A stretch of 64,000 nucleotides of DNA, taken from contig FZRB01000001.1 of the NCBI GenBank assembly GCA_900199595.1, forward strand, positions 244,819 through 308,818. The letters run 5' to 3'. The position numbers and the translations under genes were made by a program. The DNA comes from Lachnospiraceae bacterium (GTDB lineage: Bacteria > Bacillota > Clostridia > Lachnospirales > Lachnospiraceae). Under the pieces are notes generated by a model. The model worked only from the letters and a program-made list of their open reading frames with translations. It was not told the origin of the DNA and did no database searches. Shown in pieces: positions 1 to 64,000 of this stretch (its first letter is position 1; every line of letters begins with the position of its first letter).

Positions 1-590
1 GTATCAAAAATATGGATGAAACTATTTACTATTCAATTGATGCGGTACATACAGCTATCAGTGAGGGCCATAAGCTGCAATTTAAGTATTTCAGCTGGAA
101 CATAAAAGGTGAAAAAGAATATCGTCATAATGGTGAGTTCTATGAGGTGAGTCCATGGGCACTTTGCTGGGATGATGAAAACTACTACATGATAGGGTTT
201 GATTCAAAGTCAGAAAAGCTAAAACATTATCGTGTCGATAAAATGACAGATATATCCATTATGAATAAAAAACGAAAAGGTACCATGACCTTTAAGAATC
301 AGGATAAGGCGGTCTACACTAAGAAACGATTCAGAATGTTCGATGGAGAAGAACAGACAGTTACACTTAAATGTAAGAATTACTTGTCAAATGTAATTGT
401 GGATCAGTTCGGGAAAGATGTAAGAATGATTCCGGTAGATGATGAATATTTTACAGTAAGAGTGGATGTAGCTGTCAGTTATCAATTCTTTGGGTGGATT
501 GTAGCGCTAGGGGGAGATGCTGTTATAGTTGGACCGGATAAAGTAAAAGAAGAGATGAATAGTCTTATGTCCAGAGGATTTACTGAATAG
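1..590 (+). CDS. WYL-domain transcriptional regulator, 5' end cut by the window (BrxR-like)
   Basis: The readable part is the C-terminal half of a WYL-domain regulator. The reading frame is open to the first base of the window and the first ATG (12) has no ribosome site in front, so the gene almost certainly begins upstream with an unseen helix-turn-helix. Visible hallmarks are the SPWALCWDDENYYMIGFD stretch (WYL beta core, about residues 47-64 from the first ATG) and the LKHYRVDKM segment after it, then a WCX-like C-terminal part. WYL regulators bind nucleotides or nucleic acid and often sit first in BREX loci, where BrxR represses the operon. Its position 66 bases before brxA, on the same strand, suggests that role here. 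The family call is firm; the BrxR role is inferred from context. Confidence 0.8.
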   Translation, partial: IKNMDETIYYSIDAVHTAISEGHKLQFKYFSWNIKGEKEYRHNGEFYEVSPWALCWDDENYYMIGFDSKSEKLKHYRVDKMTDISIMNKKRKGTMTFKNQDKAVYTKKRFRMFDGEEQTVTLKCKNYLSNVIVDQFGKDVRMIPVDDEYFTVRVDVAVSYQFFGWIVALGGDAVIVGPDKVKEEMNSLMSRGFTE

Positions 591-656
591 AATATATCAG
601 GTCAGTTTATTGGACAGTTGTTTCAGTAATAGAAAAATATTATTTCTGGAGGAATT

Positions 657-1250
657 ATGGAATATAGTGCAGCAGGTGTAAAGTACCAGCTATGGTTTAT
701 AGAGATGAAAAAAACTATAAAGCTATATAAAGAACACGGATGGGATGAAACTAAAAAAATAATAATTGAAGAAAACATATATCAACAAAAAGCTAAAGAT
801 AGAATAACTAGTGAATATGGTTGTATTAAGAAAAGAATAGAAGCTCTTCCCGAAGATATTCAGGAGTACATGCTTAGAGCTGACCTTAGTACGGCAAAAC
901 TTATTGCTCTTATAGCTAATATGTCTATCGATAGAATGCTCTTTGAAGTCATGTATGAGTTATATCGTGAAAAGATAAGGTTGGATGAATCGGAGATTAC
1001 GGTGATTCAGGTCGATAATCTCTTTGAAGAAAAGGCAAAGCAGGATGACATAGTTGCTTCTTGGACTGAGGCGACTACCAGAAAACTCAGACAGATGTAT
1101 CTCAGAGCCATGGCCGAGGCTGGAGTGATCCGCAAGGAAACCCTCAACAGTAGAATTATTACGAAGCCATATGTTGAACAGGAGCTTAGAGATTTACTTA
1201 TCAAAAATGGAATGGAAAGCTATCTATATGCTTTAACAGGAGAACGCTAA
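657..1250 (+). CDS. brxA: BREX protein BrxA (DUF1819)
   Basis: A 197-residue protein matching the small BrxA family in length and place: first gene of a BREX core, directly before brxB. It begins with a conserved-looking SAAGVKYQLWFIEMKK segment and is mostly charged helices. BrxA folds like the RNA-binding antitermination protein NusB and binds DNA, but its biochemical role in BREX is not settled. The start has a good ribosome site (TGGAGGAATT before ATG). The TAA stop shares its last A with the ATG of brxB, so the two genes are translationally coupled. Confidence 0.88.
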   Translation: MEYSAAGVKYQLWFIEMKKTIKLYKEHGWDETKKIIIEENIYQQKAKDRITSEYGCIKKRIEALPEDIQEYMLRADLSTAKLIALIANMSIDRMLFEVMYELYREKIRLDESEITVIQVDNLFEEKAKQDDIVASWTEATTRKLRQMYLRAMAEAGVIRKETLNSRIITKPYVEQELRDLLIKNGMESYLYALTGER

Positions 1251-1825
1251 TGGAATTTCAAGAAAAACTTGATGGAATATGGAAGAGAATATCAGATCCG
1301 GTGTTCCTAGCAAATAAAGGAACAGCAAACGAGGTTCGATATTATGTGTTTGATTACGAGCCTTGTGATGAATTGATAGTAAGACAGAAGATTATTGATC
1401 TAAAGAAAAAAAATAATCCGGTTAATGATGGATTTACTATATACGAATACGACATCTATGATCTGGTTATGCAGATGCTTGAAGAGAAGGGCTATATAGA
1501 GAAGTGTATTAAGTTTGAAGAGTTGAAAGGTAAGGAGTATCTGTACAACGCTATAACTAAGATGCTCCGTCTTACAAATGACAATAATCTGATAGTTAAT
1601 TATATCAGTGATAATACACCTGAAAACTCGGTTGTATTTCTGACGGGTGTTGGAAAGATATATCCATATGTAAGGGCTCATAACATACTAAACAATCTTC
1701 ATCAGGTATTTGATAGAGTTCCTGTTGTTATGTTCTATCCGGGAAGATGGAATGGACAGAGTCTTAGCTTGTATGGAACGATAAATGACGGCAATTATTA
1801 TAGAGCATTTCCTTTGATTCAGTAG
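1250..1825 (+). CDS. brxB: BREX protein BrxB (DUF1788)
   Basis: A 191-residue protein of the BrxB/DUF1788 type, recognised by length, position between brxA and brxC, and the C-terminal signature VVFLTGVGKIYPYVRAHNIL followed by PVVMFYPGRWNGQSLSLYG. BrxB is a core BREX component essential for phage restriction in type I systems. It is thought to be part of the DNA-bound complex with BrxC and PglZ. It starts on the last base of the brxA stop and is followed 15 bases later by brxC, so it is tightly operonic. Confidence 0.9.
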   Translation: MEFQEKLDGIWKRISDPVFLANKGTANEVRYYVFDYEPCDELIVRQKIIDLKKKNNPVNDGFTIYEYDIYDLVMQMLEEKGYIEKCIKFEELKGKEYLYNAITKMLRLTNDNNLIVNYISDNTPENSVVFLTGVGKIYPYVRAHNILNNLHQVFDRVPVVMFYPGRWNGQSLSLYGTINDGNYYRAFPLIQ

Positions 1826-1840
1826 TCGGGAGGGTAAGAA

Positions 1841-4800
1841 ATGTTGATAAAAGATATGTTTTTAAAAGATATAGACCGTGATATCAATGGGGTTATCAAG
1901 GTTGGTCAGAAAGACAGAGAAAATGTATTTCAGGAGTTGGATGAGTATGTTGTTACTGAAGAACTTGAAAAATACATGAATCGTCTTTTCGATGCATACA
2001 TTAAGGGATTAGAGGGCAGAACCGATAAGATGGGAATCTGGATTTCTGGTTTCTTTGGTAGTGGTAAGTCACATTTCTTAAAGATAATGTCATATATCTT
2101 ATCAGATAAAGTTGTTGAGGATGAATCAGGTAAATCTTATAAGGCGTCAGAATTCTTCTTAGATGGGATAAAAATTCCTGACGTAGGTTTACAGGAAAAG
2201 CTAAAGAAGGTTGTGTCATATAGTGAAGACACCGATGTGATTCTTTTTAATATAGATTCCAAAAGTGCAGCCAATTCAAGATCAGATAAAGAAGCAATCA
2301 AAGATGTATTCATGAAAGTGTTTAATGATTATCTTGGTTATTGTGGCGCCCTTCCTTTCCTCGCTGATTTTGAGAGAAAACTAGATCTCGATGGAAATTA
2401 CGATGACTTTAAAGAAAAATTTGAAGAGATCAATGGTGCAAGCTGGATTGATTCAAGAGAAGATTTTTATTTCATTCAGGATGAACTTGTTGAGACTATA
2501 TCAAGTCTTGGAATAATGAGTGAAGAAGCTGCAAAGAACTGGGCTGAGAATGCGCAGAATTCTTATAACTTATCTATAGACCAGTTCGCTGATCATGTTA
2601 AGAAATATTGTATGAGAAAAGGTCCTAATCATCATATTGTATTCCTTGTAGATGAGATAGGTCAGTATATCGCTGATGATAGTAAGTTGATGGTTAATCT
2701 TCAGACTGTTACTGAAGAGCTTGGAATTGCTTGTCAGGGTAAGGCATGGGTGGCAGTTACAAGTCAGCAGGATATCGATTCTATAACTAAAACTATGGGA
2801 GATGACTTCTCTAAAATCCAAGGAAGATTTAATACCAGAGTTTCGCTTTCTTCCGCAGATGTTGATGAAGTTATCAGAAAAAGAATTCTGTATAAGAAGG
2901 ATGATGCGACTGAGCTGCTTAAGGAGTTATATACCAAGAATGAATTTACAATAAAGAATATAATTACCTTCAGTGAAGGCACTCCTAATATGCCTTTATA
3001 TAAGGATGCTGAGGATTTTGCTGCGGTATATCCTTTTATACCATATCAGTTTAAGCTTCTTGGGGATGTTCTTACATCCGTAAGACAATATAGTTCCAGT
3101 GGAAAGCATATGGCTGATGGTGAAAGATCTATGCTTGCACTTTTCAAAGAAGCTGCCGATTACTACAAAGAAGAAAATGAAGGCCTTATTGTTCCGTTTA
3201 ATGCTTTCTATAAGGCTATAGACGATTTTGTGGATCACACACATAGAATCGTTATATCTCAGGCTCAGAGAAATACTAGACTTGATGATTTTGACGTAGA
3301 ACTCTTAAAGGTTCTCTTCATGATAAAGCATGTTAATAGTTTTAAGGGAGATATAGAGAATCTTACTACGCTTATGGTATCTAATATCAATGAGGATGTA
3401 GTAGAGCTCAAAAAGAAGATAGAAACATCTCTCAGAAAGCTCTGTGATGAGATGCTTGTTCAGAAGAATATTGATAGATATGTATTCCTTACAAACGAAG
3501 AACAGGAAGCTGAAAATGCTATCAGAGCAACCCACATAGATAGTTCAGAGGTTGTTAATTATATTGGTCAGATCGCATTTGATGAAGTAATAGCTTTTCC
3601 TAACAGCAAATATAAATACAGCAATCGTTATCAATTCTCTTTCAACCAGATGATTGATGATAGATTCCATAAAAGCAATCAAAGTAACAGTATAACGCTT
3701 CATCTTCTTACAGCATATAGCGGCAAGGAAGATGAAATGGTTCTTAGTATGCTTTCTGCCGAGGAAAAGAGTGTGGTTGTAAGACTTTCTGATAACTATG
3801 CTTATATTACTGAGACAGAGGAAATGAAGAAGATAGAGGCGTTCCTTAATTCGCCAAATTCAAGCACGCTTACCGATTATGAAATTATATCTGCTAATAA
3901 GCGAAAAGAAAGAACGGAGAAAGCCAAGAGAATAAAAGACTATGTAAGAATGGCTCTTGAATCCGCTGAGATATATGTCAGAGGTGAAAAGCTTTCTACA
4001 AAGGCAAAGGAGGTAACAAGCAGAATAAATGAAGCCTTTGAGAAGCTGGTTGCAAGTGAATACAGCAAACTTCGTAATATGACTACTGAACCCTCACAGT
4101 CAGATATTCTGGATTATCTTAAGAAAACAAAGTCACAGATGACTTTAGATCTTGAAGGGATGATGGAAGATAATCAGGAAGCTCTTGGGGAAATGTTATC
4201 TGAAATTAAATATGCAAGTAAGATGGGAACTAAGTTTTCTATTAAGCAGGCTATGGATAAGTTCATGGCTGCACCTTACGGATATATAGAAGAGGATGTT
4301 GAGTATTTGATAGCAGTTCTTTATAAGAAGGGGCAGATAGCTCTTAAGATGAACAGTGTTGTATATACTCCAGCAAGTACAACAGCTGATGATGCATATA
4401 AGTATATTACAAAAAGAGAATACAGAGAGAAAGTTCTTGTTGAGATTAAAGAGGTCCCTAAAAATCAGTGGATTAAGTCTGTAAAGGATGTTATTAAAGA
4501 TTTCTTTGGCAAGTCAATAATGAATGATGATTCGGATGCTCTTATGAGAGATTATAAGAGTTACTGCGTATCAAAGAAGGATGAACTTCAGAATATTCTG
4601 AAAGATAATTACTGGGAAGGTTCTCCGCTTCCAGGGGAAAGTATTGTTAAAAAAGCAATTCGCCTTATTGAAGATACAGAAAAAATTGGAGATCCAATGA
4701 CATTTTATAAACAGGTAGATGATCTTTACGATGATTTTGATGAAGTATCTCTTCAGCTGGGAGATCTTACGAGTTTCCTAAATGGCGTTCAGAAAGAAAA

Positions 4801-5461
4801 GTTCCTTCGTGCCTGCGATATTCTTGATATATATGAAGCAAGTAAAAACTATATCTCAGATTCGGCTGCAGAGGGATATGCGGATGATATAAACAGAATC
4901 AAAAATATTAAAGAACCGTATAATCTGATAAATAAGATGGAAGGGTTTGCAAACTCTCTTGAAGAAGTGATAAATGATCTTCTAAAACAGGGAAAAGACT
5001 CTATAGAACCAAATGTAGAATCAGATAGATCGGTTGTTATTGAGACAATTAATAAAGAGCGTGCATATGCAGAAGCATTGCAACGCAGATTTGAAGCGAA
5101 GTTTGATGCTTTGATTCAGAAGCTTAAAAATGCAAAAGATATTGCTTCGCTTCAGGGCATATCTTTGGAAAGCAATGCTCTTATGCAAATATGTATAAAT
5201 GAGATAAATAAGGCTGAAGAAAGTTTTGTTGCAAGTCAAAAACCAGTAGATGAAGTGGCAGAAAGTCATCCTTCAGGTTTTGATAAGCCTAAGGCTGTTC
5301 CTGCAAAAGTTATTAAAACTATACCGGTTAATCTAAGACAATTAACTGGAAATAAGACATATACGATAAGAACCGAGGAAGATGTTGATGCTGCTGTCGA
5401 AGAAATACGACAAGCTCTTATGGATCAAATAGGAGAGGATAAGATTATAAAACTTAGTTAA
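1841..5461 (+). CDS. brxC: BREX P-loop ATPase BrxC
   Basis: A 1206-residue protein, the usual BrxC size. Walker A is seen early (GFFGSGKSHF, about residues 70-79), in the N-terminal position expected for BrxC/PglY. A probable Walker B is HHIVFLVDEIGQYI (about residues 264-277). The C-terminal half is long and helical and ends with a small basic/acidic domain after a proline-rich linker. BrxC is the large ATPase of BREX and is required for restriction and for PglX-dependent methylation. The ribosome site is GGGAGGG before ATG. The gene lies 15 bases after brxB and 14 bases before the KAP gene. Confidence 0.93.
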   Translation: MLIKDMFLKDIDRDINGVIKVGQKDRENVFQELDEYVVTEELEKYMNRLFDAYIKGLEGRTDKMGIWISGFFGSGKSHFLKIMSYILSDKVVEDESGKSYKASEFFLDGIKIPDVGLQEKLKKVVSYSEDTDVILFNIDSKSAANSRSDKEAIKDVFMKVFNDYLGYCGALPFLADFERKLDLDGNYDDFKEKFEEINGASWIDSREDFYFIQDELVETISSLGIMSEEAAKNWAENAQNSYNLSIDQFADHVKKYCMRKGPNHHIVFLVDEIGQYIADDSKLMVNLQTVTEELGIACQGKAWVAVTSQQDIDSITKTMGDDFSKIQGRFNTRVSLSSADVDEVIRKRILYKKDDATELLKELYTKNEFTIKNIITFSEGTPNMPLYKDAEDFAAVYPFIPYQFKLLGDVLTSVRQYSSSGKHMADGERSMLALFKEAADYYKEENEGLIVPFNAFYKAIDDFVDHTHRIVISQAQRNTRLDDFDVELLKVLFMIKHVNSFKGDIENLTTLMVSNINEDVVELKKKIETSLRKLCDEMLVQKNIDRYVFLTNEEQEAENAIRATHIDSSEVVNYIGQIAFDEVIAFPNSKYKYSNRYQFSFNQMIDDRFHKSNQSNSITLHLLTAYSGKEDEMVLSMLSAEEKSVVVRLSDNYAYITETEEMKKIEAFLNSPNSSTLTDYEIISANKRKERTEKAKRIKDYVRMALESAEIYVRGEKLSTKAKEVTSRINEAFEKLVASEYSKLRNMTTEPSQSDILDYLKKTKSQMTLDLEGMMEDNQEALGEMLSEIKYASKMGTKFSIKQAMDKFMAAPYGYIEEDVEYLIAVLYKKGQIALKMNSVVYTPASTTADDAYKYITKREYREKVLVEIKEVPKNQWIKSVKDVIKDFFGKSIMNDDSDALMRDYKSYCVSKKDELQNILKDNYWEGSPLPGESIVKKAIRLIEDTEKIGDPMTFYKQVDDLYDDFDEVSLQLGDLTSFLNGVQKEKFLRACDILDIYEASKNYISDSAAEGYADDINRIKNIKEPYNLINKMEGFANSLEEVINDLLKQGKDSIEPNVESDRSVVIETINKERAYAEALQRRFEAKFDALIQKLKNAKDIASLQGISLESNALMQICINEINKAEESFVASQKPVDEVAESHPSGFDKPKAVPAKVIKTIPVNLRQLTGNKTYTIRTEEDVDAAVEEIRQALMDQIGEDKIIKLS

Positions 5462-5475
5462 AGGCGGAATAATTA

Positions 5476-6852
5476 ATGCATTCATCAATTCTACAACCTA
5501 CAGATGATAATGTGATAAGTACAATTAAAGAGAATCTTCTGGATAGAAACAGCTATCTTGCTTATTTTATTAAGCTTATTCGAGCTTTAGATGGTGGGAG
5601 TGTTGTTGCTTTAGATGGACGGTGGGGCAGTGGAAAAACATTTTTCATTAAGCAATGTAAGAAAATCTTCGATGTTTATTCTGACGAAATACAGTGCGTT
5701 GATGCAGATAGGATTGTTCTTGACAATGCCATTATGCCTTATTTCAAAGGTGAAACTTTCGAATTATCTGGTTACATATCTGTATATTATGACTCATGGA
5801 GAAACGATGATGATATCGATCCGGTTTTGTCGATTCTTTATGACATTGTAAACTCGGTAGGTGGAGAGGATAAATTAAAAAAATACGAAGGTATACCATC
5901 TCTTTTATTATCTATAATAGATGCATTTGCAAAGACTAATACAAGTGGACTATTAGATAAAGTAAGGGAAGAAAATATTCTAGTTGAAATAAAAAATAAT
6001 AGGTCAAAGAAGCAATTGATTAATGATTTTATTTCTAAAATATGCGAGAAGGATAATAAGAAATTATTGATTTTTATTGACGAAGTCGATAGATGTAATC
6101 CGGATTTTGCAGTGAGAATATTAGAAAGAATAAAGCACTATTATGATAATGAAAGCATAGTCTTTGTATATTCTGTAAATATGCTCGAATTACAACATAC
6201 AATAAAAATGCATTACGGTAATGAATTTAATGCGTCAGTGTACTTGAATAGATTTTTTGATGTTGTAGTTGAATTACCTCTTATAAATATTGATAAGATT
6301 ATTAACCATTATAGTAGATTAGATGAAGATTCTTCATCTGTGGTACATAGAGTTATAATTAATAAATTTGGATTTCAATGTAGAGATATTATTCGATACT
6401 TTGATATGCTTTATTATGCGCTGCATATATTGAGTGATACTACTTTTCATAATTGGTATGGGGAAAGTAATCCTAGTTATTTTTGCTCACATTATCTTAT
6501 TCCGATAATGATAGGTCTTAAGCTTTCAAATATTAGTGCTTATATTGATTTTATTGAAGGAAGGAATAGTGATATATTCGTTGAAATTATGTCTGATACA
6601 GAAATAATGACATATATGATACGTAGTTTCTTAGAGTCTGAAGAAATTGATGACAAAACAGATCAAAGTGATATGTATAAAGAAAGATTACAGGAAACAT
6701 ATGATGCGTTGTTTAACACAACTTATAACAACAATATTAATATAAAAAAAGTAGGTCATTATGCTTTTGACAGAAGAGTGATAAAAGATGTGTTTGACAC
6801 AGTTGGTTTACTATCGAGAAACTCTGCCGAAACATATTCAACTACCGAATAA
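5476..6852 (+). CDS. KAP-family P-loop NTPase inserted in the BREX operon
   Basis: A 458-residue KAP-type NTPase. Walker A is GRWGSGKTFF (about residues 48-57) and Walker B is LLIFIDEVDRCNPDFAVRIL (near residue 196), followed by the family's ERIKHYYDN..VFVYSVNM segment. The usual KAP transmembrane insert between the Walker motifs is not evident. KAP ATPases often act in defence islands as regulatory or membrane-associated ATPases. It is not a BREX core gene; it sits between brxC and pglX with gaps of 14 and 18 bases, so it is co-transcribed. It looks more AT-rich than brxC, which fits separate acquisition. Its effect on BREX is unknown. Confidence 0.85.
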   Translation: MHSSILQPTDDNVISTIKENLLDRNSYLAYFIKLIRALDGGSVVALDGRWGSGKTFFIKQCKKIFDVYSDEIQCVDADRIVLDNAIMPYFKGETFELSGYISVYYDSWRNDDDIDPVLSILYDIVNSVGGEDKLKKYEGIPSLLLSIIDAFAKTNTSGLLDKVREENILVEIKNNRSKKQLINDFISKICEKDNKKLLIFIDEVDRCNPDFAVRILERIKHYYDNESIVFVYSVNMLELQHTIKMHYGNEFNASVYLNRFFDVVVELPLINIDKIINHYSRLDEDSSSVVHRVIINKFGFQCRDIIRYFDMLYYALHILSDTTFHNWYGESNPSYFCSHYLIPIMIGLKLSNISAYIDFIEGRNSDIFVEIMSDTEIMTYMIRSFLESEEIDDKTDQSDMYKERLQETYDALFNTTYNNNINIKKVGHYAFDRRVIKDVFDTVGLLSRNSAETYSTTE

Positions 6853-6870
6853 AATGTAGGGGTAAGTATT

Positions 6871-9800
6871 ATGGATAAAACAGCTATTAAGAATTTTGCT
6901 ATAGAAGCACGAAAGATACTAATGAAAACAGCTATCAACAAAGCTGGTTTCTACGGAATTACAAATGATGGAATAAGTGAACCTATTCAGAAAGGCCCTG
7001 ACTTTGAAATATATAAAACAGTAGCCGGTACAGAGAATAGGATTTTTGGAAGTGATATAAAGAGAAGGCGGAATCTCGTTGAGGCAATTAACGGAAAAGG
7101 TTTTGATGAGGTAATAGAAGAAACGGCATATACATGGTTTAATCGTATAATTGCTGTTCGATTTATGGAGGTTAATGATTATCTTCCAACTAGAACAAGA
7201 GTTCTATCTTCAGAGGCGGGAAACAACACTCCGGATATCGTATCACAGTATTTGGATGTCAATCTTAATATGTCTGAAGATGAGATAGAGAATGTTAGAA
7301 CAAGTATTGAGAATAATAGGTATGATGATGCTTTTCAGTTTCTTTTTGTAAAACAGTGTAATGAGTTAAATGATATTCTTCCTGGACTTTTTGAAAAAAC
7401 TGATGATTATATGGAACTTCTTCTGGACATTTCATATACAAGTGATGGCGTTGCTCGTATGCTTGTAGATGAAGTGGAGGAAGAAAATTTCAATGTTGAA
7501 AAAGAAGGACAGGTTGAAATAATAGGATGGCTGTACCAATACTATAATACCGAACTTAAGGATGATACATTTGCAAAGTTAAAAAAGAATGTAAAGATTA
7601 CAAAAGAACGTATTCCAGCAGCTACTCAGCTTTTTACACCGGACTGGATTGTGAGATATATGGTTGAAAACTCTCTTGGTAGAGTTTGGATAGATCACCT
7701 GCGAGCGTTAGATGAAACTGCAGATGAAAAGAAGTTGGCAGAGAGTTTTGGATGGAAATATTATCTTCCAGAAGCTGAACAAGAGCCGGAAGTGGTATCA
7801 GAACTTGTAAAGATACGTTCTGAAAGAAAAGATTTAAAGCCGCAGGATATAACCTGTATAGATCCATGTATGGGAAGTGGGCATATACTTGTATATATGT
7901 TTGATGTGTTATTACAGATATATGAAAGTGAAGGCATCAGTGTAAGGGATGCTGTCTTTGACATTCTTGAAAAGAATATACATGGACTTGATATAGACAT
8001 AAGAGCTTATCAGCTTTCCTACTTTGCTCTTATGATGAAAGGAAGAGGTGCCGCAGGTAGGAGGTTCTTTAGAGGCGTAGAAGCTGAGGATGGAAGTGAT
8101 AGACCAATAGCTCTTAATGTATATGTCATAGATGAGAGTAATGATATAGATAGAAGTGCATTATCTTTCCTCGGAAAAGGTATGCTTGAGATAGAGAAAA
8201 ATACTGCCGAAGCTCAGGTGAATGGACTTCTTGATGAAATGACAGATGCTAAGGAGTATGGCTCTATCATTAATGTTACTGAGTGCGATTGGGAGTTGGT
8301 TGATAGATATCTTAATAGTATAAGTGCTGATGGGCAGCTTACTTTAGGATTTGTTGAGGCGGAAAATGAAATAAAAAAAATAAGGAAATCTGTTAATATA
8401 GGTTATTTGCTTTCTCAGGAGTACGAAGTAGTTGTTACTAATCCCCCATATATGGGAAATCGTAATATGAGTACAAAATTATCAGAATATATTAAAAAAC
8501 ACTATCAGGACTATAAATTTGATCTGTTTTCTGTATTTATAAATCGCTGCACGCAAATGAATAGTCAGAAGGGATATTCTGGATTTTTATCTCCTTATGT
8601 TTGGATGTTTATAAAAAGCTATTATGAACTTAGAAATTATATTTATAAGCTTCATCCTATACGTTCGCTAATTCAATTTGAGTATTCAGCATTTGAAGAA
8701 GCTACAGTTCCTATTTGCACATTTGTATTAGGAGGAAGCGTAAACGGTATTAAGGGGAATTATATACGTTTGTCCGATTATGTTGGAGGGATGGAAATTC
8801 AAAGGATAAAAACCATTGAGGCTATAAACAATACCAATTGTGGGTTTTATTATGAGGCTGCATCTACTAATTACACACTTATTCCGGAGTCACCTGTCGC
8901 TTATTGGATGTCTGAATCTTTTATTCGTTCATTTGCAAATACAAAGCTAGGTGATATTGCTGATTCAAAACAAGGATTAGCTACTGCAGATAATAATCGC
9001 TTTCTGAGATTATGGTTTGAGGTCTTAAATGATAAAATTTGTTTTACTGCTAGGAACATTGAAGAATCCATAAATTCTGGTTGTAAATGGTTTCCTTACA
9101 ATAAAGGAGGAGAATTTAGAAAATGGTATGGCAACAATGATTATTTAGTGAATTGGGAAACAGATGGAAAAGAAATAAGAAATTTTAAAGATGAAAAAGG
9201 AGCCATTCGTTCTAGACCACAGAATACTGGATATTATTTTAGGGAATCAGGGACCTGGTCTGATATTACGTCTTCTACTAATGCATTTCGGTACAAGCCT
9301 GCAGGTGGGTTGTTTGATATCGCAGGAATGAGTTTTTTTTCTGACGATAATTTATTCTATTTAATTGCGTTATGCAATACAAAAATAGTAATGAATTATC
9401 TGAAAATATTAGCTCCAACAATGCATTGTCAATGTGGGGATGTAGCTAATATTCCAGTTATAATTGAATATGAAAAGAAAGATGTAATTGATAGCATTGT
9501 ACAAAATAACATAAATATTTCAAAAAATGATTGGGACTCATTTGAAACATCATGGGATTTTGAAAGACATCCACTAATTTCAGTTATTTCAAAAAACAGG
9601 GCGTTTTTTGATGACATAGATGATATTGACTTGGCTGAATGTTTTGCTTGCTGGGAGAATGAATGTAACGAAAGGTTTGAACAGCTAAAGAAGAATGAAG
9701 AAGAACTTAACCAAATTTTTATTGATATTTATGGACTTCAAGATGAATTAACACCTGAAGTGGAAGATAAGGATGTTACAGTACGCAAAGCAGATTTATC

Positions 9801-10566
9801 AAGGGATATTAAATCACTTATCTCATTTGCTGTTGGATGTATGTTTGGGCGATATTCGCTCGATGAAATGGGACTTGTATATGCAGGTGGTGAGTTTGAT
9901 TCATCTAAATACACAACATTTTCAGTAGATGATGATGCTATTATTCCAATTACAGATGAAGAATACTTCGACGATGATATAGTTACGAGATTTGTCGAGT
10001 TTGTTCGTACTGTATATGGCAATAAATCATTGGAAAACAATCTGGACTTTATAGCTAAGGCACTTGGAAATAAAGGAAATACATCAAGAGAAGTGATAAG
10101 AAACTACTTCTTAAATGATTTCTTCAAGGATCACTGTAGTACATATTCGGTTACTGGTTCTGGAAAGAGACCTATATATTGGTTATTTGATTCCGGCAAG
10201 CAGAATGGATTCAAGTGTCTGATCTATCTTCATAGGTATAATCAGGATACAGTTGGTCTTATTCGCTCTATGTATTTTAGAAAAACTCAGGATGCTATTG
10301 AGAATGCTATGAGAAATGCTGAATATGTTATTAATACTTCTTCAAGTGCTGTAGAAAGAGCTAATGCAACTAGGAAGAGAGATAAGTATATTAAACAGCT
10401 TAATGAGATGAGGCCATATTATCAGGCGCTTACGCATATAGCATTACAACGTATCCCTATGGACTTAGATGATGGTGTTAAGAAGAATTATCAGTTGTTC
10501 CAAGGGGTAGAAATATCCGGAGAAGGAACTAAGAATCAGAAGATAGATCTTTTAGCAAAAATATAA
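6871..10566 (+). CDS. pglX: BREX adenine-specific DNA methyltransferase PglX
   Basis: A 1231-residue class I adenine methyltransferase. The S-adenosylmethionine motif is DPCMGSGHIL (about residue 330) and the catalytic motif IV is NPPY in VVTNPPYMGN (about residue 522). An N-terminal helical region precedes these, and a long target-recognition and C-terminal region follows. PglX methylates one strand of a short non-palindromic site and so marks self DNA for BREX. The ribosome site is GTAGGGG before ATG. The stretch from roughly 8430 to 9640, which encodes the target-recognition part, looks more AT-rich than its flanks, as expected if the specificity region is exchanged between strains; this is a visual impression only. 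Confidence 0.93.
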   Translation: MDKTAIKNFAIEARKILMKTAINKAGFYGITNDGISEPIQKGPDFEIYKTVAGTENRIFGSDIKRRRNLVEAINGKGFDEVIEETAYTWFNRIIAVRFMEVNDYLPTRTRVLSSEAGNNTPDIVSQYLDVNLNMSEDEIENVRTSIENNRYDDAFQFLFVKQCNELNDILPGLFEKTDDYMELLLDISYTSDGVARMLVDEVEEENFNVEKEGQVEIIGWLYQYYNTELKDDTFAKLKKNVKITKERIPAATQLFTPDWIVRYMVENSLGRVWIDHLRALDETADEKKLAESFGWKYYLPEAEQEPEVVSELVKIRSERKDLKPQDITCIDPCMGSGHILVYMFDVLLQIYESEGISVRDAVFDILEKNIHGLDIDIRAYQLSYFALMMKGRGAAGRRFFRGVEAEDGSDRPIALNVYVIDESNDIDRSALSFLGKGMLEIEKNTAEAQVNGLLDEMTDAKEYGSIINVTECDWELVDRYLNSISADGQLTLGFVEAENEIKKIRKSVNIGYLLSQEYEVVVTNPPYMGNRNMSTKLSEYIKKHYQDYKFDLFSVFINRCTQMNSQKGYSGFLSPYVWMFIKSYYELRNYIYKLHPIRSLIQFEYSAFEEATVPICTFVLGGSVNGIKGNYIRLSDYVGGMEIQRIKTIEAINNTNCGFYYEAASTNYTLIPESPVAYWMSESFIRSFANTKLGDIADSKQGLATADNNRFLRLWFEVLNDKICFTARNIEESINSGCKWFPYNKGGEFRKWYGNNDYLVNWETDGKEIRNFKDEKGAIRSRPQNTGYYFRESGTWSDITSSTNAFRYKPAGGLFDIAGMSFFSDDNLFYLIALCNTKIVMNYLKILAPTMHCQCGDVANIPVIIEYEKKDVIDSIVQNNINISKNDWDSFETSWDFERHPLISVISKNRAFFDDIDDIDLAECFACWENECNERFEQLKKNEEELNQIFIDIYGLQDELTPEVEDKDVTVRKADLSRDIKSLISFAVGCMFGRYSLDEMGLVYAGGEFDSSKYTTFSVDDDAIIPITDEEYFDDDIVTRFVEFVRTVYGNKSLENNLDFIAKALGNKGNTSREVIRNYFLNDFFKDHCSTYSVTGSGKRPIYWLFDSGKQNGFKCLIYLHRYNQDTVGLIRSMYFRKTQDAIENAMRNAEYVINTSSSAVERANATRKRDKYIKQLNEMRPYYQALTHIALQRIPMDLDDGVKKNYQLFQGVEISGEGTKNQKIDLLAKI

Positions 10567-10585
10567 GACATAAAGGGAGATATAC

Positions 10586-11587
10586 ATGGATAAAGAGTTT
10601 AAAACCTATAATCAACAGATGAGAAAACTTCGAGATGTGAAGCATATGGAATGTGATGGGTCAGTTGATAAGTCTATTCTTGCAAGAAATGGATATTTTA
10701 ATCTGATTAATGGTTATAAAACTCCCTTTGTAACGGGAAGGGATTTGGAAGGTAATCATATTTACTTTCGAGATACTAGTCTTACGCAGTTCTATGAATT
10801 GAAAAAGTTCGATGACAATCTTAGGATGCTTCTTTTGAAGTATATCACAACTGTTGAGGAAAATGTGAGGACTTTGACGGGGTATAAATTTGATGAATGT
10901 AATAAAAATGGAGCGATTCCATGGTTCGACACAACAGCATATGATCCAGGAAGTAGATTGCAATATAGAATGAATACTATATCCTCGGCATATAATGAAC
11001 TTAGTAAAAGCAGATTAGAATATGTAAAGTTCTATATGGATAATCATGAGAACATCCCTACATGGATTATGATAAAAGTTGTTAATTTTTCGACCTTTAT
11101 AGATGTTTTACAACATAGTAAGATTGAGGTGCGGCATGCTATATGTGAATTATTTGATATTAAGGATCAAAATGGATATTATGATGTAAAACTACTCATT
11201 GGAAGTCTTCATTGGATGAGGAAGATAAGAAATGCTTGCGCTCATAATGAAAGAATATACTGTTTGTCGCAAAGTCAGAGTAACTCTCAGAATTCTGGAA
11301 GAATAAATGATAAATATATTCTTCAATTGAGACCATCATATAGTAGGGATACAAGCAAGCACATTTTTGATATAGCTGTTTATTTCAAGTACTATCTTCC
11401 GCAAAATGAGTTTAAGCAGTTCATTCGAGAATTTAAAGATTTGCTAATTATATTAGAAAAAAATATAGTTCCTCAGGCATTTCAAAATGTAAGAGGTCAG
11501 CTAGGAGTTAAAAACATAGCTGATTTGGATTTGCTAGAACAGCTACCAAAGTTAAGAATTGAATATAATAAATTCGACAGAATGTAG
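10586..11587 (+). CDS. Abi_2 (AbiD/AbiF-like) HEPN protein within the BREX operon
   Basis: A 333-residue protein of the abortive-infection Abi_2 family. Visible marks are the N-terminal KSILARNGYFNLINGYKTPF segment, the central TTVEENVRTLTGYKFDE helix, and a late RKIRNACAHNERIY block. The latter carries the R-N-x3-H (Rx4-6H) signature of HEPN ribonucleases (about residues 211-224). Family members stop phage growth by killing or arresting the infected cell, probably by RNA cleavage. Here it lies between pglX and pglZ with 20 bases before it and 166 after it, so it may act as a fallback if BREX fails. The ribosome site is AAAGGGAG. The role in BREX is inferred from position. Confidence 0.85.
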   Translation: MDKEFKTYNQQMRKLRDVKHMECDGSVDKSILARNGYFNLINGYKTPFVTGRDLEGNHIYFRDTSLTQFYELKKFDDNLRMLLLKYITTVEENVRTLTGYKFDECNKNGAIPWFDTTAYDPGSRLQYRMNTISSAYNELSKSRLEYVKFYMDNHENIPTWIMIKVVNFSTFIDVLQHSKIEVRHAICELFDIKDQNGYYDVKLLIGSLHWMRKIRNACAHNERIYCLSQSQSNSQNSGRINDKYILQLRPSYSRDTSKHIFDIAVYFKYYLPQNEFKQFIREFKDLLIILEKNIVPQAFQNVRGQLGVKNIADLDLLEQLPKLRIEYNKFDRM

Positions 11588-11631
11588 TGGTTTTGAAGCG
11601 TAACTCATGAGGTAAAACAATATATTTCATG

Positions 11632-11660
11632 TTGCAATAGGTGTACACTTGTGTTAATAT
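11632..11660 (+). promoter_or_regulatory. Sigma-A type promoter upstream of pglZ
   Basis: The -35 box TTGCAA (11632-11637) and -10 box TAATAT (11655-11660) are separated by exactly 17 bases. It lies between the Abi gene and pglZ, in the only sizeable gap of the BREX core, and would start transcription near 11667, just ahead of a perfect terminator stem. Confidence 0.65.
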
Positions 11661-11693
11661 GTATGCACAGAGAGAGCCATATTGATTATGGTT

Positions 11694-11730
11694 AAAAAAC
11701 ACCCATTGTGCTTGCACTTGGGTGTTTTTT
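11694..11730 (+). terminator. Perfect 12-bp terminator/attenuator stem ahead of pglZ
   Basis: The inverted repeat AAAAAACACCCA / TGGGTGTTTTTT (11694-11705 with 11719-11730) is perfect over 12 bp with a 13-base loop and ends in a U-tract. It sits between a 17-bp-spaced promoter and the pglZ start. A smaller hairpin, CCATA/TATGG at 11677-11691, lies just before it. It may end the brxA-to-Abi transcript, or attenuate pglZ and everything downstream. Confidence 0.75.
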
Positions 11731-11753
11731 GTTGCTATTTGGAAGGATTAGAT

Positions 11754-14276
11754 ATGGACTTACAGGATATTCAAAACAAAATAAATAATATGTTTTCGGG
11801 TACGGAAAGGAAGATTGTCTTTTGGTATGACGATGATGGTTCGTATGCAGATGATATAGACAACTTTGCTCTCGAAAATGATGCAAAAATATGGAAGCTT
11901 ACAGATAGTAACTCTTTTGAAACAAAGTGGACTTTAGAAGTAAGAGATAAAGAGCGTAGTTATCTTGTATATGCACCATTCCCTAAGCCAGATGATAAGG
12001 AAGATTATTTAGCTGATATATATTATTATTCTGAGCATTTTTATTCAGATAAGCTTGTACAGCTTATTGGTGATATGGCTATTCCAAATGATTGTCAGGA
12101 TGAGGTAAAGAAGTATAAGAAGTTCTGGACTTCAGGAAACACACAGAAGTTTAAGGATCTTCAGATAAATGAGTACACTCCGGAAAACATTGATTTAGGT
12201 ATTATGCTTGTCATAGCAGGAGTAAAATCATTTAATTTTGAAGAACTTGTTCGAAAGGTTGTTTTAGCAGGTGTTAAGGATAATCCTGTTCTGAAAAAAT
12301 ATGATACATATAAGATTGACGATGTCTTCTGGAAACTTTGTGAGAGAATATATGGATACAAGGATTCAACTCCAAGTATAGAAGAACTTCTATGTACTAT
12401 GATGGTTACTTATATGGATACTTCTACTGGAGGAAATATACCTAAAGAATGGAAGAGTTTCCTGTCAGCTAAGCAGAATGATTCTGTCGTATTCATCAAG
12501 AACCTTATGAATAATGATGAGTCCAGAGATTTTTATGATGACTTCGCAGATAAAGTATCAAAAGAGCTTAAGGCTGAGAATCTTATAAGACAGATACCAA
12601 TCAATAATATTCTTGAATGTGATGTACTTGAAGATTTTGATCAGAATATTATCAGCTGGATTATTTCCAAGATAGAAGATGGTATGCTTGATGAAAAGAT
12701 GGCAGGACTTCCAATCTCAGACATATGTGATGAAAGAGTAAAGACAACATATCATTTCTCTCAAAAATATAGAAAACAGTACAGGATGCTTTATCATGCA
12801 TTTAAGCTCATGAAAGAGATTTCTCTTCATGAGTATAAACCAACTCTGAAGGAAGTGGTTCAGGAGTATGTATCGAATACTTATAAGATCGACTACCATT
12901 ACCGTAAATTCTATTACTATATGGACTCCGTTGGAATGTCTGAAGAAATAGAAAAAATCAGAGATATGGTAGAGAACATATATACCAATAAATATATCAG
13001 TGATTTTGCTTATAAATGGAATCAGACATTAACTGATGAAGTATATAGAACATATTCTGATAAGAGACAGCAGGACTTCTTTAATAATCATGTATACCCA
13101 TTTATGCATGAAAAGGGTAGAGATGGAAAGGTTGTTGTAATCATATCTGATGGTATGAGATATGAGTGTGGAAGAGAGCTTCTTAATAAGCTTGATATGG
13201 ATGAAAAGTGTGAGGCTGAAATGAAATATATGCTTAGCGTTCTTCCGTCTGAAACCACATTAGGAATGGCATCTCTTTTACCACATAAAAATATGTCGGT
13301 AGATACTAAGCTGGAAGTCACAGTTGACGGTATGCATTGTGGGAACAGTCTTGCGGATAGACAGAAGATTCTTCAGTTACATTATCCGAATTCAGCTTGC
13401 TATAAGTTTGATCAGGTAAGATCAGCAAAAAAAGATGAAGTGCGTGAGATGTTCCAGGATAAGGATATCATTTACATCTTTCAGGATCAGATAGATGCAA
13501 GAGGAGAAAAGCTTCCGACTGAAAATGAAGTATTTAATGCCTGTCAGGAAGCTATCGAAGAGATACAGCTGCTTATCAGAAGACTTACGGGATATGTGTC
13601 GACTACAAGATACATAGTTACTGCTGATCATGGATTCATCTATAAGAGAGATAAACTTATAGAGAGTGATAAGATAACAATGAATAAATCTAGTGTTTCT
13701 GTTGTTAATAAGAGATATCTTTTATCGACTTCTGAAGTAAAACAGCAAGCGGTTATTAACAGAACATTAGCTTATCTAGATGGAATTACTAAAGGTTATG
13801 TCGCAACACCTATGGGAGTAGATATTATTAAATCCCAGGGGGGTGGACAGAATTATGTTCATGGTGGTTCTTCACTCCAGGAAATGATAGTTCCTGTTAT
13901 AAAAGTTACAACTATGAAGGGTAAACAGGAAACAGATATAGTAAATGTAGAACTATCCAACTTCAATTATAAGATAACAAGTATTGAATTCAGACTCGAA
14001 TTCATGCAGATGGAAGCTGTTTCTGATAAGATTAAACCAAGAAAGCTTGTTGCATTCTTTGTAAATGATAAAGGACAGAAGATATCTTATGAGGTTCCAA
14101 TTATAGCTAATAGTACTGATAAGGATGCAAAGAACAGACTTATAACAGAGAAGTTTACTCTTAGAAGTGGGGATTATAAGAGAGACAAAGATTACTTCCT
14201 TGTACTTGCGGATATGGAAGATGAAAGAATAGAACTGCATAGATACAAATTCACAATAGATATAGCGGATATGTGA
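11754..14276 (+). CDS. pglZ: BREX alkaline-phosphatase-superfamily protein PglZ
   Basis: I place the start at 11754, where GGAAGGA gives a good ribosome site. A longer open frame from 11682 would translate through the terminator stem and is unlikely. The protein has 840 residues. The phosphatase-like core is visible in VVVIISDGMRYECGRELL (about residue 460), LPSETTLGMASLLPHK (about 500) and IVTADHGFIYKRD (about 620), which supply the metal-ligand Asp and His positions of the alkaline phosphatase superfamily. PglZ is a core BREX effector with metal-dependent phosphodiesterase or nuclease activity in characterised systems. The C-terminal part is beta-rich. The next gene follows after 44 bases. 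Confidence 0.93.
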   Translation: MDLQDIQNKINNMFSGTERKIVFWYDDDGSYADDIDNFALENDAKIWKLTDSNSFETKWTLEVRDKERSYLVYAPFPKPDDKEDYLADIYYYSEHFYSDKLVQLIGDMAIPNDCQDEVKKYKKFWTSGNTQKFKDLQINEYTPENIDLGIMLVIAGVKSFNFEELVRKVVLAGVKDNPVLKKYDTYKIDDVFWKLCERIYGYKDSTPSIEELLCTMMVTYMDTSTGGNIPKEWKSFLSAKQNDSVVFIKNLMNNDESRDFYDDFADKVSKELKAENLIRQIPINNILECDVLEDFDQNIISWIISKIEDGMLDEKMAGLPISDICDERVKTTYHFSQKYRKQYRMLYHAFKLMKEISLHEYKPTLKEVVQEYVSNTYKIDYHYRKFYYYMDSVGMSEEIEKIRDMVENIYTNKYISDFAYKWNQTLTDEVYRTYSDKRQQDFFNNHVYPFMHEKGRDGKVVVIISDGMRYECGRELLNKLDMDEKCEAEMKYMLSVLPSETTLGMASLLPHKNMSVDTKLEVTVDGMHCGNSLADRQKILQLHYPNSACYKFDQVRSAKKDEVREMFQDKDIIYIFQDQIDARGEKLPTENEVFNACQEAIEEIQLLIRRLTGYVSTTRYIVTADHGFIYKRDKLIESDKITMNKSSVSVVNKRYLLSTSEVKQQAVINRTLAYLDGITKGYVATPMGVDIIKSQGGGQNYVHGGSSLQEMIVPVIKVTTMKGKQETDIVNVELSNFNYKITSIEFRLEFMQMEAVSDKIKPRKLVAFFVNDKGQKISYEVPIIANSTDKDAKNRLITEKFTLRSGDYKRDKDYFLVLADMEDERIELHRYKFTIDIADM

Positions 14277-14320
14277 TGGGGAATTATCTGTTATAGGGAT
14301 TTTGTTTTAGGAGAAGGCTT

Positions 14321-17300
14321 ATGAATACTACTGAAGTTATTAGCAAAATGAATGGGTTCATGTTCCAGCTTACGGAAAAGATGGTTACATGGATGGATAA
14401 AGTGTTACCTAGAATAACAGAAGATTGGTGGCAAGATCTTGTAATCAATAATCTTAATCAGATGCAGAAAACTAAGGTTTTTAATACCAATGTTACAGAT
14501 ATGTCAGGTCTAGATCTCGCATCACTTCTTCGTGTGTTTGATAGAAATTGGTTTGTTATATCTAATGCAACATTTGTAAATCCTCGTGTCAGAAGTGATG
14601 TTCGTGAGATGCAAGGAATAAGAAATGATTGGGCTCATATAACTCCCAAAGATATAACAAAACGAAAAGTGTTATATGATTTAAATGTAATATATAACCT
14701 TCTTCAACAATTAGATGCTTCTATGAGAGAAACATATGACATCAGTGCGTTTATTTCTGATGTTGAAGATGAAGATGAAATCCAGGTTGATACATCATTC
14801 GAAAATGCTTCAAAAGAAGCGACGCATGAAAGTGTTGTAAAAAATAGAACAGATGTGTTGAAAGCTGATAATAGTGGTTCTTCTGACATAACTATTGGAA
14901 GTGTAGTCACTCTTACAAGTGATTCTTCTGTTTCTGGTGCAGTAATAGGTATTAGTGGAAATAAGTATACAGTTTTTATAAATGGGGCTGCTCAGAGTTA
15001 TTACAAAGAGCAGATACAATTAAAACAAGATTTAGATCAAAGCAGATTTCTTCCTCTTTCGAGGGTGAGGTCTGCTTTGACTGCTTATCAGATAAATAAT
15101 CCAAGTTCAAGTAATCTATATTCGCTTAATGCCGCAAGGATTGATTTTGTTCCTTATCAGTTTAGACCGGCCCTCAAGATGATTCAGTCTGATATACCAA
15201 GAATTCTCGTTGCTGACGATGTTGGTGTAGGAAAGACCATTGAGGCAGGACTTATTTTAAAAGAGATGGAGGCTCGTTCATTACTTAGTTCTGTTCTTGT
15301 TATATGTCCTCGGCCACTTGTAGCAGAGAAGAAATGGGTTCGTGAGATGAAGCGTTTTGATGAAAACTTTTCTCAGCTTGATGGTAAAGGATTTCTTGAG
15401 TGTATCCAGGAAACTGACAGAGATGGAGAATGGCCAGATAGACATAGTAAGACTATTATTCCATATTCTTTGTTTAATGAAGATAACATAATGGGTACAA
15501 AGTCAACTTCAAACAAGAAGAGAAAGGTGCTAGGTTTATCAGAACTAGATCCACTTCCACATTTTGATCTGGTTATAGTGGATGAGGCTCATAACATAAG
15601 AAATGATAATACATGGATGTATCAGGGAGTAGAACTGTTCTGTAGAAATGCTGATGCTGTTGTATTCTTGACGGCAACGCCTTTACAAAACAGTAACAAC
15701 GATTTGTATACACTTCTTAATCTTCTCAGACCTGATCTTGTATTTGATAAAGAAACATTCAAGACAATGTCAGAACCTAATGTATATATCAATAATATGC
15801 TTAGAATAGTTCGTGCTCAGGGAGAAGATTGGCAGGAAGAATGCAGAAGAGAAATATCTAATATTCTGAATACTAGCTGGGGACGAAATGTCATCCAGCA
15901 TAATCCTGACTTTGAGAAGATATATAATTTCTTAGAGAAGACAGAAGTCAGTCGTGAAGAAAAGATAGATCTTATTAGCAAGATTGAAGGGTTACATTCA
16001 TTTAATACAATTATCAATAGAACAAGGCGCCGTGATATCGAAAACTTCTGTGTGCGTCGTAATCTTACGGTAAATGTACCGTTTACTGGAGTACAGAGAG
16101 ATTTATATGAATCTCTTATAGAGTTCCAGAGAACAGCGCTGACTATGGTTCATGGGGCTCAGAGTGTACGATTTATGATGTGTACTATCATGAGACAAGC
16201 GGCGAGCTGTATTTATGGTTTGGCTCCATTCATGAATAAGATTATTAAAAGAAATCTTGATAGATTGAATGATCAGGAAGAATTCTTTGAAGCGGATTTC
16301 CTTCTTAATACAGATGATGAGAATTATCTTCTTGAATTATCTGACGAGATAACAAAGATGGCTGAAAATCTACCAGAAGAGGATCCAAAGTTTGAGAAAC
16401 TTATGGAAGTTCTGAGAGAGAAGCAATCAGAAGAAAATAACAGGGTTATAATCTTTAGTTCATTCAGACATACATTATATTATCTTGAAAAGAATCTTAT
16501 TGCAGAAGGTTTAAGAGTCGGCAGGGTAGATGGCGATGTAAAGGATGAGGAAAGATATAAAATCAGAGAAAGATTCCTTATGGACAGGGATGAGGATGAA
16601 GCATTAGATGTAATCCTCTTCAGTGAAGTTGGATGTGAAGGCTTGGATTATCAGTTCTGCGACACCATGGTCAATTATGACCTTCCATGGAATCCGATGA
16701 GAATTGAGCAGAGAATTGGTCGTATTGATCGTAGAGGTCAGAAGAGTGAATCTGTAAAGATTTATAATATGATAACTGACGATACGATAGATGCAGTTAT
16801 ATATAACCGCTGTCTTATGAAGATAGGTGTTTTTGAGGAAAGTATAGGAGATTGTTCGGAAATCCTTGGAGATATCAGTGAAAAGATTCTTAAGATTATG
16901 TTTGATCCTGAATTAACTGAAGATGAACGACAGATGAAGATAGAAAAACTTGCTGATAATGAAGTTATGCGGGTTAATGAAATTCGTAATCTGGAGCAGC
17001 AGGAGAAGTCATTGTATGGATTTGATCTTTCAAACTATGTTCAGAATACGGAAGTACAGGAAGCTGAGAATGACTGGATATCTCCTAAGAGTATGCAGAA
17101 TCTTGTGAATCTTTATCTAGACGATTATCTCGGAGAAGGTGAATATCTGAGAGGTAAATCAGAGGAAAAGACGCTCCGACTTGCTCAGGATAAGAGGCAG
17201 TTACTTATGGATGAGTTTAAAAAGCTTAAACTCTCTACACTCAATAATGATGCTAATCGTTTATGGAAAGCATATTTGAAATCATCTAATGCAATTCTCA

Positions 17301-17920
17301 GAGTTACATTTGATAGCAATTATGCAAAAGATAACAGGGAAGCACAGTTTCTGACACAAATGCATCCGCTTGTGCTTCAGGCTGCCAAGTATGAGAGTAA
17401 GGATTTTCCGTGTGAGCTTTCTATAAGTGTAGAGGATAGTGGACTTGCTTCCGGAGATTATGAATTCCTTATATATGCATGGAGATATGTGGGACTCCGC
17501 CCAGATATTAAGCTTGTAGCTATAAGTAACAACAAGCAGGTGGAAGACAATATATTGTCTATGCTTCAGTATGGAACAGAATATAATATAAGCACCGGTA
17601 ATCATTCTTTTGCATGGGATGAGATGGATTCAGTGCATTATGAACGATGGAATGAAACAAGGAAGAAGTATGTAGCTGAAGTTCAGGCTGAGTGTGATTA
17701 TAGGTTAGAACAACTATCACATTCTATGAATCAACAGGAGGCTATAGTTAGACAGCAGTTAGAATCTGCAACAGATGAGAAGATAAAGAGAATGAGAACA
17801 TCTCAGCTCACTAACCTTCTTAACAAGGCTGAGGAGCAAAGAAAAGAAGTGTTAGACGTTGTTAATAAGATAGATATTCATACAACGCTACTTGTAAAAG
17901 GAGTATTACATATAGGGTAG
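14321..17920 (+). CDS. SNF2-type helicase with N-terminal Swt1-like HEPN domain (BrxHII position)
   Basis: A 1199-residue protein. Residues 1-145 resemble the Swt1-type HEPN domain and carry GIRNDWAH (near residue 100), an R-N-x3-H HEPN signature. The helicase core follows: ADDVGVGKTIEAGL (motif I, about 298), IVDEAHNIRND (motif II, about 420), FLTATPLQNS (motif III), and QRIGRIDRRGQ (motif VI, about 797). The C-terminal 350 residues are helical. BREX types that lack brxL carry a helicase in this place (brxHII), so I infer the same role: DNA translocation on phage DNA. The extra HEPN domain suggests an added RNA-targeting or signalling function. Ribosome site: AGGAGAAGG. Confidence 0.87.
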   Translation: MNTTEVISKMNGFMFQLTEKMVTWMDKVLPRITEDWWQDLVINNLNQMQKTKVFNTNVTDMSGLDLASLLRVFDRNWFVISNATFVNPRVRSDVREMQGIRNDWAHITPKDITKRKVLYDLNVIYNLLQQLDASMRETYDISAFISDVEDEDEIQVDTSFENASKEATHESVVKNRTDVLKADNSGSSDITIGSVVTLTSDSSVSGAVIGISGNKYTVFINGAAQSYYKEQIQLKQDLDQSRFLPLSRVRSALTAYQINNPSSSNLYSLNAARIDFVPYQFRPALKMIQSDIPRILVADDVGVGKTIEAGLILKEMEARSLLSSVLVICPRPLVAEKKWVREMKRFDENFSQLDGKGFLECIQETDRDGEWPDRHSKTIIPYSLFNEDNIMGTKSTSNKKRKVLGLSELDPLPHFDLVIVDEAHNIRNDNTWMYQGVELFCRNADAVVFLTATPLQNSNNDLYTLLNLLRPDLVFDKETFKTMSEPNVYINNMLRIVRAQGEDWQEECRREISNILNTSWGRNVIQHNPDFEKIYNFLEKTEVSREEKIDLISKIEGLHSFNTIINRTRRRDIENFCVRRNLTVNVPFTGVQRDLYESLIEFQRTALTMVHGAQSVRFMMCTIMRQAASCIYGLAPFMNKIIKRNLDRLNDQEEFFEADFLLNTDDENYLLELSDEITKMAENLPEEDPKFEKLMEVLREKQSEENNRVIIFSSFRHTLYYLEKNLIAEGLRVGRVDGDVKDEERYKIRERFLMDRDEDEALDVILFSEVGCEGLDYQFCDTMVNYDLPWNPMRIEQRIGRIDRRGQKSESVKIYNMITDDTIDAVIYNRCLMKIGVFEESIGDCSEILGDISEKILKIMFDPELTEDERQMKIEKLADNEVMRVNEIRNLEQQEKSLYGFDLSNYVQNTEVQEAENDWISPKSMQNLVNLYLDDYLGEGEYLRGKSEEKTLRLAQDKRQLLMDEFKKLKLSTLNNDANRLWKAYLKSSNAILRVTFDSNYAKDNREAQFLTQMHPLVLQAAKYESKDFPCELSISVEDSGLASGDYEFLIYAWRYVGLRPDIKLVAISNNKQVEDNILSMLQYGTEYNISTGNHSFAWDEMDSVHYERWNETRKKYVAEVQAECDYRLEQLSHSMNQQEAIVRQQLESATDEKIKRMRTSQLTNLLNKAEEQRKEVLDVVNKIDIHTTLLVKGVLHIG

Positions 17921-17952
17921 TTTATTAGCTTAAAGTTACGGGGTTACAGTTT

Positions 17953-20900
17953 ATGGGAAAAATAGACTATAAATCGATATATGATAAGAATAAAGAAGGC
18001 TGGAAAGATCTGACTGATAATCCACAGAAATATGAGGAGCTACTTGCTGGGCATTATTCTGATAGTAACCACTTTGTTTATGAGTTACTTCAAAATGCCG
18101 AAGATGAAAATGCCAGTAAGGTTCTTATTGAGTACAGGAAAAATGGGTTAGTGTTTTATCACAATGGAGATCCTTTTGATTATGATGATGTAAAGGGTGT
18201 TTCATCCATGTTAATGGGAACCAAGGACAAAACATCTGGTCAGCAAATCGGTAGATTTGGTATGGGTTTTAAATCTGTATTTAAGTATACTGATGAACCT
18301 AGTATTTATTCTGATGAAGAATCCTTTAAAATTGTTAGTTATTTATTACCAGTAGAAAAAGAGGATGAATGGAATTATATAAGTAAGAAAGAAAAACTAA
18401 AACTTAGGTTACAAGATGGCAGATGGTATCATCCGTTTGTTGAGGAAGAACATCTTACAATGATTGTTATACCATTTAGAAAGAAAAAACAAAATGGTAT
18501 AACAGAATCGATAGATGGGAAAGATGTTTTAGAGAAATTAAAAGGACTCACGGGAGAAATCATTTTATTTCTTACGCATATAAGAGAGATTGTTTGGATT
18601 GATAAGAATACTAGCGAATATGCGCGCATAACCATATCCCAAGCTGATACTGATGCTCATTTAATGACGTGCAGAATTGAGGGTTCTGCCCTACATGGAC
18701 GAGAGAAAATAAATAGATTTTTAAAATATAAGAGAATCTTTGATCATAGTGAGATGACCTCTGCAGAAGTAAGTGTAGCATATAATCTAAATGGCCCATG
18801 TACTAGGGTTAATGCTATTGAGGAAAGTGTTCCGATTTGGGTTTATTTTCCAACGAGAGAGCGAACTAGTCTACCATTTTTGGTGCATGGAAGTTTTGAA
18901 ACTGCAGTTTCTAGAGAAAAACTTATGACGCCGTCTAAGTTTAATGATTATCTAAAAAAGGAATTATCGGATCTTATAGCAATATCATTGGAAGATCTTG
19001 CTGAAAGAAAAATGATCACACAAGATTTTATCAGAACAGTTCTGATGAAAGCTTTTGAAGACGAGGAGAATAATCATTCAATAGCGGGGTTAAAACAGAG
19101 AATAACAACTGCATTTAGAACAAAAGCGTTATTACCTGATTTGGACATGAATTATCATATGTTGCCTGAATTGGAGATTGCTATTCCTTTTGAAATAGCT
19201 GACTTCAGAAATGTTGCTATGTTTAGCGAGACCTTTACACATGGAAGAAGATTTGTGGCCTTTAATAATGAACAGCAGAAGTATTTTGGTGCTTATTATA
19301 AATGGTTAAGAGATGATTTAAGAATAAAGGCGTTTAAATTGAGTGATTGGGCAAAGAATATGAAGTCGCTTGCCAGTGTTTATATAGAGGCTTCCAGCAA
19401 AATGACTAATGTTGATAAGTTTTATTCTATGCTTTCTAATTATAGAGAATCTTTATTTGATTCTGGCAAGTCATTTTCTAAGTATGGTCCATATGGTATG
19501 GCTATAAAGGACGATTTACCTTCAGCATGGAAAGAGTTCAGGAGGATGCCTGTAGTAATTAATGAAAACAGGCATTTTATTCCGGTTTATATTGAGGATG
19601 AACAGAATGTATATCTGACATCTTCAAGTAATTATAAGAAAATAAATGCAGAAAGCTTAGTTCATCATGTCTTTTCTGAACAGTATAAAGCATTGTTTTC
19701 AGAGGCGTTTGCTATACCAGAATTTGATAATTATCAATATGTTAAAGAGAAGATAATTAGAAAGTATATAGATATCGATGAATCTATCAACTTCGATAAT
19801 GATGATTTTGAAAAAGAACATATAGAGGATATTCAGCAGCTTATTGCGTTACTTGATGAGGTGAGTGATGAAGAAGTTGCTGATATGGTGTCTGATGCTT
19901 CCATAATTAAAGTAATTGATGAGGATGACCTGGATTCTAATACTTTTTCCTATCCATATGTTGTCTATATGCCTAAAACTGAAGAAGGGTTTGATCTGAA
20001 ATCATATTTTAAAGATATTACCTGCGTTATAAAGGGTAAAAGTCGTGGCTTATATGAAATTGATTATGGATTTTATGAAAATCATGGGATACAGGTTTCA
20101 AAACTAAAAAAACTGGGTGTTATAAATACACCTATTATTGATGGTGTGAGAAAGGAACTTGAAGGCTCTGGAAAGAAATATTGGTGGGCATTAGGAGAGT
20201 TCTGTCCGAATATTAATATTCTTGGACTTTATGAAAATATTGAATACATAGAAAATGATGAAGAAGGTGATTTATCGAAAACTAAATCAGCTTTACTGCT
20301 TAAATTACTTTTAAATAATTCAGCTAAATTAAAGGGAAAGATAAAAAGATGTAAAACCAATTCGTATGAAGAGGATGGCGTTGCATCAATTATTACCTCT
20401 GATCCTAACGCGTATATGTATGGAACATATAGAAATAATGTATATTCAAAAAGGTGGATATTTGATAAGGGTGGCGAATTAAAAGCCCCAAATGAAATAT
20501 CAAGATATAATCTCAATAAGAAGATTTATGCTGGGATTGATGCGGAAAAATTAGCATATGAAATCCTGGGGTTTATCAAGAATGAAGAAGATGAACAATT
20601 TGAAGCTTTAGAGGTTGTATCTAATCTTGGTAAAAAAGATAAAAAGAAACTTCTTAGACAACTTGCAAAAGAACTTGGTTATGATATTTCAGAAAAAGAA
20701 ACTGTAGAAACGCGGGAAAGTTTTTTTGATACATCAGAATATGTATCGGATGAGTTTCCTATTAGAAATGTAAAGAATATGGATATGTTGATCAGACATG
20801 TAAGAGAAGAATTCTTCTGTGCTGATCCTGTTAAATATGAAAAGGTCTATCGTCAGCTAAGAACAAGTAAAACTAAGAGGAGTACACGAGAATATGTGCT

Positions 20901-21633
20901 AGGTATGTATACCAATGAAAGCGGATATCATGCATGTCAGATATGTAAGGAACCTTTTGTTGATAAACATATAGATGCGACTGAGATTGCCAATTTCGGG
21001 ATTGAAATGCCACAGCTGAGACTTTGTCTATGTAAAAAATGTTCAGCTGATTATAAGGCGAGAAGAGATACAGATAAGGATAAGTTTAAAAGGGATATTA
21101 CTAATGCGTTTAGACTGATAGATATTACAGCTGAGACTGATAATTATGTGTTAGATATAGGTAATGATATGGCGTTGCACTTCACGCAGACTCATCTTGC
21201 AGAAATAAAAGAAATTGTAAGTCTTATTCGTTCAAATGGTCTTCCTTCAGAGGATAGTGATAAGAAATTCAGTGAAAGAGTCAGTGCGCTTAATCATGAG
21301 ATGACTGGACAGAGTAATTCAGACTTTTCTGGTTTATCCAAAGAGGAGAGAGAACGAGAGGAGAAGAAGTTAAAACGTAGGCAAGAAAGAGAAAAACAAC
21401 TTCAGAAAAATGTTGAACTGATAGATGAAGAAGAAAAAAGAAAGCAAGATTTGTCGTTCAATACTGTAAAAAAAGGTTCAAAAGTTACATATAGAATTGT
21501 TTCAGATGGTAAATCAAGTACATTAACCATTGATCCTAAGATACCGTTGCATGAAAAAATGCTTGGTAAAAAAGTTGGCGATATAGTTAAAGATATAAAA
21601 GGTAGACAATACGAGATAACAGCAATCATTTAA
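17953..21633 (+). CDS. Giant sacsin-like GHKL ATPase with zinc finger and GreA-like tail
   Basis: A 1226-residue protein. The N-terminal 200 residues form a GHKL/Hsp90-type ATPase of the sacsin kind: FVYELLQNAEDENA (N box, about residue 43), FYHNGDPF (G1), and QIGRFGMGFKSVFKY (G2, about 98). A long helical middle follows. Near residue 995 there is a zinc-finger-like CQICKEPF paired with CLCKKC about 30 residues later, a layout also seen in HNH-like folds. After a charged coiled coil (about 1120-1170), the last 50 residues (IPLHEKMLGKKVGDIV) resemble the C-terminal domain of GreA/GreB, which binds RNA polymerase. No function is established; the context is a defence operon. Confidence 0.8.
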   Translation: MGKIDYKSIYDKNKEGWKDLTDNPQKYEELLAGHYSDSNHFVYELLQNAEDENASKVLIEYRKNGLVFYHNGDPFDYDDVKGVSSMLMGTKDKTSGQQIGRFGMGFKSVFKYTDEPSIYSDEESFKIVSYLLPVEKEDEWNYISKKEKLKLRLQDGRWYHPFVEEEHLTMIVIPFRKKKQNGITESIDGKDVLEKLKGLTGEIILFLTHIREIVWIDKNTSEYARITISQADTDAHLMTCRIEGSALHGREKINRFLKYKRIFDHSEMTSAEVSVAYNLNGPCTRVNAIEESVPIWVYFPTRERTSLPFLVHGSFETAVSREKLMTPSKFNDYLKKELSDLIAISLEDLAERKMITQDFIRTVLMKAFEDEENNHSIAGLKQRITTAFRTKALLPDLDMNYHMLPELEIAIPFEIADFRNVAMFSETFTHGRRFVAFNNEQQKYFGAYYKWLRDDLRIKAFKLSDWAKNMKSLASVYIEASSKMTNVDKFYSMLSNYRESLFDSGKSFSKYGPYGMAIKDDLPSAWKEFRRMPVVINENRHFIPVYIEDEQNVYLTSSSNYKKINAESLVHHVFSEQYKALFSEAFAIPEFDNYQYVKEKIIRKYIDIDESINFDNDDFEKEHIEDIQQLIALLDEVSDEEVADMVSDASIIKVIDEDDLDSNTFSYPYVVYMPKTEEGFDLKSYFKDITCVIKGKSRGLYEIDYGFYENHGIQVSKLKKLGVINTPIIDGVRKELEGSGKKYWWALGEFCPNINILGLYENIEYIENDEEGDLSKTKSALLLKLLLNNSAKLKGKIKRCKTNSYEEDGVASIITSDPNAYMYGTYRNNVYSKRWIFDKGGELKAPNEISRYNLNKKIYAGIDAEKLAYEILGFIKNEEDEQFEALEVVSNLGKKDKKKLLRQLAKELGYDISEKETVETRESFFDTSEYVSDEFPIRNVKNMDMLIRHVREEFFCADPVKYEKVYRQLRTSKTKRSTREYVLGMYTNESGYHACQICKEPFVDKHIDATEIANFGIEMPQLRLCLCKKCSADYKARRDTDKDKFKRDITNAFRLIDITAETDNYVLDIGNDMALHFTQTHLAEIKEIVSLIRSNGLPSEDSDKKFSERVSALNHEMTGQSNSDFSGLSKEEREREEKKLKRRQEREKQLQKNVELIDEEEKRKQDLSFNTVKKGSKVTYRIVSDGKSSTLTIDPKIPLHEKMLGKKVGDIVKDIKGRQYEITAII

Positions 21634-21653
21634 TTATTTGAAGGATATGTAAT

Positions 21654-24600
21654 ATGACCATATTAGAAGAGATTAAGAATAATAATATTGCTTTTGTTAA
21701 TAATGAGAATTTTAATGGCGTGAAGAAAATCATTGTAGACAACTATAATGATGAGGCTCATTTTGTATATGAATTATTACAGAATGCTGATGATGCTGGA
21801 GCAACTAGGATTTCATTTGATTTATATGAAGATAAGTTAATAGTAAAGCATAATGGAAGACCATTTAATGAGGATGATTTAGTTGCAATTTGTAGAATTA
21901 GTAAAGGAACTAAAAGCGATGATTATACAAAAATTGGTAGATTTGGAATAGGGTTTAAATCTGTTTTTGTTTATACTAATTCACCCAAGATTATTTCCGG
22001 GGAATATTCATTTGAAATAGAAGGTCTTATTTTGCCACAGGAGATTCAACTGGATATAGATTCTAAGGATGATACCATTTTTATATTACCATTTAATAAT
22101 AAAAAGACAAAAGATAAAGCTTTTGATGATATTAGTGTCAAATTGTCTGATTTGTATGATGAGTCTCTTATGTTTTTGTCAAATATCAGTGAGATAGAAA
22201 TTATTATATCTGACAGAAAAAAAACAATAGAAAAAATATCACTTGAATCATTTTCATTTTTAGATGATTCAGAGTTTAATGAGATTCAAATCACCATAAA
22301 TGATTCAGATTCAGATGAGATAATGGTAAGAAGATACTATCAAATGAAGAAAAATGGAATCGAATTAATTGATCAAAATGATGACGGTGAAGATGTTGAA
22401 GTATTAAACCAATCTGTAATGATTTCTTTCCCTATTATAGATGATAGTATAACTACTATTTCAGATTTAAAAGAATACATGTATGGTGATGAATATGATA
22501 GTGATTATTATTCATTGATGGATTGTTTTTTTGTATTCTTTCCAACAAGAATAGATAGTAACTTCGAGTATATTATTCATGCTCCATTTGTTACTAAGTC
22601 TAGTAGAGATACTATTGCTGTTAATAATGCGGCAAATACAATTCTTATGCAGAAAATTGGTGAATTGGCTGCAGATAGTTTATTGATATTATCAAAAATG
22701 AAGAAGTTGGATGCTGATATTATAGATGATGTTTTCTTTTCCTATAATTCAGCCAATACAATTAGTAGAAGTTTTGAAAAAGAACTTGAAAAGCTTCTTG
22801 ACAATAATGAACGTATCATACCTTGCTCGGATAATAGATTTAGAGATGTATCGAATGTTATTTTTACTGATCTGGATGAAATAGTATATAACGAGTTTTT
22901 GCCTTTGTTCCCTAAAGAATACATTTCTGAAATATATGAATGTGAGGATGATTGGGGAGTTTTTGACTATGTAGTAGAAGATTACTATGGATACACAGAG
23001 GTATCTAAGTATTATCTATATTTGAAACAAATTTATGCAATCAAGGATCTTGATATAAAAATAATAATGGAGCATACAGATGAATCTTTTTATGAAATGC
23101 AGGATGAAGATTGGCTATTGAAGTTTTTTGATTGTATCATAGAAGAAAACAAATATAGTAGCGGTCAAAAAAAGATTTTTGGGATAATAAATGTCTTATC
23201 AGATGTTGATCTATCGGAAATTCCAATCATAAGATTATCTACAGGTAAGCATAAATCATTGGTAAACTTAGAAAAAGCTTATCTTGATACAGGGTATTTG
23301 GATGAAAAACTATTAAAGAATGAAAAAGTTAAATACTTATATAAAGATGTTTTTGGAATAAAAGAGTATTCAGCTGAGTTATCGGAGGCTCAAGATGCGA
23401 TAAGTAATATTATAAGTGCTGGGGCATCTGGTTCATTTAATGATCACATACAAAATTTAAAAAAGATACTTATTGCTTTAGATGAGAAAAAAATTACTCT
23501 TGAAGACATAGAAGGCAAAAGTGTTTTTATGTATAAGAATCAAAAAAATGGACATATCACTTTGATGGATAATAAAGCGTCATATTGTGGATTTATAAAT
23601 AAAAATGGCATAAAAATTGATCTATATGTGTTGTTTAATTTTTGCGATATATATTTATTAGATCAAAGATACTGGGATTATTTTTCATATAATGATTTCA
23701 TCAAGCTTGGATGTGTCACTGATTTTGTAGAAGTGGATAATGGTGCTGCATATATTATACAAAAGCAAAGACGTGCATATGGATATTTTTATGTTAAGCA
23801 ATTTGGAAATTTCAAGTGTGGGTTTAATATTGATGGAATGAATAAGTTGTTCGAGTTTAGTACATTAAAAAAAGAACAATCAATTGAGTTGGCTAAAATA
23901 GTATTTTTATATGGGAATAATATTAAGGGTAGAGTGATTTGGTCATCAAGACAGGATTTTAGTAATAATGCTTCTATTTATGGTGATGATCAGGTCTATT
24001 CAGCTTTCGGTTTGAAATTAATTAATGCTAATTGGCTATACAAAAAAGATGGAACTGTTCTTAGACCAGAAAGTGCTTCAGTAGATGACCTTGATTCTTC
24101 ATATCAAAACTACTTGAATGAAACAGTTTGCAAAGCATTAGGTGTAAAAACAGCACTTTCCGAGCGAATCGCAAAGCATAATAAAACTCTTGAAAAAGAA
24201 GGAATGTTTGTAATTCCAATAGAAGAAAGAGAAGAATATCTACAGTGGAAAAAACAGAAGGAAGAGGCTAGAAAACAAAGAAATAAAGAAACGTTTTCAA
24301 GTATTGAAGAGGGCTTTAATAGTTTAGATCACGATGGGGGAATAGGTGATACTGAACAATTTGATGAATATAACTCAGTTAAGAACCCTGAAAGAAGAAA
24401 AGAAAAATTAAAGGATGAAATTGATGGTTCTGAACCTCCGAAGAAAGAGAAAGTATTAAAGTCAGTTACTAAATCATCTATATCTTCAGAAGAAAAAGAA
24501 TTTTTAAAAATGGAATACAAAGGTCAGTGTCAAATTTGCGATAAAATTATTTTAAAGATTGATGGAGATAGATATTTTGAAGCTATAAATCTAATTCCTA

Positions 24601-24878
24601 CGGACAAACTTAAAGATGAGTTTAGAAAGGCAGAATATTTGGCATGGAATACATTATGCTTATGTCCTAATTGTGCTGCTGAGTTTAAATATGGTCCCAA
24701 AACCATGAATGGGTTTACGGAACAAGTAAAGAATGCAGAGATAGAACAAGGCTCAAATGAAGGTATTGATATTAAGATTGAAATGCAGGGTGAAGAAAAA
24801 ACTATAAAGTATTCTCCTAAACATCTACAAAATCTTAAGGTGGCTATCGATTATTATAATGGCAAAACAAAGAAATAG
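21654..24878 (+). CDS. Second sacsin-like GHKL ATPase with C-terminal zinc finger
   Basis: A 1074-residue paralogue of the preceding gene, starting 20 bases after it. The ATPase boxes are HFVYELLQNADDAGA (about residue 38), VKHNGRPFNEDD, and KIGRFGIGFKSVFVY (about 97). The C-terminal part has CQICDKII (about 958) and LCLCPNCAAEF (about 1003), matching the zinc-finger pattern of the first paralogue. It lacks the GreA-like tail and instead ends with a short region resembling nuclease-linked tails (KYSPKHLQNLKVAIDYY). The gene looks more AT-rich than the first copy. Tandem sacsin-like ATPases could form a hetero-oligomeric machine; that is inference. Confidence 0.78.
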   Translation: MTILEEIKNNNIAFVNNENFNGVKKIIVDNYNDEAHFVYELLQNADDAGATRISFDLYEDKLIVKHNGRPFNEDDLVAICRISKGTKSDDYTKIGRFGIGFKSVFVYTNSPKIISGEYSFEIEGLILPQEIQLDIDSKDDTIFILPFNNKKTKDKAFDDISVKLSDLYDESLMFLSNISEIEIIISDRKKTIEKISLESFSFLDDSEFNEIQITINDSDSDEIMVRRYYQMKKNGIELIDQNDDGEDVEVLNQSVMISFPIIDDSITTISDLKEYMYGDEYDSDYYSLMDCFFVFFPTRIDSNFEYIIHAPFVTKSSRDTIAVNNAANTILMQKIGELAADSLLILSKMKKLDADIIDDVFFSYNSANTISRSFEKELEKLLDNNERIIPCSDNRFRDVSNVIFTDLDEIVYNEFLPLFPKEYISEIYECEDDWGVFDYVVEDYYGYTEVSKYYLYLKQIYAIKDLDIKIIMEHTDESFYEMQDEDWLLKFFDCIIEENKYSSGQKKIFGIINVLSDVDLSEIPIIRLSTGKHKSLVNLEKAYLDTGYLDEKLLKNEKVKYLYKDVFGIKEYSAELSEAQDAISNIISAGASGSFNDHIQNLKKILIALDEKKITLEDIEGKSVFMYKNQKNGHITLMDNKASYCGFINKNGIKIDLYVLFNFCDIYLLDQRYWDYFSYNDFIKLGCVTDFVEVDNGAAYIIQKQRRAYGYFYVKQFGNFKCGFNIDGMNKLFEFSTLKKEQSIELAKIVFLYGNNIKGRVIWSSRQDFSNNASIYGDDQVYSAFGLKLINANWLYKKDGTVLRPESASVDDLDSSYQNYLNETVCKALGVKTALSERIAKHNKTLEKEGMFVIPIEEREEYLQWKKQKEEARKQRNKETFSSIEEGFNSLDHDGGIGDTEQFDEYNSVKNPERRKEKLKDEIDGSEPPKKEKVLKSVTKSSISSEEKEFLKMEYKGQCQICDKIILKIDGDRYFEAINLIPTDKLKDEFRKAEYLAWNTLCLCPNCAAEFKYGPKTMNGFTEQVKNAEIEQGSNEGIDIKIEMQGEEKTIKYSPKHLQNLKVAIDYYNGKTKK

Positions 24879-24944
24879 TTCTTGATATATAAGACAATTA
24901 TGTGGCGAGAGTGAAAGTTTTTTATATTATTGTGGAGATAGAGG

Positions 24945-27407
24945 ATGTTAAAACCAAAGTACTCGATTCTGTTAAGTAATCAAAACATAAACGATTATAA
25001 AGAACAAATTAATAATTGGCTCCATTCCGGAATTAAAGTTTTTTGGTTTGGTTCAGGGGATGAGGTGGATGAACTTGTGTCAGAACACGAGGCTTTTTCG
25101 AAGGCCTTTCTTCTTCAGGCTTTTGTGGTTGATGATAATTCTATTAAAGGAATAGTAGTTGATGGAAATGATCCGGAAAACATAGCCGGAAAACTTGTCG
25201 AAATAAGACCGGAATTCAATGAAGCTCAGTTCAAGGTTGAACATTGCAGGGCAGATGCCAATATTGTAGTTCAGGCATCTGCAGGTACTGGTAAGACAAC
25301 GGTTATGGTAGATAGAATACTTTATCTTATACATACTGTTCCTGAGCTGCATTTATATGATATTTATATGATTACATTTACTAATGATGCCACAAATCAG
25401 ATGAATATCAGACTTCAGAATGCTCTGATGACCAGATATAGACTTACTAAACAACAGAAGTATCTTAGATGGCTTGAAGAACAATCACAAATGAATATTA
25501 GTACTATTCATAGCTTTGCATATGATATGCTCAAGGAATTCGGAATTGGTGAGAGTTTTACAAAAAATCTTTCTATACAAAATTATGTATATGAGAAGCA
25601 GGAGCTTGTTAAGGATTTAATTGATGAGTATATTCATGATAATTCCAGCGTACAGTCCCAGTTGGGTGTTCCATTTTATCAGGCCAGACCTATGATAGAG
25701 GATTTTTGGGAGCAATTTGCTACACTTGGTATATCACATCAACAGATTACAAAAATGGACTGGGGTATACCAGTAGATGAAAGATCTCAGGTTTTTCAGA
25801 ATCTCATGATAAAACTTGTAAAAAGACTGGATGATGATTTCTTTGATATTAAAAGAAATAATGATGCTATATCTCTAAATGATATTATGCGTGATCTTCA
25901 GGAAATCCTTTTGGGACAAAATCTCTCTTTACCTGATATTACCATGAAGTATTTGTTTATCGATGAGTTTCAGGATTCTGACATATCACAGATTGTTGTT
26001 GCCTGCTGTATGGCTAAGCTATTAGGGGCACGTCTCTTTGTCGTTGGAGATGTTAAGCAGAGTATATATAGATTCCGTGGCGCAAATGAAAAAGCTTTTG
26101 ATATGTATTTGCGACTTGTTAAAGAAATGAAGCTGGATAAGCCGGAAAGGTTTATTCTCGTAAATAATTATAGAACGTGTGCCAATATCATGAATAAAAT
26201 GGATAAGTATTTTTATGCATGGAGTACACAGAATCTTCTTGAGTATGAAAAACCAGTGGTTCCATTTAATAAAGATCATGGAACCTTTAAGGTAATAGAT
26301 GGTTATTATCATAAAGATGAGGAATTTGAAAAACAGGTTGTTGAAATAGTAAAAAATGCGCTAGATGATCTTGTAGATAGAGTTGATAAATCAGATAAAG
26401 AAGTAAAGGAAAAAGATCGTGTAGTTGTCCTCACTAGAACCAATAGAGAACTAAAGATGGTATCAAGAATACTTAAGCGTAATAAGATCCCGACAGATGT
26501 AAAGAGAGAAGGTTCATTTTATAAAAGCGAAGCAGTAAGAGATTTTTATGCAATGATCTGTTCTTATATGTTTAGTGATGAGCCAAAGTATATTTTTAAT
26601 TATCTGTTAACACCTTATGCTGGAAATATTGATACTATTGATATAAATGAAATGGAACGACTGAATGGTGAGTATGATGACTTGGTGGATTATCTTGATA
26701 ATTCACTCAGCAGTACGCCATGGAAGAGGTATTATAAGGAACTTCGGTTAAGACCTGTTCTTTCGGTATTAAAGGAAATGGTTGAGACTGAATCGGTTAT
26801 AGAGTACTACATAATGAAATCCAAAGCTGAAAAAACAGCTGACGGTTGGGAGGAAAAGGCTTGTATTGCAGCAACTAGACAGGATGCACAGCAGTACCAG
26901 GCCGATTTAGAGAAACTTCTACAGATATTGCAAAGTAATATTGCCGGGGATAAGGTGACTCTTTTTGAAGTATATAATTTTCTTAGACTTATGATTGCAA
27001 CAAATCGAGATGAAGGTGAACCTAATATAAAATCTGTCGATGATTACCATTCGGTTTTATGCATGACGGTACATAAATCCAAAGGTCTCGAATTTGATAC
27101 AGTAATAATTCCTTATACCACAAGGAGATTTACTGGAAGAGAATATACACGTATATTAATTGATCCCGCTACTAATGAAGTTGGTTGGGTTTATTTTCCT
27201 GATAAGAGATCAAAGAATTATATCATGTGTAATGACTTATATGATAAGTTGCTAGAAGAAGAAAATATGATGACCTGCATGGAGGAAACGAGAATCCTTT
27301 ATGTTGCAATGACAAGAGCTATTAAGAATCTTACATGCATCACTTATGAAACAAAATATAATGAATCATGGTCAACGCTTCTAAGGGAGGTGGGTATAGA
27401 TGAATAG
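24945..27407 (+). CDS. UvrD/AddA-like SF1 helicase
   Basis: An 820-residue superfamily 1A helicase. About 100 residues of unfamiliar N-terminal sequence precede motif I, QASAGTGKTTVMVDR (about 111). Motif II is FIDEFQDSD (about 338), motif III VGDVKQSIYRFRGA (about 368), motif V VHKSKGLEFDTVIIP (about 709), and motif VI YVAMTRAIKNL (about 785). It resembles AddA without the C-terminal nuclease domain (AddA is about 1200 residues). The stop overlaps the start of the next gene by 8 bases, so the pair likely forms an AddAB-like complex processing DNA ends. Ribosome site: TGGAGATAGAGG. Confidence 0.87.
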   Translation: MLKPKYSILLSNQNINDYKEQINNWLHSGIKVFWFGSGDEVDELVSEHEAFSKAFLLQAFVVDDNSIKGIVVDGNDPENIAGKLVEIRPEFNEAQFKVEHCRADANIVVQASAGTGKTTVMVDRILYLIHTVPELHLYDIYMITFTNDATNQMNIRLQNALMTRYRLTKQQKYLRWLEEQSQMNISTIHSFAYDMLKEFGIGESFTKNLSIQNYVYEKQELVKDLIDEYIHDNSSVQSQLGVPFYQARPMIEDFWEQFATLGISHQQITKMDWGIPVDERSQVFQNLMIKLVKRLDDDFFDIKRNNDAISLNDIMRDLQEILLGQNLSLPDITMKYLFIDEFQDSDISQIVVACCMAKLLGARLFVVGDVKQSIYRFRGANEKAFDMYLRLVKEMKLDKPERFILVNNYRTCANIMNKMDKYFYAWSTQNLLEYEKPVVPFNKDHGTFKVIDGYYHKDEEFEKQVVEIVKNALDDLVDRVDKSDKEVKEKDRVVVLTRTNRELKMVSRILKRNKIPTDVKREGSFYKSEAVRDFYAMICSYMFSDEPKYIFNYLLTPYAGNIDTIDINEMERLNGEYDDLVDYLDNSLSSTPWKRYYKELRLRPVLSVLKEMVETESVIEYYIMKSKAEKTADGWEEKACIAATRQDAQQYQADLEKLLQILQSNIAGDKVTLFEVYNFLRLMIATNRDEGEPNIKSVDDYHSVLCMTVHKSKGLEFDTVIIPYTTRRFTGREYTRILIDPATNEVGWVYFPDKRSKNYIMCNDLYDKLLEEENMMTCMEETRILYVAMTRAIKNLTCITYETKYNESWSTLLREVGIDE

Positions 27408-30036
27408 AGAAATATATACTTACACAAACTTAGAACAGATAGCAAATAGTCAGTCTTTTCAGAAAATAAAGAAGTATCCTCAGTTGGTTGTATCATCAAA
27501 TCTCAGAAAAAGCATGGTGGGAGATATAGATCATGATCATGTAAGAGGTGTATTTGCTGGAGACTCAGTTATTAAGGTTGAAGAATTAAGAAGTATTCTT
27601 ACAGCTATTGACCCTTTTTGGGCTACTGATCCTGCAAAATTTGAACAGACTGTAACATTATCGGAGTTTTTCCGAAAAGAAATACATACAAAGGGTGACG
27701 ATGTAGAAGTAAGAAAATGGCTTGTGGGTTGCAGAAGAAATAGTGCACAACTCTTATCGGCGATAAACCTTCTAGAAGAAGCTGATGTAAAACCGGATGA
27801 TTTATCTTTTTCTAGTGATAGGAATATACATCTATTAATTGATGCGTGGAATTATCTTATTGAAAATAACGGAACAATTAATAGATTTAGAGATAATATG
27901 GCTAAACTTGATTCACGAGCTAAATGGAATGAAATCTTTTTAGAAAAATTCCAGACTAAAGATGTGGATACTGTTGTAATGCATGGATTTTATTATATAA
28001 CTCCAATACAGCAACGTATCATGAATAGTTTAGAGAGATTAGGGATTAAGCTTATATTCTTATTTCAATATGATGAGAGATATCCTTATGTCCATGAAAT
28101 ATGGAGAAAGACATATTCGGAAGAAAATGGATATCCTGAATTTCAAGATTGGATAAAGGATAACTCAAGGGTGGTTGATGTTTATGGATCACTGTTTGAG
28201 GGGGAAGTTATCAATAAAAGAACGAATAAACTGACTATTAGAGAGTATTCTTCTGTAATGGAATTTGTTAATGATATTAAATCAGAAAAGAATAACAAGG
28301 TATCAATTTATTCATCAAATCACTTGACGGCCAATCGTATATTACAGCATTTTTACCCACAGGATTATGGAGAAAGAAAACTACTTTCATATCCTATTGG
28401 TCAGTTTGTGGCTACTCTAAATAGTCTTTGGGATGAAGAAGCTGAAGATGTGATATTAAATGAGGACCGTATCATAGAATGCTTTTCTTCTGGATGGTTA
28501 GCTAAGAATGGGGTATCTGGAAAAGAGTTAATGCAGGACCTTATAAACATCTTACCTTTTTTCAAGGGAACTGAAAGACTTGAAGATTGGGAAAAGAAGA
28601 TTAATTATCTAAAACAGATAAAAACAGAAGTTGTGAATTCATTTGATGTTGAGTTGGATGCTGATGAGAGAGTATCGAGATGGCAGCATATTGCAGGGAA
28701 TCCGTTTACTAATTTTGGCGTATTTAATGTTGAAGAAGATAAATTAGATACAATACTTGATTTGATAAAACAACTCATTGAGATGGCTCGTGATCTTTTT
28801 ACTAAAAGTACAGAAATTAATATTGGTGTACATATTAAGAAATTGGAGAGCATCCTATATGAACACGAGATGTCCAGTAAATTGTTTGATGAAGAGTTAG
28901 AGGTTGTAAAAGAATTATTTACAAAACTTGATGAACCGGAAGGATATTCATCAAAATGTTTTCCTGGAGATATTGCTACTGCATTAAATGTATATTTGAG
29001 TGGAAGATTTGATGATAATGAGTTGCAACCCAATAAGGTTGGACTAGTTTATCCTATGTTTCAAATCGACTCTTCTGTATTTGATAATAATAAGGTTCAT
29101 ATCTGTTTGTGCGATGTTGATAGTATGCCTGGAGGTAATAAGCGGTATATCTGGCCACTTACAGGAAGAGTAATAAACGAATGTCTATTAAACGGACAAA
29201 AAGAAGGCAGAGAAAATAAGTTGATCCGTAATCTTATTGAGATTATGGAATCAAATGCTGAAAGTAATAGATATTTCATGTACTGTGCATTAAAGAATAA
29301 AGATGTTACTTTATCATGGATAAGTGAGATGCGTGATAAATTGCTCGTTCCATCTCCATATATTGGCCTTTTAAAAGAAGCATTTAATCTTGAGGTTAAA
29401 AACTATAATAGATTCTATATACCATATGAAAGAGTAGAAAAATCGGAAACAGGTCAACTGCGGATGGCTCCTTATGACAATGACAGAATGCCAGATAATA
29501 TATTAAAAGAAGCGAGAATGGATTATGCACTTTGTTCGCTGAGATATATCTTTGGTTATGTTATGGAAAAGAATCCGTCATTTGAGGGAGAGTTCCAGCA
29601 GAACTATGCTATTACATCGTTAATAAGGACAATACATAAGCTCTTAAAAGAAGATAACGTTCCGGTTACAGTGGTTTATGATAATGTAGTGAATTTGTTT
29701 CCGGGTCTAAGAAAAGTAGAGCGAAGACAGATAAAAGATTATATAACTGCTGAAGATAATACTAACGATATAGATTTTGCAGGGACATCGGAGTGTGGGA
29801 ATCGTAAGTATACAGAAGAACGTATAAGAATTCATTTCCCGAATGTAAAGGTCCGGAAAGCTGCCCTAAATGAATATAAGAAACTTAACACTCCAGATGG
29901 TAAAGTTGGAATGTTAATTGATGAAGAAATAGATATGGTTGATATATGTACATTTTGTCCTCATCAATCATTTTGCAGAAAGGCAAAATATGTGATTGAT
30001 GTAAATGATGATGAGGAGGAAAGATACTATGATTAA
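27400..30036 (+). CDS. AddB-like partner of the preceding helicase, with iron-sulfur cysteines
   Basis: An 878-residue protein beginning inside the end of the AddA-like gene. Its C-terminal 170 residues carry the cysteine layout of AddB/Cas4-type iron-sulfur nucleases: one Cys in CSLRYIFGYV (about 712) and three in CTFCPHQSFC (about 850-859). A His in LIRTIHKLL (about 750) fits the motif I His. I cannot find the catalytic D and ExK residues expected between them, so the nuclease may be inactive or divergent. The N-terminal region looks like an inactivated helicase fold, as in AddB. Operon coupling supports a complex with the preceding helicase. Confidence 0.75.
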   Translation: MNREIYTYTNLEQIANSQSFQKIKKYPQLVVSSNLRKSMVGDIDHDHVRGVFAGDSVIKVEELRSILTAIDPFWATDPAKFEQTVTLSEFFRKEIHTKGDDVEVRKWLVGCRRNSAQLLSAINLLEEADVKPDDLSFSSDRNIHLLIDAWNYLIENNGTINRFRDNMAKLDSRAKWNEIFLEKFQTKDVDTVVMHGFYYITPIQQRIMNSLERLGIKLIFLFQYDERYPYVHEIWRKTYSEENGYPEFQDWIKDNSRVVDVYGSLFEGEVINKRTNKLTIREYSSVMEFVNDIKSEKNNKVSIYSSNHLTANRILQHFYPQDYGERKLLSYPIGQFVATLNSLWDEEAEDVILNEDRIIECFSSGWLAKNGVSGKELMQDLINILPFFKGTERLEDWEKKINYLKQIKTEVVNSFDVELDADERVSRWQHIAGNPFTNFGVFNVEEDKLDTILDLIKQLIEMARDLFTKSTEINIGVHIKKLESILYEHEMSSKLFDEELEVVKELFTKLDEPEGYSSKCFPGDIATALNVYLSGRFDDNELQPNKVGLVYPMFQIDSSVFDNNKVHICLCDVDSMPGGNKRYIWPLTGRVINECLLNGQKEGRENKLIRNLIEIMESNAESNRYFMYCALKNKDVTLSWISEMRDKLLVPSPYIGLLKEAFNLEVKNYNRFYIPYERVEKSETGQLRMAPYDNDRMPDNILKEARMDYALCSLRYIFGYVMEKNPSFEGEFQQNYAITSLIRTIHKLLKEDNVPVTVVYDNVVNLFPGLRKVERRQIKDYITAEDNTNDIDFAGTSECGNRKYTEERIRIHFPNVKVRKAALNEYKKLNTPDGKVGMLIDEEIDMVDICTFCPHQSFCRKAKYVIDVNDDEEERYYD

Positions 30037-30211
30037 TGGCGATTTCTGGAGTCAAGTTGTAAAAAGATGGTCTGTCAGAAAAGATATAAAGACAGAGTAT
30101 AATCATGTAAAACCGGTAGACATTCCTTTGGACGATGATGAAAAGTTAGCTGGAACTGATATTGATGATATACTTGATGATCTAGATGAATTTGATGATC
30201 TATTTGATTGA
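30029..30211 (+). CDS. Small acidic protein
   Basis: A 60-residue protein. I use the ATG at 30029 because GAGGAGG lies 8 bases before it; a longer frame from 30005 has no such site. It begins MINGDFWSQVVKRWSVR and ends in an extremely acidic tail (DDIDDILDDLDEFDDLFD is typical of the last 20 residues). It overlaps the end of the AddB-like gene by 8 bases. Function unknown. The acidic tail could mimic DNA or bind a basic partner such as the neighbouring helicases. Confidence 0.65.
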   Translation: MINGDFWSQVVKRWSVRKDIKTEYNHVKPVDIPLDDDEKLAGTDIDDILDDLDEFDDLFD

Positions 30212-30225
30212 TGAGGGATAGATAA

Positions 30226-31986
30226 TTGGATAATACAATGGTTAGTGCCTACAATGAAAAAATAGAATATACAAGTGAACAAAAGAAATGTCTTGAATAT
30301 TCAGGTGATAAAACTCTTTTGGTAAAGGGATATGCTGGAGCTGGAAAAAGTGTGTTCGTACAAGGAATGGCACTCAAATGTCTAAGAGATTTTCCTGATA
30401 AATCTGTAGCTATTTTTACTTTGTGTCATACTCTTACCTCGGCAACAAATGATGTAATGAAAAGAAACTGTAGTGAGGATGAGTATGATAGGCTTGAAGT
30501 TCGAACGCTGGTAAAGTACCTATTTGAAGTATATAAGGCTATGGGTGGAAAAAGTGCTATAGTATACGATAAGGTTAGAGCTAGACTAATAAAGGAAGCA
30601 CTTGGTGAACACAAAAAGAAGTTTGGAGAACATAGATTTCAAAAACTTGAAATTGATTTTTGGTGTGATGAAATAGACTGGATGAAAGGTATGGATGTTA
30701 CTGCAAATGACATGCAGTACTATCTTACTCTACCAAGAAAAGGCAGAGGCGGCGAGGTCAGAATGAGCAAGGTTGACCGAGTTGAAGCTTTCAGAATATT
30801 CTTTCAATACGAGAGGTTACTTCATTCTAAACATCTTATAGATTGGGAAGATGTCCCTATATATATTTCCAGACATATAAAAGACATTCCAAATGATAAA
30901 GTATTCGATTATGTATTGTTAGATGAAGCACAGGATTTTTCTTTGGCAACAATCAGAGCTGTGAGAGGATTATTCCGACGGAATATGTATATTGGGATGG
31001 ATGCAAATCAGAGAATATATAGTAGACATTGGACTCCTAAACAGGTTCCCTTACAGACAATAACTAAGAAGCTCACAAAATCTCTTAGAACTACTGTGCA
31101 AATAGATGCATTGGCAGAGTCATTAAGAGTACATAATGACAAGTCCCTTGATGAAGATGACAAATCTCTTAGAGCTATACCAGAAAAAACAGGAAATATT
31201 CCTGTTATATGTAGATGTAAATCAATAGATGAAGAGAAGCAATATGTTACAGATATAGTAAAGCAGTATTTAAAAAAATACGAAAACAAGATTTCCATAG
31301 GCATTATCACTTCTTTAAATGAGTATGTTGATACTTTTTCTTCTTGGATGACTGATGCAAATATATATCATGAAGAGGTTAGCAAGGATTCTACTTTTTC
31401 TATGTCTACCAAGGGAGTTAAAATAGCAAATTTATATAATGCAAAGGGTCTGGAATTTGATGTTGTTATTATTCCTTGCTTTGTTGAAGGAGTTTATCCT
31501 TATAGAATTAGATCAGACAATACAGATACTATCGAAGAACTTCTTGTAAAGTATCGTAATTTTGCTTATGTATCAATGACTCGTGCTAAGAAAATGCTAT
31601 ATATAACATTTTCAGGAGATAATGGGTCTAGGTTTATTGATGAAATGGATTCTAATCTATATGAAAGAGCTGGAATTGCTTTTGATATTAAAGTAGGCAC
31701 GGATGTAAAACTTCCTCCAATGTATAATGGGACAATTTCGGAGAAAACTTCTTCAGAAAATGTGGATGCTACAGGAGGACTCAAGGAATTCTTTGAGAGT
31801 AGAGGCCTTAAGGTCGTGGATAAAAGAGAAAATAAAGGATATCTATGGGTTTTAGGCAAGAAAGAAGATATATCTGACATCGTTAAGGAAGCTCAATCAA
31901 AATATAAAGCCGGTGGTGTATATACTGATGGTCAGGGACAGTATGATAAATATGGTCCTGCATGGAAAACAAGATGTAAGAGATAG
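30226..31986 (+). CDS. SF1 helicase/ATPase, UvrD/PcrA-like, compact
   Basis: A 586-residue superfamily 1 helicase. Motif I is VKGYAGAGKSVFVQG (about 34-48), motif II YVLLDEAQDF (about 229-238), motif III GMDANQRIYSR, motif V ANLYNAKGLEFDVVIIPCF (about 401), and motif VI FAYVSMTRAKKML (about 446). It is about as short as Rep-like DUF2075/AAA_22 helicases in defence systems. I use a TTG start at 30226 because GAGGG lies 8 bases before it; the in-frame ATG at 30238 is too far from any ribosome site. The C-terminal 80 residues (after 500) look like a separate small domain ending in a GPAWK motif. Confidence 0.85.
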   Translation: MDNTMVSAYNEKIEYTSEQKKCLEYSGDKTLLVKGYAGAGKSVFVQGMALKCLRDFPDKSVAIFTLCHTLTSATNDVMKRNCSEDEYDRLEVRTLVKYLFEVYKAMGGKSAIVYDKVRARLIKEALGEHKKKFGEHRFQKLEIDFWCDEIDWMKGMDVTANDMQYYLTLPRKGRGGEVRMSKVDRVEAFRIFFQYERLLHSKHLIDWEDVPIYISRHIKDIPNDKVFDYVLLDEAQDFSLATIRAVRGLFRRNMYIGMDANQRIYSRHWTPKQVPLQTITKKLTKSLRTTVQIDALAESLRVHNDKSLDEDDKSLRAIPEKTGNIPVICRCKSIDEEKQYVTDIVKQYLKKYENKISIGIITSLNEYVDTFSSWMTDANIYHEEVSKDSTFSMSTKGVKIANLYNAKGLEFDVVIIPCFVEGVYPYRIRSDNTDTIEELLVKYRNFAYVSMTRAKKMLYITFSGDNGSRFIDEMDSNLYERAGIAFDIKVGTDVKLPPMYNGTISEKTSSENVDATGGLKEFFESRGLKVVDKRENKGYLWVLGKKEDISDIVKEAQSKYKAGGVYTDGQGQYDKYGPAWKTRCKR

Positions 31987-31993
31987 GTAGATT

Positions 31994-33391
31994 ATGGGAT
32001 TCATAAACTGGAATGGCGAGCGTGATGATAGCAAGGCTCGTTATGAAGAATTAAAAGAATACGCTCAAATGGTGGAAGATGAGGAGAGAGCAAAGTCTTT
32101 TCAGGAGAAAATAGCTGTTTTTGCTACACAGATATGCAAAACGCCTGAAATGATAGGATTAAGTCGGGAAGATACCATAAAGGTTTTGGTCGCAGAATTT
32201 AAAGAGCTAAAAGATATGTATGACATTTTCGTGCAAAGTAAAGATTTTTCCTGGGAATATGATCTGTGGCTTCCATTTAGAGATTTGTGGGTATATACTT
32301 TGTCAGCTGTTATTTTTACTTCTGATGATACAGTAGACTCAGCTAAGAAAGAAAAGATATTTAATACATTTATAAAAAAAATACTGAAATTAGAAGGACA
32401 GATTAGTAGGGAAGAATATGTAAAGAATTCTAACGAAAATGCAGAATATGTAGCATACATGCAGCAGTCTTTTGAATTATCAAAACATGACTCGATTTAT
32501 TTCTGGAAATGGATAGGTTATTTATCTAAAGATATTCAGGTTGATAATGTGGCAAAAGATTTTGCAGATGATTTTTATACATTGCTGAGTAGAATTATAT
32601 TCTTTATTAATGTTTTGCTTGGAAGTACTGACTTTGGAATAAGATATGTTGTTAATAAAGATGATATAATCAAGAATATCTATAATGAATTAAAAGATTG
32701 TAATAATCTGAATAAGATAACATCTCATATAGTAAATCCGGTATATGCAAGAAAAAGAAATGTTGATAAAGCTGTTGAGTATAAAAATATAAAAAATTCA
32801 AAGCTTAAAGAATGGGAAGAAAAAAATAAAACTAATTATAATAAAACTTCGAAGGTGTATGAGGAATCCGATGTCCGATCGGAGACAAACCGTAATGAGA
32901 CAAAACATGATAGTTATGATAAAATAAGACTTGATAAGGACTATATTAAAAGCTTAATAGAAAAGAGAACATTACTTGATTTTGCAGAAGTTTATAATAT
33001 CTTGGTTGCCTGCAAGCTTCCTGAGGAGATGACTCAAATCTGCAGAATGATATCTGAGGAAATAAACATACTTCAAGAAGCCATTGAGAAATTTAAAGAT
33101 ATATATCAGGTAGATTTAGATCAGTTCTATGATTATTATATGCCAGAATCTATAGCACTTATTTCTACGTATGTAGACTACATAAATGCTCGGGTAGATG
33201 ACAAGATAATTAGCGAAGCCAAAACTGAGGTTATGGATTCATCGCAGCAATTACTTATTGCGATAGTAGATATGAAAAACGAGTTGTATAAATTTGGTTC
33301 CATGGAGCTTAAGGCCAGATCTAAGGCTTTGGAATCAATGATGAATCAGGATGGTCATGTAAATCCTGAATATAGAATAAATAATGATTGA
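31994..33391 (+). CDS. Unknown helical protein between the SF1 helicase and TelA
   Basis: A 465-residue protein I do not recognise. It is mostly charged helices, with a lysine/asparagine-rich linker around residues 265-310, and a C-terminal block (about 380-465) that looks helical and 5-bladed-phosphate-binding-unlike. No membrane segment or catalytic motif stands out. It starts 8 bases after the helicase and ends 27 bases before the TelA gene, so the three are probably one functional set. 5-Bromo-4-chloroindolyl phosphate hydrolysis (XpaC)-type proteins often precede TelA, and this gene has that position and a similar late helical domain, but I cannot confirm the match. Confidence 0.65.
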   Translation: MGFINWNGERDDSKARYEELKEYAQMVEDEERAKSFQEKIAVFATQICKTPEMIGLSREDTIKVLVAEFKELKDMYDIFVQSKDFSWEYDLWLPFRDLWVYTLSAVIFTSDDTVDSAKKEKIFNTFIKKILKLEGQISREEYVKNSNENAEYVAYMQQSFELSKHDSIYFWKWIGYLSKDIQVDNVAKDFADDFYTLLSRIIFFINVLLGSTDFGIRYVVNKDDIIKNIYNELKDCNNLNKITSHIVNPVYARKRNVDKAVEYKNIKNSKLKEWEEKNKTNYNKTSKVYEESDVRSETNRNETKHDSYDKIRLDKDYIKSLIEKRTLLDFAEVYNILVACKLPEEMTQICRMISEEINILQEAIEKFKDIYQVDLDQFYDYYMPESIALISTYVDYINARVDDKIISEAKTEVMDSSQQLLIAIVDMKNELYKFGSMELKARSKALESMMNQDGHVNPEYRINND

Positions 33392-33417
33392 TGCAGTTAT
33401 GAGGAGGTTACAGTACT

Positions 33418-34587
33418 ATGGCAGAGGAGACAAAAATACCGGATCTTACACTTGATCCAGATGAAAAGAAATATGATTTTAGCTTTATAGAGCCATCTCT
33501 TGCTAATCAGAATGGGGTAGCTGAAACAGGAGAGACAGGTGTAGCGGCAGGTTCAGTTGACGAGTCTCAACTGTCCGAAGAAGAAAAAGCCAGAGTAAAT
33601 GAATTTTATAAGAAGATAGATATCGGTAATGTAAAGATGGTCAATTCTTATGGTACTGGTGCTCAGAAGGGTATAGCTACATTTTCTTCAACAATTACAA
33701 ATAAGGTTAAGACAAAAGAGTTTGGTGAGATAGGAGACAGCCTGCGTGAACTTAGGGTGGCTATTGGAAGTACAACTACACCTCCAAAGAAAGGTATTGC
33801 AGGACTATTCCAAAAAGGCAAGGCTAAGCTTACCTATATGGTTTCCAATTATCAAACGGCGGAAACAAGCATTAAGAAGATAGAGAAAGATTTGAAGAAG
33901 CATCAACAGACACTTACCCAGGATGTATTCATCTATGATCAGATGTATGATATGAATCTTGAATTCTACAAGGAACTTACTATGTATATTATAGCAGGTA
34001 AGAAGGCATTGGCAGATGCAAGAGCTACTAAACTTGTTGAACTTCAGCAGAAAGCAGAAAATACAAATGATCAGCTTGATGTTCAGATGTTCAGAGATTA
34101 CAGAGATGCCTGCAACAGATTTGAAAAGAGAATCTTTGATCTTGAAACTACGAGACTTGTTTCGATTCAGATGGCTCCACAGATCAGACTCCTTCAGAAT
34201 GAGGATCAGGATCTGGTAGATAAACTCCGTTCGGATGTTATTAATACAATTCCGCTTTGGAGAAATCAGATGGTACTTGCACTTGGTATTGAGCATAGTA
34301 GAAGAGCATTAGAAGCTCAGAGTGCTATAACCGAAATGACTAATGAGATGTTCAGGAAAAATGCTGAAACTCTTAAGCAGGGAGCTATAGATGCAGCTAT
34401 TGCTTCTGAAGAAGCTATAGTTGATGTTGAGACTCTTCGCAAGGTAAATGAGGATATTATTACCTCTATTAACGAAGTTGTTAAGATTCACGAGGAAGGT
34501 TCCAGACGTCGTGTTGAGGCTCAGCAGGAGCTTGTTAAGATTGAAGATCAGCTGAAGGAAGCTCTTGTTGCTGCTGGAAGCAGATAA
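33418..34587 (+). CDS. TelA-family protein (toxic anion resistance family)
   Basis: A 389-residue protein of the TelA family, which was first linked to tellurite resistance and later to phage and stress resistance in Firmicutes. The long helical core (about 70-380) contains the family's ETSIKKIEKDLKKHQQTL, RDYRDACNRFEKRIFDLETTR and QMAPQIRLLQNEDQDLVDKL segments. The N-terminal 50 residues are acidic and disordered. Its ribosome site is GAGGAGG. It is the last gene of the long operon that begins with brxA and is followed by a hairpin at 34642. Confidence 0.87.
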   Translation: MAEETKIPDLTLDPDEKKYDFSFIEPSLANQNGVAETGETGVAAGSVDESQLSEEEKARVNEFYKKIDIGNVKMVNSYGTGAQKGIATFSSTITNKVKTKEFGEIGDSLRELRVAIGSTTTPPKKGIAGLFQKGKAKLTYMVSNYQTAETSIKKIEKDLKKHQQTLTQDVFIYDQMYDMNLEFYKELTMYIIAGKKALADARATKLVELQQKAENTNDQLDVQMFRDYRDACNRFEKRIFDLETTRLVSIQMAPQIRLLQNEDQDLVDKLRSDVINTIPLWRNQMVLALGIEHSRRALEAQSAITEMTNEMFRKNAETLKQGAIDAAIASEEAIVDVETLRKVNEDIITSINEVVKIHEEGSRRRVEAQQELVKIEDQLKEALVAAGSR

Positions 34588-34641
34588 GAAAAGTATAATA
34601 TTTGTACAGCTTACTTTGTAATAGATTTATTGGATATGTAG

Positions 34642-34674
34642 GTGAGAGATGCTTATGTATCTCTCACTTCTTGT
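34642..34674 (+). terminator. Hairpin at the end of the BREX-TelA operon
   Basis: The stem GTGAGAGAT / ATCTCTCAC (34642-34650 with 34659-34667) is perfect over 9 bp with an 8-base loop. The tail TTCTTGT is only moderately U-rich, so termination may be partial. Confidence 0.55.
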
Positions 34675-34680
34675 ATATAG

Positions 34681-35505
34681 GTGTGTGTATTGGGCAGGAA
34701 AAATAAAAAAGACTCATCATCATATCGTTACAAGACTATGAGTCAGAGAAAAGAAGAACGAAAACATAAAATGAGGATTTTTATTGCACTACTTATAGTT
34801 CTTTTAGTAGTGGTATCGTTTGTGTTCCTATGCTACAAAACACCACTCGGTGATTTTATAAAAAGTAAGATTGGTAAACAAGAAGAGAAACCTGCAGGTG
34901 TTGTATCTGAAATACCGGAGTTTGATGATGTTCCATATGTTGAGCTGAATGGAAATATTCCCTTATTTACAGATGAAGAAAAAATAACTTCAGCGTTTGA
35001 AAAGTATTCGGAGCTTGATGATTTGGGTAGATGTGGAGTTGCATATGCCAATATTTGTAAAGATATAATGCCAGAGGAAGAACGTGAAGATATTAGCAGT
35101 GTTTATCCTACAGGTTGGATCAATAATGAATACGATATAGTAGATCAGAAGTTTCTATATAACCGTTGCCATCTGATCGGATTTCAGTTGGCGGGCGAAA
35201 ATGCAAACGAGAGGAATCTCATAACCGGAACGAGATATATGAATGTAGAAGGTATGCTTCCTTTTGAAGATGAAGTAGCGATGTATGTCTACAGAACCAA
35301 TAATCATGTTCTGTATAGAGTTACTCCATTCTTTGATGGGGATAATCTCGTGGCCAATGGGGTAGAGCTGGAAGCATATTCAGTTGAGGATAATGGAGCA
35401 GGAGTATGCTTTAATGTATATGTATATAACGTTCAGCCCGGAATAGAGATAGATTATAAGACCGGCGATAACTGGAAAGGGAAGGACTACGAAAAATATC
35501 AGTAA
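34681..35505 (+). CDS. Membrane-anchored or secreted DNA/RNA non-specific endonuclease (EndA/NucA type)
   Basis: A nuclease of up to 274 residues. A basic N terminus is followed by one membrane segment (about residues 32-52) and then a DNA-entry-type nuclease domain with NRCHLIGFQLAGENANERN (near residue 160) and LITGTRYMNVEGMLPFE. The His in RCH is the expected general base and the Asn after it the metal ligand. Such proteins degrade DNA outside the membrane or act in DNA uptake. The start is uncertain: GTG 34681, TTG 34690 and ATG 34738 are all possible, and none has a strong ribosome site. It stands alone between the operon hairpin and a convergent gene. Confidence 0.82.
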   Translation: MCVLGRKNKKDSSSYRYKTMSQRKEERKHKMRIFIALLIVLLVVVSFVFLCYKTPLGDFIKSKIGKQEEKPAGVVSEIPEFDDVPYVELNGNIPLFTDEEKITSAFEKYSELDDLGRCGVAYANICKDIMPEEEREDISSVYPTGWINNEYDIVDQKFLYNRCHLIGFQLAGENANERNLITGTRYMNVEGMLPFEDEVAMYVYRTNNHVLYRVTPFFDGDNLVANGVELEAYSVEDNGAGVCFNVYVYNVQPGIEIDYKTGDNWKGKDYEKYQ

Positions 35506-35567
35506 TATCATTTGATGTCAAAAAGATATTTTGTATCCAACATTTTCATAAGTAATGGATTAAAAAA

Positions 35568-36563
35568 CTATCTTGAACGAGTGCATTCAGGGTAATCGTT
35601 TTTGTTCCAGTCATGGTCTTTGGAAATTTGATTATCGGAAATATTGAAATATTCATGAGAAATGCCTGACTGGTACTTTTCAGGAATCGGATCATCCCAG
35701 GTGACATCTACGTGATACCAATTATCTTCTAGCTGCACCATATTCCAAGCATGTCCAGCGGTACCTTCATCATTGGTCGCTTCTCCAGAAACAAGATGAC
35801 ATTTAATACCACAGCATGCACACATGAGTTCGAAGGCTTCAGCATAACCTTGGCATACGGCCTGATGATTAACTAAAGCTCCATATGCGGAGTACTTAGG
35901 TGAAGTGAATCCTTCTTTTTTTCGGATATAGGTATAGGATATGTTTTTTACGAGATAATCGTGGATGGCAAGCTCTTTGTCATAGTCAGTCATTGAATCG
36001 GAGATATTATCTTTCATAAAATCCTCAATTAAATACGCCATTTCCTGGGCATCTGATTCATAAGACAAAAATGTATCTTTTTCACCAGAAATGTATTGGA
36101 AAACAAGTGCATAGTCCGAATTGCTTATGCTGTAAATATGGTTATCTGATATAGTTCCGAAGCTGTATGTGAAAGAATCTGAATCATCAATAGTTGTTTG
36201 TTTTACAGTTGCATCTGATGATGAAGATGTTTCGGTTTTGCTTGCGTCATTGGAATAATCTTTGACATCTGTACTTTCAGTAGTAACAATTTTTGGGGTT
36301 TCTGTTGAAGATGCTTCTACTTTATTAGTTGTTTGTTCGGTAGTCTCTTCTGTTGAGATAACTAGGTCAGTGGCTTCTTCAGTAGTGACATCTATTGAAA
36401 GAGGATAATGAACAGTCTCTTTAGATTTAAGATATAGTTTCACTGCTATAGGAGCTATTATAGCAATACAAATAATAAGAATAATGCCTGCGAAGACCTT
36501 ATTCTTTTCGTTTTTTTTCTTTTTTTGAGAATTGGTTACATATTTGTATTTGTTTTCTCTCAT
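35568..36563 (-). CDS. Membrane-anchored transglutaminase-like protein
   Basis: A 331-residue protein with a basic N terminus, one membrane segment (about residues 22-44), a long Thr/Ser/Glu-rich linker (about 55-130) and a transglutaminase-like domain. The Cys-His-Asp triad is visible as VCQGYAEAF (about 236), GHAWNM (about 268) and VDVTWDDP (about 284). The domain would lie outside the cell, where such enzymes act as peptidases or cross-linkers on surface proteins. It is convergent with the nuclease gene and divergent from the next gene. The start codon lies in one arm of an 11-bp inverted repeat (see 36562-36607). Confidence 0.88.
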   Translation of the reverse strand: MRENKYKYVTNSQKKKKNEKNKVFAGIILIICIAIIAPIAVKLYLKSKETVHYPLSIDVTTEEATDLVISTEETTEQTTNKVEASSTETPKIVTTESTDVKDYSNDASKTETSSSSDATVKQTTIDDSDSFTYSFGTISDNHIYSISNSDYALVFQYISGEKDTFLSYESDAQEMAYLIEDFMKDNISDSMTDYDKELAIHDYLVKNISYTYIRKKEGFTSPKYSAYGALVNHQAVCQGYAEAFELMCACCGIKCHLVSGEATNDEGTAGHAWNMVQLEDNWYHVDVTWDDPIPEKYQSGISHEYFNISDNQISKDHDWNKNDYPECTRSR

Positions 36564-36607
36564 GACAGTATCCGATAAAAATATATTTAGAATGAAGATA
36601 CTGTCAT
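36562..36607 (-). promoter_or_regulatory. 11-bp inverted repeat covering the transglutaminase-like start codon
   Basis: ATGACAGTATC (36562-36572) and GATACTGTCAT (36597-36607) are perfect inverted copies 24 bases apart. In the minus-strand transcript the second arm ends in the AUG of the transglutaminase-like gene, so the start codon would be paired in a hairpin. It could be a translational switch, or a DNA operator for a dimeric repressor. Confidence 0.5.
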
Positions 36608-36692
36608 TATAGCATAAGTAAAATGTGGATGTTAATCAGCATTAATTTAGTACGTGTATATTATATAAATATTTATTTTGTAGGGGTGCGTT

Positions 36693-37382
36693 ATGAATTG
36701 GGAGTTTGGTAAAGTAACTGATTATTTTGATAATAGTATTAAGAATTGTATATGGGAGTATTCACAGGAATATGGAAAACTCAGTGATGTTGAACGATAT
36801 ATTGTTAATGGACAAATCAGAGATAGGATAGAGGGATATCTTGAGCAGGTCAGATCTTATAATGTATCGTTGTTACCAGTTGTTCTAGGGACGGTAGTTG
36901 ATGATATTTATAGATCTGGTAATCTGTCATATTATTACAATGATGATGTTGCTGAATATTTAAGTGTTACAGCTAAGGTTGTGTTAGATTGGTATAAACA
37001 AAAAGGTATTCAAATTCATTATATGACCAATAATTCTTTTTCTGATCAGACAAGACCGCTTATAGTATTTCCAGAAATGTTTACTAAAGCAGGATTGATA
37101 TATATTTGTCCGCAGCAGATTATGTATGATGAAATGAGAAAAAATGGTATTTCACCAGATCAGTTTGCAATATATGCTAAAGATTTTGTATCAAAGACTC
37201 TTCAGAAAACAAAAGATATCACTATGTTATGTTGTGAAACCGGGACGCATTATATACATCTAGATATAGATGGAGATTTTTCGGCATTCAATATTGATTT
37301 TTCTTATATTGGTAAAGAGAATCATGTTTTAGTGTTCAGAGAAGAAGCTCCTCAGGATTCTGCAAAAATAACATATTTATAA
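36693..37382 (+). CDS. Unknown protein, 229 residues
   Basis: Not recognised. The protein is soluble-looking, with a helical first half and a beta-rich end (THYIHLDIDGDFSAFNIDF near residue 190). The centre has LIVFPEMFTKAGLIYICPQQI, which could be a core strand and helix. The start has the ribosome site TAGGGG. It is divergent from the transglutaminase-like gene and is followed 32 bases later by a small gene on the same strand. Confidence 0.7.
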   Translation: MNWEFGKVTDYFDNSIKNCIWEYSQEYGKLSDVERYIVNGQIRDRIEGYLEQVRSYNVSLLPVVLGTVVDDIYRSGNLSYYYNDDVAEYLSVTAKVVLDWYKQKGIQIHYMTNNSFSDQTRPLIVFPEMFTKAGLIYICPQQIMYDEMRKNGISPDQFAIYAKDFVSKTLQKTKDITMLCCETGTHYIHLDIDGDFSAFNIDFSYIGKENHVLVFREEAPQDSAKITYL

Positions 37383-37414
37383 ACGCAGTTTGAAAGGTTG
37401 TTAAGGAAAAATAC

Positions 37415-37630
37415 ATGGGAATATTTGATATAGATGATGATAAGCTTCGGGCTCTTTACCATAGAGCTGAACTTGAAGCAAATAGAGGTTTTGTTGATAC
37501 GAGAAAGTACCCATATCTCGATAAAGCATTATATATTTATGCTAAAGAGCATAACTGTTCTTATGATGAAGCACTTGTATTTGCAAAGACCGGAAAGAAG
37601 ATGGGACGATTGGCGTCCGGGAATGGATGA
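37415..37630 (+). CDS. Small protein, 71 residues
   Basis: A short helical protein (MGIFDIDDDKLRALYHRAEL at the start; KEHNCSYDEALVFAKTGKK near the end). The ribosome site is AAGG, 9 bases upstream. Function unknown. It is followed by an HNH endonuclease gene 63 bases later. Confidence 0.6.
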   Translation: MGIFDIDDDKLRALYHRAELEANRGFVDTRKYPYLDKALYIYAKEHNCSYDEALVFAKTGKKMGRLASGNG

Positions 37631-37693
37631 TCCAATGTGGGCAAAGATTTGCGAGGTGGAATACTACTATGATTATTCCTTAAGGGGTAGCTT

Positions 37694-38596
37694 ATGAAGA
37701 TTTATGTTGGTGTAACAGATTCGGAATGGTATGAATACAATAGAATTAAAAATTTAGTTGAAGTAAATTTCTGGAGACCGGGAGGCCAAGTTTTTAAAGC
37801 GTTAGATAGAAATGACCTGTTTCTATTTAAACTTCATTACCCGGAAAACTATATAGTTGGTGGTGGTTATTTTGTAAGCTATTCTTATCTACCAACGTAT
37901 TTAGCGTGGGATGCTTTTGGAGATGGAAATGGGACATCTTCACTAAATGAATTAAATAGAAAAATAAGTAAGTACAGGCAGAAAAATAATATGGTCGATA
38001 GTAATCCGTATATTGGATGTATTATTTTGACTGATGTTTTCTATTTCGATAGAAATAAATGGATCCCAGCACCAGATGATTTTGGAAAATATACAGTTCA
38101 AGGAAAAAGCTATTCAGATGATACAACTGTTGGAAAAGCATTATTTGATCAAGTTAGAGAACGCCTTTTTGATAATGTAAAAACTATTGATAAACCACAA
38201 TTTGGATATTCACAAGTCAAACACCGGATTGGGCAAGGAGCCTTTAGAATTATCGTTACTGATAACTATCAAAGAAGATGTGCAATTACTGGAGAAAAGA
38301 CATTGCCAGTTCTTCAAGCTGCTCATATAAAACCAGTTTCACAGGAAGGACCTTACATCGCTAGTAATGGATTACTATTAAAATCAGATTTTCATACTTT
38401 ATTCGATGATGGTTATATTACTATTGATTCTGACTATAGAGTAGATGTCAGTAAAAGATTACATGATGATTATGGGAATGGTAAGGATTATTACAAATAT
38501 CATGGTCAGAAACTAATGATTATTCCAGAGAAAATAGAAAATAGACCTTCAAAAGAATTCTTACAATGGCATAATGAAAATATATTTTTGGGATGA
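37694..38596 (+). CDS. HNH endonuclease (HNH_2 type)
   Basis: A 300-residue protein with a C-terminal HNH domain. The visible motif is RRCAITGEKTLPVLQAAHIK (about residues 194-213), followed by SNGLLLKSDFHTLFDDGYI (about 226-244), giving the paired His and the Asn and His expected of this nuclease fold. The N-terminal 170 residues are mixed alpha/beta and probably bind the target, perhaps modified DNA as in other restriction enzymes of this layout. The start has GGGGTAG upstream. It opens a run of nuclease-like genes that reaches 42184. Confidence 0.85.
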   Translation: MKIYVGVTDSEWYEYNRIKNLVEVNFWRPGGQVFKALDRNDLFLFKLHYPENYIVGGGYFVSYSYLPTYLAWDAFGDGNGTSSLNELNRKISKYRQKNNMVDSNPYIGCIILTDVFYFDRNKWIPAPDDFGKYTVQGKSYSDDTTVGKALFDQVRERLFDNVKTIDKPQFGYSQVKHRIGQGAFRIIVTDNYQRRCAITGEKTLPVLQAAHIKPVSQEGPYIASNGLLLKSDFHTLFDDGYITIDSDYRVDVSKRLHDDYGNGKDYYKYHGQKLMIIPEKIENRPSKEFLQWHNENIFLG

Positions 38597-38639
38597 TTAT
38601 CACGAAAGTTGAAAATATATAAGTGGTATGGAGTGACTG

Positions 38640-39470
38640 ATGGGAAAAGATTTGATTGATATATTTCTTGATTTTACGTTGCAACCAATATTAGATGCCA
38701 TTTTTACAGACAGCTTTAAGGGTAAATATGGTGAAAAGTTAACTGAGAAAGAATTGAAGAAAGTAAATCTATTTGGTCGTAAGGGAAAGACTCTTCGAAA
38801 TATATATATTCCTAAAGATAACGGTGAAACCTCGGAAATAGATGTAATGTTTATCTGTCAGAAAGGGATATTTGTATTTGAAAGCAAGAACTATTCTGGG
38901 TGGATTTTTGGAAATGAAAAAGATCAGTACTGGACCGCATGTCTAGCTAGTGGACAAAAGAACAGATTTTATAATCCGATAAAGCAGAACAGAACTCATC
39001 TGAAATGGTTAAGTAATTATCTTAGTTCATCGCTTGTTGAAGTTCCATTATTTTCTGTTATTGTTTTCTCAGAGAGATGCGAGCTAAAGAAGATAACTAC
39101 ATTTAGTACTGATATTAATGTTATAAAACGTGATCATACTTATAAGACGGTTAAGAAGATATGGAATTCATCAGAAAATAAGTTGACTGAAAATCAGGTT
39201 GAGATGATTTATGAGAAACTTAGCCTTTTGACAAATGTTGATGAGGCGGTTAAAGTCGCGCATATTAAGAATATTGAAAATAAATATATCAAGAGTTCAG
39301 ACGATAGTGTTCAATCAGAAACGAAAATAAAAGAAAGAACAAATGATTTGATCTGTCCACGATGTGGAAACAAATTAGTACTTAGAACAGCAAAGAAGGG
39401 ACCTAATGCAGGAAATCAGTTTTATGGGTGTGCTGCATTTCCTAAGTGCAGGTATATAAGAAATGAATAG
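38640..39470 (+). CDS. NERD-domain protein with topoisomerase-type zinc ribbon
   Basis: A 276-residue protein. Residues about 28-140 form a nuclease-related NERD domain (TLRNIYIPKDNGETSEIDVM then GIFVFESKNYSGWIFGN, where the D and ExK positions of a PD-(D/E)XK fold are visible). The C terminus has a topoisomerase C4-type ribbon, CPRCGNKLV then FYGCAAFPKC (about 239-272), which binds DNA. The pair suggests a DNA-cutting or end-sensing enzyme. The last 8 bases overlap the start of the pentapeptide gene, so the two are translationally coupled. Confidence 0.88.
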   Translation: MGKDLIDIFLDFTLQPILDAIFTDSFKGKYGEKLTEKELKKVNLFGRKGKTLRNIYIPKDNGETSEIDVMFICQKGIFVFESKNYSGWIFGNEKDQYWTACLASGQKNRFYNPIKQNRTHLKWLSNYLSSSLVEVPLFSVIVFSERCELKKITTFSTDINVIKRDHTYKTVKKIWNSSENKLTENQVEMIYEKLSLLTNVDEAVKVAHIKNIENKYIKSSDDSVQSETKIKERTNDLICPRCGNKLVLRTAKKGPNAGNQFYGCAAFPKCRYIRNE

Positions 39471-40047
39471 AAAAATCAAGAAACATCTTAATGAAATTAT
39501 TGAACTTCATTGTAAATGGTTAAAGAATAATCCAGAAGGAGTTCGAGCTGACTTTAGTGATGCAGATTTGCGAAGGGTTAACCTAAGTGGAGTAGATCTG
39601 TCCATGGCTAATTTCTATTCATGTAATTTGTCCGGAGCTAATCTAGCAGGAACTAATCTGAAAGGATGCTCTTTTGAAAATGCAGTTGTAAAAAATGCAA
39701 AACTAAGAAAAGCCAATATGAGGTTCTGTAATATAGTTAACGCAGTATTTGATGGTTCAGATATGAGAGATGTTGATTTAAGAAATGTTATCGGTCAGAC
39801 ATCGTCATTGCAGAAGGTGAATCTTAGCAATGCTAATGCATTTGGATGTAACCTGGAAAATTCAGATCTGGATTATTCAAATATAAGCGGTGTAGATTTT
39901 ACCGGTGCAACTCTCATCAGAGTGGATTTTAAAGAGGTGAATATGAAGAATGCAAATTTTCTTGGCGCGGATATGACCGGTGCTGCAAACTATAAAAATA
40001 AAATGACAGATAAACAGAAACTGGGGATGCTGGATTTATCTATATAG
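39463..40047 (+). CDS. Pentapeptide-repeat protein
   Basis: A 194-residue protein whose residues about 27-180 are pentapeptide repeats of the A(D/N)LxX kind (ADLRRVNLSG, ANFYSCNLSG, ANLAGTNLKG and so on). The fold is a right-handed square beta helix. Some members mimic DNA and protect gyrase or inhibit DNA enzymes. Overlap with the NERD gene suggests a matched pair, possibly nuclease and its regulator; this is inference. Confidence 0.9.
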   Translation: MNRKIKKHLNEIIELHCKWLKNNPEGVRADFSDADLRRVNLSGVDLSMANFYSCNLSGANLAGTNLKGCSFENAVVKNAKLRKANMRFCNIVNAVFDGSDMRDVDLRNVIGQTSSLQKVNLSNANAFGCNLENSDLDYSNISGVDFTGATLIRVDFKEVNMKNANFLGADMTGAANYKNKMTDKQKLGMLDLSI

Positions 40048-40075
40048 ATATTTATTATGGGGGTTGAAATCAATT

Positions 40076-41587
40076 ATGAATGAGTATGTTTGGAAATTAT
40101 ATCTTGAAAGTGGTGGTTATAAAACAGTAGAATTTTTCAAGAATAATTTTGAAAATGATTTATCCTTTGGTTATGTTGATGGAATAAGTAGCTTACAAAA
40201 AAAATACTGTGTTTCGAATGATACACTTTCTAACACAAGATGGTTTTTAGAAAAATGCGTTGAAGATTTGCAAGAAGATATTTATGAATGTGAAAATACA
40301 GAAGAATATGATGAAGATAATTTTGAAGATATAATCGATGAAATAATGAATGAAATCTGGCATTTATTGTATGATAATCATGGAACTGATCAAAATTCAT
40401 TTAAAGCATTTTTAGGAGACTATAATCCGGTTGAAGATATTATTTATCTTTCTACTATTTTTTCGCTAGATTATCCGGAATATATTATTCCATATTATTT
40501 TCAGTGCAATTTCAATGTTGTTCAGATAATAGCAGATTCATTTGACATAGAGCTTCCTCCTTTACCAGTTAAGAAAGATTATAAAGGACGATTTTTCTAT
40601 TATGGAGAGTTATGCAAGGTATTTACAAAATATCGTCTTGATAATGGATGGAGTCCGTATGAATTATTTGCCTTTTTATATGACTTTGCTCCGAACTATA
40701 TAGGCGGAATAGATAGTTATATTATTAAAGATTTACCAGAACCTAAGAGCGCATTTTTTATTGGTGGTGGAGGGAATAATGCTGATGCAGTAGCTGAAGA
40801 TGATCCTGATGATATCTGCTGCTGGCAGTGTAATCCAGATACCCGCGCAGGGGATATGGTTGTAATGTATCTTAGAACGCCTATTAGCGCTATATCATCG
40901 ATATGGAGAAGTTGTTCCATAGGGTTTAATGATCCATTTTTCTTTTATTATCGTTGTACTTATGTTGGAAATCCGGTTAAGGTAAAGCGCCTTGGGATTA
41001 ATGATATTAAGAAAGATAGAGTATTATCTAAGATGCCGATCGTGCATAAAAATATGCAGGGGCTTAATGGAGTAGAATTAAAGCCATCAGAATATAATCA
41101 TATAGTTGATAAAACTAAAGCTAAGGTAACTAAACTGGAATATGAAGAGATTTCTTCGGATAACAAATATGTTAACGAAAGAGATGTAGAAGATAGGTTA
41201 ATAAAGCCATTTTTGAATAATATTGGTTATGGGGAGAGTGACTATGAGCAGCAAATTCGTGTTCCAATTGGCAATCATAACAATACATTAATTCCTGATT
41301 TTGTAATAGCTCATAAGACATATGGTGGATCACACGTTGCATTTACAGTAATAGAAGCAAAGAAGAGTATAAAAAATAATAAGGAACTAGCAGCTGCATT
41401 AGATCAGGTTGGAAGTTATGCTTTATTACTTAGTGCAAAGTATGCTGTAATAGCTTCACAAGAGGGGATTTGGATCACTACAAGTAATAGTCGTTATAAA
41501 GAATTCATCTTGAATTATTCGTGGCAAGAACTAGAGGACGATGACAAAATGTATGAAGTGAGAAAAATGTTAGGAAAGAATATGTAA
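40076..41587 (+). CDS. Type I restriction HsdR-N-like nuclease-domain protein
   Basis: About 503 residues from the ATG at 40076, which has a GGGGG site 12 bases upstream; a TTG at 40064 is too close to that site. The C-terminal third is an HsdR N-terminal-like PD-(D/E)XK domain: VNERDVEDRLIKPFLNNIGY, then LIPDFVIAHK (about 404) and FTVIEAKKS (about 423), followed by DQVGSYALLLSAKYAVIASQ. The N-terminal 300 residues are not recognised. There is no helicase, so it is a stand-alone nuclease-like protein, perhaps a defence component. Confidence 0.78.
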   Translation: MNEYVWKLYLESGGYKTVEFFKNNFENDLSFGYVDGISSLQKKYCVSNDTLSNTRWFLEKCVEDLQEDIYECENTEEYDEDNFEDIIDEIMNEIWHLLYDNHGTDQNSFKAFLGDYNPVEDIIYLSTIFSLDYPEYIIPYYFQCNFNVVQIIADSFDIELPPLPVKKDYKGRFFYYGELCKVFTKYRLDNGWSPYELFAFLYDFAPNYIGGIDSYIIKDLPEPKSAFFIGGGGNNADAVAEDDPDDICCWQCNPDTRAGDMVVMYLRTPISAISSIWRSCSIGFNDPFFFYYRCTYVGNPVKVKRLGINDIKKDRVLSKMPIVHKNMQGLNGVELKPSEYNHIVDKTKAKVTKLEYEEISSDNKYVNERDVEDRLIKPFLNNIGYGESDYEQQIRVPIGNHNNTLIPDFVIAHKTYGGSHVAFTVIEAKKSIKNNKELAAALDQVGSYALLLSAKYAVIASQEGIWITTSNSRYKEFILNYSWQELEDDDKMYEVRKMLGKNM

Positions 41588-41614
41588 TTTGTGAATTGCA
41601 AAGAGGTTGTGGCT

Positions 41615-42184
41615 ATGAATGAAAATGAATGGACTAAATCGATATGTGATAGGTTAAGGGATAATTTTAATGATGGAATTATTTTTGTAGATACACTTTG
41701 CAAAATACCGTATTCACAAGAAATTGTTTGTTATGATAGTGAATGGAATACAAAGGATATACTTCCTTCTAGTTTTGAGACGGATCTTGTTATATATGAA
41801 AAGAAAGATACAATCATAAAACCTAGGGTGGTTATTGAAGCAAAGCTTGGATCAATTACTACTCATGATGCGATTACATATAGTTATAAAGCTGAAAAAC
41901 ATAAATATATTACTCCATACTTGAGGTATGGGATTATGATTGGAAATAGAAGTCATTATCCTCTTCCGGGTAGATTATATAGACATGGTACAAATTTCGA
42001 CTTTATGTTTAGCTTTTCTGGAATGTCACCTGATATTGATGAATGGATTTCATTTGTGGAAATGCTTGCTAAAGAAATCAGCTATTCTAGGACAACTGAA
42101 GAAATGCTTCATGAGAGTAGAAGTAAAGATAGAAAAAGATATTATATGCTTCAGAAACAATTGATTGTAAAAGAAATACAATAA
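41615..42184 (+). CDS. PD-(D/E)XK-like protein
   Basis: A 189-residue protein starting at the ATG with AAAGAGG 8 bases upstream (an earlier GTG at 41591 lacks a site). SFETDLVIYEK (about residue 53) and PRVVIEAKLG (about 70) match the D...ExK pattern of PD-(D/E)XK nucleases. It follows the HsdR-N-like gene after 27 bases and may work with it. Confidence 0.68.
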   Translation: MNENEWTKSICDRLRDNFNDGIIFVDTLCKIPYSQEIVCYDSEWNTKDILPSSFETDLVIYEKKDTIIKPRVVIEAKLGSITTHDAITYSYKAEKHKYITPYLRYGIMIGNRSHYPLPGRLYRHGTNFDFMFSFSGMSPDIDEWISFVEMLAKEISYSRTTEEMLHESRSKDRKRYYMLQKQLIVKEIQ

Positions 42185-42273
42185 AGTCTAGAATAGGCAT
42201 ATAGTTCAAATATAGATAAATTCCCAAGGGCTGGAGCTTTTAGAAAGTTAATGAGTAATCTGTGGAGGCAATT

Positions 42274-42507
42274 ATGAGTATACTTATAAAAGATACAACA
42301 AGAGAAGAGCGTGAGCGTATAGTGGCTGAATCTATTGGGAATATCAATGGTTCCTGTGATGGATGCATGTCTGGTCTGGCAGATATGTATCAGGATTATA
42401 TTGATGGTAAGAAGGAAATAAAAGATATCAATATGGAATTCAGGGCTCACTATGAATCTGGAGTTGATGGACCGGAGAAAACTGATTGTGGTTTTAAAGT
42501 GTATTGA
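42274..42507 (+). CDS. Small unknown protein, 77 residues
   Basis: A short acidic protein with CDGCMSGLADMYQDYIDG near the middle; the CxxC pair could bind metal. The ATG at 42274 has GTGGAGG just upstream. Function unknown. Confidence 0.65.
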   Translation: MSILIKDTTREERERIVAESIGNINGSCDGCMSGLADMYQDYIDGKKEIKDINMEFRAHYESGVDGPEKTDCGFKVY

Positions 42508-42542
42508 TATTATTGTATTAGCTTTTAATTGAGGTTATCAGG

Positions 42543-42821
42543 ATGGGAGACAGGAGATTGCATGCCGGAGATATAGTCCAGCATTTTAAAAGAGAAACCT
42601 TATCAAAGAAAGACAGAGACAAAAACATTTATCTTTATAAGATTATTGGAATTGCAAAGCATACTGAAACTAAGGAAATGGTTGTTGTTTATCAGTCCCT
42701 ATATGGAGATTTCGCTATGTATGTGAGACCTTATGATATGTTTATCGGTAAGGTTGATAAAGAGAAATATCCGGATATAAAGCAGATATATAGATTTGAA
42801 AAGGTAAAAGAAGAAGCATAG
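42543..42821 (+). CDS. DUF1653 protein
   Basis: A 92-residue protein of the DUF1653 family, recognised by GDIVQHFKRETL at the N terminus and VVYQSLYGDFAMYVRPYDMF in the middle. Members are small beta-barrel-like proteins of unknown function common in bacteria and phage. The flavodoxin gene follows after 12 bases. Confidence 0.85.
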   Translation: MGDRRLHAGDIVQHFKRETLSKKDRDKNIYLYKIIGIAKHTETKEMVVVYQSLYGDFAMYVRPYDMFIGKVDKEKYPDIKQIYRFEKVKEEA

Positions 42822-42833
42822 GAGTTATTGATT

Positions 42834-43310
42834 ATGAAAACATTAGTGGCATATTTTTCAGCAACCGGAACTACTGGAGTTGTTGCAACGGAATTGGCTA
42901 AGGCAATCAATGCTGATATTTATGAAATAGTTCCAGAGGTTCCATATACAAATGATGATCTCAACTGGCGTGACAAGTCTTCCAGAAGTTCGGTGGAGAT
43001 GGAAGATGAGTCCAGCAGGCCTGCTATCGGTAGTGTCAGAATAGAAAATATAGATCAGTATGATCTGATTTTCCTTGGTGGACCTGTGTGGTGGTACCGG
43101 CTTTCACACATTATAAATACATTTTTGGAGAGCTATGATTTTACAGGAAAGAAGATAGTTCTCTTTGCTACGTCCGGAAGCAGCGGACTTGGAAAATCAG
43201 CAGAGCTGCTTAAAGATAGTGCACCAGGTGCCGAGATAATAAACGGTGCGGTGCTTAATGGAAATAAGTCAATTGATGATCTGAAGGCATTTGCCGAGCA
43301 GTATTTATAA
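42834..43310 (+). CDS. Flavodoxin
   Basis: A 158-residue flavodoxin, starting at the ATG with GGAG 9 bases upstream. The FMN phosphate-binding loop is FSATGTTGVVA (about residues 8-18), and the ring-binding loops are GGPVWWYRLS (about 81-90) and ATSGSSGLGKS (about 111-121). Flavodoxins carry electrons between enzymes or act as NAD(P)H-dependent reductase partners. Its place in a defence and cargo island is not explained by its family. Confidence 0.9.
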   Translation: MKTLVAYFSATGTTGVVATELAKAINADIYEIVPEVPYTNDDLNWRDKSSRSSVEMEDESSRPAIGSVRIENIDQYDLIFLGGPVWWYRLSHIINTFLESYDFTGKKIVLFATSGSSGLGKSAELLKDSAPGAEIINGAVLNGNKSIDDLKAFAEQYL

Positions 43311-43340
43311 AAGAATTTTAAATTATAAGGAACGAGAATA

Positions 43341-44201
43341 ATGTTTAGATTAGTAGGATACGATATTCGTGAAAATGATACTGAAGACAGAAAGGAATTT
43401 ATTAAGTACATTTCCACTGTTGCTTCTGACATGCTGATTACTGCATTTGAAAGAACTTACTTGTCTGGGAATGATGAATTTTTGCCCGTATATGATACGT
43501 ACTTTGGCGATGATTTCTTTGAAGGATTAGGAAAACTATATGATATCGATGATGAAGAACTCGGCATGCTTATTGTGAAGAAAAAGGCTGAGCATATTTT
43601 GAAAATGCTTCGTGATGAAGAGTTGTATTATACATTTGACCTTCTGGAAGAGTATATGCTTTATGCGGTAACTGACGATAGCAATGATTTGGTCATACAA
43701 TCATTTGATATGATGAAGTCTTTAGTTGACAATGATAAATATACAGCAGCACTTGATATACTTAAGGGAAAATATAATTATACTCAGAAAGAAGCAAGTG
43801 AACTGGCAGACAAACTTACCAATATACTTCTTGTCCGTCTTCATGAAGATGAGGATGAAAATCTGTACTTCTGGGACAGGGATTACGAATATGTATTTGA
43901 TAATGGATTTGTTGAAGGAATGAAGTATATCAAATCCTACGCTGGTCTGAGCATGGGTTACGGATATGACTATGCATGCGAAATGTTTAATAATATAGAT
44001 ATGGAACCGCCTATTGAAATCCTCGGAACCAAGGCAGCAAATGAAGTTGAAAAAGAGGCGTCAGAAAAGGCGGTAAGAGAAGCATTTGCAAATATGGAAA
44101 AGAACTTCTTTGGCGGTAGTAATAGTTCAGGAGAATCGGACAGAAAAGATGATTCGAATGTGATACCATTTAGAAATAAGGGGACGAAAAATGGTAAATA
44201 G
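43341..44201 (+). CDS. Unknown acidic helical protein, 286 residues
   Basis: Not recognised. It is strongly acidic and helical, with a C-terminal linker rich in Ser/Gly/Asp (from about residue 255) that ends in a basic peptide. No membrane segment is seen. Ribosome site: AAGGAACGAG. It overlaps the next gene by 11 bases, so the two are translationally coupled and probably act together. Confidence 0.7.
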   Translation: MFRLVGYDIRENDTEDRKEFIKYISTVASDMLITAFERTYLSGNDEFLPVYDTYFGDDFFEGLGKLYDIDDEELGMLIVKKKAEHILKMLRDEELYYTFDLLEEYMLYAVTDDSNDLVIQSFDMMKSLVDNDKYTAALDILKGKYNYTQKEASELADKLTNILLVRLHEDEDENLYFWDRDYEYVFDNGFVEGMKYIKSYAGLSMGYGYDYACEMFNNIDMEPPIEILGTKAANEVEKEASEKAVREAFANMEKNFFGGSNSSGESDRKDDSNVIPFRNKGTKNGK

Positions 44202-44682
44202 GGAAGATGTGCAGGAGCTTACCGGAAGGATGACTCCTGAATCAAAGCCTGTTATTCCTCTTGGAAAGATAATTGAAGCCATAGAAATGGCAGATGATTT
44301 ATGGAATCAGTACTTTGATCTGGAGAAAAAGGAAGTGGTCAGTGTTCCTTCTGATATTTCCATGTATGGAGAAGTTGATAAAGATGACCAAGAAATCATG
44401 GAAATAATTGAAGAGGGATGGCAAGTCAGGTTTTTCGGCCTGCCTTCAAAATATGATATCCATGAATATAGCATAATGGAAAGATTTATCTGGGAGCTTC
44501 CGACAGACGATGTCCAGAATAAGCTGGAACGAGCTATAAAAGGTAGAGGTGCTTTTAGAAGATTTAAGGATACACTTAGACGATTCAACATGGAAGATAA
44601 GTGGTACGAATACGAGGCTCAGGCTTATAGGAAGATTGCTATCGAGTGGTGCGAGAATAACGGGTTTGAGTATGAGGAGTAG
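44191..44682 (+). CDS. Unknown protein, 163 residues, coupled to the preceding gene
   Basis: Not recognised. A soluble acidic protein with VRFFGLPSKYDIHEYSIMER in the middle and a C-terminal helical region ending in AIEWCENNGFEYEE; the WELP...FRRFKDTLRRF pattern resembles UPF0158-type proteins, which I offer tentatively. It begins within the end of the previous gene and is followed by a terminator. Confidence 0.7.
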   Translation: MVNREDVQELTGRMTPESKPVIPLGKIIEAIEMADDLWNQYFDLEKKEVVSVPSDISMYGEVDKDDQEIMEIIEEGWQVRFFGLPSKYDIHEYSIMERFIWELPTDDVQNKLERAIKGRGAFRRFKDTLRRFNMEDKWYEYEAQAYRKIAIEWCENNGFEYEE

Positions 44683-44699
44683 TAATGCCTGTTCATGAC

Positions 44700-44739
44700 G
44701 AGTCTGGCTCCGGCTGGATAACCTGTGTGACTCTTTTTT
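44700..44739 (+). terminator. Rho-independent terminator after the gene ending at 44682
   Basis: GAGTC / GACTC (44700-44704 with 44729-44733) closes a larger GC-containing loop and is followed by six T (44734-44739). Confidence 0.55.
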
Positions 44740-44908
44740 CTAATGCGTAGGCAATGTGGAGCATTTCTCCTAGGCAGCATGTGGTTTTACTATATTATCT
44801 GAAATAGAATTATATTTTGACAAGATGTAAAAACGTTTAATAGGCGTGTGGTTTGGTAAAGGGAATTTATTAAGATCTTTATTATTTGGATTAGTAGGTG
44901 GAGAAGTT

Positions 44909-45664
44909 ATGGGCGAGATTGATATAAAATTTGATTTTACAATGGATTCAAAAAGCTTTTGGGATGGTTTCTGGGACAGAGGTGATGGCTTGGGAGCTGG
45001 AGGGTCTGATCCTGACATTGCTAGTGCGACGCTTCAAAGATATCATCAGTTGCTATGGAGTAAAGAACTGCCTAATGGAGATATAATGGATTTAAAGGCT
45101 GGCAATGAACCATACTATTATTTGACTTGGAAAGATTTCAGATTTGGAAGCGATTCCATAATTGTGGGATTTAGATATTATAGATATAAATACATGATTA
45201 ATCAGTTCAATGCGAAGCAGGATGATTATAAAATGGTTTGGGAAGATCTTATTAGAAAATCTTATACCATAGGAGGAACTATCATATTTCCTTTACATCC
45301 ATCTAGTATGAATCAGAGAAAAGGAATGAGTAAGATTATATCTGATCGGTGGGACCTTACTTTAGAATGCATAAGATTATACTATAATGGGGAAAAAAGT
45401 CCTCTTTATAATACTATATTATCAGATAAAAAGTTTTATGATTTATTTGTTGATTTTAAAGGGTATGTCGATTATTTCTTTCTTCAAGATGCAGTTACTT
45501 CAGATTATTCAAAAGTTAATATATGGTATGGGAATGCTGATTTTCTGAAGGATGGTCTGCCCAAGACATTAGATGATTATATTTTATTTCTTGAGAGAGA
45601 ATTCGATTTTTTAAATAAAAGAAATGAGAGAATAGCAGATTATTCAAGAACTCATGGGTTATAA
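44909..45664 (+). CDS. DUF6994-like unknown protein, 251 residues
   Basis: Starts at the ATG with AGGTGGAG 5 bases upstream; an earlier GTG (44846) lacks a site. Signature segments are KSFWDGFWDRGDGLG, GGSDPDIASATLQRYHQLLW and YLTWKDFRFGSDSIIVGFRYY. I recall this pattern from a family of unknown function (DUF6994), with moderate certainty. The bases before it (44740-44908) hold no clear gene. Confidence 0.7.
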   Translation: MGEIDIKFDFTMDSKSFWDGFWDRGDGLGAGGSDPDIASATLQRYHQLLWSKELPNGDIMDLKAGNEPYYYLTWKDFRFGSDSIIVGFRYYRYKYMINQFNAKQDDYKMVWEDLIRKSYTIGGTIIFPLHPSSMNQRKGMSKIISDRWDLTLECIRLYYNGEKSPLYNTILSDKKFYDLFVDFKGYVDYFFLQDAVTSDYSKVNIWYGNADFLKDGLPKTLDDYILFLEREFDFLNKRNERIADYSRTHGL

Positions 45665-45699
45665 GAATCTTATACTTATGATTATTGAAAGAGGGTAGC

Positions 45700-46221
45700 A
45701 TGAAAAAATATGAATTGAATGGAGAAATATACTACTACAATAACGGTAAATGGCTTACTTCAAATTATATGATTGCTCCGTTAGCTTTAGTTGGAAAACT
45801 TAATAAATTGTTAGTTGAGGAAGAGGATTTGTCTGATAAATCCTTTGGAGAACTCATAAAGATAATTGATGGAGCACGTGATGGTGAAACAAATATTCAA
45901 CTAGCTGTTAAAGCTGCTGATTTGGCTCTTGAAATGGCTAAACCTCAAAGTATAGGTTATATTTTGCCTAGAGATACTTCAAATTATAGAAAAATTGGGA
46001 AACCTCAATTGGCTATTCAGTTAGCAAATAAGTATATTGATAAATATGGGGACGATGTTATTTCTTCTGCTTTATTGACGTCAATGGCAGCTGCCTATTG
46101 CGATTTAGGTGAACTTAAGGATGCTCGAAAATACGCTGATAGAGCAAAGGCTAGATCTGCTGGCAAGTCATCACCTGAGTTAGTATCTTTATATACGCGA
46201 CTCAAGAGACTGGAAGGTTGA
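45700..46221 (+). CDS. TPR-like protein, 173 residues
   Basis: Starts at the ATG with AGAGGG just upstream. A short N-terminal segment reading ELNGEIYYYNNGKWLTSNYM precedes helical repeats resembling tetratricopeptide units (LAVKAADLALEMAKP; AIQLANKYIDKYGDD; SMAAAYCDLGELKDARKYAD). Probably a protein-binding scaffold. It follows the DUF6994-like gene by 35 bases. Confidence 0.7.
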   Translation: MKKYELNGEIYYYNNGKWLTSNYMIAPLALVGKLNKLLVEEEDLSDKSFGELIKIIDGARDGETNIQLAVKAADLALEMAKPQSIGYILPRDTSNYRKIGKPQLAIQLANKYIDKYGDDVISSALLTSMAAAYCDLGELKDARKYADRAKARSAGKSSPELVSLYTRLKRLEG

Positions 46222-46322
46222 TTATAAAGTAAGAACAAAATGTCATGAATGTCCGATAAATAGTTATTGTAATAGTAAGAGTAGTATTTAGGGATATTTA
46301 GAATAATAAAGGAATTAGATGA

Positions 46323-47429
46323 ATGACAATCTGGAACCCCTGGCACGGGTGTAAAAAGCTGAGTCCCGGCTGTGCAAATTGTTATGTTTATCGTCGGGAT
46401 GAGAGTATAGGCAAAGATGCTTCTATCGTAACAAAAACAAATGATTATAACCTTCCAATCAAGAAGACCAGACAGAAGGAATACAAGATCACTCCTGATG
46501 ATGGGACTGTATATGCTTGTATGACTTCTGATTTTTTTCTTGAAGAGGCGGATGAGTGGCGTGAGGGTGTCTGGGATATTATCCGTGAACGTAGTGATCT
46601 GGATTTTGTGATTATTACGAAGCGAATCCACCGGTTTGAGGAATGTATTCCATTTGACTGGGGCGATGGATGGGGAAATGTAACTATATGCAGTACCTGT
46701 GAGAACCAGGACAGAGCTGATTACCGGCTTCCGATTCTACTGGATCTTCCGATAAAGCATAGAGCAGTCATATCGGAACCAATGCTTGAAGATATAGATA
46801 TAGAGAAGTATCTTAAGTCCGGGCTTATAGAGCATGTTACCTGTGGTGGTGAGTCAGGGCCTAATGCTCGTCCTTGTGATTTCAAATGGATCAAAGAAGT
46901 GAGACGTCAGTGCATCCGGGCTGGAGTGCCATTTACATTTAAACAGACCGGAGCTGTGTTCATTATGGATGGCAAGATATACCATATAGATCGAAAGCTT
47001 CAAATGGCTCAGGCGAAGAAGTCGGGATATAGTTATATTCCCGGAATGGGGATGGCAGATAAGATTCCATATGAACTGCCACTGCGTAAGACACTGTTCG
47101 AAGGACTGGCTAGATCAGACTTCCGGAGCAGATTTTATTTGTCAGCGGATGACAGAAAGTATATTGCTGATAAAGGTATGGATACCATAAGGAGTCATGC
47201 TGCGGATTTCGTGACCAAGAGGCTTTCGTCTGAGAATCCGGAAAATGACGGTAAACAGACTCCGATGAGAGGACATCCGGTTTTTATAGCCCAACACGCG
47301 ACGGCTTGCTGCTGCAGAGGCTGTCTGGAGAAATGGCATCACATTCCGGCAGGAAAAGTCCTTAATGAAGAAGAACAGAAGTATATCGTAGATGTACTGA
47401 TGGATTGGATAGAGAAGGAAGTTGGTTAA
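46323..47429 (+). CDS. DUF5131 (phage Gp37/Gp68-like) protein
   Basis: A 368-residue protein opening with TIWNPWHGCKKLSPGCANCY, the hallmark of the DUF5131/phage Gp37-Gp68 family. The three N-terminal cysteines resemble a radical SAM-type metal site. Further family marks are FVIITKRIHRFEECIP and SGPNARPCDFKWIKEVRRQC. Function is unknown. The C-terminal 120 residues add another Cys cluster (HATACCCRGCLEKWH). AAAGGA precedes the ATG. Base composition looks somewhat higher in GC than the genes around it. Confidence 0.88.
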   Translation: MTIWNPWHGCKKLSPGCANCYVYRRDESIGKDASIVTKTNDYNLPIKKTRQKEYKITPDDGTVYACMTSDFFLEEADEWREGVWDIIRERSDLDFVIITKRIHRFEECIPFDWGDGWGNVTICSTCENQDRADYRLPILLDLPIKHRAVISEPMLEDIDIEKYLKSGLIEHVTCGGESGPNARPCDFKWIKEVRRQCIRAGVPFTFKQTGAVFIMDGKIYHIDRKLQMAQAKKSGYSYIPGMGMADKIPYELPLRKTLFEGLARSDFRSRFYLSADDRKYIADKGMDTIRSHAADFVTKRLSSENPENDGKQTPMRGHPVFIAQHATACCCRGCLEKWHHIPAGKVLNEEEQKYIVDVLMDWIEKEVG

Positions 47430-47462
47430 TGAACTATAGCTTGTAAATGAGGAGAAAATAGA

Positions 47463-47547
47463 TTTTGCAAAGAAATACAGTCAGGACGCCAATGCAAAAT
47501 ATAATGAATTACTATATTATGGACTTAGAAATGATGAAGTGAAATAA
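47463..47547 (+). pseudogene. Possible gene remnant without a start
   Basis: Between 47430 and 47578 one frame reads IDFAKKYSQDANAKYNELL and continues to a TAA at about 47547, but it has no usable start and is bounded upstream by a stop. It may be the tail of a decayed gene. Otherwise I see nothing in this gap. Confidence 0.25.
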
Positions 47548-47578
47548 GAGAAGGTAGAAAAGCAAGGATGGAGTCTCT

Positions 47579-48514
47579 ATGAGAAGATGTATTGTTATTT
47601 TATATTGCTTGTTGCTTAGTATACTAATCATTGGATGTGGCGCAGGTGAGGATAAAGAGGAAATGTCGATATTAAGTAAAAAGATGATAGTCGGCACTGA
47701 TATCAAAAAGGAAGATATCATCGATTTTTATTATACAGAAGAAAATATAAATTATGATGCATTTTATCAAAGGTACAGGTTTTATGTTGAAAATGATAAG
47801 TTCAAGTTCTTTCATGAAACGCGGGAAAGAAAAGATGACTACGGACCTTGTACAGCAGCAGATGCAACTCTTACGGGAACAATAGAACTCACAGATGATC
47901 AGTGGTCACAGTTTTATGATTTAATAAATGGTGGAACCGTCAGAGCGAGAGAAGATTCAGCAGAATCCGGCGGGACAGGACCATGGTTATATTTATACTG
48001 GACAAATGATAAATCAAAGTATCAAGAGTTTTCATTTTCATCATATGAGAAACAGAAAGAATTTGTTGATTTATGCATATCCTTAATTCCGGAGAATAAT
48101 TCAAATAATGAAAATACAGCTGGTGATAACTCAGAAGATATGACACCAAAAGCATATCCTGTAGTAAGTATAGGTGACAGGACATTTGCTATTGAAATGG
48201 ATGATAACTCATCAGCAGACGCATTTCTTGAAAAGCTGAAAAGTGATCCGGTCGAGATAACTATGCATGACTATGGAGCATTTGAAAAGGTTGGGGATTT
48301 GCCATGGAGTCTTCCTCAAAATGATGAGGAAATCACGACAGAACCGGGAGATATTATCCTGTATCAGGGGAATCAGATTACTATATACTATGATGAGAAT
48401 ACATGGAATTTTACAAGGCTTGGCAAATTAAGTGCTACAGATGAAGAAATAAAAGAGATTCTCGGTGGAGCCAGTGACATTACAGCGACATTTTATCTGG
48501 AATGGACAGAATAA
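47579..48514 (+). CDS. Lipoprotein of unknown function
   Basis: A 311-residue protein with a lipoprotein signal peptide: RRCIVILYCLLLSILIIGC, cysteine 20 being the lipidation site. Two similar-looking halves follow, joined by a Asn/Glu-rich linker (about 180-200): the second half ends with the cyclophilin-like pattern PGDIILYQGNQITIYYDENTWNFTRLGKL, typical of cyclophilin_like secreted proteins in Firmicutes. Probably anchored outside the cell membrane; substrate unknown. Confidence 0.82.
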   Translation: MRRCIVILYCLLLSILIIGCGAGEDKEEMSILSKKMIVGTDIKKEDIIDFYYTEENINYDAFYQRYRFYVENDKFKFFHETRERKDDYGPCTAADATLTGTIELTDDQWSQFYDLINGGTVRAREDSAESGGTGPWLYLYWTNDKSKYQEFSFSSYEKQKEFVDLCISLIPENNSNNENTAGDNSEDMTPKAYPVVSIGDRTFAIEMDDNSSADAFLEKLKSDPVEITMHDYGAFEKVGDLPWSLPQNDEEITTEPGDIILYQGNQITIYYDENTWNFTRLGKLSATDEEIKEILGGASDITATFYLEWTE

Positions 48515-48543
48515 AAATATGGTAGAAAAGGGTGGAAGTACTA

Positions 48544-49044
48544 ATGAGTAGATTACTAATAAAACAGAAGGTCTTTTCGTGGACAGATACATATGACGTA
48601 TATGATGAGGTTGGAAATCCCAAATACTATGTGAAAGCGGATTTCTTCTCAATCGGACATAGAATCCGTATCTATGATAAAGCAACCGGTTCAGAACTTG
48701 GAATTATCCAGGAAAAAGTTCTCCGGATATTTAAGGAGTTTGAAATATCCATTAACGGTATATCTCAGGGAATTATAAAGAAACAATTCTCCATGTTCGT
48801 TCCAAAGTATAATATCGACTATAAAGGATGGAGGCTTGAAGGAGACTTCATGCAATGGAACTATACAATCTATGAAGGCAGTCGTTTGGTCGTAAATATC
48901 GATAAACAACTGTTCCAATGGGGAGACACTTACGTTTTGGATATAGTTGATCCTGTTGATGAACTTCCGGCTCTTATGGTAGCGATAGCAATGGATGCTG
49001 CAAAGTGCTCGGAGAATGATAATAATAGAAATACATTTATGTGA
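48544..49044 (+). CDS. LURP-one-related (YxjI-type) protein
   Basis: A 166-residue protein starting at the ATG after a GGTGG site. LIKQKVFSWTDTYDVYDEVG, then GIIQEKVLRIFKEFEI and WRLEGDFMQWNYTI match the LURP-one-related fold, a tubby-like beta barrel. Bacterial members are of unknown function. A hairpin overlaps its stop codon. Confidence 0.85.
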   Translation: MSRLLIKQKVFSWTDTYDVYDEVGNPKYYVKADFFSIGHRIRIYDKATGSELGIIQEKVLRIFKEFEISINGISQGIIKKQFSMFVPKYNIDYKGWRLEGDFMQWNYTIYEGSRLVVNIDKQLFQWGDTYVLDIVDPVDELPALMVAIAMDAAKCSENDNNRNTFM

Positions 49045-49070
49045 TGTGAATCATTTAGCAGATTCACATC
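49043..49070 (+). terminator. Hairpin at the LURP-one-like stop codon
   Basis: GATGTGAATC / GATTCACATC (49043-49052 with 49061-49070) is a perfect 10-bp stem with an 8-base loop. The tail is TATTT, so it is a weak terminator or an mRNA 3' end stabiliser. Confidence 0.5.
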
Positions 49071-49082
49071 TATTTGGTGATT

Positions 49083-49373
49083 ATGAAAGATATGGAAATA
49101 GCGGTATTGACATTCAGGCTGCGTGCACCATGGGTACATAGCCTGAAAGAAAAAAGAATGATAGTAAAAAGCATTATCGCAAAAGTGCAGAATCAGTTTC
49201 ATGTTTCTGTGTCAGAAATCGATGAACAGGATATACATCAGATCATAGTAATCGGTGTGGCAGCAATAGTTCCACATAATGCCATGGCTGACAGTCTGAT
49301 GGATGAAATATCTAGCTTTGTAGAGAAAAATACTGATGCTGAAATACTGGATGAGATAAGAGAAATCCGATAG
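49083..49373 (+). CDS. DUF503 (YlxP-like) protein
   Basis: About 96 residues of the DUF503 family, recognised by AVLTFRLRAPWVHSLKEKRM near the start. Members are small ferredoxin-like-fold proteins; YlxP-type copies are linked to ribosome biogenesis. The segment between residues 40 and 70 departs from the usual pattern, so this may be a divergent copy. The start could also be the ATG at 49092. Confidence 0.75.
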   Translation: MKDMEIAVLTFRLRAPWVHSLKEKRMIVKSIIAKVQNQFHVSVSEIDEQDIHQIIVIGVAAIVPHNAMADSLMDEISSFVEKNTDAEILDEIREIR

Positions 49374-49416
49374 TGAATTATGGTGGAAATTTATTAGATT
49401 TCTAGTCAGGTTTTCT

Positions 49417-49445
49417 TTGACTAACTTCGCCAAAATGAATATAAT
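49417..49445 (+). promoter_or_regulatory. Strong sigma-A promoter for the riboswitch-controlled unit
   Basis: TTGACT (49417-49422), 17 bases, then TATAAT (49440-49445). The c-di-GMP riboswitch begins about 18 bases downstream. Confidence 0.85.
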
Positions 49446-49462
49446 ATACATATCGTGAATAT

Positions 49463-49535
49463 GTTAGCAAACCCGACGAAAGTCGGCGGCGCAAAGCTAT
49501 TAGGGCCTGTAAAATGGTAGCCAGTTGCAACTAGA
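49463..49535 (+). ncRNA. Cyclic-di-GMP-I (GEMM-I) riboswitch
   Basis: The aptamer shows the class hallmarks in order: AGCAAACC, a GAAA-capped stem (CCGAC/GTCGG), GGCGCAAAGCTA, then a second stem whose 3' side reads ATGGTAGCCAGTTGC. These correspond to the P1b tetraloop and receptor and the GCAAAGC core that binds c-di-GMP. A strong promoter lies just upstream and a terminator hairpin just downstream, which is the standard layout of a transcription-control riboswitch. The first gene controlled is the helix-turn-helix protein at 49607, and probably the three-gene cassette after it. Confidence 0.9.
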
Positions 49536-49543
49536 GTATAAAC

Positions 49544-49589
49544 GCATTGGAGTAGATCAGTTTAAGGTCTTCACCGGTGCTTTTTGTTT
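49544..49589 (+). terminator. Riboswitch expression-platform terminator
   Basis: GCATTGG (49544-49550) pairs with CCGGTGC (49574-49580, two G-U pairs), with an inner GATC/GGTC stem, followed by TTTTTGTTT. It lies directly after the c-di-GMP aptamer and before the ribosome site of the next gene. Confidence 0.75.
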
Positions 49590-49606
49590 ATTCGAGAGGT
49601 ATGTAT

Positions 49607-49816
49607 ATGGATAATTATTTAACAATAAAAGAAGTAGCAGAAAAGTGGAACCTGACAACAAGAAGAGTCCAAAAAATGTGCTCAGATGGAATAATCCCTG
49701 GAGTAATCCGGTTCGGTAGAGCTTGGGCAATTCCGGCAGATGCAGAAAAACCGATAGATGGACGGATAACTACGGGGAAGTATAGGAATTGGAGGAAAAA
49801 AGATTCTGATTCTTAG
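49607..49816 (+). CDS. Small helix-turn-helix protein under c-di-GMP control
   Basis: A 69-residue protein of the MerR/excisionase-like winged-helix kind: YLTIKEVAEKWNLTTRRVQK then DGIIPGVIRFGRAWAIPADA. The start at 49607 has GAGAGG 7 bases upstream. It is the first gene after the riboswitch, so its synthesis depends on c-di-GMP. Related small proteins bind DNA near mobile elements. It may switch the HerA cassette or element excision. Confidence 0.85.
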   Translation: MDNYLTIKEVAEKWNLTTRRVQKMCSDGIIPGVIRFGRAWAIPADAEKPIDGRITTGKYRNWRKKDSDS

Positions 49817-49914
49817 ATGAGGTGTGTACACAAAGTACACCTAAATTTATATGATAAATGTTAAACTGAACATTTAATACTATACAACAATTTTTTTATT
49901 GAGAGGGGATTACT

Positions 49915-51558
49915 ATGGTTAAGGTGAATTTGGAGTACAACCCGTACTTAATGGATTTTAAGGCCAAGTTTAATGGGAAAGAGCCTAGAATCAACAGTCT
50001 TGTTGAAAAGTATGAAAAGCTTCCGTTACAGACCTGGGTAAAGGATGTTCCACATATCCTTTACGATGAGATGAACGGATATGATTTCGATTTGGAATAT
50101 ATTGGACCGGATCTTGAGTATGAAGATATAGTGAAGGCATTTGAAAATGAACATATTTCTGCAGATGATGTCAGATGCAATCATATAAAAACCATGGAAA
50201 GTCGTGTTGAAAAACTGGCTGGGATTATAGCGCTTAATAAGTGGTTAGATGAAAATAGAAACAATAGGCTTGATTTAGATACTTTTAAGATTGAAAATCC
50301 TGACGTTTTTGATAATAGCCATTCTATTATTATCATAGGGGATACAGGTCTTGGTGATTTTACTTTTGAGAATACCAATATATCTATAGAGGTTATTTCG
50401 GATATTAACGAGCTTGATAACACTGATTTAAAAGATACTCCTATCATCATTGATGCAGATAGGTTAAGTATTCAAGAATTGCAGTCTATTATTAGTGAAA
50501 TACAAAATGAAAATGAGAATGTTTCCGTTAATCAGTTTTTTATATATGTTCATTCAAAAAATAAAATGGAAATGTATTATAGATTACTTACGGATATTGG
50601 TATTAAGAATCCTCAGATTATCAATGGTCTGGATGATATTAGTTTGAAAAGATATTTTGAATACTACCCAGTTTCTGATTATATCAGAGATTATTTAAAA
50701 GCAGTAAGAAATAAAGTTGATACTTTAAAAGCAGAAATGGAAGTAGAAAAAGAAAAATCTGATAAAGCTAATGGTGAAGTAATGTCTCAAATAATGATGA
50801 TTGAGGATCATATTTCGGCAATTAAGGATTCGATAGTAGAACTTGATAATATAAGCAAAACAACAATATTACCTGAGTGGGATTTTACAAAGAACAAAAT
50901 GCTTGAAAAGATAAGTCTTTGGAAAGTCAAAAAAACAAAAATCACATCCTACGATGAAGCAATTAATTTGGCTAAACAGTTTGAAGAAGAAATAAAATAT
51001 CAGTGGGATAAGTTTATTGAGGTTGTAAAAGGAATAACTGCTCAGAATAAAAATACAATAATGGAGAAATGTACAGAAATCTATGATAGAGCAACTAAAT
51101 CAAAATCTCCTAAATATCCTAGTAATCCATCGTTTGAAACATATAAAAGTGAATTTGATGGTTTAATAAATGAATTTATGAATATTAAAGAAGAACATTA
51201 TGAAAAACCTAAAGAAGGAATTTTAAATTCATTTTTAAAAGAGTTTAATTCATCTACAGACAATAAGGAGAGTGTTCTTGTTACTACGTATCCTTGCTAT
51301 AAGTGGAGAGAGTATGCAGCTGAAATTACAACTCCAATTATTGATAAAATAATAGAAGAGCGTAATACAGAACTACAAGAGTATTGTACAAATGTGACGT
51401 TAGATTATTCTGAAAAACTTATTAAGTTATTGGATGAGAGAATCGAAGATAAAGATAGATTCTCTGAACGTTTATCGGCTGACATCAGAGTTCTTCAAAA
51501 GGATTTTGACTGGCTTAATGAGCTTATAGAAAAATTAGAGACAATCGAAAGGAGTTAA
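49915..51558 (+). CDS. Coiled-coil protein, first gene of the HerA cassette
   Basis: A 547-residue protein not recognised by family. An alpha/beta N-terminal region (about 130-260; SIIIIGDTGLGDFTFEN, TPIIIDADRLSIQELQSIIS) could be a nucleotide-binding-like or TIR/CARF-like domain. A long coiled coil follows (about 265-320 and 340-545). The ribosome site is GAGAGGGG. It lies 3 bases before the HerA-like gene and is probably its partner. Upstream, a AGGTGTGTAC/GTACACCT repeat at 49820-49842 may be an operator. Confidence 0.72.
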   Translation: MVKVNLEYNPYLMDFKAKFNGKEPRINSLVEKYEKLPLQTWVKDVPHILYDEMNGYDFDLEYIGPDLEYEDIVKAFENEHISADDVRCNHIKTMESRVEKLAGIIALNKWLDENRNNRLDLDTFKIENPDVFDNSHSIIIIGDTGLGDFTFENTNISIEVISDINELDNTDLKDTPIIIDADRLSIQELQSIISEIQNENENVSVNQFFIYVHSKNKMEMYYRLLTDIGIKNPQIINGLDDISLKRYFEYYPVSDYIRDYLKAVRNKVDTLKAEMEVEKEKSDKANGEVMSQIMMIEDHISAIKDSIVELDNISKTTILPEWDFTKNKMLEKISLWKVKKTKITSYDEAINLAKQFEEEIKYQWDKFIEVVKGITAQNKNTIMEKCTEIYDRATKSKSPKYPSNPSFETYKSEFDGLINEFMNIKEEHYEKPKEGILNSFLKEFNSSTDNKESVLVTTYPCYKWREYAAEITTPIIDKIIEERNTELQEYCTNVTLDYSEKLIKLLDERIEDKDRFSERLSADIRVLQKDFDWLNELIEKLETIERS

Positions 51559-51561
51559 GGC

Positions 51562-54500
51562 ATGGATGAATTAAAAGTTAGAGAAAATGAAGATCTGGCA
51601 ATAGTTACTGAACCCTTAACAATGGAAAATCGTCTCGAAATCATTGAAGAAGGAATCAGAAAGAAATATCTGGCAAGACTGACGGAAATGCAGATTTGTC
51701 CTATTAATAATATGCTTCCTCTCGAAGAGGATCTTATTGATAATATACGTGTTTATAAAGTTACAGAAATGGTCTATCCGAAGGATGAGATTGCAACTGA
51801 CAAATTTACCACAGTTTTTAATACATTATCCACTTACAATGCATCTATTTTTATTATTCTGGATTCAGATGGTGAGAAAACAGACTTTTATATTGGCGTA
51901 AGAAATAATGAAACTGATCCATTATTAAAAAGGTCAACAGTTACATTAGGTGATACGATGAAGAATACTTTGATTGGTCACTTCCCAGGAGCAAAAATAG
52001 AAAATATTGATAGAAATGCAATAGCGAATTTGTCTAACAAAATAATTACTCAAGATAATGTTGCATCAGTTAGTGTTGTTGGAAGTACAAAAAATGATAA
52101 GGAACAGTCCAATAATCAGTTTGTCCAGGGAATAGAAAAACTTGCCCTGTCTATGCACGATAGACAATATATTGGAATAATAATTGCTGAAAATCAGTCT
52201 TCAAAAACGGTGCAATCATTAAGAGAGGACTATCAAAACTTATATACCAAGCTTTCTCCGTTTCAAAAAGTACAATTTTCAGATAATACATCAGAAAGTA
52301 CATCTAGGAACAAATCATTTTCTGAAATGAGTGGTAAGCAAAAAGCGGCTATGATAGGAGGTGCTGTTATTTCTGTTATTGGCGCTGTTGGAGGAGCTGC
52401 ATTAGGTGCTGTTGCAGGTGGTGGAACTGCTGCTGGAACTGGAGCTATGGTTGGTGGAACAGTTGCTGGTCAGTTTAATGGCTTTATTTCGTCGCTTGCA
52501 CCAACAGAGCAGATTTCAACATCTACGTCAACGACTACTTCCACAACAACAGAGAATAAAGCGGTAACTGATATTATGCAGTTGCTTGACGAATCAATAC
52601 AAAAAACAAAAGAATATGATAGCTATGGAATGTGGAATATAGCAAGCTATTTTATATCTGATGATATGACGGCAGCGGAAATAGCTGCAAGTAATTATCG
52701 TTCGCTTATGAATGGTGAAAAATCTGGCCGAGAACTTTCTGCCATAAATTCGTGGAGAAGTAATAATCCTGCTATTAGTGGGGGTTTTCGAGATTTGACA
52801 ACATATCTATCCAGGTTTATGCATCCGACATTTTGTTACGGAAGCAATGAAGAATATAATGTTCTTACAGATGCGACTACTTCAGTTAGTGGTAGAGATC
52901 TTGGACTTCATATGGGACTTCCACGTGCGACAGTATCGGGACTTCCAGTAATAGAACATGCAGAATTTGGAAAAGAAGTTACAACATATCAACTGTTTTC
53001 GAACCAAAAGGAATTAAGACCAGAAGAGAGATTGACTTTAGGTAAGGTATTTGATCTTGGTCGTATAACAAATAAAGTTGTAGAACTTGAAAATAAAAGC
53101 TTAAATATGCATACATTTATCACAGGCTCAACTGGTTCTGGAAAGAGTAATACTGTGTATCAGATACTTAGTGAATTACATCAGGATAATATTCCGTTCC
53201 TTGTTATTGAACCAGCAAAGGGTGAATACAAGGATGTGTTTGGCCATATGCCTGATGTAAATGTTTTTTCTACAAATCCTAATGTTTCGGAACTTATTAA
53301 TTTGAATCCATTTAAATTCCCTAGTTCCATACACGTTCTAGAACATGTGGATGGATTAGTAGAAATATTTAGTGCATGTTGGCCAATGTATGATGCAATG
53401 CCAGCCTTCTTCAAAGATGCGATGCTAAAGTCTTATGAGTCGGTAGGATGGGATTTAGGATCATCGACTTTTGATGGAGAAGATGTTGAATTTCCAGATT
53501 TTGAAATACTAGCAGAACAGTTGAATGAGTTGATTGAAGGATCTGATTATGCTTCGGATATAAAATCAAACTATAGAGGAGCTTTAATAACTAGAGTTAA
53601 GTCTTTATCGGTTGGATTAAATAAATTCATCTTTACATCTGAACAAACACCATATGAACGTATATTTGATGAAAACTGTATTCTTGATATAAGCCGCGTT
53701 AAGTCAGGAGAAACCAAGGCACTCATAATGGGTATGATGGTATATATCCTTAATGAATATAGAGTTGATAGAAAAACATCAAATAATAATGGATTGAAGC
53801 ATATTACTGTTCTAGAAGAAGCTCATAATCTTTTAAAGAATACAGCTAATGGAGAATCTGAGTTGGTTGGAAAATCAGTTGAAATGCTTACTCAGACTAT
53901 TGCAGAGATTCGTACATACGGAGAGGGATTTATAATTGTTGATCAGTCGCCTTCGTCTGTAGATATTTCTGCGATTAAGAATACAAATACAAAGATAGTT
54001 CTAAGAACGCCGGAAGCAAATGATAGAGAAGCGGTTGGTAGATCAATGGGCTTAACAGAAAATCAGGTTAACGAAATTGCAAAGCTTCCTGGTGGTGTTG
54101 CAGTTGTTTATCAGAATAATTGGGTGAATCCAGTTCTTACTTTGGTTGATAAGGCTCCAGTAAAGGATGTTCCTTATGTAAATGAAAATCCTATAAAGAT
54201 AAGAACAATTAAATCTGCTCGTAAGTATCTTCTCAAAATGCTTATGCATCCTTGGATTGGGGGTGAAGAGGTTATATCCGAAGAAGTATTACTTGATTCG
54301 TTAAAAGTTATAGAATTATCTAGAAGCGAAAGAAAAGAAATCAAGAATCTTATTTCAGATTACGGTTTATTTGCTGGAAATCTTATTTGGAAAGATGAGG
54401 ATATGGCAAAGTTACAGCAATTAGTTAAGAGCGTATTAGGAATATCTGATAAAGATATTTCACATATGACGGAACCTAAGGATTTATATTTTACTGTTAA

Positions 54501-54579
54501 GGATAGTGTGAAAAAACTATCAGATCAAGAAATCAAGGAAATCTGTTATGTTATAACATATACAAAGGAGGTGGCCTGA
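51562..54579 (+). CDS. HerA/VirB4-type ATPase with internal glycine zipper
   Basis: A 1005-residue ATPase of the HerA/FtsK class. Walker A is ITGSTGSGKSNTVYQIL (about 520) and Walker B is HITVLEEAHNLL (about 747); later, IIVDQSPSSVDISAIKNTNTK and VLRTPEANDREAVGRSMGL are the sensor and arginine-finger region. Residues about 263-310 are a glycine-rich hydrophobic stretch (GAVGGAALGAVAGGGTAAG) like a membrane-inserting glycine zipper, which typical HerA proteins lack. The stop and the next ATG overlap (ATGA). A motor that moves DNA or assembles a membrane complex is plausible; the role is unknown. Confidence 0.82.
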   Translation: MDELKVRENEDLAIVTEPLTMENRLEIIEEGIRKKYLARLTEMQICPINNMLPLEEDLIDNIRVYKVTEMVYPKDEIATDKFTTVFNTLSTYNASIFIILDSDGEKTDFYIGVRNNETDPLLKRSTVTLGDTMKNTLIGHFPGAKIENIDRNAIANLSNKIITQDNVASVSVVGSTKNDKEQSNNQFVQGIEKLALSMHDRQYIGIIIAENQSSKTVQSLREDYQNLYTKLSPFQKVQFSDNTSESTSRNKSFSEMSGKQKAAMIGGAVISVIGAVGGAALGAVAGGGTAAGTGAMVGGTVAGQFNGFISSLAPTEQISTSTSTTTSTTTENKAVTDIMQLLDESIQKTKEYDSYGMWNIASYFISDDMTAAEIAASNYRSLMNGEKSGRELSAINSWRSNNPAISGGFRDLTTYLSRFMHPTFCYGSNEEYNVLTDATTSVSGRDLGLHMGLPRATVSGLPVIEHAEFGKEVTTYQLFSNQKELRPEERLTLGKVFDLGRITNKVVELENKSLNMHTFITGSTGSGKSNTVYQILSELHQDNIPFLVIEPAKGEYKDVFGHMPDVNVFSTNPNVSELINLNPFKFPSSIHVLEHVDGLVEIFSACWPMYDAMPAFFKDAMLKSYESVGWDLGSSTFDGEDVEFPDFEILAEQLNELIEGSDYASDIKSNYRGALITRVKSLSVGLNKFIFTSEQTPYERIFDENCILDISRVKSGETKALIMGMMVYILNEYRVDRKTSNNNGLKHITVLEEAHNLLKNTANGESELVGKSVEMLTQTIAEIRTYGEGFIIVDQSPSSVDISAIKNTNTKIVLRTPEANDREAVGRSMGLTENQVNEIAKLPGGVAVVYQNNWVNPVLTLVDKAPVKDVPYVNENPIKIRTIKSARKYLLKMLMHPWIGGEEVISEEVLLDSLKVIELSRSERKEIKNLISDYGLFAGNLIWKDEDMAKLQQLVKSVLGISDKDISHMTEPKDLYFTVKDSVKKLSDQEIKEICYVITYTKEVA

Positions 54580-56555
54580 TGACTAATACTTTTGATTCTT
54601 TTGAAGGCAATTCCTTTAAAACTGAGGGCATAAATATATCTGAAAAAACAAGTGAATTCAATAAGGCTTTTGATTCAAAGGTGAAAAGTGCTGATGGAGT
54701 TTATAAGAACAATAATTTTGATGTAACTAAAACTAATGTGCCTGGTTGGCTTGGAATTGATACCAATTCAGTTAAGGTATCAACGGATTCTGTTGTTAGT
54801 AATGTGAAACAAATGTATTCAGGTGGTAATGTTGATTTACCTGGATATGAATCTTTCAAAACAATGGGGATAAAAGATGTTGGTAAATGGAAAGGTGATC
54901 TTAAAGATAAAGGGACTTTAAAAAGTAGAGCTGGGTATGATGCTGAAATAATAAGTACAGCAAAAGAAAATATAACAAATGAGGCACTAGGAAATGGTAA
55001 CAAAACATATAGGGCAGATGATAGACCAGATTTATTTTCTAGAAATGATCAATATGTTGATAAAATCCGTGTTGATTCAGCGGGAAATATCACTGAACGT
55101 ATTCAAACAAAGTTTATAGGTGATGATGGTAGATCATGTTGTAAAAATCTTTTAGAGAATAAGGATTTTAATAAATATTATACTGATGGAAAAGTTGATA
55201 AAATAGAAATCCCAAAAGATTATTTTAAATCGGGAAAAGAATATATTGCTGAGCAGAGAACAAAATTAGAAGGACAATTAGAGAGAGTAAAAGCAGAAGG
55301 AAATATAGAAGCGCAAGAAGGCATACAAGCAAAATTGGATAAAGTAAATCAGTTGGATGGAATGCTTGAACAAAGCAATACTACCTCAACAGAAGCTATA
55401 CAGGCAGCTAAGCATCCTAAGTTATATGCAGCAAAACAAATGATGCCGTCCGTAGCTAAAAAAGGGGCAATGGATGGTTTAAATCAGGCAAAGACAGCTA
55501 TGATTGTCACTGGAGCAATGTCGACAGTAGATAATGTGTCAAAATATATCGATGGGGATATTGAGGCGGAAGAAGCTGTAAAAAATATAGCTACTGAAAC
55601 TGGTACAGCAGGTGTTGCAGCATTTGGTGTGGGATTTATTACAAGTTCGACAGCTACATTAATGCGTAGTTCTAGTAATGAACTTATAAGGAGCGTGGGA
55701 TCTGCAGGTGGTGGATGTCTTCCTGCGGCTGCTGTTTCTTATGGAATTGAAGTTCATGGAGCTGTTGTTGATTATGCAAAGGGTGAGATTGATAATACTG
55801 AATTTGTGGATGAACTTGGTCGAGGCGGAGCCAAAGTTGCAGGAGGTATGGTTGGCGGTGCTGTTGGAAGTGCTGTTGGACCAGTTGGTACATTTGTAGG
55901 TGCTACTATTGGTAGTGAAGTTGGAGAAGCAGCTTATGATGCTACGAAGTATGTGGCGGATACATCAGTTGATTTAGCAACAGGTGATAAAACCATCGAA
56001 GAAGTATCTACAGAAATTAAGGATGCAACAATAAAAAAAGCTGAGAAAATTGAGGAAACTGCAAAAGAAACTGTAGATAATTATAAAGAAATAGCTGGGT
56101 ACGTTGCTGATGAAACTGGTTTGAATGAAAAGGTGTCTGATGTTAAAGAATCTGTCGAAAAAAATGTTGAGGAAACAACGGCAAAGGTGGAAAAATCACT
56201 GGAAAAAGCTCAAACTACAGTTGAAAAAAATGCGACAGAGATAAAGAAAGAAGTAAAGGAGTCAGCTGACAGAACAGTAGAAACTGTTAAGGATTATGAA
56301 CAGTCAGCTAAGGAACTTGTATCAAGTACTGTAAATTATGCAATCACCTCGGAGGCATACGTATCTGCTGTAGAAGTTTGTGATGGTGCAATTGATTCTA
56401 GTGCTGAACAGCTAAGTAAATTAGAAGCAAAAGCAAAAGAATATGCTGATAAAGCCGTAGAAAAGGCGGGGGATTTTGGAACAGATACGGTGAAAGATGT
56501 AAAAGCGGCAATCACTGATTTTAATATTAAAAATTCCTTACCGTTTAAGTTTTGA
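54579..56555 (+). CDS. Glycine-zipper/LEA-like protein, last gene of the HerA cassette
   Basis: A 658-residue protein translationally coupled to the HerA gene. The first half has RPDLFSRNDQYVDKIRVD then KIEIPKDYF, a domain I have seen in polymorphic-toxin-like and mobile-element proteins but cannot name. The middle has two hydrophobic glycine-rich segments (about 340-365 and 415-450; VAGGMVGGAVGSAVGPVGTF), likely membrane-inserting. The last 160 residues are amphipathic LEA/apolipophorin-like repeats (KVEKSLEKAQTTVEKNATE). It may be a membrane-acting effector driven by the ATPase. Confidence 0.72.
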   Translation: MTNTFDSFEGNSFKTEGINISEKTSEFNKAFDSKVKSADGVYKNNNFDVTKTNVPGWLGIDTNSVKVSTDSVVSNVKQMYSGGNVDLPGYESFKTMGIKDVGKWKGDLKDKGTLKSRAGYDAEIISTAKENITNEALGNGNKTYRADDRPDLFSRNDQYVDKIRVDSAGNITERIQTKFIGDDGRSCCKNLLENKDFNKYYTDGKVDKIEIPKDYFKSGKEYIAEQRTKLEGQLERVKAEGNIEAQEGIQAKLDKVNQLDGMLEQSNTTSTEAIQAAKHPKLYAAKQMMPSVAKKGAMDGLNQAKTAMIVTGAMSTVDNVSKYIDGDIEAEEAVKNIATETGTAGVAAFGVGFITSSTATLMRSSSNELIRSVGSAGGGCLPAAAVSYGIEVHGAVVDYAKGEIDNTEFVDELGRGGAKVAGGMVGGAVGSAVGPVGTFVGATIGSEVGEAAYDATKYVADTSVDLATGDKTIEEVSTEIKDATIKKAEKIEETAKETVDNYKEIAGYVADETGLNEKVSDVKESVEKNVEETTAKVEKSLEKAQTTVEKNATEIKKEVKESADRTVETVKDYEQSAKELVSSTVNYAITSEAYVSAVEVCDGAIDSSAEQLSKLEAKAKEYADKAVEKAGDFGTDTVKDVKAAITDFNIKNSLPFKF

Positions 56556-56574
56556 TCATAAAGTAAAAAAAAGT

Positions 56575-56620
56575 AACAGGTCAAATCTCGCAAAAAAATT
56601 AGATTTGACCTGTTTGTTTT
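56575..56620. terminator. Bidirectional terminator between the HerA cassette and the ThpR gene
   Basis: AACAGGTCAAATCT / AGATTTGACCTGTT (56575-56588 with 56601-56614) is a perfect 14-bp stem. A run of A precedes it and TGTTTT follows, so it can stop transcription in both directions at this convergent junction. Confidence 0.85.
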
Positions 56621-57116
56621 ATACACTACCAAGTTCGGTATAGATCATTCCGTGTTTTCCTCTGTCGGAGCGGTAGAGAGTTATCTTTTTTACCGTCATA
56701 GTTTTGTGAGGTACTGATATTCCGGTCATACCCTTCCGGCATACAGCTTTACGAATAAGTGTTATGTGCGGAGAGAACTTCTTTCTATCATATGGAATAT
56801 CAGCATCGGAAAGATAATGGCGGAGTGATCTTACCAAGGTTTTCAGTTCATCTGAGTTGTCAAGACCAGCCCACCATAAGTCTCCAAAGTTTCCAAATCC
56901 TTTAAGAGAGATGTTGAATGGCTTGAAGCTAACGTTCTCCATCGTCTGAAGTACATAATCAGGATCTGGATAATCACCTATAAATGCAAGAGTGATGTGA
57001 GTATTATCTATAGCTGTATAGTTACCGGTAACACCGGCTTTTTTCATATTGCCTTGTATTTCCAGGAGGGCATTCTTTATATTCGGTTCCAGTTCTATTG
57101 CTATAAATAATCTCAT
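56619..57116 (-). CDS. thpR: RNA 2',3'-cyclic phosphodiesterase (ThpR/LigT family)
   Basis: A 165-residue 2H phosphoesterase. The two catalytic H-x-T motifs are HITLAFIG (His 40) and HITLIRK (His 117). Enzymes of this family open 2',3'-cyclic phosphates on RNA ends, and some join tRNA halves with a 2'-5' bond in vitro. It is convergent with the HerA cassette across a shared terminator and stands just ahead of the regulatory genes. Its presence near a tRNA array with an interrupted tRNA is suggestive but unproven. Confidence 0.9.
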   Translation of the reverse strand: MRLFIAIELEPNIKNALLEIQGNMKKAGVTGNYTAIDNTHITLAFIGDYPDPDYVLQTMENVSFKPFNISLKGFGNFGDLWWAGLDNSDELKTLVRSLRHYLSDADIPYDRKKFSPHITLIRKAVCRKGMTGISVPHKTMTVKKITLYRSDRGKHGMIYTELGSV

Positions 57117-57181
57117 AATATTTTACCTGCTTGATGGTGTAATTATATCTATGTACTGAATCAAATTTGCATCGTGATTTT

Positions 57182-57394
57182 TTATGTAGTTTTGTCGCTA
57201 TAAGGAAATAATTCAGTTATTGGAGTTTCCAGTGTTTCGGAGAGTTTATATGCATTAAGAAGTGATGGGATTCGCGTAAGTGCTTCGTAGTACTTAATGC
57301 AGCGTACACTTATACCGGTTTTTGCAGATAGTTCCAACTGACTGATGTTTTTTTCTGTTCTAACATTCCTGAGATTTGAAGTAATATTCTCCAT
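57182..57394 (-). CDS. XRE-family helix-turn-helix regulator, 70 residues
   Basis: A minimal Cro/C1-type DNA-binding protein: ISQLELSAKTGISVRCIKYY is the helix-turn-helix (about residues 18-37). A strong ribosome site (GGAGGTATAAGCG in the minus strand) lies just before the ATG. It follows the S24 repressor gene on the same strand by 89 bases. Confidence 0.87.
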   Translation of the reverse strand: MENITSNLRNVRTEKNISQLELSAKTGISVRCIKYYEALTRIPSLLNAYKLSETLETPITELFPYSDKTT

Positions 57395-57483
57395 ACGCTT
57401 ATACCTCCTGTTTCAAATTGCCTGAGATGAGCTATTAATCGTCTCCTGACAATTCTAATTATAAAGAGGTAGATGTCCTTTAA

Positions 57484-58194
57484 TCAGGACACGACTCTGC
57501 CGTACACACGGAAATCATTTGCCTCAGTGATAGGTATAGGATCATATTTTGAGTTTAAAGAGATAAGTTCAACATAGTCAGTTTCTTTATGAAGTCTCTT
57601 ACAGTATGCATTGCCATCAAGATAGAATATACCGATGTCACCATCGAGTAAATCAGTTGTACGTTCAACCCACACTATCTGCCCATTCAGGTATCTTGGC
57701 TCCATAGAGTCTCCGTTAAGTCTTATACCGAAATGTGCCTTTTCCGGAACTTCACTTCCAACTTCTTCAAGTTCATATTCATCGCCGTCAAGAAATTCAC
57801 CTGAACCGGCAGATGCAGGTAGTAAATAGAGTGGAAGCTTTCTTCTTGGAAAGCTTATTACCTTATTTGTCTCTTCAGTATGTATATGATATTTATCTGT
57901 CATTCCAAGTATATTTATATAATCCAATGCTTTTTCTTTCCCTTCAGGAGTCAGAATAGAGAATGGATTATCTGGATTTGGTTCGATAAATACTGAGTAT
58001 ATATCGGTTATTCCATATATCTTACATAATAAAAGGAACTGTTTCGGGCTTGGGGATGAAGTGCTCTTTTCCCAGGCAGATATGCTTTTATTAGATATTT
58101 CCTGATCAAGCGCTGTAAGCTTTTCAGCCGCTTCTATCTGAGATAATCCGGCTGCTTTACGGTATTTGGCTAAAGTTTCTCCTATTTTTATCAT
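57484..58194 (-). CDS. LexA/C1-like repressor with S24 self-cleavage domain
   Basis: A 236-residue repressor. An XRE helix-turn-helix covers about residues 8-60. The C-terminal S24 domain shows the Ala129-Gly130 cleavage site (PASAGSGEF), Ser163 in NGDSMEPRYLNG and Lys199 in AYCKRLHKE, the Ser-Lys dyad. Such repressors cleave themselves when RecA is activated by DNA damage and then free the element's excision genes. It is divergent from 58448 and would bind operators in 58195-58447. Confidence 0.92.
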   Translation of the reverse strand: MIKIGETLAKYRKAAGLSQIEAAEKLTALDQEISNKSISAWEKSTSSPSPKQFLLLCKIYGITDIYSVFIEPNPDNPFSILTPEGKEKALDYINILGMTDKYHIHTEETNKVISFPRRKLPLYLLPASAGSGEFLDGDEYELEEVGSEVPEKAHFGIRLNGDSMEPRYLNGQIVWVERTTDLLDGDIGIFYLDGNAYCKRLHKETDYVELISLNSKYDPIPITEANDFRVYGRVVS

Positions 58195-58251
58195 TGAATC
58201 ACCACCTAAAATTTAATTAATTAATTTTATTCACAAGATGTGTCGATTTCC

Positions 58252-58267
58252 TGTATATGAATATACA
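58252..58267. promoter_or_regulatory. 16-bp near-palindrome, candidate operator of the S24 repressor
   Basis: TGTATAT and ATATACA flank a GA centre (58252-58258 and 58261-58267). It lies in the divergent region between the repressor and the gene at 58448. A wider repeat AAGATGT/ACATCT brackets it. Confidence 0.55.
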
Positions 58268-58390
58268 ACATCTCGTGCTAAAAGACAAGAAAAATCTTAA
58301 AATACTGGAACAAGGGAACAAAGTTGCACTTGAAATCTAAAAATATAAGAATTATAATAGCCCTACAGTAAATGATTACTACAAATTACT

Positions 58391-58402
58391 AAAAGCGCTT
58401 TT
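58391..58402. promoter_or_regulatory. 12-bp perfect palindrome upstream of 58448
   Basis: AAAAGCGCTTTT, located 46 bases before the start at 58448. It could be a binding site for one of the XRE regulators, or a weak hairpin. Confidence 0.4.
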
Positions 58403-58447
58403 AAGTAGATTTTATTAAGGAATATATTTATAAAGGAGAGGATGCGA

Positions 58448-58726
58448 ATGATTGAAGAGAGCCCTTATAAGATCTATGTAGATGTTAATGTCGAGTTTAC
58501 TAAGGATGGTAAATTGATTCCCAGATCCATTATCTGGGATGATGGAACTACCTATGAGATACAGAAGATCACTGATATAAGACGTGCTGCCAGTCTGGTC
58601 GCTGGTGCAACGGGTATCAGATACACCATTTACGTAGATGGTTATGAGAGTCATCTGTATTTTGGTGATAATCGTAGATGGTTTGTAGAAGGAAAAGAAA
58701 AGAATAAAGAGATGGTGAGTGCCTGA
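58448..58726 (+). CDS. Small unknown protein, 92 residues
   Basis: Starts at the ATG with AAAGGAG 9 bases upstream; an ATG at 58442 is too close to the site. A beta-rich protein (KIYVDVNVEFTKDGKLIPRS, then TYEIQKITDIRRAASLVAG) of the kind found next to phage-like repressors in Firmicutes elements (about 90 residues, unknown function). It is divergent from the S24 repressor, whose operators lie in between. Confidence 0.75.
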   Translation: MIEESPYKIYVDVNVEFTKDGKLIPRSIIWDDGTTYEIQKITDIRRAASLVAGATGIRYTIYVDGYESHLYFGDNRRWFVEGKEKNKEMVSA

Positions 58727-58982
58727 GCTTATTATTACTCAGCACTCCTGGAGAATGTCCATTAAATATGCAAAGGGTTGGTGTAGGTGAATCTATGATG
58801 CCTCTGATTCATATTCTTAGTAGATTGCTATACGACAAACTGATGTAGCAGGTGCTAAGGTGCCGGATACCGAAGAACCGGTTTACTATTCTCTTGCAGT
58901 ATTACTTGGAGAAGGTGACATTTCCCTTTCCTTCAAAGAGTACAAATATGGAATTAATTTGTATGACGAAGGAGTGAAAGAG

Positions 58983-59213
58983 ATGGTAGATAAGATTTCG
59001 ATGTATAAGGTTTCTTGTCCGATTTGCAAGAAGCAGATGATTGAGAGTTCCGAATCAGATTCGGTTATTAAGTGTTCATGTGGAGCCAGTTACAATATAT
59101 GGATTCACAAAGATATGATATGTATACAGCAGATTGGTGTGACAGAAGATAGAAAAATGGTACAGGCGAGCAGACGCAGGAAGTATGCTTCTCTGTTTGA
59201 AATGGAAAATTAA
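58983..59213 (+). CDS. Small zinc-ribbon protein, 76 residues
   Basis: I use the ATG at 58983, with GAAGGAG 8 bases upstream; a GTG in the same frame at 58860 lacks a site. Four cysteines (VSCPICKKQM, then KCSCGASYN) form a zinc ribbon, followed by a basic C-terminal helix (RRRKYASLFE). Possibly a nucleic-acid-binding or transcription-linked factor. The 250 bases before it hold no other clear gene. Confidence 0.65.
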   Translation: MVDKISMYKVSCPICKKQMIESSESDSVIKCSCGASYNIWIHKDMICIQQIGVTEDRKMVQASRRRKYASLFEMEN

Positions 59214-59236
59214 AAATAGAATATAAATAAATATGA

Positions 59237-59296
59237 GCATTATGGTCCGAGCAGCGTGACGGTCGATTGAGCCAGTGTGGTTGTCTTCTATAATGC
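59237..59296 (+). other. Possible structured RNA leader
   Basis: GCATTAT (59237-59243) and ATAATGC (59290-59296) close a 46-base GC-richer loop in an otherwise AT-rich gap (59214-59475). The loop has only weak inner stems, so this may be chance. Confidence 0.25.
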
Positions 59297-59361
59297 AAGA
59301 GTTTGTAAAGAGTTGTAGACGTCAGGCGGGTTATGCATAGACATAAACGTGAGAGCGTCAG

Positions 59362-59441
59362 GAACCGGCAAAACGAGTGATTATTGTAATATGCACATTT
59401 TGTTTGTGCATCTACTTACTTGTTTTGCCGGTTCTTTTTTT
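59362..59441 (+). terminator. Large nested terminator hairpin
   Basis: GAACCGGCAAAAC (59362-59374) pairs perfectly with GTTTTGCCGGTTC (59422-59434), followed by seven T. An inner hairpin ATGCACA/TGTGCAT (59391-59397 with 59405-59411) sits in the loop, and GCGTC/GACGC flank the whole. It stands 35 bases before the XRE gene at 59476, so it could attenuate that gene. Confidence 0.8.
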
Positions 59442-59475
59442 GCAGACGCCGGTAATGATGTAGGAGGTTTGGGTT

Positions 59476-59697
59476 ATGTACGATACGAAAGAGATAGGAA
59501 AGCGTATCAGATTTTTAAGAAAAAATCATAATATGACGCAGAGAGAATTAACTAAGATTCTTCATCTGTCGGATACTGGAGCAGTAAGTAAGATGGAGAA
59601 TGGAAAAATACCTGTTTCAATGAATATTCTGATAGAAGTAGCAGATATTTTCGGGGTTTCAATTAAATATGTGCTGCTGGGAGAAAGATTTTATTAA
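59476..59697 (+). CDS. XRE-family helix-turn-helix regulator, 73 residues
   Basis: A small Cro/C1-type protein: RIRFLRKNHNMTQRELTKIL, then AVSKMENGKIPVSMNILIEV. The ribosome site AGGAGG lies 8 bases before the ATG. It is preceded by a strong terminator. Its target is unknown. Confidence 0.87.
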   Translation: MYDTKEIGKRIRFLRKNHNMTQRELTKILHLSDTGAVSKMENGKIPVSMNILIEVADIFGVSIKYVLLGERFY

Positions 59698-59821
59698 TGA
59701 ATTCCAGTAGTGACAGGTGGAAATGTATTCAGGAATATGAGTAAAACGTCGTATATCAAATTAATTACGGCATGTCACATCGGGCATAGATCTGATGTTA
59801 ACTATAAAATATTAATATATT

Positions 59822-59895
59822 AAGGATTGCGCATAAGCGCATATACCGGTATATGGGGACTGATCATCCCTAATCCTTTCAAAAAATGAAAGGAT
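59822..59895 (+). promoter_or_regulatory. Candidate RNA switch over the ribosome site of the XRE/MazF operon
   Basis: Two pairings compete for the same bases. AAGGATT (59822-59828) can pair with AATCCTT (59872-59878) and enclose three small hairpins: GCGC-ATAA-GCGC, ATATA-CCGG-TATAT and GGGA/TCCC with a 7-base loop. Alternatively ATCCTTTC (59873-59880) pairs with GAAAGGAT (59888-59895), which contains the Shine-Dalgarno AAAGGA of the gene at 59905. The first fold would free the ribosome site and the second would block it. Confidence 0.5.
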
Positions 59896-59904
59896 ATAAC
59901 AAAA

Positions 59905-60279
59905 ATGATAAATACAAATTATGAATATTATGAAGATTATGAAATAACAAGAAGTGACCGCTGGTCGATTGCAGACAGGATTCGTCAGAGTAGAGAATCG
60001 AAGAATTTAACAAAAACGGAAATGGCTGATCTGCTGGATATGACATCTGATAATTATACTCGTATTGAGAGTGGCAGACAGCTGTGTACAACTACAAATC
60101 TTATTAAGATATGCAGGATACTCGGAGTATCAGCTGATTATTTATTGTTTGCGGGTACTGAGGATGGTTTTGTTGCAGAGGTAAGGATGCTCTTCAAAGG
60201 GCGTGATGAAAAAGAACTTAAAAAAGGAATAAACATCCTTAAGGCGTATTTTGGTACTGAATCTGAAAGGAATGAGTGA
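59905..60279 (+). CDS. XRE-family regulator, probable antitoxin partner of MazF
   Basis: A 124-residue protein with an XRE helix-turn-helix (RIRQSRESKNLTKTEMADLL, about residues 24-43, then DNYTRIESGR) and an acidic helical tail (about 85-124). AAAGGA lies 10 bases before the ATG. Its stop overlaps the GTG start of the MazF gene (GTGA), the coupling typical of antitoxin-toxin pairs, although MazF partners are usually not XRE proteins. Confidence 0.82.
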   Translation: MINTNYEYYEDYEITRSDRWSIADRIRQSRESKNLTKTEMADLLDMTSDNYTRIESGRQLCTTTNLIKICRILGVSADYLLFAGTEDGFVAEVRMLFKGRDEKELKKGINILKAYFGTESERNE

Positions 60280-60677
60280 AACACATGAGAAACAGAAGTC
60301 TGAATTACAGCAAATTATATTATGGTGATATAGTCCTTGTCGATTATGGAAAAAGAAATGATGGAAGGATGACGAGAGGAATCAAGCCTTCGATTGTTGT
60401 TAGTAGTGATTCTTCTATTGAAGATGAAAGATACATATATGTAATTCCATTATATAGGAAGGTTATATCATATCACAAAACAGAAAGCATTCTGGTAAAG
60501 AAAAATGAGAATAATCGTCTGAAGTATGATGAATATATCCAACCGATGTTCCTACAGAGAATTCATAAAGGTAGGGTTTCTCGGATTATTGGAAATGTAG
60601 ATGATTCAAATGTTTTGGATTATCTCAGCGGTACCGTAGGTCGGATGTTTAATATTACAAAGGGAGGTGGCGACTGA
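60276..60677 (+). CDS. MazF/PemK-family endoribonuclease toxin
   Basis: A 133-residue protein with the MazF signature YGDIVLVDYGKRNDGRMTRG then KPSIVVSSDSS, the usual strand, loop and strand holding the catalytic basic and Ser/Thr residues. MazF toxins cut mRNA at short motifs. I use the GTG at 60276, which overlaps the upstream stop and has AAAGG 5 bases before; an ATG at 60285 is an alternative. The C-terminal tail is followed directly by the next gene (TGATGA overlap). Confidence 0.87.
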   Translation: MKHMRNRSLNYSKLYYGDIVLVDYGKRNDGRMTRGIKPSIVVSSDSSIEDERYIYVIPLYRKVISYHKTESILVKKNENNRLKYDEYIQPMFLQRIHKGRVSRIIGNVDDSNVLDYLSGTVGRMFNITKGGGD

Positions 60678-60868
60678 TGAATAAACCGGATCGTAATGAT
60701 AAAGCGAGATATCTGACAGTTCCTCAGATAATGAGTGAAACAAATCTATGCAGGGGAAATGTTCTCCGCTTGGCTGAGGAAGCTGATGCTCTGATACGTA
60801 TTGGAAGAGCAGTTCGTGTAAATGCTGAAAGATTTTACAGGTACATTGAGATCGAGTATAAGGCCTGA
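60677..60868 (+). CDS. Excisionase-like small helix-turn-helix protein
   Basis: A 63-residue protein: YLTVPQIMSETNLCRGNVLR, then RIGRAVRVNAERFYRYIEI. This resembles the DUF6462/excisionase-like proteins that sit before integrases in Firmicutes elements and bend DNA for excision. GGGAGGTGG precedes the ATG, which overlaps the MazF stop. Confidence 0.82.
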   Translation: MNKPDRNDKARYLTVPQIMSETNLCRGNVLRLAEEADALIRIGRAVRVNAERFYRYIEIEYKA

Positions 60869-60903
60869 AATATAAGATGATAGTAATAGAAAAGGAGAAC
60901 CTG

Positions 60904-61125
60904 CTATAACAGATTCTCCTTTTCTATTCTCTCATTCATAGCTTTGATAATGAATGTATTAAGTGATTCCCCGGCATTGGCAGCGGCTTCTTTATATTTC
61001 ATCTTTTCTCCTTTACGCACACGGATCTTTATATCCTCGACATTTTCGGTCAGATATCTTTTTGCTGCTTTAGCCTGGGATGGAGTATAACGAGATTTTT
61101 TTTCTTTGGTTTCATGTTCTGGCAT
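60904..61125 (-). CDS. Ribbon-helix-helix protein
   Basis: A 73-residue basic protein. I use the ATG at 61125, which has GAGG 9 bases upstream; a GTG at 61140 lacks a site. The C-terminal half, EDIKIRVRKGEKMKYKEAAA then GESLNTFIIKAMNERIEK, matches the Arc/CopG ribbon-helix-helix fold. It is divergent from the integrase gene across a 220-base gap with two 14-bp palindromes, which it probably binds. Confidence 0.8.
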   Translation of the reverse strand: MPEHETKEKKSRYTPSQAKAAKRYLTENVEDIKIRVRKGEKMKYKEAAANAGESLNTFIIKAMNERIEKENLL

Positions 61126-61264
61126 TAGTTTAGACCTCACGATTTTCTGAGGTAATCGTACAGTATTTGTTATTGAAAGTCAATTATATGTATACATAGA
61201 TTACTGTATTCTGAGTTAAACGAGAATAGTTGCGTACATAGGAATAGTGCACAAAAACACAATG

Positions 61265-61278
61265 CTATGTGCACATAG
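61265..61278. promoter_or_regulatory. 14-bp palindrome, copy 1
   Basis: CTATGTGCACATAG, a perfect palindrome, repeated exactly at 61307. The centres are 42 bp apart (four helical turns), so two dimers could bind on one face of the DNA. Confidence 0.75.
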
Positions 61279-61306
61279 AAATTGTGTTATCTGTCAATTG
61301 TCTGTT

Positions 61307-61320
61307 CTATGTGCACATAG
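61307..61320. promoter_or_regulatory. 14-bp palindrome, copy 2
   Basis: Second exact copy of CTATGTGCACATAG, 40 bases before the integrase start. A third, partial site (GTGCAC at 61247-61252) lies further upstream. The sites likely control the integrase and the ribbon-helix-helix gene, or are arm-type recombinase sites. Confidence 0.75.
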
Positions 61321-61360
61321 TATTATATAAGTAACAAAATTATAGAAGGGATGTGGTTAT

Positions 61361-62554
61361 ATGGCAAAAAGATATGATTCAAAAAGGCGTGTACTTCATA
61401 AAGGAGAGAGTCAGCGTGCGGATGGAATATATTTATACAGAACCACAATAGACGGAAAAAGATATGAAGTATCATCGGCTTCTCTTGCACGGCTCAGAGA
61501 AAAAGAGGAAGATATAAAAGATAAAATGGAAAAAGGCCTTGATTTAGATAAACAGAATCTTACATTAAATGACCTGGCTGCGAAGTATATAGCGGATAAG
61601 GCTAAAACAGTTCAGATTACGACATTACAAACTATAGAAACTTACTATAATAGATATGTAAGGAACGTTTTGGGCAGTAAAGAATTATCAAGTATAAAAA
61701 AATCTCACATTAAAGATCTTTATCTGGATATGGTTACCGGTGATAATAAGGTCAGCGTCTCTACAGTTATGAGACTTGATTGTATACTTAAGCCTATGCT
61801 GGAAGTTGCGGTCGACGATGATATAATCATTAAAAATCCTGCTAAGGGTGTCATGGGACAGATAAGAAGAGAAAAAGGATTTAATGGTAATAAACGTCCT
61901 TCATTAACAGAAGCGCAGCAGAAAGCGTTTGTTGATTTTATAATGACTGAACCTAAATTTGAAAATATCAGAAATATTTTAATCTTCTTACTTGGTACCG
62001 GTTGCAGAATTGGAGAAACTATCGGACTTCGGTGGGATGATGTGGATTTCCAGAATAGAGTTGTAAATATCAATCATGCAGTTGGATATGTAATAGTAGA
62101 TGGGCATTATAGGCAATTTGTTAAAATTCCTAAGAGTGCAGCAGGTGTAAGAGAAATCCCTATGCTTGAAGAAGTGAGGGATGCTCTCATCAGGGAAAAA
62201 GAAAAGCAGGAAATTATCGGATTTAAAATGCCGGAGCTGGATGGATATACCAATTTCGTTTTTCTCACTCAAAGAGGAACTATATATAGAAGAGAAACAG
62301 TAGCTTACCAGATCAAAAGCATAGTCAAAGAGTACAATAAGACACATCAGTATGAACAGCTACCTGACTTCTGTACCCACCAGCTACGGCATACATTTGC
62401 AACAATGCTCTGTAAAAACTCCAGTGATCTAAAAGCTATACAGGAAATACTTGGTCATAAGGATATATCAACCACACTTAATACTTACGCAGATGCAACT
62501 AAGGAAGGCATAAACAAATCGATGCAGGCTATGCAGGGAGTAATGTTTAAGTAA
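61361..62554 (+). CDS. Tyrosine integrase (Tn916-type)
   Basis: A 397-residue integrase. An N-terminal arm-binding domain (KRRVLHKGESQRADGIYLYR) and SAM-like core-binding domain precede the catalytic domain. Catalytic residues seen are Arg in GTGCRIGETIGLRWDD (about 216), His and Arg in HQLRHTFATM (about 340), His in LGHKDISTT (about 366), and Tyr in LNTYADATKEG (about 375). It integrates and excises the element. It is complete and followed by a tRNA array, a common attachment target. Ribosome site: GAAGGGATG. Confidence 0.93.
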   Translation: MAKRYDSKRRVLHKGESQRADGIYLYRTTIDGKRYEVSSASLARLREKEEDIKDKMEKGLDLDKQNLTLNDLAAKYIADKAKTVQITTLQTIETYYNRYVRNVLGSKELSSIKKSHIKDLYLDMVTGDNKVSVSTVMRLDCILKPMLEVAVDDDIIIKNPAKGVMGQIRREKGFNGNKRPSLTEAQQKAFVDFIMTEPKFENIRNILIFLLGTGCRIGETIGLRWDDVDFQNRVVNINHAVGYVIVDGHYRQFVKIPKSAAGVREIPMLEEVRDALIREKEKQEIIGFKMPELDGYTNFVFLTQRGTIYRRETVAYQIKSIVKEYNKTHQYEQLPDFCTHQLRHTFATMLCKNSSDLKAIQEILGHKDISTTLNTYADATKEGINKSMQAMQGVMFK

Positions 62555-62599
62555 AAAAATAAATTTTTTTCAAAATAATAAATTTTTTTCAAAAAGTTG

Positions 62600-62628
62600 T
62601 TGACATCTATCTTGAGATTTAGTATATT
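62600..62628 (+). promoter_or_regulatory. Strong sigma-A promoter ahead of the tRNA array
   Basis: TTGACA (62600-62605), 17 bases, TATATT (62623-62628). It is the best promoter match before the array; a terminator follows almost at once. Confidence 0.8.
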
Positions 62629-62643
62629 ATGTTTCGAGAGAAG

Positions 62644-62695
62644 TGCCTGTCTCTCCGTTTGTTGTGTCAAAACGGAGATATGGGCATATTTTTTT
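62644..62695 (+). terminator. Terminator just after the array promoter
   Basis: CTCCGTTT (62653-62660) pairs with AAACGGAG (62670-62677), extended by TGCC/GGCA further out, followed by a U-tract (TATTTTTTTG). It stands about 15 bases after the expected transcription start, so it would act as an attenuator. Confidence 0.7.
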
Positions 62696-62765
62696 GAAAT
62701 CATTAAATACATCGAAATTGAATTTAATGATAAACAAATCTGATGAAAGAGGTAAGGAAAAGCAA

Positions 62766-62936
62766 ATGAGATCTTTAGTAATGATGAATAGAATAATCGT
62801 CATTAATCGACCTGCTATATGTGGGTTTAATTTCTCATGCCTTCAGGCGCCTCATTTTGATCAGGTGGCCATAGCCGGCAAAGAAGGAAAAGATAAGGAT
62901 TGGGATAGAAATAGGTATAGATACAGGCGATATTAG
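62766..62936 (+). CDS. Small protein or leader peptide, 56 residues
   Basis: A short ORF starting at an ATG with AAGGAAA 5 bases upstream. It begins MRSLVMMNRIIVINRPAICG and ends in a very basic and tyrosine-rich tail (DRNRYRYRRY). It lies between the two terminators, ahead of the tRNA array. Its start resembles that of the partial gene at 63928 (MRSxxMM). Function unknown. Confidence 0.5.
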   Translation: MRSLVMMNRIIVINRPAICGFNFSCLQAPHFDQVAIAGKEGKDKDWDRNRYRYRRY

Positions 62937-62963
62937 GCACATTTTGCTTATGAAAGATATCAA

Positions 62964-63009
62964 ACCGTCTGTATCAGGGTATTTCAAGATGCAGACGGTT
63001 TTTGTTTTA
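62964..63009 (+). terminator. Strong terminator before the first tRNA
   Basis: ACCGTCTGTATC (62964-62975) pairs with GATGCAGACGGT (62988-62999) over 12 bp, then TTTTTGTTTT. The tRNA-Ala gene begins only 13 bases after the U-tract, so array transcripts must read through or start nearby. Confidence 0.85.
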
Positions 63010-63021
63010 TAAAAAAGTTAT

Positions 63022-63094
63022 GGGGTGTTAGCTCAGTTGGGAGAGCGTCTGTTTTGCAAGCAGAAGGTCGCAGGTTCGAAGCCTGTACGCTCCA
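63022..63094 (+). tRNA. tRNA-Ala (TGC)
   Basis: Cloverleaf with acceptor GGGGTGT/ACGCTCC, D arm GCTC/GAGC, anticodon stem TCTGT/GCAGA around TTTGCAA (anticodon TGC), and T loop TTCGAAG. No CCA is encoded; discriminator A. Confidence 0.92.
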
Positions 63095-63099
63095 CTTAT

Positions 63100-63172
63100 G
63101 CCGACTTAACTCAACCGGGAGAGTGCTTCCCTTACAAGGAAGAAGTTGGGAGTTCGATTCTCTCAGTCGGTA
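63100..63172 (+). tRNA. tRNA-Val (TAC)
   Basis: Acceptor GCCGACT/AGTCGGT with a G1-U72 wobble, D stem ACTC/GAGT, anticodon stem CTTCC/GGAAG around CTTACAA (anticodon TAC), and T loop TTCGATT. Discriminator A, no encoded CCA. It starts 5 bases after tRNA-Ala. Confidence 0.9.
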
Positions 63173-63174
63173 CT

Positions 63175-63246
63175 AGACCATTAGTATAACGGATAGAATA
63201 CTTCGCTACGAACGAAGAGGTAGGGGTTCAACTCCCTTATGGTCTA
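63175..63246 (+). tRNA. tRNA-Arg (ACG)
   Basis: Acceptor AGACCAT/ATGGTCT, D stem GTAT/ATAC, anticodon stem CTTCG/CGAAG around CTACGAA (anticodon ACG), and T loop TTCAACT. Begins with A1-U72, unusual. Two bases separate it from tRNA-Val. Confidence 0.88.
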
Positions 63247-63253
63247 CTTGGCT

Positions 63254-63318
63254 ATCGATTATATAATCGATGGGCTCTTTAATAATATAGAGCGGGAGAA
63301 AACAGGCACTTCTCTCGC
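63254..63318 (+). other. Structured spacer between tRNA-Arg and tRNA-Gly
   Basis: The spacer opens with a perfect 18-bp palindrome, ATCGATTATATAATCGAT (63254-63271), then a GCTCT/AGAGC hairpin (63274-63293), then GCGGGAGA/TCTCTCGC (63292-63299 with 63311-63318). It is not a tRNA: no T loop is present. Confidence 0.5.
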
Positions 63319-63324
63319 TCACCT

Positions 63325-63396
63325 GTGGGTATCGTATAACGGTTAGTATATTTGTCTTCCAAACAAATGGTGCGAGTTCGATTCTCGCTATCCACT
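63325..63396 (+). tRNA. tRNA-Gly (TCC)
   Basis: Acceptor GTGGGTA/TATCCAC (one G-U), anticodon stem TTTGT/ACAAA around CTTCCAA (anticodon TCC), T stem GCGAG/CTCGC with loop TTCGATT. Discriminator T, no encoded CCA. Confidence 0.9.
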
Positions 63397-63409
63397 CACA
63401 ACTAAATAT

Positions 63410-63597
63410 GCTTCTATAGCTCAATTGGTAGAGCAACTGTATAGTAGTGGAGTGATGATCTGCAATTGTATCATTACTCGAAATGAAGTGTTGAAGTATT
63501 CTGTGAATCAGAATCAGGATTCAGTAAAGAATCTTACAGGTTTCTGGAGGAAATCTGGCAACGCAGGAGGTTGAGGGTTCGATCCCCTCTGGAAGCT
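63410..63597 (+). tRNA. Interrupted tRNA, Cys (GCA) or Thr if the insert is removed
   Basis: The 5' part (acceptor GCTTCTA, D stem GCTC/GAGC) and the 3' part (variable AGGTT, T arm GAGGG/CCCTC with TTCGATC, acceptor TGGAAGC, discriminator T) are a normal tRNA. Between the anticodon half-stems CTGT (63437-63440) and GCAG (63563-63566) lie 122 bases. They fold into three hairpins: 63450-63479, 63494-63535 and 63537-63557. Joining after T63442 and before G63558 gives a 7-base loop, ATGCAAC, with anticodon GCA and U33; U73 fits tRNA-Cys. A join further in would give AGT (Thr). No group I core is seen. It could be a pseudo-tRNA or an RNA scaffold. Confidence 0.65.
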
Positions 63598-63600
63598 TAG

Positions 63601-63664
63601 GTGTCTATTGGACGGATATTATTGATTGGAACGGGAGTCTATAGTTTCAGCGGACAATAGATAC
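63601..63664 (+). other. Structured spacer between the interrupted tRNA and tRNA-Asp
   Basis: GTGTCTATTG (63601-63610) pairs with CAATAGATAC (63655-63664) over 10 bp, with an inner GGAAC/GTTTC stem. It has no T loop, so it is not a tRNA. Confidence 0.5.
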
Positions 63665-63672
63665 TCCACTAT

Positions 63673-63744
63673 GGCTGTGTGGCGTAATGGTTAGCGTACC
63701 AGATTGTCTCTCTGGGGGTAAGGGTTCAATTCCCTTCATAGTCG
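63673..63744 (+). tRNA. tRNA-Asp (GTC)
   Basis: Acceptor GGCTGTG/CATAGTC (two G-U pairs), anticodon stem CCAGA/TCTGG around TTGTCTC (anticodon GTC), T arm AAGGG/CCCTT with TTCAATT. Discriminator G, as expected for tRNA-Asp. Confidence 0.9.
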
Positions 63745-63751
63745 CTTATAT

Positions 63752-63823
63752 TGGGAGTGTGGTGTAATGGCTAGCATACTAGATTTGGATTCTAGGGGAG
63801 AGGTTCGAATCCTACATTTCCAA
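63752..63823 (+). tRNA. tRNA-Pro (TGG) with a Gln-like body
   Basis: Acceptor TGGGAGT/ATTTCCA with U1-A72, a glutamine-type feature, and a D arm starting GGTGTAATGG as in tRNA-Gln. The anticodon stem CTAGA/TCTAG encloses TTTGGAT, so the anticodon is TGG (Pro), one base from TTG (Gln). The T stem has only three pairs (AGAGG/CCTAC). It may be degenerate or mischarged. Confidence 0.7.
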
Positions 63824-63824
63824 T

Positions 63825-63898
63825 CGCGGGATATTATCAAATGGAAGATAGCCGGGCCCATAACCCGGAGGTTGCCGGTTCAAATCCGGTTCCCGCTA
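63825..63898 (+). tRNA. tRNA-Met (CAT), initiator-like
   Basis: Acceptor CGCGGGA/TCCCGCT with an unpaired C1-U72, and an anticodon stem with three G-C pairs (CCGGG/CCCGG around CCCATAA). Both are initiator features. T arm GCCGG/CCGGT with TTCAAAT. The D arm is short (about GATA-containing) and irregular. Confidence 0.82.
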
Positions 63899-63927
63899 CT
63901 CAAATAATAAGAAGGAGAAATGAAACA

Positions 63928-64000
63928 ATGCGATCTACAGAAATGATGAGAAAATTTAAGCAGATACAGAATATTCAGTTTTGGTGCAATATTAAAAACT
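63928..64000 (+). CDS. Start of an unknown gene, cut by the window
   Basis: An ATG with AAGGAG 10 bases upstream opens MRSTEMMRKFKQIQNIQFWC and runs off the end. Its first residues resemble the small ORF at 62766 (MRSxxMM). It lies 29 bases after the last tRNA, so it may be co-transcribed with the array. Function unknown. Confidence 0.55.
   Translation, partial: MRSTEMMRKFKQIQNIQFWCNIKN

Follow-up and report, generated by a model that had tools for sequence, protein, structure and literature searches.

The 188 nt at positions 63410-63597 of the window, i.e. the whole 64,000-nt stretch of Lachnospiraceae DNA analysed here, raise the question of whether a tRNA gene has gained an intron, has been broken by a mobile sequence, or has turned into something other than a decoding tRNA. 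The locus (L097:1465-1652) is a real tRNA gene in an accessory array of a gut bacterium, and it is interrupted. The coordinates of the preliminary description were borne out: as read from the sequence, the tRNA body is complete, with a 7-bp acceptor, a 4-bp D stem, a 5-bp T stem and U73, and about 115 nt of extra sequence lies within the anticodon loop, at approximately position 36-38. The gene is missed by tRNA finders at default settings, the ARAGORN and Rfam scans listing the seven neighbouring tRNAs and not this one; the Rfam tRNA model with permissive filters aligned end-to-end over the locus, insert included, with 41.8 bits (cut-off 29). The insert is structured, as had been proposed, the 188 nt folding at -61.1 kcal/mol (z -3.57) with none of 200 shuffles equally low. 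The interruption was probably caused by the insertion of a genus-specific palindromic repeat into the anticodon loop of a spare tRNA-Thr(UGU) gene.

Past the window, the array continues with tRNAs for Phe, Ile, Gln, Trp, Gln, Cys, Asn, Ile, Arg, Met, Lys and Lys, and a second block is located on contig C39. The array and the second block contain tRNAs for all amino acids except threonine, and both blocks adjoin each other in G400, a one-contig genome. The tRNA loci examined outside the array included tRNA-Thr(CGT) and tRNA-Thr(GGT), and no tRNA-Thr(TGT) was seen among them; in other genomes of the genus, tRNA-Thr(TGT) belongs to a chromosomal-looking cluster (L056, L230, L231). Units of this kind are described as dense supernumerary tRNA clusters, mainly of Firmicutes, one of which was reported to be deletable without apparent phenotype; the parts of that account drawn on here make no mention of interrupted tRNA genes (PMC5966550).

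By array position and tRNA body, as judged from alignments, the interrupted gene is tRNA-Thr(UGU). A search with the array across 61 genus genomes gave related arrays, two of which (L031, L032) carry an intact 73-nt tRNA-Thr(TGT) with U73 between tRNA-Gly and tRNA-Asp. In a third (L037) a 72-nt tRNA-Thr(TGT) ending in C occupies the same place, and in a fourth (L033) a tRNA-Thr(TGT) with U73 adjoins tRNA-Asp close to the contig end. The window gene aligns directly with the L031, L032 and L033 orthologues, downstream spacer included, and each of its halves aligns with the same orthologous Thr gene. Since the orthologous tRNA-Thr(TGT) also has U73, this base is no pointer to cysteine here. The assignment to tRNA-Cys(GCA) made in the preliminary description had to be given up, because the orthologues are tRNA-Thr(TGT) and the GCA triplet (63558-63560) lies inside the conserved 3' end of the repeat; an intron in a tRNA-Cys gene was ruled out on the same grounds. 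Intact tRNA-Cys(GCA) genes do occur elsewhere in the genome, one in the same array (L001:2523-2592) and one on another contig (L004:984-1055). An intact anticodon TGT is absent from the interrupted gene, with AGT at the corresponding place, and relative to the L032 orthologue positions 32, 34, 38 and 39 differ and 27-43 is mismatched. The tempting reading of a tRNA-Cys intron is thereby replaced by a testable one, a genus-specific repeat in several accessory tRNA genes.

The limits of the insert were taken from a covariance model of the repeat family (R1), constructed from 19 aligned copies with the window copy left out. In a search admitting E-values up to 10, R1 produced a single match in the window, over its full length (49.1 bits, E 9.4e-11), and its boundaries (Table 1) replace the excision proposed earlier, 63443-63557. 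Joining the flanks in silico was of little help with the boundaries: when 115 nt were deleted in eight registers (starts 63442 to 63449), ARAGORN called a tRNA every time, variously as Cys GCA, Cys ACA, Ser AGA or Thr AGT, and therefore such splicing cannot pick the register. All 26 joined versions tried passed as tRNA, thus a restored tRNA is not diagnostic.

Table 1. Features of the array and of the interrupted tRNA gene, in window coordinates.
Feature	Position	Strand	Details and basis
Tn916-type tyrosine recombinase (integrase), upstream of the array	61361..62554	+	Pfam PF00589, PF02920
Window section of the accessory tRNA array: Ala, Val, Arg, Gly, interrupted Thr, Asp, Pro, Met	63022..63899	+	
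tRNA-Thr, 5' part	63410..63445	+	acceptor GCTTCTA and D arm GCTC..GAGC; alignment with tRNA-Thr(TGT) of L031, L032, L033; Rfam tRNA model
5' anticodon strand and loop, ACTGT-AT-AGT	within 63410..63445	+	alignment with tRNA-Thr(TGT) of L031, L032, L033; Rfam tRNA model
Hairpin-chain repeat copy, model positions 1-117	63446..63562	+	R1 cmsearch; ends uncertain by 1-3 nt
HP1, 10-bp stem (one G-U), 10-nt loop	63450..63479	+	sequence, MFE, model alignment
HP3, ATTCTG-tgaat-CAGAAT	63498..63514	+	sequence, model alignment
HP4, GATTC-agtaaa-GAATC	63518..63533	+	sequence, model alignment
HP5, CAGGTTTC-tggag-GAAATCTG	63537..63557	+	sequence, MFE, model alignment
TGGCAA, counterpart of the repeat's 3' end TGGCAC; holds GCA 63558-63560	63556..63561	+	model alignment
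tRNA-Thr, 3' part	63563..63597	+	3' anticodon strand GCAGG, variable loop, T arm, acceptor TGGAAGC, U73; alignment with orthologues

In group I introns the 5' exon ends in U and the insert in G, and the U|...G splice sites suggested in the preliminary description resemble this arrangement. In model R1 a 5' end after U36 is possible, and the 3' end falls at 63560-63562 (A, A, C), which removes the likeness. No Rfam intron family was found in the window at gathering scores, or in the locus at E up to 0.5. A group I intron was ruled out by the lack of an Rfam match and the wrong 3' end; the occurrence of copies in spacers is a further difference. Bacterial group I introns are also far longer than the insert. 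They are described as lying mostly in tRNA and rRNA genes (PMC3984707).

A hairpin chain similar to that of the insert lies in a tRNA-Gln(CTG) gene of L032, and it recurs in a spacer of the C39 block of this genome. The repeat unit is about 115 nt long and consists of an AGCT-like start, the hairpins HP1 to HP5, and the end TGGCACA. Loops are frequently of the GNA type closed by C-G, e.g. CGAAG and CGTAG, with CAAAG as a common variant; GNA loops closed by C-G confer extra stability in DNA. HP3, the best-conserved part of the repeat, has a GNA-type loop in at least 66 of 96 aligned rows. Where three hairpins had been described in the insert, the family has five. In the window copy HP2 is eroded, and the four others, HP1 (10 bp), HP3 (6 bp), HP4 (5 bp) and HP5 (8 bp), are in good condition; 25 of its 35 pairs are Watson-Crick, five are G-U and five are mismatched, and these ten non-Watson-Crick pairs compare with a mean of 0.82 and a maximum of three in the other 91 rows. 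It is the most divergent of the 96 rows, its nearest neighbour being 56% identical, against a median nearest-neighbour identity of 93%, some rows being duplicates. With a nearest relative this distant, membership rests on the profile and not on pairwise similarity, and the copy is to be regarded as an apparently eroded or very divergent member of the family.

Across 92 distinct rows, 36 of the 37 pairs had double-sided changes, and 98.0% of the paired cells could pair, compared with 77.5% in shuffles and 32-40% with slid partners, statistics that are favoured by an alignment fitted to the structure under test. In the 91 other rows, 3070 of 3145 scored cells were Watson-Crick and only 21 were G-U, a count that leaves out two habitually G-U pairs. 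Selected RNAs usually show G-U intermediates in their stems, and the near-absence of G-U here suggests that the palindromes may be held or renewed at the DNA level and not as a selected RNA. Searches of ten loci against Rfam at E up to 0.5 gave only tRNA-family matches overlapping the copies.

The repeat is numerous in this genome. With 150 of 1228 candidates scored, R1 identified 24 places at or above 49.1 bits, the window copy being the weakest of these, and 21 weaker places (28.7 bits or below), several of the latter overlapping a strong copy read on the other strand, which is expected of palindromes. Six near-identical copies in this genome (L081-L085, L089) have common flanks of roughly 125-150 nt upstream and 35-90 nt downstream, and the repeat thus also travels inside larger composite repeats. 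In the genus, a BLAST search with the C39 spacer gave matches in 26 of 61 genomes, and R1 with stricter filters matched 49 of the 61 at E 1e-6 or better. Outside it, none of 297 sampled genomes of other genera matched; in this search of 299 family genomes (stricter filters, 12 candidates scored per genome) only two did, both members of the genus. The exact HP4 word occurred in 13 stretches of the named genome collection, all of them in metagenome assemblies that bear the labels Lachnospiraceae, Eubacterium or Clostridia; the rumen is mentioned in one title, and eight carry RUG isolate numbers, which we take to denote rumen genomes.

Searches with the window sequence itself reached less far. 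The whole 188 nt matched 49 of 397 family genomes at E 0.01, and outside the window these matches were pieces of about 20-40 nt only, mostly of the D-arm half of the tRNA; nine matched pieces in or overlapping the insert were checked with R1, and none was a copy. With the insert alone, 15 of the 61 genus genomes matched at E 0.05, the window's own included, and of the 14 other places checked (15 in total) two were R1 copies (L230, L231). Against phage and plasmid records the interrupted gene gave 547 and three matches, respectively, none covering 80% of the query. The 20 phage matches listed covered 16-19% and mostly fell in annotated tRNA genes (Thr and Ile six each), and all three plasmid matches covered 15-17%. 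A search of viral contigs for an exact junction word gave no match.

The literature searched, on short tRNA introns, palindromic elements in tRNA genes, tRNA arrays, double-hairpin elements and Butyrivibrio or MITE repeats, yielded no account of this repeat. The interrupting sequence appears to be a new family of an ordinary kind, a small palindromic repeat specific to the genus. Among the closest parallels, as judged by size and behaviour, are the palindromic elements of Rickettsia and Wolbachia (RPE/WPE), which are presented as frequent, 100-150 bp in length and able to lie inside genes; size, palindromy, copy frequency and sites inside genes are all alike. RPEs are described within open reading frames, whereas the sites here are tRNA genes and spacers of a Lachnospiraceae genus (PMC3767692). 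Mitochondrial hairpin-forming or double-hairpin elements are portrayed as small, possibly mobile, and located in spacers, with one in an rRNA gene; in these, substitutions are in the loops and the stems are conserved, whereas here the stems vary with compensation (PMC2800124). REP sequences, the high-copy prokaryotic palindromes, are given as 20-40 bp, in contrast to the approximately 115 nt and five hairpins of the present repeat (PMC3733652).

Homologous inserts, whose absence elsewhere was to have counted against the preliminary description, were found in three other tRNA genes of sister arrays (Met, Gln, Pro). In G400 a copy is located between bases 36 and 37 of tRNA-Met(CAT), the halves are intact with no base lost, and removal of 116 nt gives a canonical 7-nt anticodon loop. 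The copy of G403 interrupts tRNA-Gln(CTG) at about 26/27, with minor base changes around it, and in G401 a copy of 50.6 bits occupies the D loop of tRNA-Pro(TGG), in which T-stem pairs seem, by eye, to have been lost. Spacers are occupied as well: a Glu-Glu spacer of C39 in this genome and, by an identical copy, in G403; Gly-Arg in G403; Leu-Leu in G400; and tRNA-Thr/tRNA-Val in L230 and L231. In the arrays scanned (L038, L039 and L042 excluded), four copies were in tRNA genes and four, at three sites, in spacers; with equal numbers, no preference for tRNA genes is indicated. One copy (L087) is nested within the HP4 loop of another, and a stretch next to L086 that is paralogous to the filled L076 site lacks the repeat and is cleanly joined.

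Orientation was surveyed in 99 copies (96 loci, a few overlapping) with respect to tRNAs within 250 nt, sense being judged by array neighbours where the interrupted tRNA itself was undetected. All four in-gene copies (Thr, Met, Gln, Pro) were sense, and all six copies with a tRNA gene on either side, at the four sites Glu-Glu, Gly-Arg, Leu-Leu and Thr-Val, were inverted, a contrast with Fisher p 0.029 (4/0 vs 0/4) in a post hoc test on few sites. Copies only near a tRNA were mixed (L056 and L094 inverted; L173, L200 and L202 sense). The contrast is as a sense-strand RNA element would show and is not predicted by blind DNA insertion; alternatively, inverted copies may have been purged from tRNA genes. 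Several copies (L147, L077, L090, L091, L095) lie, by eye, within inverted repeats. General targeting of hairpin loops was rejected: 4 of 39 copies with distinct flanks had an arm of at least 5 bp (6.3% expected), and the mean arm was 3.18 against 2.89, with 37 of 1000 permutations as high; 54 of 93 copies had been dropped for similar or short flanks. Among open frames of at least 110 codons beside the copies, no recurrent mobilising enzyme was found. Two clusters of neighbouring frames occurred in three or more loci, one ABC-type ATPase-like (six loci) and one ATPase-like (three loci), and neither, on reading, looks like a transposase.

A second contrast lies within the gene. In the acceptor, D and T arms none of 16 pairs was newly broken, as counted by eye, against the ten of 35 in the insert that are not Watson-Crick (Fisher p 0.021, or p 0.14 when one G-U common to the L032 orthologue is counted). 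Even erosion would be expected of a dead gene, and a simple dead gene does not explain this contrast. We suggest that processing enzymes still recognise the tRNA body. A spliced product would be a bolder account of the contrast, which could also arise from a repeat that was already unusual on arrival. The repeat may serve as a natural experiment on which parts of an array tRNA stay selected once decoding has been lost.

The events at the locus can be reconstructed as follows. A non-autonomous hairpin-chain repeat of about 115 nt, predicted to spread as DNA, would have entered the anticodon loop of the tRNA-Thr(UGU) gene at about position 36-38. The interrupted gene would no longer yield a decoding tRNA, a loss that the host may tolerate given the supplementary nature of the array. 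The acceptor, D and T arms may still fold, and RNase P and RNase Z may cut there, which would keep the neighbours processed. Splicing need not be invoked to account for the locus. This reading is favoured because R1, built without this copy, matches the window once and over its full length, because intact orthologues exist beside sister copies in both tRNA genes and spacers, because the site of L076 has an empty, cleanly joined counterpart, and because copies are numerous in the genome, genus-wide and missing from the 297 genomes outside; the pairing stems, with double-sided changes and hardly any G-U, point the same way. It is weakened by the orientation and erosion contrasts, by the canonical loop that removal of the copy leaves in the G400 tRNA-Met, by the missing recurrent mobilising enzyme and by the 56% identity to the nearest relative. 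A tRNA disrupted by a mobile hairpin had been one of the alternatives of the preliminary description, and it gained support from the independent covariance model and the sister copies.

The strongest competing explanation is a small removable tRNA intron of a new kind, excised by itself or by a protein, the exons being joined to tRNA-Thr(AGU). A small tRNA intron was also among the alternatives of the preliminary description; the sense orientation of all four in-gene copies speaks for it, but spacers, a D loop and the vicinity of position 26 hold copies as well. Because of the orientation contrast, more weight was given to the intron and less to the insertion of a DNA repeat than would otherwise be the case. 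Position 36-38 is close to where tRNA introns usually lie, a 73-nt tRNA with anticodon AGU results when 63446-63560 is taken out, the G400 tRNA-Met was entered without loss of a base, and the tRNA body is better kept than the insert. However, restoration is not diagnostic when ARAGORN passes every joined version. The family also resides in spacers, in the D loop of tRNA-Pro and, with local base changes, in tRNA-Gln at about 26/27. In comparison with the L032 orthologue it is the anticodon region that has changed most, the scarcity of G-U pairs speaks against selection at the RNA level, and no Rfam intron family matches. We regard such an intron as unlikely. The erosion and orientation contrasts nevertheless make an RNA test worthwhile: any copy that proved to be excised would, to our knowledge, be far smaller than the self-splicing inserts of bacterial tRNA genes. 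Gain of introns through a mobile element has been proposed for archaeal tRNA-Thr genes (PMC3293823). A related proposal is distinctly improbable: the repeat would act as a mobile element at the RNA level, a minimal intron of about 115 nt that enters loops of structured RNAs (the anticodon and D loops of tRNAs) in the sense direction and can be excised again, such that the interrupted array tRNAs stay functional.

Very improbable, too, is a functional but non-translating RNA, either a tRNA scaffold displaying hairpins or a body kept as a processing signal of the array. The intact acceptor, D and T arms next to a changed anticodon arm, and the position within a dense tRNA array, are in line with such a role, but the form is known from one genome, the contrast between tRNA body and insert is statistically weak (p 0.021 to 0.14), the interrupted tRNA-Pro of G401 seems by eye to have lost T-stem pairs, and the Thr gene is absent from the G400 array. 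An assembly or binning artefact joining unrelated tRNA halves, conceivable in a draft genome of 47 contigs, can practically be dismissed, as both halves and the downstream spacer align with one orthologous Thr gene, and the insert matches the family model over its full length, with the model ends at the junctions.

In one array of G401 (L035 ~850-1330, L256:1434-1720), four tRNAs (Arg, Asp, Phe and a Lys-like one) have inserts of another hairpin-forming sequence in their T loops. The Asp and Phe inserts share a 20-nt pattern, CTCCGGCTYGGTCGGYGCAC, which occurs in one of the 61 genus genomes, and the T-loop inserts look like a second, T-loop-specific element. In G424 a tRNA-Gln(CTG) is without its anticodon arm (L031:775-850), and in G398 a tRNA-Thr is degenerate (L038/L039:160-260); judging by these sequences, other array tRNAs are decaying too. 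A tRNA-Ile(TAT) of 89 nt with an extra-long variable region is present in three arrays (L031:543-631, L034:347-435, L041:555-643), the one in this genome's array being 74 nt. A near-threshold Clostridiales-1 RNA (43.8 bits, cut-off 48) lies in the related G400 array (L041:1413-1546). Elsewhere in the window, a BREX BrxC-like protein is encoded at 1841-5461, an SNF2-type helicase with a Swt1-like HEPN domain at 14321-17920, and a c-di-GMP-I riboswitch aptamer is located at 49456-49532 (45.7 bits).
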